From Desulfuromonas sp. TF (GTDB taxonomy: Bacteria; Desulfobacterota; Desulfuromonadia; Desulfuromonadales; ATBO01), in assembly GCF_000472285.1 (NCBI RefSeq), contig NZ_KI421426.1, forward strand, positions 166,186 through 230,185: a stretch of DNA of 64,000 nucleotides. Direction: 5' to 3'. A program made the translations under genes and the position numbers. A model generated the notes under the pieces. It searched no databases. It saw only the letters and a list, made by a program, of their open reading frames with translations, and was not told where the DNA came from. Positions 1-64,000 of the stretch are shown here, piece by piece. The stretch's first letter is position 1; each line of letters opens with the position of its first letter.

Positions 1-124
1 AGAGCGTGACCGTCTTGCCTGTCCCGGTCGCACCGGCGATGAGGCCATGACGGTTGGCCATCCGCGGGAGCAGCCCCAGAAAATTCTCTGTCTTGGCAAT
101 CGGCAGGAGGGAGAGCTGGGTCAT
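1..124 (-). CDS. HerA-like ATPase/helicase (YjgR/DUF853 family), N-terminal fragment
   Basis: Reading leftward from an ATG at 124, 41 codons are visible before the window ends. They contain [19 protein letters not shown], a Walker A P-loop (GATGTGKT) in the sequence context typical of the N-terminus of YjgR/DUF853 HerA-type ATPases, which carry the loop within the first ~40 residues. AGAGGTG lies a few bases upstream of the ATG as ribosome-binding site. The remainder, including Walker B, lies outside the window. Family assignment rests on the P-loop context only; the exact role of these ATPases is poorly known. Confidence 0.75.
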
Positions 125-516
125 GGGCACCTCTATTTCGTTCCTTCGCCTTCGGGGTCGCCACCTCCGCGGCCCCACAGGCTGAAGTTCTTCTGCAATG
201 TTGAAAGTATAGCCGGTTGACAGAACTTTTCATGGGGATCAGTTTGCTATGTGAAAGGCGGATTGCTAGTCCCTCCCCCAGGTGCAAGCGCGAGCCGGAA
301 AGAATTAGGTTTCACTTTGAAGGCCTACAAAGATGTAAATAAAGTTTTTCGGAAGATACTTATGCCTGAAGTTGACGAAGTATCATGCTGGTTGACAGCT
401 AACTTCAAATTTCATGGTAGTCTTTATTCCGCTGATGCATACAAAGATCAGAAAATTTCGATGGGTGATGCAACTGCCAGGAGTTCAAACCAGGAAGTCA
501 TGAGAGGAGGCGCGGC
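125..516. other. Intergenic region upstream of mscL, no convincing gene
   Basis: About 390 bases separate the divergent HerA-like gene and mscL. Roughly 290-480 is visibly more AT-rich than its surroundings. A TTGACA at 392-397 followed 17 bases later by TGGTAG (415-420) could be a sigma-70 promoter for mscL, but the -10 element is weak. An open frame at 251-529 has no recognisable similarity and runs into mscL; I do not call it a gene. Confidence 0.4.
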
Positions 517-981
517 ATGGGCATGGTGAAGGAGTTCAAAGAGTTTGTAGCTCGCGGAAATGTCATGGACATGGCAATCGGGATTATTCTCGGCGCCGCA
601 TTCGGGGCCATCACCAAGTCCATGGTGGATGATGTCCTGATGCCGCCGATCGGATTGCTTCTGGGAGGTGTGGACTTCAGCAACTTATTCGTCGTCCTGA
701 GGGAGGGGCTCGCTGCCGGTCCTTATCTCACCGTGGCCGACGCCAAGGAGGCCGGTGCCGTTATCCTCACCTACGGCATCTTCTTCCAGACGATCATCAA
801 TTTCCTCATCATCGCCTTCGCCGTTTTCCTCGTGGTGAAGGGGGTCAATCGGCTTAAACGCGCCCAGGAAGAGCCGCAGCCCGCAGCCGCCCCCGTCACC
901 CGCGACTGTCCCTACTGTACCATGGCCATTCCCCTGCAGGCCCGGCGCTGTCCGCAATGCACCTCTGAGATCGAAAAATGA
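517..981 (+). CDS. mscL: Large-conductance mechanosensitive channel MscL with a C-terminal zinc-ribbon-like tail
   Basis: 154 residues. MscL opens under membrane tension to release solutes during hypo-osmotic shock. The N-terminus (KEFKEFVARGNVMDMAIGII) is the MscL amphipathic helix plus the glycine-rich pore-lining TM1, followed by GAAFGAITKSMVDDVLMPPIG. TM2 is around residues 88-110 (YGIFFQTIINFLIIAFAVF). The usual cytoplasmic helix is followed by CPYC-x11-CPQC (residues ~131-149), a small zinc-ribbon-like knuckle that the E. coli protein lacks. AGAGGAGG precedes the ATG at 517; a second in-frame ATG at 523 is also possible. Confidence 0.95.
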   Translation: MGMVKEFKEFVARGNVMDMAIGIILGAAFGAITKSMVDDVLMPPIGLLLGGVDFSNLFVVLREGLAAGPYLTVADAKEAGAVILTYGIFFQTIINFLIIAFAVFLVVKGVNRLKRAQEEPQPAAAPVTRDCPYCTMAIPLQARRCPQCTSEIEK

Positions 982-1123
982 GTTCGGGTTTCACAGGTAA
1001 TTCCGAAGACAGGACTAGAGAAACAGTGTAGTTTGAGGACAAAACGCTGTCAGGCAAACTGTGGGCACAATCGTGTCTCAGGTACCGGACTGTCCGATAA
1101 ACTCAGTGTTTGGAGAATTTTTC

Positions 1124-2155
1124 GTGCATTCCCTCTGGCTCTGGATCGGATTCAACCTCTTTGTCCTTATGCTGCTCGCCCTCGATCTAGGTGTGCTCCA
1201 CCGCAAAGAAAGGGAGGTGGGGATTCGCGAGGCGCTCCTGCTCAGCCTCGGCTACTTCGTCCTGGCGCTGCTCTTCGGAGCCGGCGTCTTTCATTTCCTG
1301 GGATCAAGCACCGGGGTCGAGTTTTTCACCGGCTACCTCCTGGAGAAGAGCCTGAGCGTCGACAACATCTTCGTCTTCGTCCTGATCTTCAGCCATTTTT
1401 CGGTTCCGGCGCAGTACCAGCACCGGGTTCTGTTCTGGGGCATCCTGGGAGCCCTGGTGATGCGTGCCGCGCTGATCCTGACCGGTGCGGCGGTTATCGA
1501 ATCCTTCCACTGGGTCGTCTACATCTTCGGCGCTTTCCTCATCTTCACGGGGGGCAAGATGCTGGTGACGATCAATCAGGAACCCGACATGGAGGGGAAT
1601 CGCCTGGTCCGCCTGATCCGCCGCCATTTCCGGGTGACGGAAGGCTTCGAAGGGCACAGGTTCTTCACCCGCCGCAACGGCCTGCTTTATCTGACGCCGC
1701 TGATGGTGGTACTTATTCTGGTCGAAGTCTCCGACGTGGTGTTCGCGCTCGATTCCATTCCGGCCATTTTCGCCATCACCACCGATCCGTTCATCGTCTA
1801 TACGTCCAATGTCTTCGCCATCCTTGGCCTGCGGGCGCTTTATTTCGCCTTGGTGGGCATCATTTACCGGTTCCACTATCTCAAGTATGGTCTCTCACTG
1901 GTGCTCATGGTGGTCGGCGCCAAGATGCTGATCAACGCGTATTTTGGAAAAGTCATCCCCACTGAGGTTGCGCTGCTCATTACCGCCTTGCTTATCAGCG
2001 GCTCGATTCTGGTATCGATGCTCAAGACACGGGGTATGCCCGCGGCGGCCGGCGCGGCCGAGAGGGTTCACGGGTGGGTTCCCGGCAGTCCGCGCAAGCC
2101 CGAAGCGAAAGAGAGTTCCCGGACTGAACCGGGGAATGAAGAGAAGAGGAAATAA
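1124..2155 (+). CDS. TerC/Alx family integral membrane protein
   Basis: 343 residues, about eight predicted membrane helices. TerC/Alx proteins are linked to tellurite resistance, and Alx-type members to manganese export at the cytoplasmic membrane. The family signature segments are visible: LEKSLSVDNIFVFVLIF, and LVEVSDVVFALDSIPAIFA with the conserved acidic residues that could bind metal. The frame is open from a GTG at 1061, but I prefer the GTG at 1124: GGAG lies eight bases upstream and the protein then begins at the first hydrophobic helix (HSLWLWIGFNLFVL). The C-terminal ~40 residues are charged and non-conserved. The AI-2E permease follows after 63 bases, possibly co-transcribed. Substrate is not evident from sequence. 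Confidence 0.9.
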   Translation: MHSLWLWIGFNLFVLMLLALDLGVLHRKEREVGIREALLLSLGYFVLALLFGAGVFHFLGSSTGVEFFTGYLLEKSLSVDNIFVFVLIFSHFSVPAQYQHRVLFWGILGALVMRAALILTGAAVIESFHWVVYIFGAFLIFTGGKMLVTINQEPDMEGNRLVRLIRRHFRVTEGFEGHRFFTRRNGLLYLTPLMVVLILVEVSDVVFALDSIPAIFAITTDPFIVYTSNVFAILGLRALYFALVGIIYRFHYLKYGLSLVLMVVGAKMLINAYFGKVIPTEVALLITALLISGSILVSMLKTRGMPAAAGAAERVHGWVPGSPRKPEAKESSRTEPGNEEKRK

Positions 2156-2218
2156 TTTTTCGGAAGAGCACCCCGGCAGGCGGGTTCACGATGCAACGAT
2201 CAGGAGGAAACGGAGTCA

Positions 2219-3349
2219 ATGGCTGACGAGGAGAAAAGACAGAGCAGGGAACAGGCCAAGCTGGAGCAACGGTCATTTCTCCTGATGCTCGTCCTGGTGA
2301 CATGGCTGTTTTTTTATTTGCTCAAGCCGTTTTTTGGTGCGGTTTTCTGGGCCTGCGTCATAGGCCTGTTGTTTTATCCCCTGTACCAGCGTTTATTGAA
2401 GCTCTGGGGGAACCGTCGCAACCTGGCGGCGGTGGCGACTCTTGCTGTCTGCATGTGCATCGGCATCGTCCCCCTCCTATTCGTGCTGGGCTCGTTTTTT
2501 CAGCAAGGCGCCGTCCTGTACCAGCACCTGCAGACCGGCGAGATCGATCCGGGAAAGTATGTCGAACGCATACGGGAGGCGTTCCCGGCGGTGCAGCAGT
2601 TTCTGGAACGTTTTGATCTTGACCTGAACAATCTCAAGGATCAACTCTCCGGCGCGGCCATGACCGTCAGCGGTTATATTGCACAGAACGCCGTGCAGCT
2701 CGGCCAGGGCACCCTGCAGTTGTTCGTCAGCCTCGGCCTCATGCTTTATGTGGCGTTTTTCATGCTGCGCGATGGACCTTGGCTCGTTGCCTTGCTGGTG
2801 CGCGCCCTGCCGCTCGGAGACGAGCGGGAACACCTTCTATTCGCCAAGTTCGCCGAAGTTACCCGCGCCACCGTCAAAGGCAATCTGGTGGTCGCTGCGG
2901 TGCAGGGAACCCTGGGCGGGCTGATTCTCTGGCTCCTCGGCATCCCGGGCGCGCTGCTATGGGGAATGGTGATGACCCTGCTGTCGCTTATCCCCGTGGT
3001 AGGGGCCGGTTTGATCTGGGGACCGGTCGCGATCTACCTGTTCGCCATCGGTCATTGGGGGCAGGGGCTGACCCTGACCTTGTTCGGCGTGGGTGTTATC
3101 GGCCTGGTCGATAATATTCTGCGCCCGGTTCTCGTGGGACGCGACACTAAGCTGCCGGACTATATCGTGCTGCTCTCGACACTCGGCGGCTTTGCGATGT
3201 TCGGGATGAACGGGTTCGTGATCGGTCCGTTGCTCGCGGCCCTGTTCGTGGCGTTCTGGGGGATTTTCATGCGGGAGTTCAATGCGCCGCAAATCATACT
3301 GGAAGATGACAGTTTTGCAGAGGAGGAGTCTGTAAGGGACCGTGAATGA
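2219..3349 (+). CDS. AI-2E family transporter (PerM/YdiK-like permease)
   Basis: 376 residues with the layout of the AI-2E exporter/PerM family: two N-terminal helices, a ~100-residue soluble region with an amphipathic segment (residues ~95-150), then a C-terminal cluster of five to six helices. The family hallmark GVIGLVDNILRPVLVGRD (residues ~290-308) is present, followed by the FGMNGFVIGPLLAALF helix. Substrates vary and are mostly unproven (autoinducer-2, or Na+/H+ exchange in some relatives). CAGGAGGAAA upstream of the ATG at 2219 fits a strong ribosome-binding site. A good terminator follows at 3361. A second, divergent family member lies at 19420-20580. Confidence 0.9.
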   Translation: MADEEKRQSREQAKLEQRSFLLMLVLVTWLFFYLLKPFFGAVFWACVIGLLFYPLYQRLLKLWGNRRNLAAVATLAVCMCIGIVPLLFVLGSFFQQGAVLYQHLQTGEIDPGKYVERIREAFPAVQQFLERFDLDLNNLKDQLSGAAMTVSGYIAQNAVQLGQGTLQLFVSLGLMLYVAFFMLRDGPWLVALLVRALPLGDEREHLLFAKFAEVTRATVKGNLVVAAVQGTLGGLILWLLGIPGALLWGMVMTLLSLIPVVGAGLIWGPVAIYLFAIGHWGQGLTLTLFGVGVIGLVDNILRPVLVGRDTKLPDYIVLLSTLGGFAMFGMNGFVIGPLLAALFVAFWGIFMREFNAPQIILEDDSFAEEESVRDRE

Positions 3350-3360
3350 GAGAGCAGTAA

Positions 3361-3397
3361 GTCCCCCCCCGGATGTGCTCCATGGGGACTTTTTTTG
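3361..3397 (+). terminator. Rho-independent terminator after the AI-2E permease
   Basis: GTCCCC (3361) pairs with GGGGAC (3384-3389) around a C-rich loop, followed directly by seven T. It ends the terC-permease transcript. Confidence 0.8.
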
Positions 3398-3454
3398 ACT
3401 GCGGCTGCATGCCTCCGGTCCGTGTTTCGGCAGACATTCGGCCTTTGTGCCTGA

Positions 3455-4531
3455 TTATTCGTTTGCCTCCTCAATCCCTTCCTCGATCCTCTCGCGCGCC
3501 TCATGACCGTCGTCCACCTCGGGTTTCGGACGCCCCTGCCCTTGCCGCTCAGGTTCGAAGCTCAAAACAGCCAGAATGGGAAAATGATCGGAGCCGAACC
3601 CGGGCAGGACACGCAGCTCGATGAGGCGAAAGTGGTCAGAATGGAAAACATGGTCGAGGGGCCAGCGCAGGAAAGGGTAACGGGCGTGAAAGGTGCTGTA
3701 TCGGCCGCGACCGATGCGGGGGTCGAGAAGGCCGCTGATCCGCTGAAAAAGGCGCGTGGTATGCGACCAGGCCACGTCGTTCAAGTCCCCGGCGACGATT
3801 ACCGGGCGCCTCAGGCCCTCCACCTTCTTCCCCACCAGCAGCAGTTCGGCATCACGGGGAGCGGAGGATTCACTCTCCTGGGGAGTCGGCGGCTCCGGGT
3901 GCACCCCCCACAGGTCGATGCGGTCTCCCGAAGGAAGGCGGACCTGCACCTGAAAGGAAGGGATATCTTGCTGCAAGAGGAAGTGGATCTTCTTCTCTGT
4001 GAGTTCGTAACGGGAGTAAAGAAGCATGCCGTAGGTATTGTCGAGGGGATAAGCCAGGGAGTAGGGAAAATCGGCTTCCAGGGGGCGCAAGCGCTCTTCC
4101 CACCATCGGTCCGGCTCCACGACCAGAAGCAGGTCGGGCTGCTCCTCGGCGATCAGTCGCCGGAAGCCGGCATCATTACGATTGGACATCAGGACGTTGG
4201 CCACAAGGAGGCGCACGGTCGCCTCCGGCCGTTCAGGGTTGGCACCGTGGACCTGCTCTTCGGCTAAAAGGGTGTAGGGGTAGATTCGCCATCCCTGATA
4301 GAGCAGGGTGGCGGTCAAAACCAACAGAAAAAAGAAGCCGGCTGAGTGAAGGGGGCGGTTGAAAAGGACGTACAGCACCAAGACGACGGCGCCGAGAATG
4401 AAGACCTGAGCCCTGGGAAAGTCGAAAATCCGGACCCACCAGACGGTCGTGCGCAGAAGAGGGAGAGCCGTGCCGACGATCACCAGCCATCCCAGAAGCA
4501 AAAGAAAACCTTTAGCAGCCGCAGCCAGCAT
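3455..4531 (-). CDS. Membrane-anchored endonuclease/exonuclease/phosphatase-fold protein
   Basis: 358 residues. The first ~100 residues form three hydrophobic helices; the rest is a periplasmic or extracellular EEP-fold (DNase I-like) domain. Visible fold motifs are VANVLMSN, DLLLVVEPDRWW, YGMLLYSR, VAGDLNDVAWS (the GDxN metal and catalytic motif) and the terminal GSDHFPI (SDH). Relatives include the YafD-type and other EEP-family membrane proteins; the substrate (nucleic acid, phospholipid or phosphoester) cannot be read from sequence. The frame is open to a TTG at 4576, but the ATG at 4531 has GGAGG eight bases upstream and begins the first helix, so I use it. The C-terminal 35 residues are charged and non-conserved. 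Confidence 0.85.
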   Translation of the reverse strand: MLAAAAKGFLLLLGWLVIVGTALPLLRTTVWWVRIFDFPRAQVFILGAVVLVLYVLFNRPLHSAGFFFLLVLTATLLYQGWRIYPYTLLAEEQVHGANPERPEATVRLLVANVLMSNRNDAGFRRLIAEEQPDLLLVVEPDRWWEERLRPLEADFPYSLAYPLDNTYGMLLYSRYELTEKKIHFLLQQDIPSFQVQVRLPSGDRIDLWGVHPEPPTPQESESSAPRDAELLLVGKKVEGLRRPVIVAGDLNDVAWSHTTRLFQRISGLLDPRIGRGRYSTFHARYPFLRWPLDHVFHSDHFRLIELRVLPGFGSDHFPILAVLSFEPERQGQGRPKPEVDDGHEARERIEEGIEEANE

Positions 4532-4614
4532 GACCAGACCCTCCATTGCGGTCGCACCGCCATTAAATAATATCAACTAAAAAAGGGAAGGACGCCCAGG
4601 AGGTGAGAGGTTTT

Positions 4615-4836
4615 GTGGAAAAGTCTAAAAAACCTGATGTGCTGGGGACGGCTCAAGCCTGCCGCTTTCCCGTAGAAGAGATGGAGACCATCGTCGGCCG
4701 CCTCCTGGAGAGAATGGACGAGGTGATCCAGGCAGTAACGAACCAGCGACCCTCTTCTTTCCCTGACGACGTCGCGGGATCGATCCTGGACGGCATGAGG
4801 GAGGCGCGAGATCGCCTCATTCGGTACCGCCAGTAA
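4615..4836 (+). CDS. Small hypothetical protein
   Basis: 73 residues, no family recognised. The frame opens at a GTG at 4603, which sits directly on the Shine-Dalgarno; the GTG at 4615 lies ten bases after AGGAGGT and is the better start. The product is hydrophilic and probably helical (VEEMETIVGRLLERMDEVIQ), with no signal peptide or membrane segment. It is divergent from the EEP protein and followed by a terminator. The strong ribosome-binding site is the main reason for calling it. Confidence 0.55.
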   Translation: MEKSKKPDVLGTAQACRFPVEEMETIVGRLLERMDEVIQAVTNQRPSSFPDDVAGSILDGMREARDRLIRYRQ

Positions 4837-5267
4837 TCGGACTTGAAAAAAGACCCGGGGGCCACACGGACTCGATGCCGAGTTTGGCAGCGAGCAGGAT
4901 CTGCGGCCACTGGTGCCAATACCCCTGGATCGTGAAAAAAAGGGCTTGCCAGAATCACTCGCAAGCCCTTGATTTTTTTTGGCCCCCACGTTGGACGTTA
5001 TTCGAACTTATTTTTGCATTGCCGCCGAGGAAATCTCAGTTGGAGTCTGAAGATTCTGAACCTGCTCCAGGTGGTGTCCGATATCGCGGGGCACGGCATC
5101 GGTTGCCGCGGAGTCGCTATTCTTGAAGAGATCTTTCAAGTATCACAACCACTCAACCTCCCGAACATTATCAACTTTTTTATGGCAAATAAAAGGCGGT
5201 GAAGTTAAAATGCGTTTTCCCAAACTGAACCGTCGGCGAGCCGTCGACTGAAGAAGAGGAGCGCCCG
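4837..5267. other. Intergenic region before the hybrid kinase
   Basis: 431 bases without a recognisable gene. It holds the bidirectional terminator at 4942-4980 and the 14-mer GGACGTTATTCGAA near 4996, which recurs at ~12205. The last ~100 bases are AT-rich and probably contain the kinase promoter, although no consensus boxes stand out. Confidence 0.5.
4942..4980. terminator. Bidirectional rho-independent terminator
   Basis: GGGCTTGC (4942-4949) pairs perfectly with GCAAGCCC (4961-4968). TTGATTTTTTTT follows on the plus strand and a run of seven A precedes it, so it can also act on the minus strand. Confidence 0.85.
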
Positions 5268-8200
5268 ATGATTCGAAGATTGTCGCTATCCACCCGCCTT
5301 GCCGTGGCGTTCCTGCTGGTGCTGATCCTCACCGCCGGCGTGGGGGGAATGAGCATGTTCAAGATCAATTCCCTGGCCGAGATCAACCGGAAGATCTACG
5401 ATCACCCCTTTACCGTCCGAAGCAACCTCCTCGAAATCCGCCACGATATCCAGGCCATGCGCGCGCACCTGCTCTCCGTGCTGCTTGCCGATGGGGCGCA
5501 AAGTCCCGAGCGGGTGGCGGAGCAGCTTGTCACGATTGACCGACAGATCGACCGGAAGTTCCGGCTCATCAATGAGCGCTATCTGGGGCCGAAGGAGGAT
5601 TTCCGGGAAATGGCGGCCGCCTACGAAGAGTGGGAGCAGGGAGCTTCCAGGGTCGTCACCCTGCTCCGGGAGGGAAAGCTGGAAGAGGCCCGTCGCCTGC
5701 GCCGGGATGAGGTGTACCCTCGCGCCGAAAAGATGCTGGCGGCGGCGGATACGATGACCGAATTCGCCGCCAACAAGGCGGCCGGTTTCCTCGCCGAGGC
5801 GAAGGGGGAACGCGCCCGGGCACTGTCCGCCATGGCGACCCTGCTGGCTTTCGCCCTGGCGGTCTGCGTGGCCGTTTCGATGATGATCATCCGCAGCATC
5901 AGCGCCCCGGTGGAAAAACTCGTCACCCTTTCCCGAGACCTCGCCCTCGGCAAGGATCTTAAGGAGCAGCCGGTCCTCTTCAATGACGAAATCGGCCAAC
6001 TGGAAGGCTCCTTCAACGCCATCATCGCCGCCAACAACGAGATCGTCGCCCAGGCCCGCACCGTCGCCGCCGGCACCTATACGGAGGAGATCCGTCTTCG
6101 CTCGGATGAGGATACCCTCGGTATCTCCCTGCGCAACATGACCCAGTCCCTGGCCGACCGGGAACGGGAGACCCAGTCGGAGAACTGGCTCAAAACGGGA
6201 CAGAACCAGCTCGGTGAAAACCTGCGCGGCAACCAGGAGCTGCAGGTCCTGGCCACGGCGGTGATCGGTTTTCTCGCCGAGCGGCTGCACGGGCAGCTCG
6301 GCTGCCTTTATCTGCTAGACGAGAAGGAGCGGCGGCTGCGCCTCCAGGGGAGCTACGCCTGTCCGACCGAAGATCTGCCCGCCGGTTTCGCCATGGGTGA
6401 GGGGTTGGTGGGACAGGCCGCCATCGACGACCGCACCCTTCTGCTCAGCGACATTCCCGCCGATTACCTGCGCGTCGGCTCCGCCGTGGGGACGACGCGC
6501 CCGCGCCATCTGCTCATCGTCCCCTTCCACTTCGAGGAGCGACTGCTGGGGGTAGTGGAACTGGCCTCCCTCGACCCCTTCACCGAACTGGAGCAGGAGT
6601 TCGTCGCGCGGACCTGCTCCATCCTCGGTTCCGGGTTCAGCATGGCCCTGGCGCGCAGGGAAATGCAGCAGTTGTTGCAGACCACCCTCAAGCAGTCCGA
6701 GGAGCTGCAGACCCAGCAGGAGGAGATGGCCGCCATCAACGAGGAGCTGGAAGAGCAGACCCAGGCCCTCAGGCTCTCCGAACAGCTCCTGAAGGAGCAG
6801 CAGGAGGAGCTGCGGGCGACCAATGAGGAACTGGAGGAGAAGACCCAGGACCTGGAGCTTCAGCGGGAGAATATCCTCAAGAAAAACCGGGAGCTGGAGG
6901 AGGCGCAGCAGGAACTTGAACAGAAGGCCCACGACCTGGAGATGGCCAGCCGGTACAAGTCCGACTTCCTCGCCAACATGTCCCACGAGCTGCGCACCCC
7001 GTTGAACAGCCTGCTGATCCTCGCACGCGACCTGATGGAAAACCGCGGCGGCAACCTCATCCCACAGCAGGTCGAGTCGGCCGAAGTGATCCACAACAGC
7101 GGCATCGATCTGCTGAACCTGATCAACGACATCCTCGACCTCGCCAAGATCGAAGCCGGGCACATGGACCTGTTCGAGGAGGCGCTGCCGCTCGGCGATC
7201 TCGCCGATGCGCTGAAGGCGCGCTTCCTCCCCCAGGCGAGGAAAAAGGGGATCGACCTGTTCGTTCATCTGGAGGAGGAAGTACCGGAGACCATCCATAC
7301 CGACCGGCAGCGACTGGATCAGATCCTGAACAACCTGGTCGGCAACGCGGTGAAATTCACCGAAGAGGGGAGCGTGGAGGTCACCTTCGCCATCTCTGCC
7401 GGCGCCTCCCCGGCGGAGCCGGAGATCGCGGTCACGGTGCGCGATACCGGCATCGGCATCCCGGCCGACAAACTGCAGGGGATCTTCGAAGCGTTCAAGC
7501 AGGCGGAGAGCGGCACGTCTCGACGTTACGGCGGCACGGGCCTTGGTCTTGCCATCGCCCGCAACCTCGCCTCTCTGCTGGGCGGCAGCATCGAGGTGGA
7601 AAGCGCCGCCGGGGCCGGTTCGATCTTCACCCTGCGCCTGCCGCAGCGCCGCGACCAGAGGTCCCTTACTCCGGCGCTCCAGACACAGTCGCCCGCTCCG
7701 TCAAAGCCCCTCCCTTCGTCCGTTCCCGTCGACATGCCCGCCCTCGACGACGATCGCGACAGCCTGGCCAAGGGGGATCGCTCCATCCTGATCATCGAGG
7801 ACGACCCCATTTTTGCCGCCACCCTGCGGGAGGTCTGCCGCTCCATGGATTTCAAGGCGATCTGCACCTTCACAGGAGAAGAAGGGCTCAGCCTGGCCCG
7901 GACCCATCTGCCGACTGCGGTCATTCTCGATCTGCGGCTCCCCGGCATGAGCGGCTGGCAGGTGCTGGAGACCCTCAAGGCCGACCCAAGCCTGCGCCAT
8001 ATCCCGGTCCACATCACCTCCTGCGAGCATCCCTCGCGGGAAGCCTTTACCATGGGCGCGGTAGGTTTCCTGAGCAAGCCGGCCACGCGGGAGGAACTCG
8101 AAGGGAGCCTGAGGAACCTGGAGACGGTCATCGACAAAAGCATCAAGGATCTCCTCCTGGTCGAGGACGACGACCGCCTGCGGGGGAGCATCGAGCGGCT

Positions 8201-8942
8201 GCTCGCCCATGACGACATCGCCGTCACCGCCGCCCCGAGCGGCGCCGCCGCCCTGGCGGCCCTGGAGGAAAAGCCCTTCGACTGCATGGTGCTCGACCTG
8301 GGACTCCCCGACATGAGCGGGTTCGAGCTGCTGAAGGCGTTGCGGGCCGACGGGCGCTGCGCCTCGCTGCCGGTGATCGTCTACACCGGCCGCGATCTGA
8401 CCCGCGAAGAGGAGCGGGAGCTTCGGCAGGTCTCCGAATCGATCATCGTCAAGGGCGCCAAGTCCGAGGAGAGGCTGGTGGACGAGACCGCCATCTTCCT
8501 GCACCGGGTGGTGAACAAGCTGGGCAAGAGCCAACAGCAGGTCATCGTCAACCTGCATGATCGGGACTTCTACCTGCGCGACAAGGGGGTGCTGCTGGTC
8601 GATGACGACATGCGCAACCTCTTCGCGCTGGCCAAGGTCCTGGAGGATCGCGGGCTCAAGGTGATCAAGGCGGAAGCGGGAGACAAGGCTCTATCGATCC
8701 TCCGTGAGGGGGCGGAGGTCGACCTCGTCCTGATGGACATCATGATGCCGGGACTGGACGGCTATCAGACCACCCGCGCCATCCGAGAGCTTGGAATCAA
8801 AACCCCCATCATCGCCCTGACCGCCAAGGCGATGAAGGAGGATCGGGGCAAGTGCCTGGCGGCCGGCGCCAACGATTATCTCGCCAAGCCGGTCGACGTG
8901 GACCGGCTCATGTCGATGATGCGGGTCTGGCTCTATGCCTAA
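5268..8942 (+). CDS. Membrane hybrid histidine kinase: TM-sensor-TM-HAMP-GAF-coiled coil-HisKA-HATPase-REC-REC-REC
   Basis: 1224 residues. TM1 is at residues ~10-30, a periplasmic helical sensor follows (~31-185), TM2 is at ~188-210, then HAMP (~210-265) and GAF (~320-470). A long Gln/Glu-rich coiled coil (~475-560) precedes HisKA with NMSHELRTPLN (phospho-acceptor His573). The HATPase has the N box NLVGNAVKF and G boxes DTGIGIP and GGTGLGLAI. Three receivers follow with phospho-acceptor aspartates at about 888, 1010 and 1157. The second receiver has VKGAKS where a KP motif is usual, so its beta5 loop is atypical. The architecture matches multi-receiver phosphorelay kinases common in Desulfuromonadia. 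The stop codon is followed within two bases by an R1 repeat, then cheR, cheB and another kinase. AGAAGAGGAG precedes the ATG. The stimulus is unknown. Confidence 0.95.
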   Translation: MIRRLSLSTRLAVAFLLVLILTAGVGGMSMFKINSLAEINRKIYDHPFTVRSNLLEIRHDIQAMRAHLLSVLLADGAQSPERVAEQLVTIDRQIDRKFRLINERYLGPKEDFREMAAAYEEWEQGASRVVTLLREGKLEEARRLRRDEVYPRAEKMLAAADTMTEFAANKAAGFLAEAKGERARALSAMATLLAFALAVCVAVSMMIIRSISAPVEKLVTLSRDLALGKDLKEQPVLFNDEIGQLEGSFNAIIAANNEIVAQARTVAAGTYTEEIRLRSDEDTLGISLRNMTQSLADRERETQSENWLKTGQNQLGENLRGNQELQVLATAVIGFLAERLHGQLGCLYLLDEKERRLRLQGSYACPTEDLPAGFAMGEGLVGQAAIDDRTLLLSDIPADYLRVGSAVGTTRPRHLLIVPFHFEERLLGVVELASLDPFTELEQEFVARTCSILGSGFSMALARREMQQLLQTTLKQSEELQTQQEEMAAINEELEEQTQALRLSEQLLKEQQEELRATNEELEEKTQDLELQRENILKKNRELEEAQQELEQKAHDLEMASRYKSDFLANMSHELRTPLNSLLILARDLMENRGGNLIPQQVESAEVIHNSGIDLLNLINDILDLAKIEAGHMDLFEEALPLGDLADALKARFLPQARKKGIDLFVHLEEEVPETIHTDRQRLDQILNNLVGNAVKFTEEGSVEVTFAISAGASPAEPEIAVTVRDTGIGIPADKLQGIFEAFKQAESGTSRRYGGTGLGLAIARNLASLLGGSIEVESAAGAGSIFTLRLPQRRDQRSLTPALQTQSPAPSKPLPSSVPVDMPALDDDRDSLAKGDRSILIIEDDPIFAATLREVCRSMDFKAICTFTGEEGLSLARTHLPTAVILDLRLPGMSGWQVLETLKADPSLRHIPVHITSCEHPSREAFTMGAVGFLSKPATREELEGSLRNLETVIDKSIKDLLLVEDDDRLRGSIERLLAHDDIAVTAAPSGAAALAALEEKPFDCMVLDLGLPDMSGFELLKALRADGRCASLPVIVYTGRDLTREEERELRQVSESIIVKGAKSEERLVDETAIFLHRVVNKLGKSQQQVIVNLHDRDFYLRDKGVLLVDDDMRNLFALAKVLEDRGLKVIKAEAGDKALSILREGAEVDLVLMDIMMPGLDGYQTTRAIRELGIKTPIIALTAKAMKEDRGKCLAAGANDYLAKPVDVDRLMSMMRVWLYA

Positions 8943-8944
8943 CA

Positions 8945-9064
8945 GACTGATGAAAAACGCCCATCTGCGGCGTTGCCCTCAACTTCGTCGTTGCGACGTA
9001 CCTTCCAGGTACGCCTCACTCCTCAGTTTTCGGGCGCCTTGCATCCGGGCATTTTTGATCAGCC
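8945..9064 (+). repeat. R1 palindromic repeat, copy 1
   Basis: About 120 bases forming one long imperfect hairpin. The left arm begins CTGATGAAAAACGCCC (8947), the apex is GACGTACCTTCCAGGTACG (8995-9013), and the right arm ends GGGCATTTTTGATCAG (9062). It starts two bases after the kinase stop codon. The 3' T-run beside the stem would let it act as a terminator. Other copies: 14730, 24871, 37796 and 63818. Confidence 0.9.
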
Positions 9065-9098
9065 CCACAACTTTCAACTTTGGCAAACCCATATTCTG

Positions 9099-9944
9099 AT
9101 GGACTCAGGGATGGTCAAGCGCGATTTGCTGGAAGTGGAAGAGCTGGAAATTGACCTGCTGCTGGAGGCGCTCCACCGGCGCTACGGCTATGACTTCCGC
9201 GATTATGCCCGGGCGTCGCTGCGACGCAAGGTCCGCCAACTCGCCTCCACGGTCGGGGTGACGAAGGTGAGCGAGCTGATTCCCCGCCTCCTGCACGAGC
9301 CGGAGCTGTTCGGCAGCGTGGTCGGGACCTTTGCGACCCCGGTAACGGAGATGTTCCGCGACCCGCCATTCTTCAAGTATCTTCGGGACTCGGTCGTCCC
9401 CTACCTGAAGACCTGGCCCTTTGTCCGCATCTGGATGGCCGGCTGCGCCACCGGCGAGGAGGTCTATTCCCTGGCCATACTGCTCCGGGAGGAGGGGATC
9501 TACGAGCGCTGCACCCTGTTCGCCACCGACTTCGTCGACCCCGTGCTGCGCCGGGCCAGGGAGGGTATCTATCCCTTGCGCAGCATGAAGACCAACATCG
9601 CCAACTACCAGCGCTCAGGCGGACGGGAAACGCTCTCGGACTACTATCACGCCGACTACGATTCGATCATCATGGATGCGGGCCTCAGAAAAAACATCAC
9701 CTTCGCCAATCACAATCTGGTTACGGACGGAGTCTTCAGCGAAGTCCACCTGATCCTGTGCCGCAACGTGCTTATCTATTTCAACGCCGCCCTGCAGAAA
9801 CGGGTGCTGGACCTCTTTCACGACAGCCTGCTGCACGGCGGTTTCCTGAGCTTGGGGAGCAAGGAGTCGCTGCACTACAGTGGCATTGAGGCCCAGTTTG
9901 AGGAACTGGAACCGAAATGGAAGGTCTACCGCAAGATCGATTGA
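9099..9944 (+). CDS. cheR: CheR-type SAM-dependent protein-glutamate methyltransferase
   Basis: 281 residues. CheR methylates glutamates of chemoreceptors or receptor-like domains using S-adenosylmethionine. The N-terminal helical domain (~1-75) is followed by the Rossmann methyltransferase domain: RIWMAGCATGEEVYSLAILL is the SAM-binding loop, then LFATDFVDPVLRRAREGIYP, and LILCRNVLIYFN is the family signature. Length is typical. The frame extends open through the upstream R1 repeat to 8973, but the first ATG outside it is 9099, with another at 9111; the ribosome-binding site is weak for both. It overlaps cheB by 28 bases. No chemoreceptor is adjacent; the partners here are hybrid kinases, so a non-chemotaxis role is likely. 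Confidence 0.9.
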   Translation: MDSGMVKRDLLEVEELEIDLLLEALHRRYGYDFRDYARASLRRKVRQLASTVGVTKVSELIPRLLHEPELFGSVVGTFATPVTEMFRDPPFFKYLRDSVVPYLKTWPFVRIWMAGCATGEEVYSLAILLREEGIYERCTLFATDFVDPVLRRAREGIYPLRSMKTNIANYQRSGGRETLSDYYHADYDSIIMDAGLRKNITFANHNLVTDGVFSEVHLILCRNVLIYFNAALQKRVLDLFHDSLLHGGFLSLGSKESLHYSGIEAQFEELEPKWKVYRKID

Positions 9945-10528
9945 AGGCAAGGCAGAAAGGGAGATCGCGCCCTTTCGCCGCGGCGCTGCTCGGCGGCTCC
10001 GCCGGGGGCATCAGCGCCGTGACCACCATCGTCTCGGCGCTTCCCCCCTCCTTTTCCCTGCCGGTCGTCGTGGTGCTTCATCAGAGTCCGGGAGAGCTTG
10101 GCTGGGTGGAGTATCTCGGCCGGCAGGCCAGGCTGCCGGTGGTGGAGGCCGAGGACAAGATGCCCCTCGCCCCCGGCAGGGTCTACTGTGCGCCGGCCGG
10201 CTATCATCTGTTGCTGGAGACGGGCGGAACCCTGGCCCTGTCGGTGGATGAAAAGGTCAACTTCGCCCGCCCGAGCATCGATCTGCTCTTCTCCAGCGCC
10301 GCCGACGCCCTCGCTCCGGCGCTGATCGGGATCGTCCTGACCGGCACCAACGGCGACGGCGCCCGAGGTCTGGCCGAGATCGCCGAGGCCGGCGGTCTGG
10401 CCGTGGTACAATCGCCGCGCACGGCGGAGTGGCCGACCATGCCGGAGGCCGCCCTGGAGACCGTACCGCAGGCGCTGGTGGTGGATCTCGAAGAGATTGC
10501 GAAGATATTGGTGGAATTGACCATGTAG
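9917..10528 (+). CDS. CheB-type methylesterase/deamidase (stand-alone catalytic domain)
   Basis: 203 residues, a single CheB catalytic domain without the receiver domain of classical CheB. The catalytic triad is visible: Ser in ALLGGSAGGISA, His in VVVLHQSPGELG, and Asp in GIVLTGTNGDGARGL. CheB removes methyl groups added by CheR, so the overlapping pair makes a reversible modification module. Without its own receiver domain, control must come from elsewhere, perhaps the flanking hybrid kinases. The ATG at 9917 lies inside the end of cheR, indicating translational coupling. The TAG stop codon lies within the R5 palindrome. Confidence 0.9.
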   Translation: MEGLPQDRLKARQKGRSRPFAAALLGGSAGGISAVTTIVSALPPSFSLPVVVVLHQSPGELGWVEYLGRQARLPVVEAEDKMPLAPGRVYCAPAGYHLLLETGGTLALSVDEKVNFARPSIDLLFSSAADALAPALIGIVLTGTNGDGARGLAEIAEAGGLAVVQSPRTAEWPTMPEAALETVPQALVVDLEEIAKILVELTM

Positions 10529-10553
10529 GGGAAATTCATGAATTGCCCCTGCA
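10524..10553. repeat. R5 short palindrome, copy 1
   Basis: TGTAGGGG and CCCCTGCA flank AATTCATGAATT to make a 30-base hairpin. The TAG at 10526-10528 is the stop codon of the CheB-like gene. A sister copy lies at 46165. Confidence 0.8.
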
Positions 10554-10583
10554 TATGAATTACCTGCCCGGAAGGAATCTGAC

Positions 10584-12161
10584 ATGGATAGACCTGCCAT
10601 TCTGATCGTGGATGACCGCGAGGAAAACCTGATTGCGCTGGAGCGCATTCTGGAGAGGACCGATGCCGTCATCGTCAAGGCCCACAGCGGCAATGAGGCC
10701 CTGAAGGCATGTCTCAACCACGATTTCGCCTTGGCTTTGCTGGACGTGAACATGCCGGAGATGAGCGGCTACGAGCTGGCCGAGCTGATGCGGGGAGAGA
10801 AATGCCTCTCCACCATACCGATCATTTTTCTCACGGCCGCCAACACGCAGCAGCACCAGATTTTCAATGGCTATTCCTGCGGCGCCGTCGATTACCTGAT
10901 CAAGCCCTTGCAGCCTGAAATCCTCCTGAACAAGGTGACCATATTCCTGGACATCTACCTGCAGAAGCGGGAGCTGCATCTCCGCGGTCGAGCACTGGAG
11001 CAGCTCAATCGAGAGTTGCAACGGGCCACGGAGAAAGCCGAAGCGGCAACGAAAGCCAAGAGCGAATTCCTGGCTCACATGAGCCATGAAATCCGCACCC
11101 CCATGACTGTCTTTCTGGCGGTCATCGAACACCTTCGGCAAATCGACGAAAACCCTGAACGCCGCCATCTTCTGGATATGGCCGATCAGTCGGCAAGGCG
11201 CCTGCGTTTTCTCATCGACGACATCCTCGACTTCTCGCGGATAGAGGCACGGCGAGTCGATCTGAAGGAGGAGACGTTCGATCTGCGGAGCTGCATGCGT
11301 GAGGCTGTGGAGATGTTTGACCTCTCCGCCAGAGAGAAAGACCTGCGCCTCGAAACGGAGGTGTCGCCTGATACGCCTCCTGTCGTGCTCGGCGACCCTT
11401 CCAGACTGGGACAGGTGCTGATCAACCTGGTCGGCAACGCGGTAAAGTTCACCCACGAAGGGGGGGTGCGCATCTCCGTGCAGCCCCGGGAAGATCTCCT
11501 GGAATTCTCTGTCATCGACTCCGGTATCGGCATTCCGGAGGAAAAACGCCATCTGCTCTTCCAGAGTTTCAGCCAGATTGACTCCACCTTCCAACGCCAG
11601 TACGGGGGCACCGGACTGGGGCTGGCGATCTCCAAGGGGCTGGTCGAGTTGATGGGAGGGCGGATCGAAGTCCAGGGCCGGAAGGAAGGGGGCAGCATCT
11701 TCACCTTCACTCTTCCCTTGAAGGCCGCCGAAAGCGGGAAACTCTCATCACCCGAAACTCTGTCGAAAAAATCAGGAGGAGAAAGTCCGTCCGCCCACAT
11801 CCTGCTGGCTGAAGATGAGCCCATTATTCGAGAGTTGATCACCCTTCTTCTGGCACGTCGTGGCTGGCAAGCGGATACAGCCGAATCCGGACGGGAAGCC
11901 ATAGAAAAGTGGGAGGGAGGGGAATTCGACATTGTCCTCATGGACCTGCAGATGCCGGCCATGAACGGTCTGGAGGCGTCCCGGGAAATCCGGAAGAGGG
12001 AAGCCGAAGGAGACAGGCGCACCTGCATCATCGGCCTTACTGCTCATTCATGGGGCGAAATAATGGATGACTGCTTGAAGGCGGGGATGGATGAGGTATT
12101 GACCAAGCCGGTTCAGATGGATGACCTTTATTCGGCTATTGACAGGTGTCTGTCGAAATGA
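10584..12161 (+). CDS. Soluble hybrid kinase: REC-HisKA-HATPase-REC
   Basis: 525 residues, no membrane segment. The N-terminal receiver (AILIVDDREENLIALERIL) has its phospho-acceptor at Asp54 and the switch lysine in DYLIKPLQ. A short coiled coil (~120-160) leads into HisKA (HMSHEIRTPM, His168). The HATPase shows NLVGNAVKF, DSGIGIP and GGTGLGLAI. A second receiver at the C-terminus has Asp454 (IVLMDLQMPAMNG) and the lysine in EVLTKPVQMDD. An N-terminal receiver suggests that it is itself phosphorylated, most simply by the upstream three-receiver kinase, making a phosphorelay. No DNA-binding domain is present, so the output is probably protein-level. Start at ATG 10584 with GGAAGG upstream. 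Confidence 0.95.
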   Translation: MDRPAILIVDDREENLIALERILERTDAVIVKAHSGNEALKACLNHDFALALLDVNMPEMSGYELAELMRGEKCLSTIPIIFLTAANTQQHQIFNGYSCGAVDYLIKPLQPEILLNKVTIFLDIYLQKRELHLRGRALEQLNRELQRATEKAEAATKAKSEFLAHMSHEIRTPMTVFLAVIEHLRQIDENPERRHLLDMADQSARRLRFLIDDILDFSRIEARRVDLKEETFDLRSCMREAVEMFDLSAREKDLRLETEVSPDTPPVVLGDPSRLGQVLINLVGNAVKFTHEGGVRISVQPREDLLEFSVIDSGIGIPEEKRHLLFQSFSQIDSTFQRQYGGTGLGLAISKGLVELMGGRIEVQGRKEGGSIFTFTLPLKAAESGKLSSPETLSKKSGGESPSAHILLAEDEPIIRELITLLLARRGWQADTAESGREAIEKWEGGEFDIVLMDLQMPAMNGLEASREIRKREAEGDRRTCIIGLTAHSWGEIMDDCLKAGMDEVLTKPVQMDDLYSAIDRCLSK

Positions 12162-12443
12162 AGACTCGTAGGGGGTACACAGACATTGAGATCCGATGGT
12201 GACCGGACGTTATTCGAAGTTTTTTCACGCTCCCACAGGCAAAAGGTGAGTTATGAGACTCCGATTAACGGGACCAATCCAGATCGATATCGGATCAGTT
12301 CCCAGTTTCCTCTTCGGTGAGTTTGTAGCCCATCTCTGTCCCCACTCTGTCTGATTTCCTGTTCACTCCCCAGTATAGCAGGGAGTTTACCGGGCCCGGT
12401 CACGGCGGTTCGGCGCGGGAGGATGCCGCTTGAAATCGAGTGA

Positions 12444-12498
12444 ACAAAAAAAGCCCCACAGCTCTGGAGGGAATGAGCCATGGGGCGAAACTTTTTTT
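12444..12498. terminator. Bidirectional terminator between convergent transcripts
   Basis: GCCCCA (12453) with an inner GCTC pairs with GAGC and TGGGGC (12481-12486). CTTTTTTT follows on the plus side and seven A precede it, giving a T-run on the minus side. Confidence 0.75.
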
Positions 12499-12662
12499 GG
12501 AGGTTCTGAAGAAGATCGTCGGGACCCGCTGCGCTGCCACACAGATCCCTGGTTCTCCGGGTCGTCTGCCACAACGACCCTTTCGATGGTTCCCAAGATA
12601 ACGGGTCGTTCAAGAAAAATAAACGTGGGTGCCCGTAAAATTACCATCGGGTTTTCACAAGA

Positions 12663-12688
12663 ACCGACTGTGCAAAGGCACAGTCGGT
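12663..12688 (-). terminator. Hairpin directly after the PagL-like gene
   Basis: ACCGACTGTGC and GCACAGTCGGT form a perfect 11-bp stem with an AAAG loop, immediately after the stop codon. The T-run is poor, so this may be an mRNA-protecting hairpin or a weak terminator. Confidence 0.6.
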
Positions 12689-13222
12689 CTAAAACGGGAA
12701 TGCAAGGGAGAGAAAGAGTGAGTCGTTGCCGGGGTTACTATCGTGCAGGTCGGCATTGGAGATGTGCTGGTAGCGGACTCCCGCACGCAGTCCATTTTCC
12801 AACCGGTAGTCTATCGTCAGGTTCTCGATGAATTGAAAGACGCCGCCGAGATCCTTGCTGTCTCCCCGTTCGTACCCCCCGGCTCCCCACGACAGGTTTA
12901 AGGCGAAGTCTCCGATGGCGAAATCGGCATGGATGCCCGCATACCCAAAAAAGGCTTCATCGGTGTTGGCCAAAAGACCGATAACGGGTCCAATGAAATA
13001 ATATTTTTTGCCGCCCCTCCATTCAAGGTTGGCTGCAAGAGCGTCATCCCCGTCGAAGGCGTCAAACCGCCCCGCTGCCATATCGAGGTAGTGAGGACCG
13101 TTCCCCAGGATCTCCACTTTTCCGAACCGGGAAAAGGTCTCCTGCCGGTCGGCAGCCCGGGCTGGCGGCGAAGCCAGCATGACCAGTACAAAACTGAGAA
13201 TAATGGCAGGCATGTTTTGCAT
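12689..13222 (-). CDS. Lipid A 3-O-deacylase (PagL-like) outer-membrane barrel
   Basis: 177 residues. PagL enzymes sit in the outer membrane and remove the 3-O acyl chain of lipid A. A signal peptide (MQNMPAIILSFVLVMLASPP, cleavage after ARA) precedes amphipathic beta-strands. Near the C-terminus YQHISNADLHDSNPGND carries the His-x-Ser-Asn signature of the catalytic site, and the chain ends SLFLSLAFPF, a terminal-aromatic outer-membrane signature. The frame opens at 13270, but the ATG at 13222 is preceded by AGGGGGG and starts the signal peptide. It lies downstream of the RND pump genes on the same strand, in keeping with an envelope-remodelling operon. Substrate is inferred from family. Confidence 0.8.
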   Translation of the reverse strand: MQNMPAIILSFVLVMLASPPARAADRQETFSRFGKVEILGNGPHYLDMAAGRFDAFDGDDALAANLEWRGGKKYYFIGPVIGLLANTDEAFFGYAGIHADFAIGDFALNLSWGAGGYERGDSKDLGGVFQFIENLTIDYRLENGLRAGVRYQHISNADLHDSNPGNDSLFLSLAFPF

Positions 13223-13300
13223 AAGAACCCCCCTATCCGGGTTTGAAATCGCTTGAGTAATCCCCCCCAAGATCCGGAAGCCCGATTGTCGGAACTTTGC

Positions 13301-14857
13301 TCACCGGGCGACCTCCGCCTCTTCCACGCCGCCATCCCCGGCGGGTAAAGCCGGTCCGACGCCGGTGAGCCGGTCGGCTTCGTTCACCCAGCCGCCCCCC
13401 ATGGCGCGGTAGATGTCGACCAGTGAGGTGAGGACGAGGGTCTGGGTATCCACTAAGTTGAGCTGTTCCGAGAAGAGGGAGCGGTCGGCGTCCAGGACCT
13501 GCAGGTAGCTGACGGTACCCCCCTCGTACTGATGCCGCGACAGCCGCGCGTAATCGCCCAGCGCCCGCACCTGCCGCCCCTGCGATGCGAGCTGCTCATT
13601 CCCCTTGGTGGTGCTCACCAGGGCGTCCTCGACCTCGCGAAACGCCGTCAGGATTGCCTGCTGGTACTGAAACAGCGCCTGCTGCTGCAGCGCCTCGGCC
13701 TGATCGACCTGCCCCGAGACGGCGCCGAAGGTAACGACGGGTGCCAGGGCGCTGCCGCCGAGGGACCAGATTTCCGATCCTGAATCGGAGAGATCGGAGA
13801 GTTCCGAACTCGCCACACCCAGAAGCCCGGTCAGCGATATCCGCGGGAAGTAGAGCGCCTTGGCGGCTCCGATCTGGGCATTGGCGGCCACCAGGTTCTG
13901 CTCGGCCTGGACGATGTCGGGGCGCCGCTCCAGCAGCGCCGACGGGAGATCTGCGGGAATGCCGGGGGCGGTCAGTTCGTCGATCGTTTTCCCCCGTGGG
14001 ATCGGCCCGGGGTTGCGCCCCAGGAGAACGGAAAGGAGATTCTCCTGTTGCCGGACCAGCGACTCGAATTGGGGAATGGCCTGGCGGGCGATCTCGTACT
14101 GGGCTTCGGCCTGGCTCAGTTCGACCCGCGAGATGGTGCCGTACCGGTGGCGGTCCTGAAAGAGCTTCAGCCCCCTGGCGTACACCCGCTCCGTATCCCG
14201 GGCGATCTCCAGCTGCCGGTCCAGTCCCCGCAGGACGATGTAGCCGTTGGCCACGCTGGCCACGAGGGTGAGGACCACCGCCCGGCGTCCCTCCTCGCTG
14301 GCGAACACCTGGGCCCGCGCCGACTCGGAAGCGCGGCGGATGCGCCCCCAGATGTCGATCTCCCACGAGACGTCGAGGAACGCCTCGTAGAAGTCATATG
14401 TGGAGTTTGGAACAATGACGGGGCCGGTCTCGGTATCCCGCTGCCGCGACGCCGCGATCCCGGCGCCGAACTGGGGAAAGAGTTCCGAGCGGGTCGTGGC
14501 AAGCGCCCCTAGGAACTGGTCGACCCGGGCCGCGGCGGTTCTGAGGTCATAATTTTCCCGCAGGGCCGTCTCGATGAGGCCGTTCAGCACCGGATCCCCG
14601 AACTGCTGCCACCAGGCGGTATCGGCCATATCCGACGCCGCCTGATATTCGATCCGCCAGGAGGGGGGAGTTTCGATCTGCGGCCGCACGTAGTCGGGGC
14701 CGAGGGTGCAACTAGTCAGCAGGAGAGGGAGGCTGATCAAAAATGCCCAGATGCAAGGCGGACGAAATCCTGAGGAATAAGGCGTACCTGAAAGGTACGT
14801 CGTTGACGACGGATGAGGACAACGACGCAGATGGGCGTTTTTCATCAGCCTAGGCAT
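13301..14857 (-). CDS. Outer-membrane efflux lipoprotein (NodT/OprM family TolC-like channel)
   Basis: 518 residues. It forms the outer-membrane duct of the tripartite RND pump. The mature part starts at the lipobox LLTSC followed by TLGPDYVRPQIETPPSW, the classic OprM/NodT start. Two OEP repeats follow (approx. residues 90-290 and 300-490), each coiled-coil hairpin plus barrel strands. The N-terminal ~40 residues are anomalous: [18 protein letters not shown] through RPPCIWAFLI is encoded by R1 repeat copy 2, so the charged region and part of the hydrophobic core of the signal peptide come from the repeat. ATG 14857 overlaps the stop of the RND permease gene; the in-frame ATG at 14845 is an alternative. 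Confidence 0.93.
   Translation of the reverse strand: MPRLMKNAHLRRCPHPSSTTYLSGTPYSSGFRPPCIWAFLISLPLLLTSCTLGPDYVRPQIETPPSWRIEYQAASDMADTAWWQQFGDPVLNGLIETALRENYDLRTAAARVDQFLGALATTRSELFPQFGAGIAASRQRDTETGPVIVPNSTYDFYEAFLDVSWEIDIWGRIRRASESARAQVFASEEGRRAVVLTLVASVANGYIVLRGLDRQLEIARDTERVYARGLKLFQDRHRYGTISRVELSQAEAQYEIARQAIPQFESLVRQQENLLSVLLGRNPGPIPRGKTIDELTAPGIPADLPSALLERRPDIVQAEQNLVAANAQIGAAKALYFPRISLTGLLGVASSELSDLSDSGSEIWSLGGSALAPVVTFGAVSGQVDQAEALQQQALFQYQQAILTAFREVEDALVSTTKGNEQLASQGRQVRALGDYARLSRHQYEGGTVSYLQVLDADRSLFSEQLNLVDTQTLVLTSLVDIYRAMGGGWVNEADRLTGVGPALPAGDGGVEEAEVAR
14730..14851 (-). repeat. R1 palindromic repeat, copy 2 (within the efflux lipoprotein 5' end)
   Basis: Reads GGCTGATCAAAAATGCCC (14731) to GGGCGTTTTTCATCAGCCT (14833-14851) with GGCGTACCTGAAAGGTACG at the apex. 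On the coding strand its AGGCTGATGAAAAAC arm starts at the stop codon of the RND permease gene, and its other arm ends inside the efflux-lipoprotein signal peptide. It is open across in that frame. Confidence 0.9.
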
Positions 14858-17800
14858 GACTCACACCTCCTTCCTCTCCGGAGCCGCCAGTAGCCGGCCG
14901 GTCTTCCGCGCCTCTCTTCTTTTTCTTCCGCCGGCTGAATAACCCGCCGACCCCCTCGAGCAAAACGAAAAAGAGGGGCACGAAGAAGGAGGCCACCAGG
15001 GTCGAGGCTAGCATCCCGCCGATGACGCCGGTGCCGATGGCGCGCAGGCTGTTGGCGCCGGCGCCGTGGGCGATGGCCATCGGCACGCAGCCGAGGATGA
15101 AGGCGAGAGAGGTCATGACGATGGGGCGCAACCGCAGCCGCGCCGCCTCGATGGCCGCCTCCTCCAGCGCCATCCCGGCGCGGACGTTCTCGGCCGCGAA
15201 CTCGATGATCAGGATGGCGTTCTTGGCGGCCAGACCGACCAGGGTCACCATCCCCACCTGGAAGTAGACATCGTTCTCCAGGCCGGCGATCCAGGTGAAG
15301 AACAGGGCGCCCAGGATGGCGAAGGGGACCGCCAGGACGACCCCGATGGGGAGGGTCCACTTCTCGTACTGCGCCGCCAGGATCAGAAAGACCATGATCA
15401 GGCCGAAGACGAAGGCCGCCGACGAGGTGCCGCCGGCCTTCTTTTCCTCGTAGGCCTGGCCGGCCCAGGCGAAATCGTACCCCTGGCCCAGCACCTGCCG
15501 GGCCGTCTCCTCCATGGCGGCGATCGCCTGGCCGGTGCTGAAGCCGGGCGCCTGGCTGCCGGTGACCTTCGCCGCCGGGAAGCCGTTGAAACGGGTAAGC
15601 AGGTTGGGTCCGGGGACGTAGCGGGAGACGATCAGCGCCGACAACGGCACCATCTGGCCGTTGCTGGAGCGGACGAAAAGCTGGGCGAAATCGTCCGGCG
15701 CGTCGCGGTATTCCGGAGTCGCCTGGATGATCACCTGCCAGATGCGGCCGAACTGGGTGTACTGGGAGACGTAGGAGGAGCCGAAATACGTCTGCAACGT
15801 CTCGAAGACAGTGGAGACCGATACGCCGAGGGTTTCCGCCCGGGCGCGGTCGAGATCGAAGTAGAGCTGCTGCTGCGAGGCGGAAAAGGTGGAGGCGACG
15901 GACGCCAGTTCCGACCGCTGACGGCATCCGGTGATGAATTCCTTGACCTTCTTCTCCAGCTCCTGCGGCGTGCCGCTCCCCTTGCTCTGGATGTAGAACT
16001 CGAAGCCGCCGGTGGTGCCCAGGCCGGGAATCGACGGCGGGTTGAGTGGCATCACCAGCCCTTCCCTGATCTGCGCGAATCTGCGACGGGCATCGGCGAT
16101 AACGGCGAAGGCCGTCCCCTCTTCCCCCTCGCGCTCTTCGTATGGCTTCAGTGAGGCGAACATGAGGGCGGCGTTGGTCCGGTTCTGGCCGTCGATGATG
16201 CTGTAGCCGTCGAGTTGGGCCACATCCGATACGGCCTCGTTTTCTTGCAGCAGCGACACCGCCCGGTCGCTGACCGCAATCGTTCGCTCCAGGCTCGCCG
16301 CATCCGGCAGCATGCTGGCGACGAAGATGTACCCCTGGTCCTCTTCGGGGACAAAGCTCCCCGGAACCAGCCGGAAGAGGAAGACGACGCCGACCAGGAC
16401 GGCGACGAAGAGCCCGACCCCGATCAGCTTGTGCCCGACCAGGAAGCGCACCCCGACGACGTAGCCGTCAGTGAGCTTGCCGAACCCCTTCTCGAACCAC
16501 TTGAAGAATCCCCGTTTCTCCTTGTGCTGCGCCTTCAGGATGCGGGCCGCCATGGCCGGGGAGAGGGTCAGCGCCACCACCCCCGACAGGACCATGGAAA
16601 TGGCGATGGTGATGGCGAACTGCTTGAAGAGGGTGCCGGTCATGCCGCCGAGAAAGGCGACCGGCAAAAAGACCGAACCGAGCACCAGGACGATGGCGAC
16701 CAGGGCGCCGGCCAGCTCCGACATCGCCTTCTTCGAGGCCTCCATCGGTGTCATGTGGAGGGTCGCCATATTGTGCTCGACGTTCTCGACGACAATGATG
16801 GCGTCATCGACCACCAGGCCGATGGCGAGGATCATCCCGAAGAGGGTGAGCATGTTGGTAGAGAAGCCGAGGCCCAGGATGCCGATGTAGGTGCCGATGA
16901 TGGCGATCGGCACCGCCATGATCGGGATGAGGGTGGCGCGAAAGCTCTGCAGGAAGAGGAAGACGACGAGGACGACGAGGATCACCGCTTCGAAGAATGT
17001 ATGGACCACCTTCTCGATCGACGCCTCGGTGAACTTGCTGGTGTCGAGAACGATCTTGTAGTCGAAGCCGGGGGGGAAGGTCGGCTCGAGCTGGTCGATG
17101 AGGGCGCGCACCTGTTCCGAGGTCTCGATGGCATTGGCGCCCGGCTGCTGGTAAACGACGAGCGCCACCGCCCGCTTGCCGTTGACCTTGCTGGCGATGG
17201 AGTAATCCTTGCTCCCCATTTCGGCGTAGCCGACGTCTTTCAGCCGGACTATGGCAGCTCCCTCGCTGGTGGCGCGGACGATGATGTCCTCGAACTCCGC
17301 CGGGTCGGCGAGCATCCCCTGGGTGGTGACGACGAAAGACTGCTGCGTTCCTTTAGTCGTCGGCGCCTGTCCGATCTGCCCGATGCCGAAGGCCCGGTTC
17401 TGCCGCTGGATGGCCTCGGCCACCTCCTGGGAGGTGATGCCGAGCTGGGCCAGCCGGTCGGGTTTGAGCCAGATGCGCATGGCGATATCCGGCACCGGAA
17501 ACATGGTCGAAAGATTGGCGCCCGAAATCCGCTTGATCGGATCGAGCACGTAGAGGTTGGTAAAGTTGGACAGATAGGTCTGGTCGTAGCGGTCATCGGG
17601 GGAGAAGAAGCTGATGACCATCATGAACGCCTGCGAGCGCTTCTCCACCGTTACCCCCTGCTTGGTGACGATGTCGGGGAGCTTGGGCGATGCCTGGCTG
17701 ACCCGGTTCTGTACGTTCACCTGCGCCAGGTCCGGGTCGGTTCCCGGCTCGAAGGTGACGGTCAGCGTCATGTTGCCGGTAGAGGAACTGGTCGAGGACA

Positions 17801-18032
17801 TGTAGGTCATGCGGTCGACGCCGTTCACCTGCTGCTCGATCGGGGCGGCGACGGTGTTGGCGATGACCTCGGCGGTGGCGCCCGGATAGACGGCGCTCAC
17901 CTGAACGGTCGGCGGCGCGATGTCCGGGTACTGAGCGATGGGGGTCGCCCGCATCGCCACCAGCCCGGCCAGGGTCAGGATGATCGAAATGACCGCCGCG
18001 AAGACCGGTCGGTCGATAAAGAAACTTGCCAT
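14850..18032 (-). CDS. RND efflux pump inner-membrane permease (HAE1/AcrB family)
   Basis: 1060 residues, the length of AcrB/MexB. It is a proton-driven drug and hydrophobe exporter. MASFFIDRPVFAAVISIILT is the family N-terminus, GATAEVIANTVAAPIEQQVNG the first porter motif, and GLVVDDAIIVVENVEH in TM4 carries the Asp-Asp pair of the proton relay. Two 6-TM bundles and two large periplasmic loops are apparent. The ATG at 18032 has AGGAGAGG upstream and lies 10 bases after the adaptor stop. The frame is open further upstream but adds only non-conserved basic residues. The TAG stop codon coincides with the boundary of R1 copy 2, so the final residues (VSHA) may have been shaped by the repeat. 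Confidence 0.96.
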   Translation of the reverse strand: MASFFIDRPVFAAVISIILTLAGLVAMRATPIAQYPDIAPPTVQVSAVYPGATAEVIANTVAAPIEQQVNGVDRMTYMSSTSSSTGNMTLTVTFEPGTDPDLAQVNVQNRVSQASPKLPDIVTKQGVTVEKRSQAFMMVISFFSPDDRYDQTYLSNFTNLYVLDPIKRISGANLSTMFPVPDIAMRIWLKPDRLAQLGITSQEVAEAIQRQNRAFGIGQIGQAPTTKGTQQSFVVTTQGMLADPAEFEDIIVRATSEGAAIVRLKDVGYAEMGSKDYSIASKVNGKRAVALVVYQQPGANAIETSEQVRALIDQLEPTFPPGFDYKIVLDTSKFTEASIEKVVHTFFEAVILVVLVVFLFLQSFRATLIPIMAVPIAIIGTYIGILGLGFSTNMLTLFGMILAIGLVVDDAIIVVENVEHNMATLHMTPMEASKKAMSELAGALVAIVLVLGSVFLPVAFLGGMTGTLFKQFAITIAISMVLSGVVALTLSPAMAARILKAQHKEKRGFFKWFEKGFGKLTDGYVVGVRFLVGHKLIGVGLFVAVLVGVVFLFRLVPGSFVPEEDQGYIFVASMLPDAASLERTIAVSDRAVSLLQENEAVSDVAQLDGYSIIDGQNRTNAALMFASLKPYEEREGEEGTAFAVIADARRRFAQIREGLVMPLNPPSIPGLGTTGGFEFYIQSKGSGTPQELEKKVKEFITGCRQRSELASVASTFSASQQQLYFDLDRARAETLGVSVSTVFETLQTYFGSSYVSQYTQFGRIWQVIIQATPEYRDAPDDFAQLFVRSSNGQMVPLSALIVSRYVPGPNLLTRFNGFPAAKVTGSQAPGFSTGQAIAAMEETARQVLGQGYDFAWAGQAYEEKKAGGTSSAAFVFGLIMVFLILAAQYEKWTLPIGVVLAVPFAILGALFFTWIAGLENDVYFQVGMVTLVGLAAKNAILIIEFAAENVRAGMALEEAAIEAARLRLRPIVMTSLAFILGCVPMAIAHGAGANSLRAIGTGVIGGMLASTLVASFFVPLFFVLLEGVGGLFSRRKKKKRGAEDRPATGGSGEEGGVSHA

Positions 18033-18042
18033 AGCACCTCTC

Positions 18043-19275
18043 CTATTTTTCTGCCGGGGGCGTCGCGGAACCGGCATTCGCTGGAGCGGCTGGAGTCGCT
18101 TCCGCGGCAACGGCCTTCACCGGCGCCCCCGGTGTCAGCCGCTGGAAGCCGTCGACGATCACTTTGTCGCCGGCCTTCAATCCCTGTCTGACGACCCAGT
18201 CGTCGCCGATCCATTCCCCAACCACGACCGGCCGCTGATCGGCCAACCCCTCCTCGTTCACCCCGTAGACGACGTGCCCGTTGGGGGTTTCCTGGACCGC
18301 CTTCTGCGGCACGACGATGGCGTCGGGGCGGACGGCGCCGCTGACGATCGCCGTGACGAACATCCCCGGCCGCAGCATGGCTTGCGGATTCGGCAGCTCG
18401 GCCCGGACCAGGAATGTGCCGGTGTCCCGACTGAAGGACGGATCGGCGAAGCTGATCTTTCCCGGGTAGGGGTAGCGGCTGCCGTCGGGCAGCTTGATCT
18501 CGACCTGGTAGGCCTGGTTCGGCGGCGGCACCAGAATTCCCTTCGCCACCTCGTCCTGCAACCGGGCGAATTCGTTCTGTGAGACGCTGAAGTTGATCCA
18601 GATCGGGTTGACCTGCGCCACATAAGTGAGGCGCGCCGTCTCTCCCATCGGGTTGAGGAAGGCGCCTTCCCGCACGAGCGAGCGGCTGGACAGCCCGGTG
18701 ACGGGGGAGCGGATGACGGTGTAGCCGAGGTTCAGTTCGGCTTCGTCGAGCCTGGCCTGGGCCTGGTAGACCGCCGCCTCGGCCGACTGCACCGCGCCGG
18801 TGGCGTTGTCTAGGTCGCTCTTGCTGGCGGCATCCAGTTCGGCAAGGGGCTTGATCCGGTCCAGGTTGGCTTTGGCCGTCCAGAGCTGGGCTTTTGCACG
18901 GGCCAGTTCTCCCCTGGCCGCGGCAACCTGGGCCTTGAATGGCTTCTGGTCCATCCGGAAGAGCACCTGTCCCGCCTTCACCACGTCCCCTTCGCGGTAC
19001 GCGATCTTCTCGAGGAAGCCGCTCACCCGGGCGACCACTTCCACCTGATGGGAGCTTTCCGTCTGGGCGACGAAAGACATCGTCACCGGGACGGTTTTCG
19101 GCGTCACGGTGACCACCCCCACTTCTGGAACGGGCGGCGCGACCTTGGGCGCCTCCTTCTCGCAGCCGCAGAGCATGCCCGTAAGGACCAGGAGGAGGAC
19201 GGCCGGCATGGAACAATGGGAGAGGATCTCCCGGAAACTACGACGTCGGGTTTTGATGAATGTCGACATGAACAT
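18043..19275 (-). CDS. RND efflux periplasmic adaptor lipoprotein (AcrA/MexA family)
   Basis: 410 residues. It bridges the RND permease and the outer-membrane channel. The signal peptide ends in a lipobox (LTGMLCGC), so it is lipid-anchored. Features in order are VEVVARVSGFLEKIAYREGD (biotinyl-lipoyl half), an alpha-hairpin coiled coil (~105-170), GYTVIRSPVTGLSSRSLVRE (second lipoyl half), then beta-barrel and membrane-proximal domains. The C-terminal tail is Ala/Pro rich. It is first of the three pump genes; GGAG precedes ATG 19275. No dedicated regulator is adjacent, and the upstream gene on the same strand is an AI-2E permease. Confidence 0.95.
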   Translation of the reverse strand: MFMSTFIKTRRRSFREILSHCSMPAVLLLVLTGMLCGCEKEAPKVAPPVPEVGVVTVTPKTVPVTMSFVAQTESSHQVEVVARVSGFLEKIAYREGDVVKAGQVLFRMDQKPFKAQVAAARGELARAKAQLWTAKANLDRIKPLAELDAASKSDLDNATGAVQSAEAAVYQAQARLDEAELNLGYTVIRSPVTGLSSRSLVREGAFLNPMGETARLTYVAQVNPIWINFSVSQNEFARLQDEVAKGILVPPPNQAYQVEIKLPDGSRYPYPGKISFADPSFSRDTGTFLVRAELPNPQAMLRPGMFVTAIVSGAVRPDAIVVPQKAVQETPNGHVVYGVNEEGLADQRPVVVGEWIGDDWVVRQGLKAGDKVIVDGFQRLTPGAPVKAVAAEATPAAPANAGSATPPAEK

Positions 19276-19419
19276 GACTGTTCTCCTTCATGGCCGGCGG
19301 TCTTTACAGCACCCCGCTCTCTTCAACCGCTGTTTTTGTTGCTGTCTCGGGCTGCGAGCAGGCGCTTTTTCTCCGGGTTCATGGTCTCCTTCCCAGCCGA
19401 TTTGGGCTGAGCCTGGAAT

Positions 19420-20580
19420 TTACGCTGCGGCATCGACGGAAGACTCCTTTTCTTCACTCTCGCCCAGGATGACCCATTCCCTGAGCAGGGTGTAGGTGAC
19501 GGCGAGCATCACCGGGCCGATGAACAGCCCGATGACACCGAAGGCGATGAGCCCACCGATCACCCCGGCAAAGATCAGCACCAGGGGTAGGTCGGCCCCC
19601 CGCCTGATGAGGACCGGCCGGACGAAGTTGTCCAGGAGTCCGACGAAGAGCGCCCAGACGATCATCGCCGTACCCCACAGATTCTGGTCCTTCCAGAAGA
19701 GCCACACCACGACGGGAATGAATACAAGATGCGGCCCCACCTGGGCGACGCAGAGGATGAAGATGACCGTCGCCAGCACCGCTGCCGCCGGCACTCCGGC
19801 CACGGCCAGGCCTATCCCCCCGAGGAACGCCTGGATCAGGGCGGTGACGATCACCCCGAGAGCGACGCTGCGGATGGCCCGGGCGGCGAGAATGGCGGCG
19901 TCCTCGCCGTTTTTCCCTGCCAGCCGCCGGGCGAAGCGGCACACGCCGCGTCCAGCCGTCTCGCCCTTCGCGTAGAGGATGGCGCTGATGATGACGGTCA
20001 GGAGGAACTGCACCATCAGCATCCCCGCATTTCCGGCCTGGGCGATCACCCCCCGCGCGAAACTCCTCGCATAGGGGGCCAGTCGCTCGGACAACGCTCC
20101 CGGACCGGCAGAGGCCAGCAGGTTCCAGCGGTCGGCGAGTTTCGGTCCGACGAAGGGCAGCTGCTCGACCCAGGCGGGCGCCGGCGGAAGGGTCAACGTG
20201 GCGAGGGATTTCACCCAGCCGGCAATATCGTCGGTTCGCTCCAGAAGGCTGAGGACGGCGATGGTGAAGGGGATGATGAAGACCAGCAGGAGCGCAACCG
20301 TCATCACCGTTACGGCAAGCGCCCGCTTTGCCCACAACCGTTCCTGGAGGGCGAGCATCAACGGCCAGGTGGCCACCACGAACATGGTCGCCCAGACGAG
20401 AGCCGTCAGGAAGGGGTGCAGAATCCATCCACTGGCCCCGATGAGGATGCCGATGAAGAGTACCGCCAGCGTCGTACGGGTGACGTCGCGGGAAGACTCG
20501 TTCCGCACCACGGAGCCCCTCCGCTTGCGTGAAGCTGCAGGAGGCAGGAAGCGTTTGGACTGAGCCCTTATCATCTGCAT
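19420..20580 (-). CDS. AI-2E family transporter, second paralog
   Basis: 386 residues. A basic N-terminus (~35 residues) is followed by two helices, a soluble middle with the conserved amphipathic region, and a C-terminal helix cluster with the family motif ALFVGLLDNFVRPVLIRRG (residues ~305-325) and FGVIGLFIGPVMLAVTYTLL. It is divergent from the copy at 2219. GGAAGAGG precedes ATG 20580. It sits between the Mla-like lipid transport genes and the efflux pump on the same strand, so its context is envelope export rather than quorum signalling. Substrate unknown. Confidence 0.9.
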   Translation of the reverse strand: MQMIRAQSKRFLPPAASRKRRGSVVRNESSRDVTRTTLAVLFIGILIGASGWILHPFLTALVWATMFVVATWPLMLALQERLWAKRALAVTVMTVALLLVFIIPFTIAVLSLLERTDDIAGWVKSLATLTLPPAPAWVEQLPFVGPKLADRWNLLASAGPGALSERLAPYARSFARGVIAQAGNAGMLMVQFLLTVIISAILYAKGETAGRGVCRFARRLAGKNGEDAAILAARAIRSVALGVIVTALIQAFLGGIGLAVAGVPAAAVLATVIFILCVAQVGPHLVFIPVVVWLFWKDQNLWGTAMIVWALFVGLLDNFVRPVLIRRGADLPLVLIFAGVIGGLIAFGVIGLFIGPVMLAVTYTLLREWVILGESEEKESSVDAAA

Positions 20581-20616
20581 AAAAACCTCTTCCTCAAAAA
20601 CCGGGATTTCAACAAT

Positions 20617-21267
20617 CTATTCCTTCGGGCGGACCTGCGCCGGAGAGGTGCTCAGCGCGTCCTTCGCCACCGTCATGCCTTGGGCGATCTCACGGCTCAG
20701 TTGCCCGACGGCACCGCTGACGGCCGCCACCAGTGATTCGTAGCTCCCGCCGGCCACCCGTTCGGTGAAGGTCGAGAGCCCCCTCGCCACTTCCTGCCTC
20801 TCCTCCCCCGTGACGACGAGCCACTGGGCCTTTAGCTCTACCCGGTCCTCAGGGATGCAGTCGAGGCGCAGGACCCGGACCTCGGTCCTGAAATCCGGTG
20901 TCCCGTAACGCATCCCCGGATAGGCGACCACCCGGTCGGATGAAAGCAGAGCCGAGAGGTTTTCCACCAGGACCGTGGTGATATTGTCCCCGAGGGAGCC
21001 GCCCCAGCGGTGGAATTCGGCGAGCTTGAGACCGGTGGTGCCGTCGCGGGTGACGATCGGCGAACGATCCAGGTAATCGGGGATATCGACCGGCGCAACG
21101 CTCACCGAAACCGGATGCGCTCCCTGTCGCTCAACCGCCTTCATCTCCTGCTGGGGGATGGGAGTGAGCGTATACAAGCGCGCCGGAGGCGACGTTCCGC
21201 AGCCGCCGACGACTGCGGCGACCACTCCCGCGAACAGCATTTTTGCCAGTGAAAATCCTTGTCGCAT
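20617..21267 (-). CDS. ABC-type transport auxiliary lipoprotein (PqiC/YmbA-like)
   Basis: 216 residues. A lipoprotein signal (AGVVAAVVGGCGTS, lipobox VGGC) is followed by the ABC_trans_aux fold: ARLYTLTP, VSVAPVDIPDYLDRSPIVTR and EFHRWGGSLGDNITTVLVENL are the family signatures, as in PqiC. These lipoproteins hold the MCE protein channel at the outer membrane. The gene lies 11 bases after the MCE gene in the same operon. GGGAGG precedes ATG 21267. The C-terminal tail is non-conserved. Confidence 0.88.
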   Translation of the reverse strand: MRQGFSLAKMLFAGVVAAVVGGCGTSPPARLYTLTPIPQQEMKAVERQGAHPVSVSVAPVDIPDYLDRSPIVTRDGTTGLKLAEFHRWGGSLGDNITTVLVENLSALLSSDRVVAYPGMRYGTPDFRTEVRVLRLDCIPEDRVELKAQWLVVTGEERQEVARGLSTFTERVAGGSYESLVAAVSGAVGQLSREIAQGMTVAKDALSTSPAQVRPKE

Positions 21268-21278
21268 CGCCTCCCTCC

Positions 21279-22259
21279 CTATTCAGCGGCCTTGCCTCTC
21301 AGCAGGGCCTCGGGGTGCCGCTCCAGATAATCGGTAACCTGACGGAGCGACCGGGTCACTTCGGAGAGATTCCGCATGGTCCTGTACATCTGGCCGGCCA
21401 TGGGCGAATCTTCTCCGTATGTCTGCAGGGTCCGCTCGGAATTCTTGAGGGCCGACCGGGCTGAATCAAGAGTGGTTTGCACTTCACTGAGTGTCTGCCT
21501 GATATCCTCGCTGACCGTCACCATCGTCTTTTTCGTTTCGACCAGGGCCGAATCGGCGGAGCGGGCGGCCCGTTCCATGCTCTCGGCGAGGGTGCCGACT
21601 CTGCCGTTGAGGTTCTGCATCAGCGCCCGGGTTTCCTCGAGAGCGGCGTCCAGCGACTGCATCGTCCGTTTCGCATCGATGTCGTTGACGAGCCTGTCGA
21701 CCCCTGCAAGCGTGTGGTTGAGGGTTTCCACCATCTCCTTGATCGGCAGATTCTCCACCGTCTTCTGCAACTCCTCGAGGGGGGTGGGGATGCTCGGAAC
21801 CTCTGGGTACTCCTTGACCAGCCCCACGAACCGGGCCGGTTTGTCGGGAAAAAAGTCCAGGGAAACCATCAGCTGTCCGGTGACGAAGCTCTGGGTTTCC
21901 AGCTGGGCCCTCAGGCCCGCCTCGACAGCCTTCTCGATCGATTTCGGTTCCCTTTGAAACTCGGCCCGGGTCCCCTTGAACCGGGCCGGTTGCAGGGAGA
22001 AGATCACGGGAATGGTCACCCGGCCGGTCGCGGGATCGGCCATGATGGTGATGTCGTTCACCGCTCCCACCTTCACTCCCCGGAACATCACGGGCGAACC
22101 GACGTTCAGCCCCTTCACCGATCCCTCGAAGTAGGTGACGAAGACATGCTCCCGGGTAAAGAACTTCCCGGCGCCCAGCACCAGGACCCCCGCGACCAGC
22201 AGGACGACGGCGCCGAGGACGAACGCTCCGATCGCTGTCTTGCTCACCTTCTTGCTCAT
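21279..22259 (-). CDS. MCE-domain phospholipid-transport protein (MlaD/PqiB-like)
   Basis: 326 residues. One N-terminal TM (residues ~8-30) anchors it in the inner membrane. A single MCE domain follows (~38-120; YFEGSVKGLNVGSPVMFRGVKVGAV). The C-terminal half (~165-310) is a long helical region that could form a periplasmic tube. It is longer than E. coli MlaD (183 residues) and has one MCE domain, unlike PqiB with three. It works with the adjacent permease and ATPase in moving phospholipids between the membranes. GGAGG precedes ATG 22259. Confidence 0.92.
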   Translation of the reverse strand: MSKKVSKTAIGAFVLGAVVLLVAGVLVLGAGKFFTREHVFVTYFEGSVKGLNVGSPVMFRGVKVGAVNDITIMADPATGRVTIPVIFSLQPARFKGTRAEFQREPKSIEKAVEAGLRAQLETQSFVTGQLMVSLDFFPDKPARFVGLVKEYPEVPSIPTPLEELQKTVENLPIKEMVETLNHTLAGVDRLVNDIDAKRTMQSLDAALEETRALMQNLNGRVGTLAESMERAARSADSALVETKKTMVTVSEDIRQTLSEVQTTLDSARSALKNSERTLQTYGEDSPMAGQMYRTMRNLSEVTRSLRQVTDYLERHPEALLRGKAAE

Positions 22260-22292
22260 GGATCCTCCGCTGTCCGGCTCTTGCCGGCTCCT

Positions 22293-23084
22293 TCAGGCGC
22301 TCCGCCTGCCTTCACCCCGGGTCAGAAAGTTGATGATCTTCGGGTCCTCCGACTCCCGGAGAAGCCGTTTCGGATCACCGGCGGCTGTCATCGTCTTGGC
22401 GTCGGGATCGAGAAAGACCGAATTGGAGCCTATGGCGAAAATACTCGAAAGCTCATGGGTCACCACCACCACCGTGGCGCCCCTGCTTTCGCTGAGCTCG
22501 ATGATCAGGTCATCCAGCAGCCGGGCGCTGACGGGATCCAGACCGGCGGAAGGCTCATCGAAAAAAAGGATATCCGGGTCGAGAGCCATGGCCCGCGCGA
22601 GCCCGGCCCGCTTTTTCATGCCGCCGCTGATTTCCGAGGGGTAGAAATCCTCGAACCCTCCGAGCCCCACCAGCGCCAGCTTGAACGAGACCAGATCGCG
22701 ACTCTGATCGGGAGAAAGAGGTGTGTACAACTCCAGGGGCATGGCGACGTTCTCCGCCAGGGTCATGGAACTCCAGAGGGCGCCGCTCTGGAAAAGGATG
22801 CCGAAGCGCCGTTTGAGCCGTTCCTGTACTTCCGGCTCCGTCTCCCAGTAGCTGATCCCGTCGTAGAGGATCTCTCCTTTGGCGGGGCGCTTGAGCCCCA
22901 CCAGGTGTTTGAGCAGGGTGCTCTTGCCGCAACCGCTCCCCCCCATGATGATGAAGATGTCGCCCCGGTTGATGGTGAAGTTCAGGTCGCGCATCAGCAC
23001 GAAGCTGCCGTAGGACATCTCCAGACCCCGGACGACGATGACCGGCTCTTTTGGGCTCAGGTTCTGTGCCTCGGCTCCATTCAT
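22293..23084 (-). CDS. ABC transporter ATP-binding protein, MlaF-like
   Basis: 263 residues. Walker A is GGSGCGKSTLLKHLVGL, the signature SEISGGMKKRAGLARAMA, Walker B DILFFDEPSAGLDP, and the switch His is in VVVTHELSS. GGMKKR is typical of MlaF/Mkl-type ATPases rather than importers. The ATG at 23084 overlaps the stop codon of the permease gene (ATGA). It energises MCE-linked phospholipid transport across the envelope. Confidence 0.94.
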   Translation of the reverse strand: MNGAEAQNLSPKEPVIVVRGLEMSYGSFVLMRDLNFTINRGDIFIIMGGSGCGKSTLLKHLVGLKRPAKGEILYDGISYWETEPEVQERLKRRFGILFQSGALWSSMTLAENVAMPLELYTPLSPDQSRDLVSFKLALVGLGGFEDFYPSEISGGMKKRAGLARAMALDPDILFFDEPSAGLDPVSARLLDDLIIELSESRGATVVVVTHELSSIFAIGSNSVFLDPDAKTMTAAGDPKRLLRESEDPKIINFLTRGEGRRSA

Positions 23085-24241
23085 ATTCCAATCACCTGAC
23101 AGGAAAGGGTAATGACCGCCGTAGCGACGACGATGCTGACGATGCCGGTGACCACCGCCGAGGTGGCGGCATAACCGACGGCCGAGGCGCTTCTCTCGCA
23201 CTGGAGGCCGCGCAGACAGCCGAACACTGCCACCAGGACGCCGAAAACGAAACTGTGGAACAGTCCGATCGTGAAATGGGTCAGGTTCAGGGCGTTCCTC
23301 GACTCGTTCACGTATTCGATGACGCCGAGGTCGAGCATCCCCACCCCGACGAACATCCCCCCCAGAATCCCCATCAGATCAGCGTAGATGCAGAGAAGCG
23401 GCATCATCAGCATGAGGGCAAGCATCCTGGGCAGAACCAGGAACTCGACAGGCGAAAGCCCAAGGGATTCCAAAGCATCGATCTCCTCGTTCACCTGCAT
23501 GGTGCCGAGCTGAGCGGCGAAGGCCGCTCCGGTCCGGCCGGCCATGATGATGCCGGTCATGATGGCGCCCATGACCCGCACGACTCCGATCCCCACAACA
23601 TCGGCCACGTAGATCTGCGCCCCGAAGAGCTTCAGCTGGATGGCGGCCACGAAGGCCAGAATCATTCCGACCAGCAGGCTGATGAGGGAGACGATGGGGA
23701 AGGCCTGGGAGCCGGTTTCCTGGATGGCCGTGAGCAGGTCCACGCGTCGGAAATTGGCCTTTCCCCGCAGCATTCTGAAAAAAGCCGCGGTCGCCTCGCC
23801 GATGAAGGTGAGGGTCGCCTTGAATCCCCGGAACCGATCGAAGGCCCGGTCGGCGACCCGCTCCAGGAACGGCGCCCGCTTCCCACCCCGCGTCACCCCG
23901 GAGCGCTGGTTCTCGGGAGAGGCCAGGCGGAGCAGCTTTTGCACTCCCAAGGGAAGTCCGGACTGATCGATTTCGGCTTCGGTCTGACGGCAGGCATTGA
24001 AAAAACTGGCCAGCCAGACCAGCAGCCCGCTGTCCCAGTAATCGAGCTTCCCGGTGTCGAAGGCAACCCGGGCGACGGTCGGCTGTGCCCCGAGTTCTCT
24101 CCCGACAGTCTCCGGGGGCGGGAGCTTTCCGCCAAGCTGCCAGCTTCCCGAAAGATGCACGAGGAGGATGGCGGCCTCCGGCCGGCTTACGCTGAGTTCG
24201 GCTGCGGCAGGTTTCGGTTTGCTGCTGGCTTCCGCTGCCAT
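23081..24241 (-). CDS. MlaE-type ABC permease with N-terminal STAS-like domain
   Basis: 386 residues. Residues ~130-386 are an MlaE permease with about five to six helices; the family core GIIMAGRTGAAFAAQLGTMQ and NEEIDALESLGLSP (coupling region) is intact. The first ~115 residues form a soluble domain with LDYWDSGLLVWLASFFNACR, matching the STAS fold of MlaB. The MlaB function therefore appears fused to the permease, consistent with no separate mlaB here. AGGGGG precedes ATG 24241. It heads the lipid-transport operon E-F-D-lipoprotein. Confidence 0.92.
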   Translation of the reverse strand: MAAEASSKPKPAAAELSVSRPEAAILLVHLSGSWQLGGKLPPPETVGRELGAQPTVARVAFDTGKLDYWDSGLLVWLASFFNACRQTEAEIDQSGLPLGVQKLLRLASPENQRSGVTRGGKRAPFLERVADRAFDRFRGFKATLTFIGEATAAFFRMLRGKANFRRVDLLTAIQETGSQAFPIVSLISLLVGMILAFVAAIQLKLFGAQIYVADVVGIGVVRVMGAIMTGIIMAGRTGAAFAAQLGTMQVNEEIDALESLGLSPVEFLVLPRMLALMLMMPLLCIYADLMGILGGMFVGVGMLDLGVIEYVNESRNALNLTHFTIGLFHSFVFGVLVAVFGCLRGLQCERSASAVGYAATSAVVTGIVSIVVATAVITLSCQVIGI

Positions 24242-24300
24242 AGAACCCCCTGTGCATGCGCGTCAATGGACCTTTCAATCTCCCGCGGTCCTGATCGGTT

Positions 24301-24690
24301 TCATGATGGATCTCTTTGCGTCAGTTCGCCGTCCACTGTTTCGTCCTTGCCTGCTTTCGGCCTCCGCACCGCCTCGATCAACTCCAGGCCGCAGGTACTC
24401 GCTACTTCATAAATACAGACCTCCGGCACCGTACTCGATAGCTCCATCCCCTCCAGAAGCCTGGCATAGAGGCTCGAGCGCATTTGCCTGTGCATCTCGC
24501 CGATGCTTCGCCACTGCTCGATATAAAGAATCGCCTGATCTTCTCCGTGCTCCACGTAAATGCTGCAGTTCATACACCCCACCGAGGCCTGGGTGGGACC
24601 TTTCATGGACAGGAGAATATCCAGGACTTCCTGGCGTTTCTCCGGCAGAGGAACAATTTTGATAAGTGACAGCCTCATGCCCTCCATCAT
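24301..24690 (-). CDS. Antibiotic-biosynthesis-monooxygenase (ABM) domain protein
   Basis: 129 residues. Residues ~5-85 have the ferredoxin-like ABM pattern: LSLIKIVPLPEKRQEVLDIL at the start and AILYIEQWRSIGEMHRQMRS in the middle, as in small dimeric heme- or quinone-acting monooxygenases and many uncharacterised proteins. The last ~40 residues are unlike the family. Start is uncertain: ATG 24690, or ATG 24678, which has GGAGG but too close. It lies 60 bases upstream of the mlaE-like gene on the same strand and may be in that transcript. The CGACATATCGTCCC palindrome is ~110 bases upstream. Confidence 0.65.
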   Translation of the reverse strand: MMEGMRLSLIKIVPLPEKRQEVLDILLSMKGPTQASVGCMNCSIYVEHGEDQAILYIEQWRSIGEMHRQMRSSLYARLLEGMELSSTVPEVCIYEVASTCGLELIEAVRRPKAGKDETVDGELTQRDPS

Positions 24691-24800
24691 TCCGAGATTC
24701 GTACCAAACCTACGGGAAAGCAGTCTGTTTTAAATTGTTCTTTGTTTTAGAGTGGTTGATTGATTTCGGCGAGAAAAAGGGATGAATTTGTGGGCAGGGG

Positions 24801-24838
24801 CGGGGCGACATATCGTCCCCGGGACGATATGTCGCCCT
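24801..24838. promoter_or_regulatory. Perfect palindrome, candidate regulator-binding site
   Basis: GGGCGACATATCGTCCC is followed by its exact inverse, GGGACGATATGTCGCCC, with one central overlap. The half-site CATATCGTCC (or a one-base variant) recurs at ~27450 and ~53567 upstream of other genes. It could be an operator or activator site; the neighbouring GAF-AAA-Fis regulator is a candidate binder by position only. Confidence 0.5.
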
Positions 24839-24870
24839 AATACCCCTGAGGTTATCCGGGACTCTTTCTG

Positions 24871-25156
24871 GGCTGATCAATAGTGCCCAGGAGCCTGTCG
24901 GACTATCCGGGCCGAAGCGAAAATTTGGAAGCTTGAGCCAAGATTTTGACTCGTTTGAGAGCTCATAGCCATAGCTATGGGCCGAAAAGGAGCTGAAGTA
25001 TGGGCCAAGCAGCCGAATTTGCAGCCGGCTCATGGATGGTTCGATAGGATCCTTTATGCAAGGCGACTGAAATCTGAGGAGTGAGGCGTACCAGAAGGGT
25101 ACGTCGCAGCGACGAAGATGAGGTCAACGCCGCAGATGGGTGCTTTTCATCAGCCT
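24871..25156 (-). repeat. R1 palindromic repeat, copy 3, interrupted by element R3
   Basis: The first arm GGCTGATCAATAGTGCCCAG (24871-24890) is separated from the rest of R1, which resumes at ATGCAAGGCG (25056) and ends CTTTTCATCAGCCT (25156). In intact copies GCCCAG is followed directly by ATGCAAGGCG, so 24891-25055 is inserted. On the minus strand the AGGCTGATGAAAA arm supplies the final Gly codon and the TGA stop of the Fis-type regulator. Confidence 0.85.
24891..25055. repeat. R3 palindromic element nested in R1
   Basis: 165 bases with imperfect inverted ends: GAGCCTGTCGGACTATCC at the left and GGATGGTTCGATAGGATCC at the right. The centre is CATAGCCATAGCTATGGGCC, itself a small hairpin. 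It carries no coding capacity, and its exact position inside R1 marks it as a mobile or formerly mobile MITE-like element. Confidence 0.8.
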
Positions 25157-27303
25157 GAACGCGAAGTGATGCCGAGCTTGAGCATTCTTGAGTACAGCGT
25201 GGAGGGGTTCATTCCCAGCAGCTTGGCGGCGCCCCCCTCACCTTTGATGCGCCAACCGGTGAGTTGGAGCACTTCGCTGATATGACGCGACTCGATCTCT
25301 TCGATGGTCATGATTTTCGACGGAGCAGAATGGCCATTTTCGGGGAGCCTGAGGTTCAGGGTGTCGCCGGTGCTGACGATGGCGGCACGTTCGATGACAT
25401 TTCTCAGTTCCCGGATGTTTCCCGGCCAGGAGTAACGCTGCAGTGCCTCCATGTCATTCCTGGCGATCTTGTTAATCTTCTTGCCCATTCTTTCCGAGAA
25501 CTCATGAATGAAATTCCAGGCCAGCATGGGGATGTCATCTCTCCTCTGGCGCAGGGGAGGAACGAAGATCGAGAAAACATTGAGCCGATAGAAAAGATCT
25601 TCCCTGAAATTTCCCTTATGCACCTCTTCTTCGAGGTTCCTGTTGGTGGCCACGATGACCCTGATATCCACCTTGATGGTTTTCGGACTTCCCAGCCGTT
25701 CAAAACTCCCTTCCTGCAGCACCCGCAACAGCTTGGCCTGCAACTCGGTCGATAATTCTCCGATCTCGTCTAGGAAGATCGTCGAGCCGTCGGCGATCTC
25801 GAAACGCCCCGCCTGCCTCGTCAGTGCCCCCGTGTAAGCCCCCTTCTCCCGGCCGAACAGTTCGCTCTCCACCAGCGCCCCGGGAAGAGAAGCGCAGTTG
25901 ACCTTGATCATGAGCCTCTCGCGACGTGCGCTGAGATTATGGACGGCCTGGGCTACAAGTTCCTTTCCCGTGCCGGTTTCCCCGTGGATGAGCACGATGG
26001 AAGTGGTCGGTGCCACCTGATCGATCTGGATCAGGACATTTTTGATCGCTTCGCTCTGGCCGATGATCGTCTCGATCTCCCTGCCGACTCTTATCTCCGA
26101 TCGGAGATAGTCGGCTTCGAGCTCGATCCGGCTCTTCAGGCTCATGACTTCGTCGAAGGACCGCTTCAGTTCCAAGTCCAACTGCTTGCGTTTCAGCACA
26201 TCGACGATGATTTCGCCCAGCAGCCGGATTCTTGATATGTACTCCGCCGGCCATGCACGCGGCCGAAGGGTCGCCACATTAAGGCAGTACATGACCGGTG
26301 ATCCGAAATCGATGGGTATATTGAGGCCGGCTTCTATTCCCAATTCTTTCCTGGTTCGCTTATCGGTATCCGCTTCGGGGGGGAGGTCGTCCGACCGTTC
26401 GCGAATGCAAGGCTTCCCCTGCCGCACGATCATATCGTATGCCGCGGGGAAGGCCTGCTTCGGATCAAGCCCCTCCGGCAGGTGCGGCACTTCCGGCGCA
26501 TAGCTGACGAAGGCGACACGGTTTTCGTCCGTCACGGTGCAGAGCTCGAACAGCACGCAATAATCGGCCCGGAAAAAGGTGCGTACCTGGTCGAGCGCAG
26601 CATTAGCGGCGTCATCCACGTCTTCGAAAGGAATATTGATAAAGCGGGCCGAAAGATCGGAAATCAAGGTCTCGAAGCGGATCCGTTCCTCGATCAATTC
26701 ATTGGATATCTTTCGGCTCAGGGCATTGCCTAGCTCCGACCCGATACGCCTGAGCTGAAAGACCTCCGCTTCGGACCACTCATGCGCATGCCATAGGGTC
26801 GATAACGAAAGGCACCCTCGCGGGGCGCCGGCCATGAAAATCGGGAGGGAAATAAGACTTTTGACACCATAGTGCTGGAAGTTCTTTCTGTCCACGGCGG
26901 CAAGGTCGGGCAGTTCGTCGACCCGAGCGACACAGACGATCTGCTCCTGCAGCAATTGACGGGTGAGATACGGAAACTCTTCGTTCAGGAACCTGTTGAA
27001 GGGAGGTTCAGCCCCTCGCACCGCAAAGTGATGGGTCAGGAAGGCTTCCTCGCCCCGATCCGTAAACTCCCACAGGGCTATCCGGTCGCATCCGAAAAAG
27101 CCAGCGATCTCCTTGAGACCTTCCGCGATTTCTCCATCCAGTTCCTTCGAGCCGACATTCTTGAAGCGGGTCGAAATGGAAATCAGCAGCTTGTCGAAGT
27201 GCCGGCGTTCGCTCGAAGGTCCTTCGGGAGGCTTTGGGCAGTCAGGGCGGTTATCCCTCTCCTTGTTTCTCAAGCGCGTATTCACGCTGTACTTTCGGGT
27301 CAT
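25150..27303 (-). CDS. Sigma-54-dependent activator, GAF-GAF-AAA+-Fis (FhlA/NorR-like architecture)
   Basis: 717 residues. Two GAF sensor domains (approx. 50-200 and 210-370) precede a coiled linker and the AAA+ domain. Walker A HGETGTGKE has Lys447; the sigma-54 contact loop is GAYTGA (a GAFTGA variant), Walker B is TIFLDEIGEL, and the C-terminal Fis helix-turn-helix is AAKLLGMNPSTLYSRMLKLG. No receiver is present, so activity is set by a ligand or redox signal sensed by the GAF domains. FhlA, which controls hydrogenase genes, has the same architecture, and hydrogenase genes lie 28 kb away in the window; a link is only possible. The stop codon is within R1 copy 3. Targets could be the CATATCGTCC-bearing promoters. 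Confidence 0.94.
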   Translation of the reverse strand: MTRKYSVNTRLRNKERDNRPDCPKPPEGPSSERRHFDKLLISISTRFKNVGSKELDGEIAEGLKEIAGFFGCDRIALWEFTDRGEEAFLTHHFAVRGAEPPFNRFLNEEFPYLTRQLLQEQIVCVARVDELPDLAAVDRKNFQHYGVKSLISLPIFMAGAPRGCLSLSTLWHAHEWSEAEVFQLRRIGSELGNALSRKISNELIEERIRFETLISDLSARFINIPFEDVDDAANAALDQVRTFFRADYCVLFELCTVTDENRVAFVSYAPEVPHLPEGLDPKQAFPAAYDMIVRQGKPCIRERSDDLPPEADTDKRTRKELGIEAGLNIPIDFGSPVMYCLNVATLRPRAWPAEYISRIRLLGEIIVDVLKRKQLDLELKRSFDEVMSLKSRIELEADYLRSEIRVGREIETIIGQSEAIKNVLIQIDQVAPTTSIVLIHGETGTGKELVAQAVHNLSARRERLMIKVNCASLPGALVESELFGREKGAYTGALTRQAGRFEIADGSTIFLDEIGELSTELQAKLLRVLQEGSFERLGSPKTIKVDIRVIVATNRNLEEEVHKGNFREDLFYRLNVFSIFVPPLRQRRDDIPMLAWNFIHEFSERMGKKINKIARNDMEALQRYSWPGNIRELRNVIERAAIVSTGDTLNLRLPENGHSAPSKIMTIEEIESRHISEVLQLTGWRIKGEGGAAKLLGMNPSTLYSRMLKLGITSRSG

Positions 27304-27677
27304 GCCTTTGCTCGTTTCCTTAAACGGAGGCCTCCTCTAATGAAAGACTGACATAGCAGGTCGTCAAGGGAACGATTAATTGCCCCAAATCTTTAGGTGA
27401 ATCAAATCTAGCATCGTTTTTCAACCTGGCAAGACGGCATTTCATCTCAAAGACGACATATCGTCCCGATCTCCCCCGGAGCAGCATTTCCACCCCCTCT
27501 GGCCTGATGACTTTACGTAAGCATTTTAATGGCTTTGAAATGAGGGCCGCGGCACGCCGGATCTGGCATGGAAATCGGAATAGACCGAATTGAGGGCACT
27601 GCATTACCAGCCACCGATTCAGGACCGGATGGATGTCGGCTCAGATACGCCGGACGAGACGAAAGGAGCGGCACGAC
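27304..27677. other. Intergenic region with duplicated promoter-like block (copy A)
   Basis: 374 bases between the divergent regulator and the glycine-zipper gene. At 27432-27585 it holds AAAGACGACATATCGTCCCG, then 110 bases later CTGGCATGGAAATCGGAA. The same two motifs with the same ~112-base spacing occur at 53555-53690. TGGCATGGAAATCGG resembles a sigma-54 -24/-12 element (GG-N10-GG instead of GG-N10-GC). Confidence 0.5.
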
Positions 27678-28172
27678 ATGACAGGCATAAACATCCTCAC
27701 GAGAAATACAGTCTCCGGCGTCGTGGCGGCGCTGATTTTCACGGCATTCTCGGCGGGTTCAGTCCGGGCCGCTGCGGAACCCATTGTCTTTCCCAGCCAG
27801 GGGCAGAGCGATCAGCAGATGGAGCAGGACAAGTTCAACTGCTATCAGTGGGCCAAGGGACAGACCAGCTTCGACCCGATGCAGGCCCCCACAGCCGCCG
27901 CGCCCCCGGAGAAGAAGGGCGGGGTCTTGCGGGGAGCGGCCGGCGGCGCCCTCGCCGGAGCGGCGGTGGGAGCCATCGCCGGTGATGCCGGCACGGGGGC
28001 GGCCATCGGAGCCGCTTCCGGCGGAATGATCGGCGGGGCGAGGCGCCATCGAAGCGACCAGGCGCAACAGGAAGCGGCGCAGCAGCAGGCGGCCGGCTAT
28101 GAACAGCAGCGTGCAACGTACAACCGTGCCTGGAGCGCATGCATGGAGGGGAAAGGCTACACGGTCAAGTAG
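27678..28172 (+). CDS. Secreted glycine-zipper protein
   Basis: 164 residues. A signal peptide (ALIFTAFSAGSVRAAAE) is followed by a Gln-rich segment, then a glycine-zipper hairpin GGALAGAAVGAIAGDAGTGA (residues ~95-120) and GAASGGMIGGARRHR. Such zippers insert in or pack against the outer membrane. The C-terminal part is Gln/Ala-rich with a WSACMEGKGYTV end; the two cysteines (in FNCYQWA and SACME) could pair. GAAAGGAG precedes ATG 27678; an in-frame upstream start adds only basic residues. The promoter-like copy A block lies upstream. Function is unknown. Confidence 0.8.
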   Translation: MTGINILTRNTVSGVVAALIFTAFSAGSVRAAAEPIVFPSQGQSDQQMEQDKFNCYQWAKGQTSFDPMQAPTAAAPPEKKGGVLRGAAGGALAGAAVGAIAGDAGTGAAIGAASGGMIGGARRHRSDQAQQEAAQQQAAGYEQQRATYNRAWSACMEGKGYTVK

Positions 28173-28226
28173 TCTGGCGAAACCATTCTCAACAGCCTGC
28201 GGAAAAGGCAGGAAGGAGAAATCATC

Positions 28227-28631
28227 ATGGAACGAGTCGCAGCCTTTCTCTTTGCGGTCGCCCTGCTCGGCGGCGCCGCTTCCGTCTCGGCCGCGGATGA
28301 CACCATCCGGACCTGTGCCCTGACCAAGGCCTTCGAGTGCACGAGCGAGGGAGGATGCAGGGAATGGTCGATCCGGGAAATGGCCCTTCCCCGGTTCTTC
28401 CGGATCGACCTCAAGGCCAGGACCATCACCTCCCTCGACAAGAATGTGCCGCGCGCGCCGACGATCATCACGGCCATCGATCACCCCGAGGGAATGATCG
28501 TTCTGCATGGAGCCGAAAAACGCGGATGGAGCATGACCCTCGGGGAGGATACGGGGACTCTCACCCTGAGCGCCACCGATCCGGAGGCGGGATTCGTCGT
28601 CTTCGGATCGTGCCTGAATCCTCCTGACTAA
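28227..28631 (+). CDS. Secreted protein of unknown function
   Basis: 134 residues. A signal peptide (AAFLFAVALLGGAASVSAAD) precedes a ~110-residue beta-rich domain with four cysteines (in RTCALTKAFECTSEGGCREW and FGSCLNPP), suggesting disulfides in the periplasm. I recognise no family. It lies 54 bases after the glycine-zipper gene with GGAAGGAG at its start, so the two are probably co-expressed. Confidence 0.75.
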   Translation: MERVAAFLFAVALLGGAASVSAADDTIRTCALTKAFECTSEGGCREWSIREMALPRFFRIDLKARTITSLDKNVPRAPTIITAIDHPEGMIVLHGAEKRGWSMTLGEDTGTLTLSATDPEAGFVVFGSCLNPPD

Positions 28632-28634
28632 TAT

Positions 28635-28667
28635 CACTCCCCTCTCCCTCAGGGAGGAGGGAGTTTC
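28635..28667 (+). terminator. Weak hairpin after the secreted protein gene
   Basis: CTCCC...CTCCCT pairs with AGGGAGGAGGGAG, ending in TTT only. It could be an attenuator. Confidence 0.4.
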
Positions 28668-28704
28668 GAAGCTCAAGGACGGGCCAGTTCCAGGAGCATC
28701 GCTT

Positions 28705-29451
28705 ATGCAATCCATACCTCAGGCATTCCAGGGGTTCACAGGTTTCTGGTGGGGGGACCGGGGACTCTCGGCCATTCTGGTGCTTCTGTTCGTTTCGCTC
28801 TTCCTGGCCCCGCTCGTGGACTCGCCCCTGCTGCGGATGCTCTCCACTCTCTTCTTTTCGTTGCTGCTGATATCCGGAGTGATGAACCTTTCATCCCGTC
28901 CGGTTCCACGCCTCATCGCGGGATCCGTCGCCGCAGCGGCCATCGCCCTGAAATGGGCGGACCATTTCAGTGAGAGCCAGGCCGTTGCCGTATGTGCCGG
29001 CACGATTTCCCTGCTGTTCGTTGCCCTTCTGACCGGAACCTTGCTGGCCAGGGTTTTCCGGGACGACGGACAGGTGACACGCTACCGGGTGAGAGGCGCC
29101 GTGGCGGCCTACCTCCTGGTGGGTTTTACCTTCTCGCACCTCTACCAGGTGTTCGACATCTTAGTGCCTGGCGCATTCTCCATATCCGCAGCCCAGCAGC
29201 TGGATTCGGCTGCCAGACAGGAGGACTTCACTTATTTCAGCTTCGTCACCCTGACCACCCTAGGCTACGGCGACTTTACGGCCACACACACGACGGCGCG
29301 CATGTTCGTGATCATGGAGGCACTGGTGGGGCAGCTCTACCCGGCGACGCTGCTGGCGCGGCTGGTGTCGTTGCAGATCGGCGGGCGGCAGAATTCGATG
29401 GAAGGGCCCCACACGCCAGCCGGGTCGAGGCCCGATGGAGGGGCACCATGA
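28705..29451 (+). CDS. Potassium-channel-type ion channel (two-pore-helix Ion_trans_2 domain)
   Basis: 248 residues. The N-terminal ~120 residues contain about four to five helices. The pore module follows: AAYLLVGFTFSHLYQVF (outer helix), YFSFVTLTTLGYGDFT (pore loop with the K+ selectivity filter TLGYGD), and a final helix EALVGQLYPATLLARLV. No RCK/TrkA-N or cyclic-nucleotide domain is attached. The stop codon overlaps the start of the antiporter gene (ATGA), so cation channel and cation/H+ antiporter are made together. Confidence 0.88.
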   Translation: MQSIPQAFQGFTGFWWGDRGLSAILVLLFVSLFLAPLVDSPLLRMLSTLFFSLLLISGVMNLSSRPVPRLIAGSVAAAAIALKWADHFSESQAVAVCAGTISLLFVALLTGTLLARVFRDDGQVTRYRVRGAVAAYLLVGFTFSHLYQVFDILVPGAFSISAAQQLDSAARQEDFTYFSFVTLTTLGYGDFTATHTTARMFVIMEALVGQLYPATLLARLVSLQIGGRQNSMEGPHTPAGSRPDGGAP

Positions 29452-30662
29452 CCGTGATCTCCGCCTTTGTGCTTTTGATCCTCCTCTACAGCCTGGTGTC
29501 GAGACGGATGGAGCGGACTCTCCTGACCCCCCCGATCTTCTTCCTGCTGGGGGGTGTGCTCCTCCTGCTCTGCTATCCCCACTTCGAGGAGATGATGATC
29601 AAACGGGAGAGCTTCCTGCTGATGGCCGAGATCGGCCTGGTCATGCTTCTGTTCACCGACGCCACCCATATCCCCTTCAAAGTCCTTAAGGACAGCCGCC
29701 AACTGCCGGTCCGCCTGCTGACCGCCGGCATGCTGCTGACAATCCTTGCCGGGACTCTCTGCGGGGTGCTGCTCCTGCCGATTTCCTTCTGGGAGGCCGG
29801 AATCCTGGCCGCCATTCTGGCCCCGACAGACGCCGGCCTGGGTCAGGTCATCGTCCAGAGTCCGCGGGTGCCGAAGCGGATTCGGCAGGCGCTCGACGTC
29901 GAGGCCGGTCTCAACGACGGACTTTCGGTCCCTTTCCTGATGTTCTTCATCGCCGTTGCCAGCTACGGCACCGATGGGGGGGGCATGATCCTGGGGAGAT
30001 TTCTCTTCGAGCAGCTCGGGATCGGCGCGGCGGTTGGTTGCGGCATCGGCCTGGTCGGGGGTTTCCTGCTCGGCCGTGCCCAGGAGAGGGGCTGGATGAC
30101 CGGGGAGGCCCAGCAGCTCGGGCTGGTGAGCCTGCCGCTGCTGAGCGTCCTCGCCTGCAAGGCGACCGGCGGCAGCATGTTCATCGCCGCCTACGCGGCC
30201 GGGATCGCCGTCCGGGTTGGCTACCAGGACGTGGCCGCTCAGAGTCTCCACTTTACCGAGGGGTGGGGACAGCTGTTCGACTTCTTCATCTTCTTCTATT
30301 TCGGCATGGTGGCGACCTTTTTATTCGGTTCACTGAAGCCTGTCCACCTGCTCTACGCCCTGCTCAGCCTGACGGTTGTGCGCATGCTGCCGGTCGCCGT
30401 ATCCATGCTTGGTCTCAAACTGCGTCCCGCCACGCTCCTTTTCCTCGGATGGTTCGGTCCCCGCGGCCTGGCCTCCATCGTCCTCGGCCTGGTCTTTCTG
30501 GAGGAGGCCACCAATCTACCGGGAGAGGAGACGATCAAGCTCGTCGTCGTCGCCACGGTGCTGCTCAGCATCCTCGCGCACGGAGTGACCGCCCTGCCGG
30601 GGATCGAGCTTTACGCCCGCATGACCGCACCCGGGGATGGCGGTCCCACTGGGGACGCGTAA
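29448..30662 (+). CDS. Cation:proton antiporter (CPA family, Na+/H+ exchanger domain)
   Basis: 404 residues, about 12 helices. Diagnostic segments are AAILAPTDAGLGQVIV (the TP/TD-containing unwound helix) and ALDVEAGLNDGLSVPFLMFF (the ND motif of the ion-binding site, an electroneutral CPA1-type pattern). FGPRGLASIVLGLVFLEEA near the C-terminus is also typical of NhaP/CPA1 antiporters. There is no C-terminal TrkA-N domain. The ATG at 29448 overlaps the channel stop codon; upstream in-frame codons are not homologous. The pair likely sets K+/Na+ and pH balance. Confidence 0.9.
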   Translation: MTVISAFVLLILLYSLVSRRMERTLLTPPIFFLLGGVLLLLCYPHFEEMMIKRESFLLMAEIGLVMLLFTDATHIPFKVLKDSRQLPVRLLTAGMLLTILAGTLCGVLLLPISFWEAGILAAILAPTDAGLGQVIVQSPRVPKRIRQALDVEAGLNDGLSVPFLMFFIAVASYGTDGGGMILGRFLFEQLGIGAAVGCGIGLVGGFLLGRAQERGWMTGEAQQLGLVSLPLLSVLACKATGGSMFIAAYAAGIAVRVGYQDVAAQSLHFTEGWGQLFDFFIFFYFGMVATFLFGSLKPVHLLYALLSLTVVRMLPVAVSMLGLKLRPATLLFLGWFGPRGLASIVLGLVFLEEATNLPGEETIKLVVVATVLLSILAHGVTALPGIELYARMTAPGDGGPTGDA

Positions 30663-30821
30663 TGGAGAGGGGGATTCCTCATGCAACGGGTCAGGACGAA
30701 AAAGGCTAATAACAGGACCTTGGGAGTCGAGCCAGGTCTCCCGATTATCCGCTCAAGTACGTCGAGGAGGTTTTTTGAGCCAGCACCGCGTCGATCACTC
30801 AAACAAAGAAAGGATAAAATC

Positions 30822-31085
30822 ATGCCGGACCTCCAGGAAGTCACCTTCAAGATCAACCTGCTCCAGGGATCCCCGATTACCTTCAAGGTCGGGACGGATG
30901 AAGAGAAGCGCCGCAACGCCGCTTACCGGCTGGAAAAGGCGATGGATTCGAGCTACGTAGGTATCAAACTGCCCGACAAGCTGATCCTGATGCCGACGCA
31001 TAACATCCAGTCCATCGAGATCATGCCGCCGCCGCCGCATAAAATGGTGAACGTCGTTAACGATGCTACTTTGATCGACGAGTAA
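30822..31085 (+). CDS. Conserved-looking small protein of unknown function
   Basis: 87 residues. AAGAAAGGA precedes ATG 30822. The product is a compact alpha/beta protein (EVTFKINLLQGSPITFKVGT, then a helix EEKRRNAAYRLEKAMDSSY), with no signal peptide and a proline patch (MPPPPHK) near the C-terminus. I cannot assign a family. It lies 174 bases upstream of glycogen phosphorylase on the same strand and may begin the glycolytic transcript. Confidence 0.65.
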   Translation: MPDLQEVTFKINLLQGSPITFKVGTDEEKRRNAAYRLEKAMDSSYVGIKLPDKLILMPTHNIQSIEIMPPPPHKMVNVVNDATLIDE

Positions 31086-31259
31086 TGACAACCGGCAGCA
31101 TTTCGCCCATGGTGTGGCAACGCCGGGGTCGAGCGGGGCTGCCAGTGAGTGCGGCAGGGAAATGACGATGCCGGAGGGCGGTCCAGGGAGAGATGCGGTG
31201 GCGAGGCAAGGGGGCAGGAGCATTACCGATCATGTCTTCGATTCGGGAGGTTTGACATC

Positions 31260-33758
31260 ATGGCTGAAAAGGGCAAGACCAGAAAAACCGAGGTTCCGGA
31301 TATCGTCGAGAAGGGGAGCGGCGTTCGCCGGGGGATGAGTGCCACGGATCTCCGGCAGGCCATCCTCGACCACCTCCACTTCAATCAGGCGCGCCTTCCG
31401 GACATGGCCACCCGCAACGACTGGTACATGGCCGTCGCCCATGCGGTGCGCGACCGGATGATGGACGATTTGATCAACTCGCTGCATTACCTGGAACGCA
31501 AAGAGATAAAGATCGTCAGCTACCTGTCGGCCGAGTTCCTGATGGGGCCGCACCTGGGGAACAACCTGGTCAACCTTGGGATCATGGAACCGGTACGGAA
31601 AGCTGTGGCCGAGCTGGGCCAGGATCTCGACGACCTTTTTGGCCAGGAGGAGGAGCCGGGTCTCGGCAACGGCGGCCTTGGGCGGCTTGCCGCCTGCTAC
31701 ATGGATTCGCTGGCAACGCTGCGGGTTCCGGCGATCGGCTACGGCATCCGCTACGAATTCGGCATCTTCGACCAGGAGCTGCGCGACGGCTGGCAGGTGG
31801 AGGTGACCGACAAGTGGCTTCGCCTCGGCAATCCATGGGAGCTCTGTCGGCCGGATATCACCTTTCAGGTAGGCTTCGGCGGTCGGACCGAATCCTGGCA
31901 GGACGAGCAGGGGCGGTATCGTGTCCGCTGGATACCCTCCCGTGTGGTCAAGGGGGTCGCCTACGACACCCCGGTGGCCGGCTACCGCTCCGGCTTAACC
32001 GACGTGCTCCGGCTGTGGAAGTCGGAGGCGGTGGAGTCCTTCGATTTCCAGGCCTTCAACGTGGGGGATTACTACCTTGCCGTCGACGCGAAGGTGATCT
32101 CCGAGACCATTTCCAAAGTCCTCTATCCCAACGACGAACCGGCTATCGGCAAGAAACTGCGCCTGGCCCAGCAGTACTTCTTCGTCAGCTGCTCGCTGCA
32201 GGACATGATCCGCACCCATGTGTGGCGCGGCGGCTCTTTCGAGGACTTCGCCGGCGGATTCGCCGTACAGCTCAATGACACCCACCCGGCTATCGCAGTC
32301 GCCGAACTGATGCGGCTGCTGGTGGACGAGCATGCCCTTGGGTGGGATACGGCCTGGGGGATTACCCGCGAAACGCTGGCCTACACCAATCACACTCTCC
32401 TCCCCGAAGCCCTGGAGAAGTGGCCGCTGCCGCTGTTTGCCGAAATGCTGCCGAGGCACTTGGAGATCATCTACGAGATCAACGGCCGCTTTCTCGACAA
32501 GGTGCGCCGGCGCTTCACCGGCGACGAAGGGCGGGTCGCCCGGCTTTCGATCATCGATGAAAACGGAGATAAATACGTTCGGATGGCCAACCTGGCATGC
32601 GTCGGCAGCCACGCCGTCAACGGTGTGGCGGCGCTCCACTCCGAACTGCTGAAGCAGACCGTGCTGCGGGACTTCTTCGATCTCTCCCCGGAAAAGTTCC
32701 ACAACGTCACCAACGGCGTCACCCCGAGGCGGTGGATGCTGCTCAGCAACCCCGGGCTGGCCCGGTTGATCACCGACCGGATCGGCGACGGATGGGTGAA
32801 GAACCCGAAGGAGCTGCGGAAGCTGGAGTCCTTTGCCCGGGACGTCGCCTTCCAGGATGCCTGGAGGCAGGTGAAGGAGGGGAACAAGGAGAATCTGGCG
32901 AAAGTGATCGAGGAGCGTACCGGCATCTCCGTCGATCCCTGCTCCCTCTTCGACGTGCAGGTGAAGCGGATCCATGAGTACAAGCGGCAGCACCTCAACG
33001 CCCTGCACATCATCACCCTCTACAACCGGATCAAGCGGGACCCGCAGGGCGATTTCACCCCACGCACCTTCCTCTTCGGCGGCAAGGCTGCGCCGGGTTA
33101 TTTCATGGCCAAGCTCATCATCAAGCTCATCAATTCCGTGGGGGAGGTGGTCAATGCCGATCCCGACGTGGCGGGCCGCCTGAAAGTCGTCTACTTCCCC
33201 GACTTCAACGTGACCAACGGGCAGCTCATCTACCCGGCGGCCGACCTCTCCGAGCAGATCTCCACGGCGGGGAAGGAAGCCTCGGGGACCGGGAACATGA
33301 AGTTCTCCCTGAACGGCGCCCTCACCATCGGCACCCTGGACGGGGCCAACGTGGAGATCCGCGAAGAGGTGGGAGAGGACAACTTCTTCCTCTTCGGGCT
33401 CAACACGGAGGAGGTGCACGACTTGAAGGCCGGCGGCTACAATCCGCGGAGCTGGTACGAGGGGAACCCGCAGATGAGGGAGACCATCGACCAGATCGCC
33501 TCCGGCGTCTTCTCCGGTGGCGACACGGGGCTCTTCCGGCCACTGGTGGATCACCTCCTCCACAGCGACGACTACCTGGTGCTGGCCGACTTCCAGTCGT
33601 ACCTCGACTGTCAGGACCGGGTGAGCGCGGCCTGGCGCGACACGCAGAGGTGGACGGAGATGTCGATCCTCAACACGGCCCGGATGGGCAAATTCTCTTC
33701 CGACCGCTCGATCCGGGAGTACTGCGAGCGGATCTGGAAGGCGAAGCCGGCGCAGTGA
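31260..33758 (+). CDS. glgP: Glycogen/alpha-glucan phosphorylase
   Basis: 832 residues, the normal length. It releases glucose-1-phosphate from glycogen using phosphate and pyridoxal phosphate. SYLSAEFLMGPHLGNNLVNL, GLGNGGLGRLAACYMDSLAT, AVQLNDTHPAIAVAELMRLL and VTNGVTPRRWM are family blocks. The PLP lysine lies in EASGTGNMKFSLNGALTIGT. GGGAGG precedes ATG 31260; the longer open frame upstream is not homologous. It opens the plus-strand carbon island; its product is converted to glucose-6-phosphate by the phosphoglucomutase at 53748. No glycogen synthase or branching enzyme is in the window. Confidence 0.97.
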   Translation: MAEKGKTRKTEVPDIVEKGSGVRRGMSATDLRQAILDHLHFNQARLPDMATRNDWYMAVAHAVRDRMMDDLINSLHYLERKEIKIVSYLSAEFLMGPHLGNNLVNLGIMEPVRKAVAELGQDLDDLFGQEEEPGLGNGGLGRLAACYMDSLATLRVPAIGYGIRYEFGIFDQELRDGWQVEVTDKWLRLGNPWELCRPDITFQVGFGGRTESWQDEQGRYRVRWIPSRVVKGVAYDTPVAGYRSGLTDVLRLWKSEAVESFDFQAFNVGDYYLAVDAKVISETISKVLYPNDEPAIGKKLRLAQQYFFVSCSLQDMIRTHVWRGGSFEDFAGGFAVQLNDTHPAIAVAELMRLLVDEHALGWDTAWGITRETLAYTNHTLLPEALEKWPLPLFAEMLPRHLEIIYEINGRFLDKVRRRFTGDEGRVARLSIIDENGDKYVRMANLACVGSHAVNGVAALHSELLKQTVLRDFFDLSPEKFHNVTNGVTPRRWMLLSNPGLARLITDRIGDGWVKNPKELRKLESFARDVAFQDAWRQVKEGNKENLAKVIEERTGISVDPCSLFDVQVKRIHEYKRQHLNALHIITLYNRIKRDPQGDFTPRTFLFGGKAAPGYFMAKLIIKLINSVGEVVNADPDVAGRLKVVYFPDFNVTNGQLIYPAADLSEQISTAGKEASGTGNMKFSLNGALTIGTLDGANVEIREEVGEDNFFLFGLNTEEVHDLKAGGYNPRSWYEGNPQMRETIDQIASGVFSGGDTGLFRPLVDHLLHSDDYLVLADFQSYLDCQDRVSAAWRDTQRWTEMSILNTARMGKFSSDRSIREYCERIWKAKPAQ

Positions 33759-33872
33759 TCCGTCGTACCGAAGCTGCTGAGCGAGGAAGATCTACAGGAT
33801 TCCAGGGATACCTAGGGAAATTGTCATGCAGGAATGCTTCAAGAGATCCGGACAAACAGCACGGACGGATAA

Positions 33873-34835
<963 letters not shown>

Positions 34836-34903
34836 CGGGAACTGGGCCGGACGTTTCCGCACCCGACGGAGCGCCCGCCCGCAGAGCGTTGTGGAGAGTC
34901 CCG

Positions 34904-36583
34904 ATGATTCGCTGTCGTTTCCTCTTTTGGCCGGTTCTGCTCCTCCTCCTTTTCTGGGGAGCGGATACGCTTGCGGCGCAAGCCGAAGGGGACCGGCCGG
35001 CGCAGGAGGAACTGGTTCTCGGCCTCCATACGGCTCCGGTGACCGTCGACGGCTACACCCTCTTCCAGGTGCGGGGAATCTCCTCCTTCCCGGCCGAAAA
35101 GCGGGCCGCGGCGATCGGCGAACGGATCGTGCAGGCGGCAGCCGATCCGGCCGTCGCCCCCGGCGACCTGCGGAGCGAGGAAGGGGCGGGGTTCAGCACC
35201 GTTAAGGCGGGAGAGAGGGTTCTCCTGCAGGTTGTCGATGCCGATGCCGAACTGGAAGGGATCGACCGGCAGACTCTGGTGCGGATCGTTGAGGCCCGGA
35301 TCGGCGAGGCGATCGCCGCCTGGCGCCGCGACCGAGCCCCCGAACAGCTGCTGCGGCAGGGGGGTATCGCCCTCGGAGCCACCCTGCTGCTCCTTGTTGG
35401 GCTGGGGATCGGGCATTGGTGTTACCGGCGTCTGCGGCGCCGGATCGAGGCGCGCCTCCGGGAAAAGATCCACGATGTCCGGATCAAGAAATTCCGGCTG
35501 GTGCGGCGCGAGCATTTGTGGCGCCTGCTGACGGCCGTCCTCGGTCTCGCCTGGGTGGCCACCGTTCTGGTTGCGGTCTTTTTTTACCTGTATGGGGTAC
35601 TTTCCCTGTTTCCCTGGACCCGCGGGTTCGCCAACCATCTTTTCGTGGGGGTGGTCGGGCCGTTCCGGAACCTCGGCCTGGGATTGGCGGAGGAGTTTCC
35701 CAACCTCGTTTTTCTCGTCGTCCTCTTCGTTGCCGTCCGTTATCTGCTGAAACTGGTCCGCCTCTTCTTCTCCCGGCTGGCCGACGGCACGGTCGTCCTC
35801 CCCGAATTCGAAGCCGAATGGGCCTGGCCCACTTACCGTCTGATGCGGCTGCTGCTGGTCGCCTTCGCCCTGATCGTCGCCTACCCGTACATCCCCGGCT
35901 CCGAATCGGGCGCCTTCAAGGGGATATCGATCTTCATCGGGGTCCTCTTTTCGCTGGGCTCCTCCTCCCTCATCGGTAACCTGATCGCCGGCTACTCCAT
36001 GACCTACCGCCGCACCTTCAAGGTGGGAGACCGCATCAAGATCGGCGAGCATATCGGCGACGTCGAGCAGCGACGGCTGCTCGTCACCTATCTGCGCACG
36101 CCGAAGAACGAGGAGGTGGTGATTCCCAACTCCCTCATCCTCAACGGCGAGGTCGTCAACTACAGCGCGCTGGCGCAACAGCCGGGGCTGATCCTGCACA
36201 CCACCGTCAGCATCAGCTACGAGACGCCGTGGCGGCAGGTAGAGGCGATGCTGGTGGAAGCGGCGCTGCGCACACCGGGGCTCCTCCCGGAACCGCCCCC
36301 CTTCGTGCTGCAGAAGGGGTTGGGCAATTTCAGCGTCACCTACCAGATCAACGCCTACTGCCACAAACCGCAGGCGATGAACCGGATCTATGCCGACCTG
36401 CACCGCAACATTCTCGATCTCTTCAACGAATACGGAGTGCAGATCATGACCCCGGCCTACGAGAAGGATCCGGAGCGCCCCAAGGTCGTCCCCAGGGAGC
36501 AGTGGTACGCCGCACCGGCAAAGGCGCCCGACGGTCAGGGAGAAGGAGATGAGGGGGGCCTCATTGACGGCCGGAGCCAGTGA
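34904..36583 (+). CDS. MscS-type mechanosensitive channel with periplasmic N-terminal domain
   Basis: 559 residues. A signal peptide (FLFWPVLLLLLFWGADTLAA) precedes a ~140-residue periplasmic domain, then about five helices (residues ~155-370). The MscS core contains the Gly/Ala-rich pore helix SLGSSSLIGNLIAGYSMTYR, followed by the beta domain TFKVGDRIKIGEHIGDVEQR and VVIPNSLILNGEVVNYS. The C-terminal alpha/beta vestibule and a charged tail complete it. It is a large MscS variant. AGAG precedes ATG 34904. It lies inside the glycolytic island, where rapid glycogen breakdown would change solute load; that link is inference. Confidence 0.92.
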   Translation: MIRCRFLFWPVLLLLLFWGADTLAAQAEGDRPAQEELVLGLHTAPVTVDGYTLFQVRGISSFPAEKRAAAIGERIVQAAADPAVAPGDLRSEEGAGFSTVKAGERVLLQVVDADAELEGIDRQTLVRIVEARIGEAIAAWRRDRAPEQLLRQGGIALGATLLLLVGLGIGHWCYRRLRRRIEARLREKIHDVRIKKFRLVRREHLWRLLTAVLGLAWVATVLVAVFFYLYGVLSLFPWTRGFANHLFVGVVGPFRNLGLGLAEEFPNLVFLVVLFVAVRYLLKLVRLFFSRLADGTVVLPEFEAEWAWPTYRLMRLLLVAFALIVAYPYIPGSESGAFKGISIFIGVLFSLGSSSLIGNLIAGYSMTYRRTFKVGDRIKIGEHIGDVEQRRLLVTYLRTPKNEEVVIPNSLILNGEVVNYSALAQQPGLILHTTVSISYETPWRQVEAMLVEAALRTPGLLPEPPPFVLQKGLGNFSVTYQINAYCHKPQAMNRIYADLHRNILDLFNEYGVQIMTPAYEKDPERPKVVPREQWYAAPAKAPDGQGEGDEGGLIDGRSQ

Positions 36584-36676
36584 GATATCGTATGGGAACC
36601 GCTCCCGATCTTTTAGCGGAAGCTCGTCGCGGAGGCGGAATAATCGAAAAAGCGCGTACAGCGTCAAAGGAGATAA

Positions 36677-37747
<1,071 letters not shown>

Positions 37748-37795
37748 GGATCGTCTCAACGAACTACGAAGGGTGTTGAAAAAACCCGATTTCCG

Positions 37796-39062
<1,267 letters not shown>

Positions 39063-39108
39063 GGCCGAAGAGCGGAATGCACCGTCCTTCGAGCGACTGG
39101 AGGTCATT

Positions 39109-40146
39109 ATGCCGGTAGCCGACTATGAAACCTACTGTGAAATGCTCGATCGTGCCCGGGCCGGCCGCTTTGCCTACCCGGCCATCAACGTCTCGTCGCT
39201 GACCACCGCCAATGCCGTGCTGAAGGGACTCGCCGAAGCCAGGTGCGACGGCATTATCCAGGTCTCCACCGGCGGCGGAGCCTTCGCTTCGGGGACGGCG
39301 GTCAAGGAGATGGCATTGGGCGCGATCTCCATTGCCGAGCATCTCCACCGGGCGGCCCAACGCTACCCCATCTATGTGGCGCTGCACACCGACCACTGCC
39401 AGGCGGACAAGCTCGAGGCGTTCGTCCTGCCGCTGGTGGTGGAGACCGAAAGACGACGCGCCGCCGGGCAGCCCAACCTCTTCAACAGCCACATGTTCGA
39501 CGGCAGCGCTTTGCCGCTGGCGGAGAACCTGGAGATTGCCGCGAGGCTCCTGGAGCGCTTCAAGGCAAGCGACCTGATCCTGGAAATCGAAGCCGGCGTC
39601 GTGGGGGGGGAGGAGGACGGCATCCGGGCCGAAGCAAGCGCCAGGCTCTATACCACCCCCGAGGACACCCTGGAGGTGGCCCGGCGGCTGAACGGCATCG
39701 GCGCCCGTTACCTGCTGGCCGCCACCTTCGGCAACGTCCACGGCGTCTACAAGCCCGGCGCGGTCAAACTCCGCCCCGAGGTGCTCAAGGAATGCCAGGA
39801 GGCGGTGGTCGCCCGCTACGGCGAGACGGCCCGCTTCCACCTGGTCTTCCATGGCGGCTCGGGCTCGGAGCTTCACGAAATCCATGAGGCCCTCGACTAC
39901 GGCGTGGTCAAGATGAATATCGATACCGACACCCAGTACGCCTTCACCCGTCCCATCGCCGCTCACATGTTCACGCACTATGACGGGGTCCTCAAGGTGG
40001 ACGGCGAGGTGGGAGACAAGAAGGCCTACGACCCCCGCACCTATCTGGCGCTGGCCGAGGCGGGAATGGCCGAGCGGGTCAAGCGGGCGGTGACGGAGTT
40101 GCGGGGTGCCGGCACGACGCTCTTCGGGAGCCAGGAAGGAAGATAA
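39109..40146 (+). CDS. fba: Class II fructose-bisphosphate aldolase
   Basis: 345 residues. A zinc enzyme cleaving fructose-1,6-bisphosphate. Metal and substrate motifs are VALHTDHCQADKLEAF (His/Asp), LEIEAGVVGGEEDG, AATFGNVHGVYKPG (zinc His), VFHGGSGSELHEI (zinc His and phosphate loop) and VVKMNIDTDTQYAF. It is of the longer class IIA type, as in E. coli FbaA. The ATG at 39109 has GGAGGT four bases upstream; the open frame further upstream overlaps the enolase remnant and is not homologous. Confidence 0.95.
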   Translation: MPVADYETYCEMLDRARAGRFAYPAINVSSLTTANAVLKGLAEARCDGIIQVSTGGGAFASGTAVKEMALGAISIAEHLHRAAQRYPIYVALHTDHCQADKLEAFVLPLVVETERRRAAGQPNLFNSHMFDGSALPLAENLEIAARLLERFKASDLILEIEAGVVGGEEDGIRAEASARLYTTPEDTLEVARRLNGIGARYLLAATFGNVHGVYKPGAVKLRPEVLKECQEAVVARYGETARFHLVFHGGSGSELHEIHEALDYGVVKMNIDTDTQYAFTRPIAAHMFTHYDGVLKVDGEVGDKKAYDPRTYLALAEAGMAERVKRAVTELRGAGTTLFGSQEGR

Positions 40147-40213
40147 GTGGAAACTCTATTTTTCCGAATGGCAGGCGGCGGCACAGGCGGGTTTCAACCC
40201 AACGGAGGAGACG

Positions 40214-41053
40214 ATGGCAAGCAGACGATGGAAACTTTTACGAGCGATCAAAGGGTCTGTCGCGGCACTGACCGTAGCGGCCGCCTTGCTGCTCTGGAAC
40301 GGGACGGCGTCGGCCCAGGAGGCAGCGCCCGCTGCCGCCGGGGAAGAACAGGGCGGAGAGGAGATGGAGATCCTGATGAACATGGCCCGTTTTCTCGGTC
40401 AGGCACAGAGCTTCAGCGTAAGCGTGCGCAGCGGCTACGATGCCATCCAGGAAGACGGGGAGCGGATCGAGTTCGGCGAGAAGCGCCGGGTCCTGCTCCA
40501 GCGCCCCGACCGGATGCGCGTCGAGGTGGAGTTCAGTGACGGCGAGCAGGGAATGGTGCTGTTCGACGGAAAGACAATCACGGCCTTCAAGGCCGATGAC
40601 AACGTCTACGCCACAGTGGAGAAACCCGGGACGGTGGACGGCGCGCTGGTCTACCTGGTTCGGGACCTGCAGATGACGATCCCTCTCGCCCGGATGTTCC
40701 ACACCGGTCTGCCGCAGCAGTTAGAAAAGTTGATCCAATCGGTCGATTACGTGGAGACGGACGCCCTCTTCAACGTACCCGTCGACCATCTGGCCGTCCG
40801 CACCGCCGAGGTCGACTGCCAGTTCTGGATCACCCAGGGCGCGCAGCCGCTGCCGCGACGAGTCGTCATCACCTACAAGGAGATCCCGGGTGAGCCTCAG
40901 TTCTGGGCCGAGTTCTCCGACTGGAACCTGGCCCCCGAAGCCGCCGCCGACCGCTTCGTCTTCACCCCGCCGGCCGGGGCGGAGAAAGTCCCCTTCATCA
41001 TTCCGGCCCGAATCGGAAGTCAGGCCCCGCCCAGGGAAGGAGGCGAAAAATGA
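40214..41053 (+). CDS. Secreted DUF2092-type protein
   Basis: 279 residues. A signal peptide (AALTVAAALLLWNGTASAQ) is followed by a periplasmic domain of LolA/LolB-like beta character: FGEKRRVLLQRPDRMRVEVE, EQGMVLFDGKTITAFKADDN and VYATVEKPGTVDGALVYL match the DUF2092 pattern. Proteins of this type may carry lipid or hydrophobic ligands, but no function is established. GGAGGAG precedes ATG 40214. The stop overlaps the next ATG (ATGA), so it is translated with the Gly/Arg-rich protein. Confidence 0.78.
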   Translation: MASRRWKLLRAIKGSVAALTVAAALLLWNGTASAQEAAPAAAGEEQGGEEMEILMNMARFLGQAQSFSVSVRSGYDAIQEDGERIEFGEKRRVLLQRPDRMRVEVEFSDGEQGMVLFDGKTITAFKADDNVYATVEKPGTVDGALVYLVRDLQMTIPLARMFHTGLPQQLEKLIQSVDYVETDALFNVPVDHLAVRTAEVDCQFWITQGAQPLPRRVVITYKEIPGEPQFWAEFSDWNLAPEAAADRFVFTPPAGAEKVPFIIPARIGSQAPPREGGEK

Positions 41054-41769
41054 CCCTCAGGACGTCATCGGCCATACTGTCGATTTTCGTGATTTTCTTG
41101 TTCCTGCTCTCCCTCCCCGGCATTGTCGACGCCCGCGGCGGCGGCAGAGGGGGGGGCGGCGGCTTTAGAGGCGGCGGGGGCGCAAGAGGCGGCGGCGGGT
41201 TCACCCGCAGCAGCCCGGCCAGAGGCGGCGGGTTCTCCTCCCGCTCCGTTTCCCAGCGTCCGGCGCAACCTTCCCGCCAGCCGTCAATGCAGCAGCGGCC
41301 CGGAGCCGGTGCCGGAACGCGGCCGGAACGGCCATCCACCGGACAGGTGGGTGCAGCGCAGCGCCCGGCGCAGCGGCCTGAGGGGGCCGGAGACCGGCAG
41401 GGTCAGCGGCAGGAAGACAGGGGCGACCGTCAGCAGGATCGTCTGGACCAGCGCGACCAGGCCCGCGAGGACTGGCAGAGCCATGCCGACCAGGCCCGCG
41501 AGGACCGGCAGGACTGGGCCGAAGACGAATACTGGGACGATCACTGGCACGGCCATTATGACGATGATTTCGCGGCCGGTGTCGTGGTCGGCGCGACGGT
41601 GGGCGCGGCGACGGCCGCAGCAGTAAGTTCGAACTACGTGACCACACTGCCCTGCTCCACTTCGGTGGTGATTGTCAACGGCACCCACTACTACAACTGC
41701 AGCGGCACCTGGTACAGCCGCGGCTACTCGAGCGGCAGCGTAGTCTACATCGTCACCGAAGCGCCTTGA
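41050..41769 (+). CDS. Secreted Gly/Arg/Gln-rich low-complexity protein
   Basis: 239 residues. A signal peptide (ILSIFVIFLFLLSLPGIVDA) is followed by a Gly/Arg-rich region (residues ~30-65), a Gln/Arg/Asp-rich stretch (~66-155) with two QAREDxQ repeats, an acidic-aromatic patch (EYWDDHWHGHYDDD), an Ala/Gly hydrophobic segment (~178-195), and a C-terminal motif VVIVNGTHYYNCSGTWYSRG seen in small exported proteins that often accompany DUF2092. Probably surface-bound; function unknown. Start overlaps the preceding stop. Confidence 0.72.
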   Translation: MTLRTSSAILSIFVIFLFLLSLPGIVDARGGGRGGGGGFRGGGGARGGGGFTRSSPARGGGFSSRSVSQRPAQPSRQPSMQQRPGAGAGTRPERPSTGQVGAAQRPAQRPEGAGDRQGQRQEDRGDRQQDRLDQRDQAREDWQSHADQAREDRQDWAEDEYWDDHWHGHYDDDFAAGVVVGATVGAATAAAVSSNYVTTLPCSTSVVIVNGTHYYNCSGTWYSRGYSSGSVVYIVTEAP

Positions 41770-41879
41770 TGAGACCCTGTAGAGGCATGCAATTTATCTC
41801 CCCCCTTGACGGAAGGGAGAAAGATCGGATCGTTACGTATGCGGACGTTGGTGAAGAAGGACACCTGAAAGGCGTACTT

Positions 41880-42236
41880 ATGGGAGCGACCATTCAACGC
41901 GAAGAAAGCGGCATCTGGATCATTCGTATTTCCGGAGCCCTGCTCAAGGAAGAGCTGGACGCCGTTCAGGCCGCCTGCATAGGGGGCATGGGACAGGATA
42001 AGGCCAGGGTGCTGGTCATGGTCGAAGAGGACTTTCGCGGATGGTTGGGGGGTGAGGTCTGGCACGACACGACCTTTCTCGTGGAGCACGGCGACAGGAT
42101 CGGGAAAATCGCCATCGTCGGCGAACCCCAATGGGAAACCTCGATATTGATGTTCACCGGCGCCGGTTTGCGGCCCACCCAGGTCAAGTATTTTACCCGG
42201 AACCGGCTCGCCGAAGCCCGGGCCTGGGTGGAGTGA
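41880..42236 (+). CDS. SpoIIAA-like STAS-fold protein
   Basis: 118 residues. IIRISGALLKEELDAVQAAC, ARVLVMVEEDFRGWLGG, IGKIAIVGEPQWETSILMF and ARAWVE fit the SpoIIAA-like (DUF3478) family, a STAS fold that may bind lipids or partner proteins. The frame is open from 41766, but ATG 41880 has GAAAGG upstream and the preceding residues are not conserved. Function unknown; stress or membrane association is typical of relatives. Confidence 0.75.
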   Translation: MGATIQREESGIWIIRISGALLKEELDAVQAACIGGMGQDKARVLVMVEEDFRGWLGGEVWHDTTFLVEHGDRIGKIAIVGEPQWETSILMFTGAGLRPTQVKYFTRNRLAEARAWVE

Positions 42237-42304
42237 GGAACAGCAGGTGACCGGGCAAGGAGTGGACAATCCAGAGTGGGGCCGAGAGGGAAAGGAGCAA
42301 GCCG

Positions 42305-43135
42305 ATGAGCGCTGCCAGGAAGAACAGGAAAAAAGACAAAAAGAGCAGCGGGGAACCCGACAGGAAGCTGACGAGAAAAAAATATGAGAAGGAACTTGCC
42401 GGCCTCCACGTGGAACTGGTCAAACTTCAGGAGTGGGTCAAGGAGAAGGGGCTCAAGGTCTGCATCGTTTTCGAGGGACGCGACGGTGCCGGCAAGGGGG
42501 GGACCATCAAGGCGATCACCGAGCGGGTCAGCCCGCGGACATTCCGCGTGATGGCCCTCCCCACGCCGACGGAGCGCGAGAAGTCCCAGATGTACGGGCA
42601 GCGCTACATCCCGCATTTTCCGGCGGCCGGAGAGGTGGTGATCTTCGACCGCAGCTGGTACAACCGGGCGGGGGTCGAGCGGGTGATGGGTTTTTGTACC
42701 GAGGAGCAGGCTAAGCGTTTTCTGGAAGTCGTGCCGGGATTCGAGAAGCTGATGATCGAGTCGGGCATCATCCTCCTCAAGTACTGGCTCGAGGTCAGCC
42801 CGGAGGAGCAGACCCGCCGGCTGGAGGGGCGCATCGACGACGGCCGCAAGATCTGGAAGCTCTCGCCGATGGACATCAAGTCCTATACACGCTGGGATGA
42901 CTACACCCGCGCCCGCGACGAGATGTTCACGGCGAGCGACACCCCCTGGGCGCCCTGGTTCGTGGCGAAGTCGGACGACAAAAAGCGCGCGCGCCTGAAC
43001 ATCATCAGTCATCTGCTCAGCAAAATCCCCTACGAGGATTTGCCGCGAGAAAAAGTGAAGCTGCCGGATCGGAAGAAAATTGGCAAGTACAAGTCCTCCG
43101 ACTACCCGTTCAAGTACATCACGGAGATCTTCTAA
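42305..43135 (+). CDS. ppk2: Polyphosphate kinase 2 (PPK2)
   Basis: 276 residues. It transfers phosphate between polyphosphate and nucleoside di- or monophosphates. Walker A is FEGRDGAGKGGTIKAITE; the lid module and Walker B are VVIFDRSWYNRAGVERVMGF, the family signature. Length matches one-domain PPK2. Within a glycolytic cluster it would supply NTP from polyphosphate or bank it. Class (ADP- or AMP-phosphorylating) cannot be read safely. GGAGCAAGCCG precedes ATG 42305. Confidence 0.95.
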   Translation: MSAARKNRKKDKKSSGEPDRKLTRKKYEKELAGLHVELVKLQEWVKEKGLKVCIVFEGRDGAGKGGTIKAITERVSPRTFRVMALPTPTEREKSQMYGQRYIPHFPAAGEVVIFDRSWYNRAGVERVMGFCTEEQAKRFLEVVPGFEKLMIESGIILLKYWLEVSPEEQTRRLEGRIDDGRKIWKLSPMDIKSYTRWDDYTRARDEMFTASDTPWAPWFVAKSDDKKRARLNIISHLLSKIPYEDLPREKVKLPDRKKIGKYKSSDYPFKYITEIF

Positions 43136-43158
43136 ACCCTAACAAATGGAGGTGCCCG

Positions 43159-43581
43159 ATGAAATGGTTCGCGTTCTTGTCGGTTATGTTTCTGTCGTTC
43201 ACGACCGGTCCCGTTTTCGCCGCGGACCCGCCGAAGGAGACGCAGGAGGCCGTCGGCACCTTCCTCGAGGGGTGCGAGAAGGAACTGACCACCTGGTGCA
43301 AGGAGGTCACCCCGGGCGAGGGCCGGATTCTAGCCTGCCTCTACGCTTACCAGGACAAGCTCTCCCCTCGCTGCGAGTATGCGCTCTACGACGCGGCGGC
43401 GCAGCTTGAGCGGGCCCTCAGCGCCCTGTCCTACACGGTCAACGAATGCCGGGACGATCTCGAGAGCTACTGCGCCGAGGTCAAACCCGGCGAGGGGCGG
43501 CTGCTCGACTGTCTGCGGGAGAACGAGGCGAAGGTCAGCTCCCGCTGCAAGACCGCACTGAAGGACGTAGGGTTGAAATAA
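43159..43581 (+). CDS. Exported cysteine-rich-repeat protein (CR1/Golgi-protein type repeats)
   Basis: 140 residues. Signal peptide (FLSVMFLSFTTGPVFA), then two ~50-residue repeats of the Cys-rich type: CEKELTTWCKEVTPGEGRIL with CLYAYQDKLSPRCEYAL, and CRDDLESYCAEVKPGEGRLL with CLRENEAKVSSRCKTAL. Each has four cysteines that probably form disulfides in the periplasm. The repeat is known in eukaryotic Golgi proteins and in many proteobacterial exported proteins of unknown role. Strong ribosome-binding site AATGGAGG. Confidence 0.85.
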   Translation: MKWFAFLSVMFLSFTTGPVFAADPPKETQEAVGTFLEGCEKELTTWCKEVTPGEGRILACLYAYQDKLSPRCEYALYDAAAQLERALSALSYTVNECRDDLESYCAEVKPGEGRLLDCLRENEAKVSSRCKTALKDVGLK

Positions 43582-43629
43582 TCTCGAGACCCTCCGCAAT
43601 ACAGGAGACCCGCGTCCAAGGGAGGCACC

Positions 43630-44916
43630 ATGAATGCTCAACTGGATTTTACCATCGAGCGGCTCGGCGAGTGCCGCTTCCCGTCACCGATGCAGGGGGT
43701 GCGGTTCACCTTGGACAGCGAGCGGATCATGTACCACTCCCGCTTCGATGAGATCGAGGGATGTATCGGCGACGGAGGGGAACCTCCAACGCTGGAGCTG
43801 GCCGGACCGCGCGAACGGATCTTCTTCGAGCCGGCGAAGACCGCCTGCGGCATCGTCACCTGCGGCGGCCTCTGCCCCGGGATCAACGATGTGATCCGCG
43901 CCGTCACCCTCAGCCTGCACCACCACTACGGCGTGCGCAAGGTCTACGGGTTCCGGTACGGATACGAGGGGCTGGTGAAGCGTCTCGGGCACACCCCCCT
44001 GGATCTGACCCCCGAAGCGGTGGGGCACATCGGAGAGCTGGGAGGGACGATCCTCGCCTCATCCCGGGGGCCCCAGAAGCCGGCCGAGATGGTCGACAAC
44101 CTGGAGGAGCTTGGAATCGGCGTGCTCTTCACGGTGGGGGGGGACGGGACGCTGAAGGGGGCCGGCGCCCTGGCGGCGGAGGCCCGCCGCCGGGGACTTC
44201 CCCTCAGCATCATCGGAATTCCCAAGACGATCGACAACGACATCTCCTTTGTCCAGAAGACCTTCGGCTTCGAAACCGCCGTGACCGAGGCCCACCGGGC
44301 CATCTATGCGGCCCACGTCGAGGCCGGCGGCGCCCGCAACGGGATCGGCCTGGTGAAGCTGATGGGGCGTGACTCGGGATTCATCGCCGCCTTCGCCTCC
44401 CTGATCGACAGCCAGGTCAACTTCTGCCTGATCCCGGAGGCCCCCTTTTCCCTGGCCGGCTTTCTGGGAGCCCTGCAGCGGCGCCTGGAGTCGCGCGGCC
44501 ACGCCGTTGTCGTGGTGGCGGAGGGGGCGGGACAGGAGCTGCTGGCGGCCACGGCGGAGCGCGATACTTCGGGGAACATCAAGTTCGGCGACATCGGCAC
44601 CTTTCTGCGCGACGCCATCAAGTGGCACTTCGCCGCCCGCAGCATGGAGGTGACCCTCAAGTATATCGATCCGAGCTACATCATCCGCAGCCAGCCGGCC
44701 AACACCCACGACTCGGCCCTCTGCCTGCTCCTGGGGCACAGCGCCGTGCATGCGGGGATGGCCGGGCGGACCAACATGGTGGTCGGCTTCTGGAACCACC
44801 AGTTCACCCACGTGCCGATCACCCTGGCCACCAGCGCCCGGAAGAAGATCGACCCGGAGGGGTGGTTGTGGAGCAGCGTGCTCGCCTCCACCGGCCAGCC
44901 CCGGGAGATGCTGTAA
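43630..44916 (+). CDS. pfk: 6-phosphofructokinase (plant/TP0108-like ATP-type)
   Basis: 428 residues, longer than E. coli PfkA (320). It phosphorylates fructose-6-phosphate. GIVTCGGLCPGINDVIRAVT and FTVGGDGTLKGA form the nucleotide site: Gly after GGD points to ATP, since PPi-dependent enzymes have a second Asp there. PKTIDND carries the catalytic Asp; the Lys replaces the Gly of PfkA, as in PPi-type and plant-like enzymes, so the donor should be tested. LMGRDSGFIAA is intact. It lies 20 bases before ackA. Confidence 0.9.
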   Translation: MNAQLDFTIERLGECRFPSPMQGVRFTLDSERIMYHSRFDEIEGCIGDGGEPPTLELAGPRERIFFEPAKTACGIVTCGGLCPGINDVIRAVTLSLHHHYGVRKVYGFRYGYEGLVKRLGHTPLDLTPEAVGHIGELGGTILASSRGPQKPAEMVDNLEELGIGVLFTVGGDGTLKGAGALAAEARRRGLPLSIIGIPKTIDNDISFVQKTFGFETAVTEAHRAIYAAHVEAGGARNGIGLVKLMGRDSGFIAAFASLIDSQVNFCLIPEAPFSLAGFLGALQRRLESRGHAVVVVAEGAGQELLAATAERDTSGNIKFGDIGTFLRDAIKWHFAARSMEVTLKYIDPSYIIRSQPANTHDSALCLLLGHSAVHAGMAGRTNMVVGFWNHQFTHVPITLATSARKKIDPEGWLWSSVLASTGQPREML

Positions 44917-44936
44917 TAAGAAGGGAAAGGGAGCTC

Positions 44937-46169
44937 ATGGAAAGGAAATGCGCGGTCATCAATTGCGGCAGCTCATCGATCAAGATGGAGGTGTTCACTG
45001 TCCCGGAGCTCGAGTCGATTGCCGATGCGCTGGTGGAGAGGATCGGCACCACTGAAAGCCGGCTGCGCCAGCGCCGGACAAGGGAAGACGGCAGCCGCCG
45101 GGAAGAAATCCACAGCCGGCCGCTGGCGGATCACCAGGCGGGGTTCGAGTTCATTCTTGAGGTGAACGCCCGGGACCGCGTCATCCGGGAGGAAGGGGAA
45201 GTGGCCGCTATCGCCCACCGGGTGGTGCACGGCGGGGACCGTTTCGCCGCCCCGACCCTGATCGACGACGGGGTGGTCGCCGCCATCCGCGACCTGATCC
45301 CCCTCGCCCCCCTCCACAACCCCTCCAATCTCCTCGGCATCGAGGCGGCACGCGGTCGTTTTCCGCAGGCGCCGCACGTGGCGGTCTTCGACACCGCCTT
45401 CCACCAGACCCTGCCCCCCCATGCATTCCGCTACGCCGTTCCCGACGAGTTGTACGAGCGGTACAGGGTGCGCCGCTACGGTTTTCACGGCTCATCCCAC
45501 TCCTATGTGGCCAGGGAGGCGGCCCGGCACATGGAACGGGCGCCGGAAGAGGTCAATCTCATCACCCTGCACCTGGGGAACGGCGCCAGCGCCGCCGCCG
45601 TTGCCGGGGGGCGGAGCATCGACACCTCCATGGGGCTCACCCCCCTCGAGGGACTGGTGATGGGGACCCGCTGCGGCGATCTCGATCCCGCCCTCCATTT
45701 CTACCTGCTGAGGCAGACCGGTATGGCGCCGGCGGAGCTGGAGAAGCTGCTCAACTCGCAGAGCGGACTCAAGGGGATCTGCGGTGTGGCCGACATGCGG
45801 GAGATCCAGGACCGGTCGGCCTCGGGGGACGGGCCAGCCGCGCTGGCCCTGGAGATGTTCTGCTACCGGATCAAAAAGTACGTCGGCGCCTATGCCGCGG
45901 CCCTGGGGCGCGTCGATGCCCTGGTCTTCACGGGGGGGATCGGCGAGAACTCGGCTGTAGTCCGCCGGAAGACGTGCGCCGGGCTTGAGAACCTGGGGAT
46001 CGCCCTCGACGAGACTCGGAACAAGGGAGTAGGCGGCACGATTACGACCGTCAGCCGGGAGGAAAGCCCGGTCGCTGTCCTCGTGGTCCCCACCGACGAG
46101 GAGCTGGAGATCGCCCGCCAGGCCATGTCCGTCATCGCCAACTCGACATGCACGCGCGAAATCCTGTAG
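44937..46169 (+). CDS. ackA: Acetate kinase
   Basis: 410 residues. It makes ATP and acetate from acetyl phosphate. VINCGSSSIKMEVF (phosphate-binding Asn and Ser), AHRVVHGGDRF (catalytic region), YGFHGSSHSYVA, LGNGASAAAV and VFTGGIGENSAVVR are family motifs. A slightly unusual insertion (residues ~37-60, Arg-rich) follows the first strand. ATG 44937 has AAAGGGAG just upstream. No phosphotransacetylase is adjacent. The TAG stop is in the R5 palindrome. Confidence 0.95.
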   Translation: MERKCAVINCGSSSIKMEVFTVPELESIADALVERIGTTESRLRQRRTREDGSRREEIHSRPLADHQAGFEFILEVNARDRVIREEGEVAAIAHRVVHGGDRFAAPTLIDDGVVAAIRDLIPLAPLHNPSNLLGIEAARGRFPQAPHVAVFDTAFHQTLPPHAFRYAVPDELYERYRVRRYGFHGSSHSYVAREAARHMERAPEEVNLITLHLGNGASAAAVAGGRSIDTSMGLTPLEGLVMGTRCGDLDPALHFYLLRQTGMAPAELEKLLNSQSGLKGICGVADMREIQDRSASGDGPAALALEMFCYRIKKYVGAYAAALGRVDALVFTGGIGENSAVVRRKTCAGLENLGIALDETRNKGVGGTITTVSREESPVAVLVVPTDEELEIARQAMSVIANSTCTREIL

Positions 46170-46197
46170 GGGGCGATTCATGAATCGCCCCTACGAT
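46165..46197. repeat. R5 short palindrome, copy 2
   Basis: TGTAGGGGGCGATTCATGAATCGCCCCTACG forms a ~13-bp stem. Its TAG is the ackA stop codon, its GGGGGCG acts as Shine-Dalgarno, and its central ATG (46180) is the start of the NDH-2 gene. Confidence 0.8.
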
Positions 46198-47529
46198 ACG
46201 TCGTTGAAGAAGCATGAGGGCAACGCCGTCGAGCAGCATGAGGGTGACGCCCCCACTCCGGGTCGGCCCCGCGTGGTGATCGTCGGCGGCGGTTTCGCCG
46301 GGATCGCTGCGGCGAGGGAGCTGCGCTACGCACCGGCGCAGGTCGTGGTGGTGGACCGGGTCAACCACCATCTATTCCAGCCGCTCCTGTATCAGGTCGC
46401 CGGCTGCATGCTGGCCGACGGCGATATCGCCTCGCCGATCAGGGAGCTTCTCGCCTCCCAGGGGAACACGGTGGTGGCCCTTGCGGAAGTGATCGGACTC
46501 GATCCGGCCAAACGACAGATTTACCTCGACCTCTATCCGGAGCATCCCTTCGACTACGACTACCTGGTAGTGGCCGTGGGGGTGGAGACGAGCTATTTCG
46601 GACATGACGAATGGGCCCGCTTCGCTCCTGGAATGAAGACCCTCGAGGAAGGCATCGCGCTCCGTTCCCGCATCCTGGAGGCGTTCGAGCTGGCCGAGTT
46701 GCAGGAGGACCCCGGGGCGCTGCCGGAGTTGACCACCTTCGTCATCGTCGGCGGGGGGCCGACAGGGTGCGAGCTGGCCGGCTCCTTCAGCGAGATGTTC
46801 CGGGAAACCCTGGCCAGGGAGTTTCGCCGGTTCGACCCGGCCCGGGCGAGGGTGATTCTGGTGGAGGCGGGCCCCCGGCTTCTGCCCGCCTTCGCCCCGG
46901 AACTGGCGGAAAAAGCCCACCGGGAACTGGAGCGGATCGGGGTTGAAGTCTGGCTCAATTCGAGGGTTGAAAACATCGACGCCGATGGAGTTAACATCGG
47001 CGGCAAACGGGTTGCCAGCCGCAACGTCATATGGGCAGCCGGCGTGCAGGGTGCAGGCCTGTGCGGTCTGTTGAGGGGTGAGCGGGACCGGCAGGGACGG
47101 TTGGTGGTGGAGCCCGATCTGACCGTTCCGGGCTACCCGGAGATCTTTGTCGTCGGGGATGCGGCTTCGATCCGGCACGGGACGGGAACCTTGCCGGGGG
47201 TGGCGCCGGTGGCGATCCAGAGCGGCCGTTACGCCGGCCAGGCGATATTGAGGCGGATGCAGGGCGGGCCGGCGCCGCCTCCCTTCGTCTATCACGACAA
47301 GGGGAACATGGCGACCATCGGCCGCACGTTCGCCATCATGGAGTCGAACAGGGTGCGGCTCAGCGGTCGCGCGGCCAAACTCGCCTGGGCCTTTCTCCAC
47401 ATCTGGTACCTGATGCAGAACGAGGACAAGCTGGTCGTCTTCACGAAATGGGCCTGGCACTACTTCACCCGCACTCGGGGGACGCGGCTTATCGAGGGAC
47501 GGACGATGCCGCCGACGAAGTCCGATTGA
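46180..47529 (+). CDS. Type II NADH dehydrogenase-like FAD oxidoreductase
   Basis: 449 residues. Non-proton-pumping NADH:quinone oxidoreductase family. VVIVGGGFAGIAAARELR binds FAD; VNHHLFQPLLYQVAGCMLAD is the NDH-2 signature; TFVIVGGGPTGCELAGSFSE binds NADH; FVVGDAASIRHGTG is the third FAD contact. The C-terminal ~60 residues contain a membrane-associating helix (AKLAWAFLHIWYLMQ). The first ~29 residues are unlike NDH-2: they are encoded by R5 copy 2 followed by a segment resembling half of R1 (46190-46230, TACGTCGTTGAAGAAGC). It would reoxidise glycolytic NADH at the quinone pool. Confidence 0.9.
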   Translation: MNRPYDTSLKKHEGNAVEQHEGDAPTPGRPRVVIVGGGFAGIAAARELRYAPAQVVVVDRVNHHLFQPLLYQVAGCMLADGDIASPIRELLASQGNTVVALAEVIGLDPAKRQIYLDLYPEHPFDYDYLVVAVGVETSYFGHDEWARFAPGMKTLEEGIALRSRILEAFELAELQEDPGALPELTTFVIVGGGPTGCELAGSFSEMFRETLAREFRRFDPARARVILVEAGPRLLPAFAPELAEKAHRELERIGVEVWLNSRVENIDADGVNIGGKRVASRNVIWAAGVQGAGLCGLLRGERDRQGRLVVEPDLTVPGYPEIFVVGDAASIRHGTGTLPGVAPVAIQSGRYAGQAILRRMQGGPAPPPFVYHDKGNMATIGRTFAIMESNRVRLSGRAAKLAWAFLHIWYLMQNEDKLVVFTKWAWHYFTRTRGTRLIEGRTMPPTKSD

Positions 47530-47591
47530 CACAACGGGGGAGGCAATCTCCGGATGGAAACCGGCCGATGCCGGCGTTTTTCCTCAGACCA

Positions 47592-47750
47592 GTGTCCTGT
47601 TTGGTTAGTCCATTCAGATAATTCTGAGGCATTTTGGTCGCTGGGAAGGCACGGCGACGCAGGCCTAGCCAAAGCTAAACCGAGGAGACGCAACGCAGCC
47701 AGCGGCCAAAAGGGCCAGAATTAATGGACGGAATTAACCAATCAGGACAC
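47592..47750. repeat. R2 long palindromic repeat
   Basis: About 160 bases. GTGTCCTGTTTGGTTAGTCC (47592) inversely matches GGACGGAATTAACCAATCAGGACAC at the other end, and CATTTTGGTCGCTGG matches CCAGCGGCCAAAAGGG. The centre carries CCTAGCCAAAGCTA. The right end abuts the pyruvate kinase ribosome-binding site (GAGGAGG). Single copy in the window. Confidence 0.85.
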
Positions 47751-47763
47751 GAGGAGGTGTCAC

Positions 47764-49200
47764 GTGAATCTTCCCGACCACAAGACCAAGATCGTCTGCA
47801 CCATCGGCCCGGCCTCCGAGTCCCGGGAGGTCATGGAGCGGATGCTGGAGGCGGGGATGAATGTCGCCCGCCTGAACTTTTCCCATGGCGACTTCGCCGC
47901 CCACAAGAAAGTCATCGACAACCTGCGTGCCGCATCAGCGGCAACGGGGCGCAGGATCGCCCTCATGGCCGACCTCTCCGGGCCGAAGATGCGCATCGGC
48001 AAGCTCAGGGAAGAGCCGGTCGAACTGAGCCCGGGCGATCCGCTCGTGCTGACGACCGAGGAGATCGACGGCGACCGGGGGAGGATGGCCGTTTCCTTCA
48101 AACGGCTGCCTCAGGCCGTCAAGCCCGGCGATGCGCTCTTTCTCAACGACGGCATCATCCAGATCGAGGTCGTCTCAGTCACCGGTAACGACGTCGCCTG
48201 CAGGGTGGTGGTCGGCGGCGAGCTGCGATCCCGCAAGGGACTCAACCTTCCCGGCATCGACCTCGGCCTCGGCGCCTTCACCGAGCGGGACCACGAGTGC
48301 CTCCGGTTCGCCGCGCGGGAGGGAATAGACGCCGTCAGTCAGTCCTTCGTCGAGACCGGCGACGACATCAGGGCGGTCCGCCGAGCGGCGGAGGCGCTGG
48401 ACTACCACCCCTTCATCATCGCCAAGATCGAGCGCTCCAATGCCCTCGAGCATATGGACGATATCCTCGATGCCTCCGACGGCATCATGATCGCCCGGGG
48501 GGACCTGGGGGTGGAGGTGCCGATCGAAAGGATCGCCGTCATCCAGAAGGACCTCATGCGCCAGGCCAATCGGCGCTCCAAGCCGGTCATCACGGCCACC
48601 CAGATGCTCGAGTCGATGACCGAGAGCCGCCGGCCGACCCGCGCCGAGGCCACCGACGTCGCCAACGCCATCCTCGACGGCACCGACTGCGTCATGCTCT
48701 CGGCCGAATCGGCGATGGGGAAATATCCCGTGGATGCCGTGGCGATGCTGTCCCGGATCGCCGCCGCCGTCGAACCCCGCAAGCAGCCGATCACGGTTGA
48801 GGGGCTGTTCGAGGGGGTGGATCTCAAGGGAAGGCTCAAGCCCGCTCACCTCATCGCCGTGGCGGTCGAGGCGAGCATCAAGTACGCCTCTCCCGCCGCC
48901 GTCTTCGTCCCCACCCACAGCGGCGCCACCGCCCGTAGCCTTTCCCTCTTCCGGCTGCCGGTCTGGGTCGCGGCGGTGAGCTCGTCCGAACGCACCTGCC
49001 AAGGTCTCGCTTTTTCCTACGGGGTGTATCCGGTGTACGAACCGTACCATCCGGAAGACTGGGATTCCTTCGTTCGGAGCTGGCTGGAGAGGCATCAGGT
49101 GGGGGGGGATATGGCCATCCTGACCGAAGGCCCCTCTAGAAAACACCCCGAGGGGCGCAACCGCATGGAAATCATGGATCTCAGGGGATCGAGATGCTGA
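47764..49200 (+). CDS. pyk: Pyruvate kinase
   Basis: 478 residues, the normal size. It makes pyruvate and ATP from phosphoenolpyruvate. KIVCTIGPASESREVMERML and MNVARLNFSHGDF start the barrel; LMADLSGPKMRIG, FIIAKIERSNALEHMDDIL (catalytic Lys region), GIMIARGDLGVEVP and ITATQMLESM are intact; the C-terminal domain has VFVPTHSGATARSLSLFR. It starts with GTG at 47764, with GAGGAGG six bases upstream. The stop overlaps the next open frame. An allosteric site cannot be judged. Confidence 0.96.
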   Translation: MNLPDHKTKIVCTIGPASESREVMERMLEAGMNVARLNFSHGDFAAHKKVIDNLRAASAATGRRIALMADLSGPKMRIGKLREEPVELSPGDPLVLTTEEIDGDRGRMAVSFKRLPQAVKPGDALFLNDGIIQIEVVSVTGNDVACRVVVGGELRSRKGLNLPGIDLGLGAFTERDHECLRFAAREGIDAVSQSFVETGDDIRAVRRAAEALDYHPFIIAKIERSNALEHMDDILDASDGIMIARGDLGVEVPIERIAVIQKDLMRQANRRSKPVITATQMLESMTESRRPTRAEATDVANAILDGTDCVMLSAESAMGKYPVDAVAMLSRIAAAVEPRKQPITVEGLFEGVDLKGRLKPAHLIAVAVEASIKYASPAAVFVPTHSGATARSLSLFRLPVWVAAVSSSERTCQGLAFSYGVYPVYEPYHPEDWDSFVRSWLERHQVGGDMAILTEGPSRKHPEGRNRMEIMDLRGSRC

Positions 49201-49238
49201 TTCTGGCCGGTGGCAAGAATGTGCCGCTGATGGAGTGC

Positions 49239-49736
49239 ATGAAATGGCCCTCCCATTTTCCCGCACGCAAGCCGCTGGGTATTCTTCTCGCCACGTTTTT
49301 CGGCCTCGCCGTGGCGGCTTGCGCCGCCATCTCCGGCCCGCCGCCCACGGGAGAGCTGCCGCTTCTCGATCTCTGGAGCGGCGACTTCCCCGTAAAAGAG
49401 CTCGCGCGTCTACCCGAGGGCCAGCAGCAGTCGCCGACAGGCTTCATATCGGACCCTGCAACCTTCGCCGCCGTGTGGCGGGCCTTCAAGCCGGACACAC
49501 CTTTGCCGGCCGTCGACTTCGACCGGAGCCTGGTGGTCTTCCACCGCAATACCACCTTCTACAACCACACTGACATCTTCAAGGTGGAGGCGGACCAGGG
49601 GGTGATCGATGTCCTCGCCATGGAAACCATGTCGGCCCTGCCCATCGAGGACCGGGTCGCTATGGCACTGGCGGTCATTCCCCGCCGGGGCGTGGTCGCC
49701 ATCAAGGCCGGCGACCGGCTCGTCCCTTTGCGTTAA
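49239..49736 (+). CDS. Putative lipoprotein of unknown function
   Basis: 165 residues. After basic residues (KWPSHFPARKPLG) comes a hydrophobic stretch ILLATFFGLAVAAC with a lipobox-like AVAAC, so a membrane lipoprotein is likely. The rest has beta-strand character (VDFDRSLVVFHRNTTFYNHT) with no recognised family. Start uncertain: ATGs at 49194, 49230 and 49239 are all possible; 49239 gives the cleanest signal peptide. It follows pyruvate kinase and precedes another lipoprotein gene. Confidence 0.65.
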   Translation: MKWPSHFPARKPLGILLATFFGLAVAACAAISGPPPTGELPLLDLWSGDFPVKELARLPEGQQQSPTGFISDPATFAAVWRAFKPDTPLPAVDFDRSLVVFHRNTTFYNHTDIFKVEADQGVIDVLAMETMSALPIEDRVAMALAVIPRRGVVAIKAGDRLVPLR

Positions 49737-49757
49737 AGCTTCGGTGGAGAACTGACG

Positions 49758-50921
49758 ATGCTTCACCTCAGGCTTTTATATCCTCTCACCCTGCTGATGG
49801 TCTGCGGGTGCGTCGGTCTGCCGCCAGAGCAGCCGAAAGCGGCTACAGTGGGCCAGGCCGCCGAAGCGGATTCTCCCGCCTCGGCCACCTATCGGATCGC
49901 GGGGCGCTTCGTCTCCCTGAGCGGAGGCCGCGCCGAGAATCAGGTCATCCCCGGGGCTGCCTCACGCACCGTGACGGAAATCTTCGGCGAACCGGTCGCC
50001 GGAGACCTCGATGGCGACGGCACCGCGGACGCGGCACTGCTGCTGGTGCAGCAGACCGGCGGAAGCGGCAGCTTTTTCCACCTCGCCGCGGCGCTGCAGA
50101 AGGACCGGAAGTGGCAAGGCAGCAACGCCGTTTTTCTAGGCGACCGCATCGCGCCGCAGGAGCTGTCTGTCCGCAATGGACTGATCATCATCCGCTATGC
50201 CGAGCACCGGCCGGGCGAACCCATGGCCGCCGCCCCCACCAGCGCGGTCGAGCGTTATTTCCTGGTCGAAAACGATCTCTTGTTAGAAAGGTTTTTAGAG
50301 GGGAAGGGAGCTGCGCCTCGCGAGGGATGGGTGACCATCGGCCACGAGGTGAGAGAAATCCTTCTCTGCGGCGAGGAACAGCCGCGTTGGCTGATGGGCG
50401 ATTCTCCGGCCTATGGGGACATCCGGGCTGCCCACCGCCAGGCGGCGGCAGACCTGCCTCCCTATGCTCCCGTCTTCATGATTCTCTCGGGAGAGGAGAC
50501 GCCGGCTCCCGGCGATGGTTTCGGGGCCGACTGCCCCGGCGGTTTTCGTGCCGCGCAGCTGCTGAAGGTAGCGTCCAGAGGCCACTGCAGAAGCGAATGG
50601 ATCCGGGTAGACGCACCGTCCCCCGGCACTTCCGTGGTCAAGGAGACGATCGAGATCAGCGGCCAGGCCCGGGGTCCATGGTTTTTCGAGGGGGATTTTC
50701 CGCTGCTGGTCATCGAGAGGATGGGAAGTGTCGTCGCCCGCCACTACGCCAGCGCCCAGGGTCCGTGGATGACCAGAGGCTGGGTTCCCTTCAGAAGTGT
50801 GGTCACCATTTCCCAACCCTACGAGCCGGGGTGGGGCTGGCTGGTATTGAAGAAGGACAACCCCACCGACCGGCGCGAACTCGATGACGAGGTGCGCATC
50901 CCTGTTTTCCTGCCGCCGTGA
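49758..50921 (+). CDS. Lipoprotein with C-terminal Gmad2 immunoglobulin-like domain
   Basis: 387 residues. Signal peptide with lipobox (LLMVCGC). Residues ~75-100 contain VAGDLDGDGTADAALLLVQQ, resembling an FG-GAP or EF-hand-like calcium motif. Residues ~290-385 match the Gmad2 domain: VVKETIEISGQARGPWFFEG, QGPWMTRGWVPF, and WLVLKKDNPTDR with RIPVFL at the end. Gmad2 is known from spore-germination-associated and other exported proteins; in Gram-negatives the role is unknown. GGTGGAG precedes ATG 49758. Confidence 0.8.
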   Translation: MLHLRLLYPLTLLMVCGCVGLPPEQPKAATVGQAAEADSPASATYRIAGRFVSLSGGRAENQVIPGAASRTVTEIFGEPVAGDLDGDGTADAALLLVQQTGGSGSFFHLAAALQKDRKWQGSNAVFLGDRIAPQELSVRNGLIIIRYAEHRPGEPMAAAPTSAVERYFLVENDLLLERFLEGKGAAPREGWVTIGHEVREILLCGEEQPRWLMGDSPAYGDIRAAHRQAAADLPPYAPVFMILSGEETPAPGDGFGADCPGGFRAAQLLKVASRGHCRSEWIRVDAPSPGTSVVKETIEISGQARGPWFFEGDFPLLVIERMGSVVARHYASAQGPWMTRGWVPFRSVVTISQPYEPGWGWLVLKKDNPTDRRELDDEVRIPVFLPP

Positions 50922-50937
50922 GTCTGACGGAGAGACA

Positions 50938-51115
50938 TCCTGCTGACCGTCTTCGGTCTGATGGAAGATGGAGTCAGCGCCCTTCTCGATTTCTCGGGCA
51001 CGCTTCGTAACGGAACTATCACCATCGAAGGCACCCTTTCCGCCTAGCGGTCCCTGCGCCTGGGGGACTTTCAGCCGCCAGGCCGGACCGGAAATATTCT
51101 GACCGGATTCCGCCG
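50938..51115 (+). pseudogene. Relic of the GrlR-like gene (3' half only)
   Basis: This stretch aligns with the 3' half of the intact gene at 53143-53496: CTCGATTTCTC, GAAGGCACCCTTTCCG and GCCAGGCCGGACCGGAAAT recur in the same order, with point changes and an in-frame TAG after CTTTCCGCC. There is no start codon or 5' half. Confidence 0.75.
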
Positions 51116-51395
51116 GAAAGCCCGCGTACCTGCTTCTGAAGGTCCAGGTCGCCAGGCAGAACAAAAGAAGGGGTACTTCCGCGATCGCTAAAACCGACGG
51201 TACGTAACTCCATGGCGTTCGTCGATTGCGGGGAAAGTACGCTTCCCGCTGCATATGCTTGAAAACGAACAAACCGGTTAGAAAAATGGAAGGTTTCGTT
51301 GTAAACTTCAACACTGAGCTTTGTGCTGCAGCTGAACACCCTGTCGATTCCGTCAACCTCCCCTTGCTGATTATGAGGAGACAAGGAAGCCAACC
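51116..51395. other. Intergenic region upstream of pgi
   Basis: Non-coding 280 bases after the GrlR-like relic. It becomes AT-richer toward 51290-51320 (GAAAACGAACAAACCGGTTAG), where a pgi promoter could lie; TGAGGAGACAAGG at the end is the pgi ribosome-binding site. No other structure is seen. Confidence 0.5.
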
Positions 51396-53045
51396 ATGAC
51401 AGAAGCCATCACCCCGCTGACCGCCCGCCCCGCCTGGAGGGCCCTCACCGAACACCACGCCGCCATCCGGGAGCGCCATCTCCGCGAACTCTTCGCCGAG
51501 GACCCCGGGCGGGGAGAGAGTCTGGCGGTCGAGGCCGTCGGCCTCTATCTGGACTACTCGAAAAACCGCATCACCGACGAGACTCTTCGGCTCCTCCTGC
51601 AGCTGGCCGAGGCATCCGGCCTGCGAGCGCGGATCGACGCCATGTTCCGGGGGGAGAAGATCAATATCACGGAGGGCCGGGGCGTCCTCCACGTGGCCCT
51701 GCGCGCCCCCCGGGGGGCGACGATCCTCGTCGACGGCGAGAACGTGGTCCCCGGGGTGCACGCCGTGCTCGACCGGATGAGCGCCTTCGTCAGCCGCGTC
51801 CGCAGCGGCGATTGGCGCGGCCATACCGGCAAGCGCATCCGCAACGTCGTCAACATCGGCATCGGCGGCTCCGACCTCGGGCCGGTGATGGCCTACGAGG
51901 CGCTCAGGCACTTCAGCGACCGCTCCATGACCTTCCGCTTCGTCTCCAATATTGACGGAACCGACTTCGCGGAGGCGGTCCTCGACCTCGACCCTGCGGA
52001 AACCCTCTTCATCGTCTCCTCCAAAACGTTCACGACGCTGGAGACGATGACCAACGCCCGGACGGCTCGGGAGTGGCTGCTCCGGGGGCTGAGAGGCGAC
52101 GAGAAGGCCGTGGCAAGGCACTTCGTCGCGGTTTCGACCAATGCCGAAAAGGTGGCCGAGTTCGGGATCGACACGGCCAACATGTTCGAATTCTGGGACT
52201 GGGTCGGCGGGCGCTACTCCATGGACTCGGCGATCGGCCTTTCGACGATGCTCGCAATAGGCCCGGACCATTTTCGCGCCCTCCTCGACGGCTTCCACCA
52301 GATGGACGAGCACTTCCGCACGGCCCCCTTCGAACGCAATCTGCCGGTGCTCATGGGACTCCTTTCCATCTGGTACGTCAACTTCTTCGACGCGCCGACC
52401 ATTGCGGTTCTGCCGTACGAGCAGTACCTGAAGCGCTTCCCGGCCTACCTGCAGCAGTTGACGATGGAGAGCAACGGCAAGCGTGTCACGCTCGACGGGG
52501 TCGAGGTCGACTACCAGACCAGCCCCATCTACTGGGGAGAACCGGGGACCAACGGACAGCACTCTTTCTACCAGCTGATTCATCAGGGAACCCGGCTCAT
52601 CCCCTGCGACTTCATCGCTTTCCACAAGTCGCTCAACCCCATGGGGCGGCATCACGACCTGCTCCTCGCCAACGTCTTCGCCCAATCCGAAGCCCTGGCC
52701 TTCGGCAGGACCCCAGAGGAAGTCAGGGCCGAGGGGACGCCGGACTGGCTCGTGCCCCACCGGGTTTTCACCGGAAACCGCCCCTCGAACACGATCCTCG
52801 CCGAGCAGCTCACCCCGGAAATCCTCGGCAAGCTCGTGGCGCTGTACGAACACTGCGTGTACACCCAGGGGGTGATCTGGAACATCAACCCCTTCGATCA
52901 GTGGGGGGTGGAGCTTGGGAAGGCGCTCGCCCAGCGCATCATCCCGGAACTCGAGAGCGAACAGGAGCCCGCGCTCGATCACGACGGCTCGACCAACGCC
53001 CTGATCCGCCGTCACCGGAAGATCGGGAAGAGGAGCAAAGGATGA
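51396..53045 (+). CDS. pgi: Glucose-6-phosphate isomerase
   Basis: 549 residues, the E. coli-like long form. It interconverts glucose-6-phosphate and fructose-6-phosphate. [50 protein letters not shown] (phosphate loop), [20 protein letters not shown] (signature), [29 protein letters not shown] (catalytic region) and [12 protein letters not shown] are all intact. GAGGAGACAAGG precedes ATG 51396. Its stop overlaps a 34-codon open frame that is a copy of the start of phosphoglucomutase. Confidence 0.97.
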
Positions 53046-53146
53046 AGTTGCATGAACTCGCCGGAAAGCAGGCCGCGGACTCGCCCCCTTTATCGTGCAA
53101 TCCGCCACCGTTGCCAGAAGCGGGAACCCCGGGAGGAAAGCCATGA
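53042..53146 (+). pseudogene. Duplicated 5' fragment of the phosphoglucomutase gene
   Basis: Begins [11 protein letters not shown], copying the phosphoglucomutase start [11 protein letters not shown]; the upstream GGAGCAAAGGATGA is also shared with 53738. After ~11 codons similarity is lost and the frame ends after 34 codons. Its ATG overlaps the pgi stop (ATGA) and its stop overlaps the GrlR-like ATG (ATGA), so it may still couple translation across the junction. Confidence 0.75.
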
Positions 53147-53496
53147 TCGAAGGTTTGTGGACGGCTCAGGTCAGATCGAATGTCAGCAACATCAGCCAGG
53201 GCTTCGGGGTGCTGATTTTGCGCGACGGCCGCATCTACGGCGGCAATTCCCTCTTTTACCATGTCGGCAGCTATACCTTGGACGGAGAGACCGTCAGAGG
53301 TGAAATCGTTATGAAGCATTATGGCGCCGATCCGCTGACGATCTTCGGACTGGTGGAAGAGGGAGCCAGCGCTCTCCTCGATTTCTCCGGCAGGATCGGT
53401 GACGGAACCATCACCCTTCAAGGCACCCTTTCCGGCCAGCCGTCCCTGCGTCTGGAAGGGACACTCACCCGCCAGGCCGGACCGGAAATTTTCTGA
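53143..53496 (+). CDS. GrlR-like small regulatory-domain protein
   Basis: 117 residues, a beta-barrel-like pattern: MIEGLWTAQVRSNVSNISQG, GGNSLFYHVGSYTLDGETVR and IGDGTITLQGTLSGQPSLRL fit the GrlR family (small lipocalin-like regulators named for the negative regulator of type III secretion in attaching/effacing E. coli). No type III secretion genes are present, so the role here is unknown. GGGAGGAAAG precedes ATG 53143. A truncated relic of the same gene lies at 50938. Confidence 0.75.
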   Translation: MIEGLWTAQVRSNVSNISQGFGVLILRDGRIYGGNSLFYHVGSYTLDGETVRGEIVMKHYGADPLTIFGLVEEGASALLDFSGRIGDGTITLQGTLSGQPSLRLEGTLTRQAGPEIF

Positions 53497-53539
53497 CGAA
53501 TGATTTAGGCATCGTCCCGGTCGAAGCATCAGTCACCAT

Positions 53540-53695
53540 TTCTCGATTTCGAAAGACGGCATATCATCCCGAGGACGATATATCGTCCTGACAGCCCTCC
53601 ACTGCCAACCCTCCATGCCTCTGCCCTTCTGATTTCCTCAATTTTATTCTTCACTTGAAAGCAAACCGCGGCGCCCCGAGATCTGGCATGGAAAT
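53540..53695 (+). promoter_or_regulatory. Duplicated promoter-like block (copy B) upstream of phosphoglucomutase
   Basis: AAAGACGGCATATCATCCCG with an adjacent inverse GGACGATATATCGTCC (53561-53590) and, about 112 bases after the first motif, CTGGCATGGAAATCGGAA. Same layout as copy A at 27432. TGGCATGGAAATCGG could be a degenerate sigma-54 promoter; the transcript would begin ~55 bases before pgm. Confidence 0.5.
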
Positions 53696-53747
53696 CGGAA
53701 GATCAAAAGTATGGGCGGGACAGAAGATTTGGCCTTAGGAGCAAAGG

Positions 53748-55406
53748 ATGACAATGCATGAACTCGCCGGAAAACCGGCGCCGCGATCGATACTGGCGAA
53801 CATCCCGCGACTGGTCTCGGCCTATTACACGCATGCGCCGGATGCCTCAGACCCGGAGCAGCGGGTCGCCTTCGGAACCTCGGGGCACCGGGGATCGTCG
53901 CTCCGGAAGAGTTTCAACGAGGCGCACATCCTCGCCATCAGCCAGGCCATCTGCGAGTACCGGAAGGCGCAGGGGATTGGCGGACCGCTCTTTCTCGGGA
54001 TGGATACCCATGCCCTTTCCGAACCGGCCCTGGCGAGCGCCATCGAGGTTTTTGCGGGGAACGGTCTCGACGTGTTCATCCAGGAAGGGCTGGGCTACAC
54101 GCCGACCCCGGTGATCTCCCATGCGATACTCGTCCACAACCGCGAGATTCGGGGAAGCCGCGGACTCGCCGACGGCGTGGTCGTCACCCCTTCCCACAAT
54201 CCACCCGAGGACGGAGGGTTCAAGTACAACCCGCCCCACGGCGGCCCGGCGGATACCGCAACGACCAAGGCCATCGAGGAGAGGGCCAACGAGCTGCTGG
54301 CCAGGGGTCTCGAGGGGGTCAGGAGGGTTCTCTTCGAAAGAGCCCTGAGGGCCGGCGGCATCCGCCGTCACGACTACGTGACGCCTTACGTCGACGCTCT
54401 CGGCAGCGTCGTCGACATGGAGAGCATTGCGGCGGCGGGCCTCAGGATCGGCATCGACCCGCTCGGCGGGGCGGCGGTCGCTTTCTGGCACCCGATCGCC
54501 GAGCGTTACGGCCTGCATCTGGAAGTCGTCAACGAGAATGTGGATCCCACGTTTTCCTTCATGACCCTGGACAGGGACGGGAAGATCAGGATGGACTGCT
54601 CTTCGCCCTTTGCCATGGAGAGCCTCATCCGGTTGAAGGACCGTTTCGACATCGCCTGCGGCAACGATACGGATGTCGACCGCCACGGCATCGTGACGAA
54701 GGGGGCGGGGCTCATGAACCCGAACCACTATCTCTCAACGGCCATCTGGTACCTCTTCCAGAACCGGGTCGGCTGGAGTCCGAACGCCGCCATCGGCAAG
54801 ACCCTGGTTTCGACGTCGATGATCGACAGGGTCGGCGCGGCGCTCGGCAGGAAGGTCTGCGAGGTGCCGGTCGGGTTCAAGTGGTTCGTCGACGGGCTCC
54901 TGGACGGATCTTTCGGCTTCGGCGGCGAGGAGAGCGCCGGCGCCTCGTTCCTCAGAAGGGACGGCGCGGTCTGGACGACCGACAAGGACGGCATCATCAT
55001 GAACCTGCTCGCCGGTGAGATGACCGCCCGAACGGGAAGGGATCCCGGCGAACTCTACCGGGAGATCGAAGGCCGGTTCGGAAGCCCTTCGTATGCGCGA
55101 ATCGACGCCCCCGCCACCCCGGAGCAGAAGGAGGTGCTGAAAAAACTTTCTCCGGACCTGGTCACGACGCGGGAACTGGCCGGTGAGCCGATCACGGCAA
55201 AACTGACCCGTGCGCCGGGGAACGGCGCCGACATCGGAGGTCTGAAGGTGATCACGCAGAACGGATGGTTCGCCGCCCGCCCTTCGGGGACGGAGGATAT
55301 CTACAAGATCTACGCGGAAAGCTTCCTGGGTGAAGAGCATCTGCTCAAGATTCAGGAAGAGGCCCAGGCCATCGTCAGCGCCGCGTTCGCCGCTGCGGGG
55401 TTCTGA
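53748..55406 (+). CDS. pgm: Phosphoglucomutase, alpha-D-glucose-phosphate-specific
   Basis: 552 residues, the E. coli Pgm length. It interconverts glucose-1- and glucose-6-phosphate. [20 protein letters not shown] is the substrate loop, [20 protein letters not shown] carries the phosphoserine, [13 protein letters not shown] is the metal loop and [20 protein letters not shown] the sugar-binding loop. The C-terminal phosphate-binding motif [17 protein letters not shown] is intact. AGGAGCAAAGG precedes ATG 53748; the same sequence occurs at the pgi/relic junction. It connects glycogen phosphorylase to glycolysis and closes the island. GC-rich hairpins without T-runs follow at 55407-55448. Confidence 0.97.
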
Positions 55407-55546
55407 GGCCCCCGACTGGGGGGGAAAACACCGCTGCATTGTGCGGTGAAGAAAAGGTGATAAGCTCGCTCTAACGCAGTCCGAACAAGCCGCAATCGGC
55501 GTTGGCCCGTGCATCACAGGCAGGACCGTTCCCGATAATCGGCGAG

Positions 55547-57451
55547 ATGGGCGCCATGAAGATACTGCTGTTTCTGATCATGTTCCCCCTGCTGATCTCC
55601 CTGCTGGCGCTGATCCTGCCGCGCGGCCTTGGCAGCAAAAAAACAGTTGGTGCGGTCGCCAATGGCTTGCTGTGCGCCGTCCCCATCTATCTCCTGATCA
55701 CTTATCTGGATAGGGGGCCGGCTTTTTTCCGGCTGGAGAGCAGACTCATCGACCTGGTGATGCTCCTCGTCGAGCTCGCCATCGCCGCCTTCCTTCTCTA
55801 TCTTTCCTTCAAGGCCAAAAGAGTCCTGCCGGCGCTGCTGGTTCTCATCCAGACGGCGATCATCCTCACCCTGGAGGCGACCGCCGGGCACGGGCTGCAC
55901 GTCGAGCACAGCCTGTTCGTGGATAAGTTCTCCATCATCATGGCGCTGATCATCGGTATCATCGGCAGCGCCATCTGCCTCTACGCCTTCGGCTACATGC
56001 CGGAATTCCACGAGCACTACAAGGAGGTGAAGGACCGGCGCAACACCTTCGGCTTCCTCATGTACCTCTTTCTCTCCGCCATGTTCGGCATCGTCTTTTC
56101 CAACAACCTCATGTGGCTCTATTTCTTCTGGGAAATAACCACCGTCTGCTCCTTCCTGCTGATCGGCTACAAGAACGACGAGGCGTCCCGAGAGAGCGCC
56201 TTCCGGGCGCTGAACATGAACCTGATCGGGGGGGTTGTCTTCGCCGCCGGCCTGCTCCATCTCGCTTCCTCTTCCGGAATCATGGAGCTGGACAAGCTGC
56301 TGCGGCTCGACCAGGGAGTGGTCCTGCTCCCGGCCGCCTGCCTGGCCTTCGCCGGTCTGGCGAAGTCGGCGCAGTTCCCCTTCTCTTCCTGGCTGACCGG
56401 CGCCATGGTGGCTCCCACGCCGGTTTCCGCGCTGCTCCATTCGAGCACGATGGTCAAGGCCGGGGTCTATCTCATCCTGCGGGTGTCGCCGATCATGGAG
56501 AACACCGCGGCGGCCAAGATGCTCACCCTCATCGGCGGAACGAGCTTCCTCATCGCCGCCCTGATCGCCATCTCCCAAAGCAACGCCAAAAAAGTGCTCG
56601 CCTATTCAACCATCTCCAACCTCGGCCTGATCGTCGCCTGCGCGGGGGTGAACACGGACGCGGCGGTGTGGTCGGCTCTGCTGCTGATCATCTTCCATGC
56701 GGTGGCCAAGTCGCTCCTCTTCCTCTGCGTGGGGATCATCGAATACAAGCTGGGAAGCCGGGATATCGAGGACATGGACTATCTCATCATGCGCCTGCCG
56801 AAGCTCACCGCGGTCATGATGATCGGAATGGCCGGGATGTTCCTCGCGCCTTTCGGCATGATCATCAGCAAGTTCATCACCCTCAAGGCCTTCGTCGAGA
56901 GCAATCCGGCCATGGTCGTCATCCTGGCCTACGGCAGCGCCGCCACGGTCTTATTCTGGACGAAATGGATGGGGAAGATCATGACCATCCGGCACGGGGT
57001 GGCCGAGGTGGTGGAGCACCGGGTGAGCCGCTGGGAATGGACCACCCTGGGGATCCTGGCCGTGGCCACGGTGGCGGTATGCCTCACCTTCCCTTTTATC
57101 TCCTTCCATGTCATCGACCCCTGGCTTCGGGAGCTATTCGGGACCGTCCCAGTGGTCGATACCTTCAACGTGCTGGTGGTCTTCGCCATCATGCTCGGCC
57201 TGCTGATCATTCTGCCCCTCGGCCTCCTCTACTACGCCTTTGTGGACAAGACCTACAAGCGGGTCGGCATCTACCTGGGAGGGGGGAATATCGACAATAA
57301 CACCTTCGAGGGGGCGATGGCATCGACGCAGACTATCCAGATGAAGAACTACTATCTGGAGAGATATTTCGGCGAAGAGAGGCTGTTCAATGTCGGGCTG
57401 TTCGTTTCCCTGACGTTGACCTTCATCATGTTCGGGGCGGCGGCGATATGA
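55547..57451 (+). CDS. echA: Ech-type hydrogenase membrane subunit A (NuoL/MrpA-like antiporter subunit)
   Basis: 634 residues, about 16 helices. Antiporter-like proton-channel subunit of a membrane [NiFe]-hydrogenase. FSNNLMWLYFFWEITTVCSF, LAFAGLAKSAQFPFSSWLTG (Lys in TM) and GAMVAPTPVSALLHSSTMVK are the NuoL/ND5 core signatures, and AYSTISNLGL is typical. The open frame starts at a TTG at 55502; ATG 55547 (or 55556) starts the hydrophobic domain, with a weak ribosome-binding site. Its stop overlaps echB (ATGA). First gene of the hydrogenase cluster. Confidence 0.9.
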   Translation: MGAMKILLFLIMFPLLISLLALILPRGLGSKKTVGAVANGLLCAVPIYLLITYLDRGPAFFRLESRLIDLVMLLVELAIAAFLLYLSFKAKRVLPALLVLIQTAIILTLEATAGHGLHVEHSLFVDKFSIIMALIIGIIGSAICLYAFGYMPEFHEHYKEVKDRRNTFGFLMYLFLSAMFGIVFSNNLMWLYFFWEITTVCSFLLIGYKNDEASRESAFRALNMNLIGGVVFAAGLLHLASSSGIMELDKLLRLDQGVVLLPAACLAFAGLAKSAQFPFSSWLTGAMVAPTPVSALLHSSTMVKAGVYLILRVSPIMENTAAAKMLTLIGGTSFLIAALIAISQSNAKKVLAYSTISNLGLIVACAGVNTDAAVWSALLLIIFHAVAKSLLFLCVGIIEYKLGSRDIEDMDYLIMRLPKLTAVMMIGMAGMFLAPFGMIISKFITLKAFVESNPAMVVILAYGSAATVLFWTKWMGKIMTIRHGVAEVVEHRVSRWEWTTLGILAVATVAVCLTFPFISFHVIDPWLRELFGTVPVVDTFNVLVVFAIMLGLLIILPLGLLYYAFVDKTYKRVGIYLGGGNIDNNTFEGAMASTQTIQMKNYYLERYFGEERLFNVGLFVSLTLTFIMFGAAAI

Positions 57452-58329
57452 ACGGAATCAACGAGCTGATGAGTTCCCTGAACATCTTCGAGCGGATGCT
57501 GGCCTTCGTCCTGATCGCCCCGCTGGCGGGAGGAGTCCTGGCCGGGATCGACCGCAAGTTGAGCGCGCGCCTTCAGGGGAGGTACGGTCCGCCGGTGCTG
57601 CAGCCGTTCTTCGACGTCTTCAAGCTGTTTCGCAAGGAGCGGATCATCGTCAACAAGTTCCAGGACTTCACCATCGTCCTCTTTCTGCTCTTCACCGTCT
57701 TCTCGGGGGCCCTCTTCTTTTCCGGCGCCGACCTCCTGCTGACCGTCTTCAGCCTGGCCCTGGCCGGAACCTTCTTCATCCTGGGCGGCTTCTGCGTCGG
57801 CTCCCCCTTCAGCCACCTGGGGGCGCAACGGGAGATCCTCCAGATGGTCGCCTACGAGCCGATGGTCATTCTCATGGCGGTCGGCATGTACCAGGCGACC
57901 GGAAGCTTCAAGGTGGCGGAGATCACAAACTTTCAGGCGCCGCTGGTGCTCTGGCTCCCAGGGGTCTTTGCGGGCTTCCTGTACATTCTGACCATCAAGT
58001 TCCGCAAATCCCCCTTCGACCTTTCCATGTCTCATCACGCCCACCAGGAGATCGTCCGCGGGATCACCACCGAATTTTCCGGGCCGGCGCTGGTCCTCAT
58101 CGAAATCAGCCACTGGTATGAAACCGTGCTGCTGCTCGGCATCGTCTACCTTTTCTTCGCCTTCAACCCCTGGCTCGCCTTCGCCGTGGCGGCGGCGGCC
58201 TTTTTGTTCGAGATCCTGATCGACATGTGCTACGCGCGCTTCAAGTGGCAGCTGACTTTCTTCAGTTCGTGGCTGTTCACGGCCGTGGCCGGGGTATCCA
58301 ACATCCTCGTGCTCAGCCTGATGCGGTAA
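57448..58329 (+). CDS. echB: Ech-type hydrogenase membrane subunit B (NuoH-like)
   Basis: 293 residues, about eight helices. It anchors the hydrogenase in the membrane and forms the quinone-cavity homologue of complex I. RLQGRYGPPVLQPFFDVFKL is the NuoH signature, AYEPMVILMAVGMYQATGSF and RKSPFDLSMSHHAHQEIVRG are conserved for the hydrogenase branch. ATG 57448 overlaps the echA stop. A 17-base gap leads to echC. Confidence 0.93.
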   Translation: MNGINELMSSLNIFERMLAFVLIAPLAGGVLAGIDRKLSARLQGRYGPPVLQPFFDVFKLFRKERIIVNKFQDFTIVLFLLFTVFSGALFFSGADLLLTVFSLALAGTFFILGGFCVGSPFSHLGAQREILQMVAYEPMVILMAVGMYQATGSFKVAEITNFQAPLVLWLPGVFAGFLYILTIKFRKSPFDLSMSHHAHQEIVRGITTEFSGPALVLIEISHWYETVLLLGIVYLFFAFNPWLAFAVAAAAFLFEILIDMCYARFKWQLTFFSSWLFTAVAGVSNILVLSLMR

Positions 58330-58346
58330 AGACGGGAGCAACGGAT

Positions 58347-58787
58347 ATGGGATGGTTCAAGCGTTCACCGTGGGTGCTTCACTACAACGCGACCAGCTGC
58401 AACGGCTGCGACATCGAGCTGATCGCCAGCCTGACCCCGCTCTACGACCTGGAGCGGTTCGGCATCATCAACACCGGCAACCCGAAGCATGCCGACATCC
58501 TGGCCGTCACCGGATCGGTTAACGGGAACAGCGGCAAAGTGGTGCGCAACCTCTACGACCAGATGCCGAACCCGAAGGCCGTGATAGCCGTCGGGATCTG
58601 CGCCACCTCCGGGTGTGTGTTCCAGGACTGCTACAACGTGCAGGGGGGGGTCGACAAAGTCCTGCCGGTGGATGTCTACGTCCCGGGGTGCGCCGCCCGG
58701 CCGGAATCGATCATCGACGGCGTGCTCCAGGCCTGCGAGATATTGGAGGAGAAATATGCGCAGCGGAAGCGGGTGGCGAAATCATGA
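58347..58787 (+). CDS. echC: Ech-type hydrogenase small subunit C (NuoB-like)
   Basis: 146 residues. It carries the proximal [4Fe-4S] cluster next to the NiFe site. Cysteines are in TSCNGCDIELIA, VGICATSGCVFQDCYNV and VYVPGCAARPESII, matching the CxxC...C...C ligand set of NuoB and the hydrogenase small subunit. MGWFKRSPWVLHYNATSC is a typical start. ACGGGAGCAACGG precedes ATG 58347. A palindromic repeat separates it from echD. Confidence 0.94.
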   Translation: MGWFKRSPWVLHYNATSCNGCDIELIASLTPLYDLERFGIINTGNPKHADILAVTGSVNGNSGKVVRNLYDQMPNPKAVIAVGICATSGCVFQDCYNVQGGVDKVLPVDVYVPGCAARPESIIDGVLQACEILEEKYAQRKRVAKS

Positions 58788-58838
58788 GTGGCTTTACAGA
58801 GGATGGACGGGGAATGGGATAAATGCGGAAAACCGTAT

Positions 58839-58925
58839 CACGCGGATAACTTCGGATAAAAATCTGATTCAGGATCGAATCGCTTGATCCGCCATTATCC
58901 GAATTTATCAGATTTTATCCGCGTG
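58839..58925. repeat. R4 palindromic repeat between echC and echD
   Basis: CACGCGGATAA (58839) inversely matches TTATCCGCGTG (58915-58925). Between them TTCGGATAA / TTATCCGAA and AATCTGAT / ATCAGATT also pair, in altered order. AT-richer than its neighbours; no coding capacity. Confidence 0.7.
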
Positions 58926-59010
58926 CCATTGGTGTTGTGGTTCTTCTCTGTTTGGCACCCGCTAGTCACTTCAGATAACGTCGGTGCACAACAGAAACAA
59001 GGAATTGAGG

Positions 59011-59460
59011 ATGACTGAACTCCAGGAAATCATCCCGATAGACAAATCCGACCTCGTCGGTCTCGTGGCCGAGATGTTCGCCGAGGGGTATCGGCTGGTG
59101 CAGATCGGCTGCTCGACCTTGGCGGACGGCTACGAGCTCACCTGGTCCTTCGACCGGGACTATCGCTTCCGCAGCCTGCGGATCACCGCGGCGCCGGAGG
59201 AGGAGGTGCCGAGCATCAGCGTTATCTACCCGAATGCCTTCCTGTACGAAAACGAAATCCATGACCTGTTCGGCGTGGTCATCACCCACATCGCCGTCGA
59301 TTACCGGGGCTCCCTCTACCGGACGGCGATCGGCAAGCCCTTCAGTGTCGACAATGTCAAGCTGCCGGAGCCTCCGAAGCGGAAGGCTCCGGTATCCGGG
59401 GAAAAGCCGGAAACAGGATTGATTGGCGGTTCACACAAACAACAAGGAGAGAACGAATGA
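59011..59460 (+). CDS. echD: Ech-type hydrogenase subunit D (NuoC-like, 30-kDa family)
   Basis: 149 residues. The soluble NuoC-like subunit helps hold the small and large subunits. ELTWSFDRDYRFRSLRITAA, SISVIYPNAFLYENEIHDLF (family signature) and GSLYRTAIGKPFSVDNVKLP are visible. The C-terminal ~35 residues are non-conserved. AAGGAATTGAGG precedes ATG 59011. Its stop overlaps the first ompV-like gene. Fragments of this gene are duplicated at 60354 and 61255. Confidence 0.9.
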   Translation: MTELQEIIPIDKSDLVGLVAEMFAEGYRLVQIGCSTLADGYELTWSFDRDYRFRSLRITAAPEEEVPSISVIYPNAFLYENEIHDLFGVVITHIAVDYRGSLYRTAIGKPFSVDNVKLPEPPKRKAPVSGEKPETGLIGGSHKQQGENE

Positions 59461-60272
59461 AAAAGCAAATCCCGTATTCGTGCAAAGTCGCAGTCTTTTT
59501 CTCGGCACTGTTCCTGCTGGCCGGGGGGCCGGCGATGGCTCGTGACATTGATGTTACGGCGGCCGAAGGGGTCGGTCTGAAGCAAACCGTTCTTGGCCTG
59601 GGCGTGGCGGCTATCCCGGATTACGAAGGTTCCGACGAATATGAGGCTGCCCCTCTCCTCCAAGTCCGGTTCAACTGGACCAACAACATGTACTTCAGTC
59701 TTCTCGGCAATACCGCCAGGGCCAACCTGATCCCGAGCGACTCATGGCATTTCGGTCCTCTTCTGCGCTACCGGGCCGAGAGAGACGACGTCGAAAACGA
59801 TCGGGTGGACCGCTTGGAAGATGTCGACGCGGCCGTCGAAGCGGGGGCGTTCCTTTCCTACAACCTTCCGAACTGGGTTTTTTCGATTTCCGCCGCCCAG
59901 GACGTCGCCGACGCTCACGACGGCTATGTTGTCGATCTGGGAGCCGGATACCGCCACAAGCTTCAGGATCGGACCATGTTGACCCTTTTCGTCCAGACCA
60001 CCTACGCCAGTGAAGACTACATGGATACGTATTTTGGAATCGATACGGCTGATGCGGCCCGAAGCGGCCTCAATACCTTCGAGGCGGACTCGGAGTGGAA
60101 GGATGTCGGCGTGGGCGTCCTGGTGCAGCATAATTTTTCCCCCAACTGGGGTCTGCTGGGAGCGGCCAAGTACACCAAGCTCCTCGGCGATGCTTCAGAC
60201 AGCCCGATCGTCGATGAGGAGGGAGAAGAAAATCAGGGACTGATCGGCTTTATCCTGAATTACCGGTTCTGA
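59457..60272 (+). CDS. MipA/OmpV family outer-membrane protein, copy 1
   Basis: 271 residues. Signal peptide (FSALFLLAGGPAMA) then an outer-membrane barrel: GVAAIPDYEGSDEYEAAPLL is the MipA/OmpV signature, FGPLLRYRAERDDVENDRVD follows, and the chain ends LIGFILNYRF with terminal Phe. Family members act as scaffolds for murein enzymes or as porin-like proteins. An outer-membrane protein inside hydrogenase genes is unexpected. ATG 59457 overlaps the echD stop. AAGGAGAG precedes it. Confidence 0.85.
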   Translation: MKKQIPYSCKVAVFFSALFLLAGGPAMARDIDVTAAEGVGLKQTVLGLGVAAIPDYEGSDEYEAAPLLQVRFNWTNNMYFSLLGNTARANLIPSDSWHFGPLLRYRAERDDVENDRVDRLEDVDAAVEAGAFLSYNLPNWVFSISAAQDVADAHDGYVVDLGAGYRHKLQDRTMLTLFVQTTYASEDYMDTYFGIDTADAARSGLNTFEADSEWKDVGVGVLVQHNFSPNWGLLGAAKYTKLLGDASDSPIVDEEGEENQGLIGFILNYRF

Positions 60273-60353
60273 GCCGACTCCGCTCCGCCGGAGTCAGAGG
60301 AGTACACCGCAAGGGCGGGTGGCGGGAGACACAAATCCACTGAGGGATAGACC

Positions 60354-60437
60354 ATGACTGAACCCCAGGAAATCATTCCCATCGACAAATCCGACGGGAG
60401 AAAAGGCGGAAACCGCCCATCAGAAAGGAGAAGAGGC
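60354..60437 (+). pseudogene. Duplicated, internally deleted echD remnant
   Basis: Begins MTEPQEIIPIDKSDGRKGGN, copying echD MTELQEIIPIDKSDLVGL for 14 codons. The internal ~120 codons are missing; the next bases GGGAGAAAAGGCGGAAAC resemble the echD 3' part GGGGAAAAGCCGGAAAC. The frame runs in-phase into the second ompV-like gene. Confidence 0.75.
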
Positions 60438-61259
60438 ATGAAAAACAAAGGATTGCATTTCCACAAAGTTGTCGGGATTGCTTTCATTTCGGCCATGTTC
60501 CTGCTAGCCGCAGGACCGGCAATGGCTGGGGACATCGATGTAACGGCAGCGGAATCGATCAGTACCGAACAGACCGTCCTCGGTCTGGGCCTGGCTGTTG
60601 TCCCGGATTACGAGGGATCCGACGATTACACGGCGGCCCCTCTCCTCCAGGCACGCGTCAACTGGAGCAACAACATGTATTTCTCGCTTCTCGGCAATAC
60701 CGCGAGGTTCAACTTGATCCCGAGCCAATCCTGGACTTTCGGTCCCCTTCTGCGCTACCGCGCCGAGAGAGACGACGTCGAAAACGATCGCGTGGACCGC
60801 TTGGAAGATGTCGACGCGGCCGTCGAACTGGGTGCGTTCTTTTCTTACAACCTGCCGAGCTGGATCTTCACGATTACAGCCGCCCAGGATGTCGCCGACG
60901 CCCACGACGGTTATGTTGTCGACTTGGGGGCCGGATACCGCCTCCCCTTGCAGAAACAAACGATGCTGACCTTTTTTGCCCTGACAACTTACGCCAGCGA
61001 AGACTACATGGACACCTATTTTGGAGTCGATCCGGCCGATTCCGCACGCAGCGGCCTCAATACCTTCGATGCCGATTCGGAGTGGAAGGATGTCGGTGCA
61101 GGTATTCTGGTGAATCATCGCTTTAAATCCAACTGGGGCATGATAGGGGCGGTCAAATACACCAAGCTGCTCGGCGATGCCTCGGATAGCCCCATTGTCG
61201 ACGACGAAGGGGAAGATAACCAGTGGCTGTATGGCGTGATCGTGAACTACCGGTTCTAG
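60438..61259 (+). CDS. MipA/OmpV family outer-membrane protein, copy 2
   Basis: 273 residues, closely related to copy 1 (shared YRAERDDVENDRVDRLEDVD, AAQDVADAHDGYVVDLGAGY, YASEDYMDTYFG). Signal peptide FISAMFLLAAGPAMAG. It ends GVIVNYRF. AAAGGAGAAGAGG precedes ATG 60438, the likely true start, although the frame is open from the echD remnant at 60354. Created by tandem duplication of an echD-ompV unit. Confidence 0.85.
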   Translation: MKNKGLHFHKVVGIAFISAMFLLAAGPAMAGDIDVTAAESISTEQTVLGLGLAVVPDYEGSDDYTAAPLLQARVNWSNNMYFSLLGNTARFNLIPSQSWTFGPLLRYRAERDDVENDRVDRLEDVDAAVELGAFFSYNLPSWIFTITAAQDVADAHDGYVVDLGAGYRLPLQKQTMLTFFALTTYASEDYMDTYFGVDPADSARSGLNTFDADSEWKDVGAGILVNHRFKSNWGMIGAVKYTKLLGDASDSPIVDDEGEDNQWLYGVIVNYRF

Positions 61260-61360
61260 GGACCCTTTACCGGACAGCGATAGGCACGCCCTTCAGTATC
61301 GGCAATGTGAAGCTGCCGGCACTGCCGAAGCCGAAGGCGCCGGCAGCCGGGGACAGCCGG
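61250..61360 (+). pseudogene. Duplicated 3' fragment of echD
   Basis: After the ompV copy 2 stop, LYRTAIGTPFSIGNVKLPAL and PKPKAPAAGD are encoded, matching echD LYRTAIGKPFSVDNVKLPEP and PKRKAPVSGE. The junction lies at TACCGG, which is shared by the ompV end (AACTACCGGTTC) and echD (GATTACCGGGGC), consistent with microhomology-mediated joining. No start of its own. Confidence 0.75.
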
Positions 61361-61418
61361 CGGGGCCGGCTGGATCCCCGGAAAGAACGACGAGCCGGAC
61401 CGCGTAGGAGTAACGCTT

Positions 61419-62738
61419 ATGTCGCATAGGAGCATCATTCCGCCAGCAATCGATCGAGACCGCCTCGGGGCTGCCCTCGGAACGTCCGCTATCGCCTGCC
61501 TTTTCTTCCTGCTGTGGACGGCCAGCCTCCTCCCCGGCAGGGCCGCTGCCGCTGAATACGTCAGCACGCCGATGAGACTGCAGGCGAAGGACCTCCTCCC
61601 ACCCCCCGTACTCCAGGGGGAGAGCTACCGCATCGACGACAGCGTCTACAACGACGGGATGTTCAACCTGTTCAGCCTTACCACCGACTACGGCCCGATG
61701 AATGCCGAGAGTGAAACGCTGCTGAACATCCTCCTGGCCGAGTTGACCGCCCTGAATGCGATGCAGCAGATGGAACGGAAGAAGGTCTTCGGAGAGGCCT
61801 TGGTCGAAGGAGTCAAGGCGCCCTTCAAGGGGGCGGCGGCGCTGGTCACCTCGCCAGTCGAGACCAGCAAGAAGATCGCCAAGGGGACCGGACAGTTCTT
61901 CAGCAACATGGGGCGGGCGATGTTCGATGACGATCCCGACCAGGACAACGCCCTCAAGGTCGCGGTCGGCTACGACGTGGCCAAGCGCAAGTTCGCCTAC
62001 GAGTTCGACATCAACCCCTACACCACCAACGAGGTGGTGGCTGAACGCCTCGGCGCGATCGCCCGGGCGGCGGTGGCCGGCGGGGTGACCACGAAGGTTG
62101 CGATGGCCGCCGTCGACAGCGATGTGGTCACGGCCATGCGCGTCAGCGGCGCGGCGCAGGGGATGAAACAACTGGTTCGGGACAACCCGCCGGGGAAACT
62201 CGCGGAAATCAACGGTGAGAAGTTGGCGAAGATTGGCGTTGCCGCCCCCATGGCTACGGCTTTCCTCGACAACTACAACTTCGATCCCTATGAAGAGACC
62301 TTGCTGGTCGGAGAACTGGATGCCATGCAGGGGGTCAGGGGACGCGAGGCCCTCATCGCCCGGGCCGGCCAGGTCACCTCCCGCCGGGAAGCGGTCCTGC
62401 TCCGGCATCTGGCCCAGATGATGGGCGGCTACCACGCCAACGTCGCCCCGGTTGCCGCCATGGCGAACCTCGGCGGCATCCTCACCTTGCAGAAAACGGA
62501 CGGGGGGCTGGCCATCGTCTTTCCGGCCGACCTGGTCTTCTGGACGCCGGCCCTGGAGGCGAAGATCGCCTCCTTCGAAAAGGAGGCGGGCGCGGGAGCC
62601 GCGCCGGAACTGCTCGTTTCCGGGCGCCTGGACGCTTCGGCGCGCGAGCGGCTGGCCGCCAAGGGGTGGAAGATCACCGAGAACGCCAACCCGGTCCTGT
62701 TCAAGGAGCCGCAGTCGGCCGCAAAAAAAGAGGGATAA
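61419..62738 (+). CDS. Exported protein of unknown function within the hydrogenase cluster
   Basis: 439 residues. Signal peptide (IACLFFLLWTASLLPGRAAAAE). The mature part is largely helical: SETLLNILLAELTALNAMQQ, an amphipathic segment (KAPFKGAAALVTSPVETSKK), Ala-rich helices (residues ~205-270) and a C-terminal alpha/beta region ending in a Lys-rich tail. I recognise no family. It is placed between the ompV duplicates and echE, with four bases to echE, so it is probably co-transcribed with the hydrogenase. Periplasmic or outer-membrane-associated by signal peptide. Confidence 0.75.
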   Translation: MSHRSIIPPAIDRDRLGAALGTSAIACLFFLLWTASLLPGRAAAAEYVSTPMRLQAKDLLPPPVLQGESYRIDDSVYNDGMFNLFSLTTDYGPMNAESETLLNILLAELTALNAMQQMERKKVFGEALVEGVKAPFKGAAALVTSPVETSKKIAKGTGQFFSNMGRAMFDDDPDQDNALKVAVGYDVAKRKFAYEFDINPYTTNEVVAERLGAIARAAVAGGVTTKVAMAAVDSDVVTAMRVSGAAQGMKQLVRDNPPGKLAEINGEKLAKIGVAAPMATAFLDNYNFDPYEETLLVGELDAMQGVRGREALIARAGQVTSRREAVLLRHLAQMMGGYHANVAPVAAMANLGGILTLQKTDGGLAIVFPADLVFWTPALEAKIASFEKEAGAGAAPELLVSGRLDASARERLAAKGWKITENANPVLFKEPQSAAKKEG

Positions 62739-62742
62739 CAGC

Positions 62743-63822
62743 ATGGCCCGCAAAATCCTCATCCCCTTCGGACCGCAGCATCCGGTTCTCCCCGAGCCGA
62801 TTCACTTCGACCTGGTGACGGAGGACGAGAAGGTCATCGACGCCGTCCCCTCGATCAGCTACGTCCACCGAGGGCTGGAGCGGCTGATCGAGCATCGCGA
62901 TTTCATCGACTTCGCGCATGTGGCCGACCGGATCTGCGGCCTGTGCAGCTTCATGCACTCCCTGGGGTACTGCCAGGCCGTGGAGGAGATCATGGGAGTC
63001 GAGGTGCCGGAGCGCGCCCTCTACCTGCGCTCCGTCTGGGCGGAGCTGTCCCGGATCCACAGCCATGTCTTCTGGCTGGGGGTCGCCGCCGACGCCTTCG
63101 GCTTCGAGAGCCTGTTCATGCAGGCGCTGAGGTTGAGGGAGCCGGTGCTCAACATCTTCGAAGAGACCACGGGGGCCAGGGTCATCCTGGGGGTGTGCAA
63201 GGTGGGCGGCGTGCGCCGGGACATCGACGCCGCCAACCTGAAAGGAATCGTCGGCCGGCTGGCCTCCCTGAAGAAGGACCTGGAAGAACTCAGCCGCGTC
63301 TTCATCGACGACTACTCCGTGCGGCACAGGTTGTCGGGGGTCGGCGTCATTTCCCGGGAAGACGCCTACGTGCTCGGCTGCGTCGGGCCCATGGCCCGGG
63401 CGAGCGGCCTGGCCATGGATATGCGGGCCATCGGCTATGCGGCGTACAAATATCTGGAGATGGAACCGGTGGTGGAATCCGCCGGGGACTGTTATGCCCG
63501 GTGCCTGGTGCGTATCCGCGAAATTTTCCAATCGATCGACCTGATCCGGCAGGGGGCGGAAAAAATCCCCGAAGGGCCCATCGAGGTCAAGGTGACGGGG
63601 GCTCCGGACGGTGAATACTACTCCCGGGTCGAGCAGCCCCGGGGGGAGGTGATCCACTACGTCAAGGGAAACGGCTCCAGGATGCTCCAGCGGTTCCGGG
63701 TGCGCGTCCCCACCTTCAGCAACATTCCGGCGATGATCAAGGTGCTGAAGGGCTCGGAGGTCGCCGACGTGCCGAACATCATCTTGACCCTGGACCCATG
63801 CATCAGCTGCACAGAACGATGA
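62743..63822 (+). CDS. echE: Ech-type [NiFe]-hydrogenase large subunit E (NuoD-like)
   Basis: 359 residues. It carries the NiFe active site. Both ligand motifs are present: RICGLC (Cys65, Cys68) and DPCISCTER (Cys353, Cys356). It is therefore a catalytic hydrogenase subunit, not a complex I NuoD. PFGPQHPVLPEPIHFDL and YVHRGLERLIEHRDF are typical. The protein ends exactly at CTER, because the TGA stop comes from the start of R1 copy 5; many relatives continue past this motif. AGAGGGATAACAGC precedes ATG 62743. Maturation by C-terminal cleavage would not be possible or needed in this form. Confidence 0.94.
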   Translation: MARKILIPFGPQHPVLPEPIHFDLVTEDEKVIDAVPSISYVHRGLERLIEHRDFIDFAHVADRICGLCSFMHSLGYCQAVEEIMGVEVPERALYLRSVWAELSRIHSHVFWLGVAADAFGFESLFMQALRLREPVLNIFEETTGARVILGVCKVGGVRRDIDAANLKGIVGRLASLKKDLEELSRVFIDDYSVRHRLSGVGVISREDAYVLGCVGPMARASGLAMDMRAIGYAAYKYLEMEPVVESAGDCYARCLVRIREIFQSIDLIRQGAEKIPEGPIEVKVTGAPDGEYYSRVEQPRGEVIHYVKGNGSRMLQRFRVRVPTFSNIPAMIKVLKGSEVADVPNIILTLDPCISCTER

Positions 63823-63950
63823 AAAACTACTGCGGGGCCGATCTGCGGCGTTGCCGCTTACTCGGAAGCTCGACGTAGCGCTGCTACGCCTCGCTCCCTC
63901 GCTCGCTTGCGCCTTGCATCTCGGCCTCCTCGCTACGTTTTTCAATCAAC
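63818..63950 (+). repeat. R1-type palindromic repeat, copy 5 (divergent)
   Basis: CGATGAAAAACTACTGCGGG with GATCTGCGGCGTTGCC at the left, CGACGTAGCGCTGCTACGCC at the apex, CTTGCATCTCGGCC and ACGTTTTTCAATCA at the right. The centre differs from other copies while the ends are related. Its TGA (63820) terminates echE. Confidence 0.8.
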
Positions 63951-63967
63951 TTAGTAGGGACGGGAAA

Positions 63968-64000
63968 ATGAAAATTTTTACGATGACAAAAACGGTGGCC
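63968..64000 (+). CDS. echF: Ech-type hydrogenase subunit F (NuoI-like ferredoxin), start only
   Basis: Eleven codons, MKIFTMTKTVA, before the window ends. This resembles the usual start of hydrogenase 4Fe-4S subunits (MTKTV...), and EchF follows EchE in the standard order. GTAGGGACGGG precedes the ATG. The cluster-binding cysteines lie outside the window. Confidence 0.65.
   Translation, partial: MKIFTMTKTVA

Follow-up and report, generated by a model that had tools for sequence, protein, structure and literature searches.

Tandem duplication of an echD-ompV unit inside the Ech hydrogenase operon of Desulfuromonas sp. TF

Tandem gene amplification followed by the loss of bystander copies gives histories of the amplification-divergence type. 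The locus described here resembles these histories in that its repeated unit includes a neighbouring gene and the genes of that unit have met unequal fates, and differs from them in nothing but its unusual place. It lies in a 64,000-nucleotide stretch of the Desulfuromonas sp. TF genome (the window, meaning the whole stretch that was analysed), inside a hydrogenase cluster as the original prediction had stated: the subunit genes echA to echF were found in order, identifying an Ech hydrogenase operon whose echF crosses the window end (L151). The nearest ech clusters are those of two Geobacteraceae MAGs (L037 and L038), Syntrophus PtaB.Bin001 (L039) and Nitrospiraceae UBA9159 (L040), which have the same gene order, echA-B-C-D-E-F, and whose subunits are 67-90% identical at the protein level. 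Unlike these operons, the Desulfuromonas operon has 3.3 kb of additional sequence (envelope genes and echD remnants) separating echD from echE, and a dispersed repeat separating echC from echD, two genes that adjoin without a spacer in L037.

The inserted ompV genes belong to the MipA/OmpV family (PF06629), which includes the polymyxin-binding MipA of Pseudomonas aeruginosa (PMC10936184). Their products resemble the family in a full-length match, a signal-peptide-like start and a C-terminal aromatic residue, whereas their arrangement as a tandem pair within a hydrogenase operon, with no adjoining mipB partner, sets them apart. In relatives, homologues of OmpV and of a further inserted gene, gene X, often adjoin Pqi/Let/MCE lipid-transport operons (PMC5561183, PMC10897342), but here neither ompV nor gene X adjoins such genes.

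Direct repeats between echD and echE

The features of the region are as follows (window coordinates).

58828..58929, no strand: palindromic dispersed repeat in the 223-nt echC-echD spacer; inverted repeat with about 18 matches in its own genome (E<1e-3, 72-96% alike)
59011..59460, + strand: echD copy 1 (echD1), intact, 149 aa, NuoC-like 30 kDa subunit (Pfam PF00329, Complex1_30kDa, E 2e-7)
59457..60272, + strand: ompV1, MipA/OmpV-family outer-membrane protein, 271 aa (PF06629, E 2e-54)
60343..60395, + strand: 5′ remnant of echD copy 2, ribosome-binding region plus codons 1-14, ATG at 60354 (85% to 59000-59052, E 7e-12)
60354..61259, + strand: 301-codon open frame (list of open reading frames) in which the ATG of the echD stub is fused in frame to ompV2; the upstream ATG is a candidate start
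60397..60413, + strand: putative end of echD copy 2 (3′ tail), which an internal deletion of ~345 nt would have joined to the 5′ remnant (15/17 nt to 59398-59414)
60438..61259, + strand: ompV2, MipA/OmpV family, 273 aa when read from its own ATG, which is preceded by a good ribosome-binding site (77% amino acid identity to ompV1)
61259..61360, + strand: 3′ remnant of echD (copy 3), from codon 100, in codon register (83% over 99 nt to 59312-59410, E 3e-23)
61419..62738, + strand: gene X, 439 aa, hydrophobic N-terminal segment (no match in Pfam, NCBIfam or among solved structures in the PDB)
62743..63822, + strand: echE, where the native ech genes resume, 4 nt past the gene X stop (PF00346 and PF00374; 87% to L037/L038)

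Self-comparison of 58.9-62.76 kb by BLAST returned three collinear direct repeats arranged head-to-tail, and no other direct match. These comprise the echD 5′ end (59000-59052 versus 60343-60395, 53 nt, 84.9%, E 7e-12), ompV1 and ompV2 (59502-60270 versus 60489-61257, 770 nt, 80.5%, E 0) and the echD 3′ end (59312-59410 versus 61263-61360, 99 nt, 82.8%, E 3e-23). The order on the plus strand is echD1, ompV1, echD 5′ stub, ompV2, echD 3′ stub, so that the predicted order and coordinates of the block and the nucleotide-level relatedness of both fragments to echD1 were borne out; of the "progressive decay" attributed to the block, the order stands, and "progressive" describes that order and nothing further. 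The arrangement is far beyond chance, and head-to-tail copies that are alike along the unit at the nucleotide level constitute a tandem segmental duplication. Repeat homology begins 11 nt before the echD ATG, and the duplicated unit therefore includes the echD ribosome-binding site. The exact edges of the unit cannot be placed because the flanks of the two units are dissimilar, both 3′ of ompV1 and ompV2 (P 0.82) and 5′ of echD1 and echD copy 2 (P 0.64). All genes of the block are co-oriented and are separated by overlaps or short spacers, with no match to a plus-strand terminator or sigma-70-like promoter within the block and no RNA family in it.

As predicted, two outer-membrane genes remain co-oriented with the enzyme gene; ompV1 begins with a 4-nt overlap (ATGA) of the echD stop. 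Both proteins are full-length MipA/OmpV members (PF06629 scores of 185.6 and 183.7 bits, against a curated cut-off of 24.2), and membership of this family would place them in the outer membrane as beta-barrels. Comparison of ompV1 with ompV2 gave a dN of 0.15 and a dS of 0.73 (interval 0.56-0.99), a dN/dS of ~0.2; both genes are under purifying selection and hence maintained, while echD has been kept once. The dS value also indicates that the duplication is old. Over their initial 15 codons, the two genes share only ~49% identity. Gene conversion over the nearly identical codons 103-130 was considered and rejected, as the synonymous codons gave no significant signal, neither for the run (P 0.33) nor for the segment (P 0.07).

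The 3′ stub starts at echD codon 100 with GGG-ACC-CTT-TAC-CGG (GTLYR, the form found in relatives) and overlaps the ompV2 stop codon by a single base. The sequence at this junction reads AACTACCGGTTCTAG on the ompV2 side and GGACCCTTTACCGG on the echD side. The original prediction placed a TACCGG microhomology here. TACCGG does occur at 61248, in the end of ompV (NYRF), and at 61268, in echD, but the two copies flank the breakpoint at ~61259 rather than span it, and in 18% of random pairs of 30-nt stretches drawn from the window a 6-mer is shared by chance; the microhomology was rejected on these grounds. A crossover at TACCGG would, moreover, have cost ompV its last codon and stop. An ATCCG-type microhomology at the deletion in echD copy 2 was also dropped, as the present-day letters fit it inexactly. 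That copy had been described as internally deleted; its 5′ start is present at 85% identity, whereas the putative tail at 60397-60413 is suggestive only, its 15/17-nt match to echD1 having a shuffle P of ~0.006.

Ech operons of relatives and the origin of the inserted genes

EchD was used to scan the contigs of GTDB genomes, which identified 57 other ech loci. In all 57, echE directly follows echD (at most ~260 nt from match to match) and neither an ompV nor a gene X homologue is present, which points to echC-echD-echE as the ancestral order; such a comparison with relatives had been proposed. Within this sample the block occurs in the present genome only, the sole representative of its family, and no intermediate state of the block was seen in any genome examined. 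A separate EchD search of 57 genomes of the same order gave weak matches in only two, both in other hydrogenase-like clusters, so the ech cluster is sporadic in the order.

Gene X, which the original prediction left unmentioned along with the absence of the block from the other ech loci, is a second kind of intruder beside the ompV genes. It sits between the 3′ stub (echD copy 3) and echE, and is therefore attributed to the same intrusion as the ompV block. The sample of the phylum contains gene X homologues in 25 further genomes. Those of G036 and G024 are imperfect: in G036 (C3:11707-12920) the homologue is split into two frames at ~codon 272, by frameshift or decay, and in G024 only the C-terminal part was found.

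The closest OmpV homologues of these two same-order genomes follow pqiA-pqiA-pqiB-pqiC-like genes, and their gene X pieces lie at most ~5 kb from an MCE operon; in G301 the OmpV homologue follows ABC-MlaD-pqiC-like genes. The closest gene X homologues (G139, G406 and G389) adjoin pqiA-pqiA and a LetB-like gene with seven MCE domains. OmpV and gene X families occur together in 7 of 395 genomes, against ~1.4 expected if they were independent and kinship is ignored. The present genome has five single MCE-domain matches, and PqiA was not found in it. The block thus looks like a set of envelope-maintenance genes now resident in an ech operon, and the 439-aa family gains its first genomic context, linked in relatives to MCE lipid transport.

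History of the block

The echD fragments had been ascribed to duplication in this lineage, and this was upheld. Over 129 alignable nt the stubs differ from echD1 by 15.5% and from L037/L038 by 23-28%, and stubs and echD1 group together before the nearest relatives with 88% bootstrap support (129 nt). The two OmpV proteins, the only close MipA homologues found in this genome, share 77% identity with each other and at most 47% with any homologue in the 395 genomes of the phylum. This sister grouping, together with the closeness of the OmpV pair, favours duplication within the lineage. A second echD-ompV unit imported by recombination from a related organism already carrying echD-ompV, its divergence having arisen outside this genome, would explain the large divergence (the ompV dS) and the ancestral residues that the stubs keep and echD1 has lost. 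EchD1, which is 77% identical to the EchD of a Geobacteraceae MAG, lacks residues common to the stubs and its nearest relatives (P4 and T101 in 4/4, T109 in 3/4), and echD1 is thus not simply the unchanged parent. Such an import is nevertheless improbable, as none of the 57 other ech loci carries ompV and the echD copies form a group that excludes the nearest relatives. Evolution of the stubs as coding sequence before truncation was also considered and set aside as weak, since echD1's own constrained branch contributes to the synonymous excess (P 0.017). An assembly or binning artefact, to which the 17 contigs and 2.2% estimated contamination of the genome might point, is very hard to credit: the copies differ by 15-20%, the genes have open frames on which selection acts, and the block (225-229 kb on the 249-kb contig C15) lies ~20 kb from the nearest contig end.

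In the preferred history, in which we have moderate confidence, the ech operon captured envelope genes, which were amplified along with echD before deletions removed the superfluous echD. Starting from the usual echCDE order, the operon would have gained the envelope genes (ompV/MipA and gene X) between echD and echE, after which the segment from the echD ribosome-binding region through ompV would have been duplicated in tandem, probably by unequal exchange. Selection would have kept both ompV copies and only one echD, and deletions removing the redundant echD copies would have left the 5′ stub, now an in-frame leader of ompV2, and the 3′ stub before gene X. On this reading the block would probably be co-expressed with ech.

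How many rounds this took is less firm. The 5′ stub (codons 1-14) and the 3′ stub (codons 100 onward) do not overlap and could therefore be the two ends of one second echD. On such an account only two echD copies ever existed, the second having had its codons 15-99 replaced by ompV2; it requires one echD copy fewer, and the stubs flank ompV2 exactly. We regard it as rather unlikely, because no evident mechanism puts an ompV copy inside echD and because the 17-nt echD-tail match upstream of ompV2, the sole sign of a third echD copy, is expected under three copies only. Three copies are accordingly favoured over two, though not strongly, the match sitting where it would be expected, directly before ompV2. 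Of the "repeated unequal recombination" originally proposed, the duplication within the lineage stands, whereas "repeated" was not established, given non-overlapping stubs and this match alone.

If the capture-and-amplification history is correct, the locus would be a clear case of an operon that takes in unrelated genes and amplifies them, with a contrast inside one unit between ompV, kept twice, and echD, kept once. No new mechanism is revealed; the place of this scar is unusual, the evolutionary process that left it ordinary. A functional extension, namely that OmpV1, OmpV2 and X might be expressed with Ech, tying outer-envelope upkeep to hydrogen/ferredoxin metabolism, and that the echD stub might be a translated OmpV2 leader, is a distinctly speculative one.

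Genes flanking the ech cluster

Just past the window end (L151:2626-5823, contig C15), echF is separated from an aldehyde:ferredoxin oxidoreductase-like gene by genes for a GH63/MGH1-like glycosidase and a SWEET-like sugar transporter, a further intrusion in the ech cluster; in L037 and L038 the aldehyde:ferredoxin oxidoreductase-like gene closely follows echF. An initial reading of the glycosidase and transporter genes (909 aa and 154 aa) as MCE/BOF envelope genes, of the kind that neighbour gene X in relatives, was wrong. Before echA, at 49194-55406, lie genes for a Gmad2-domain protein, phosphoglucose isomerase and phosphoglucomutase. In L038, echA closely follows a homologue of the gene at 47764-49200, which suggests that sugar genes entered on the echA side here too.
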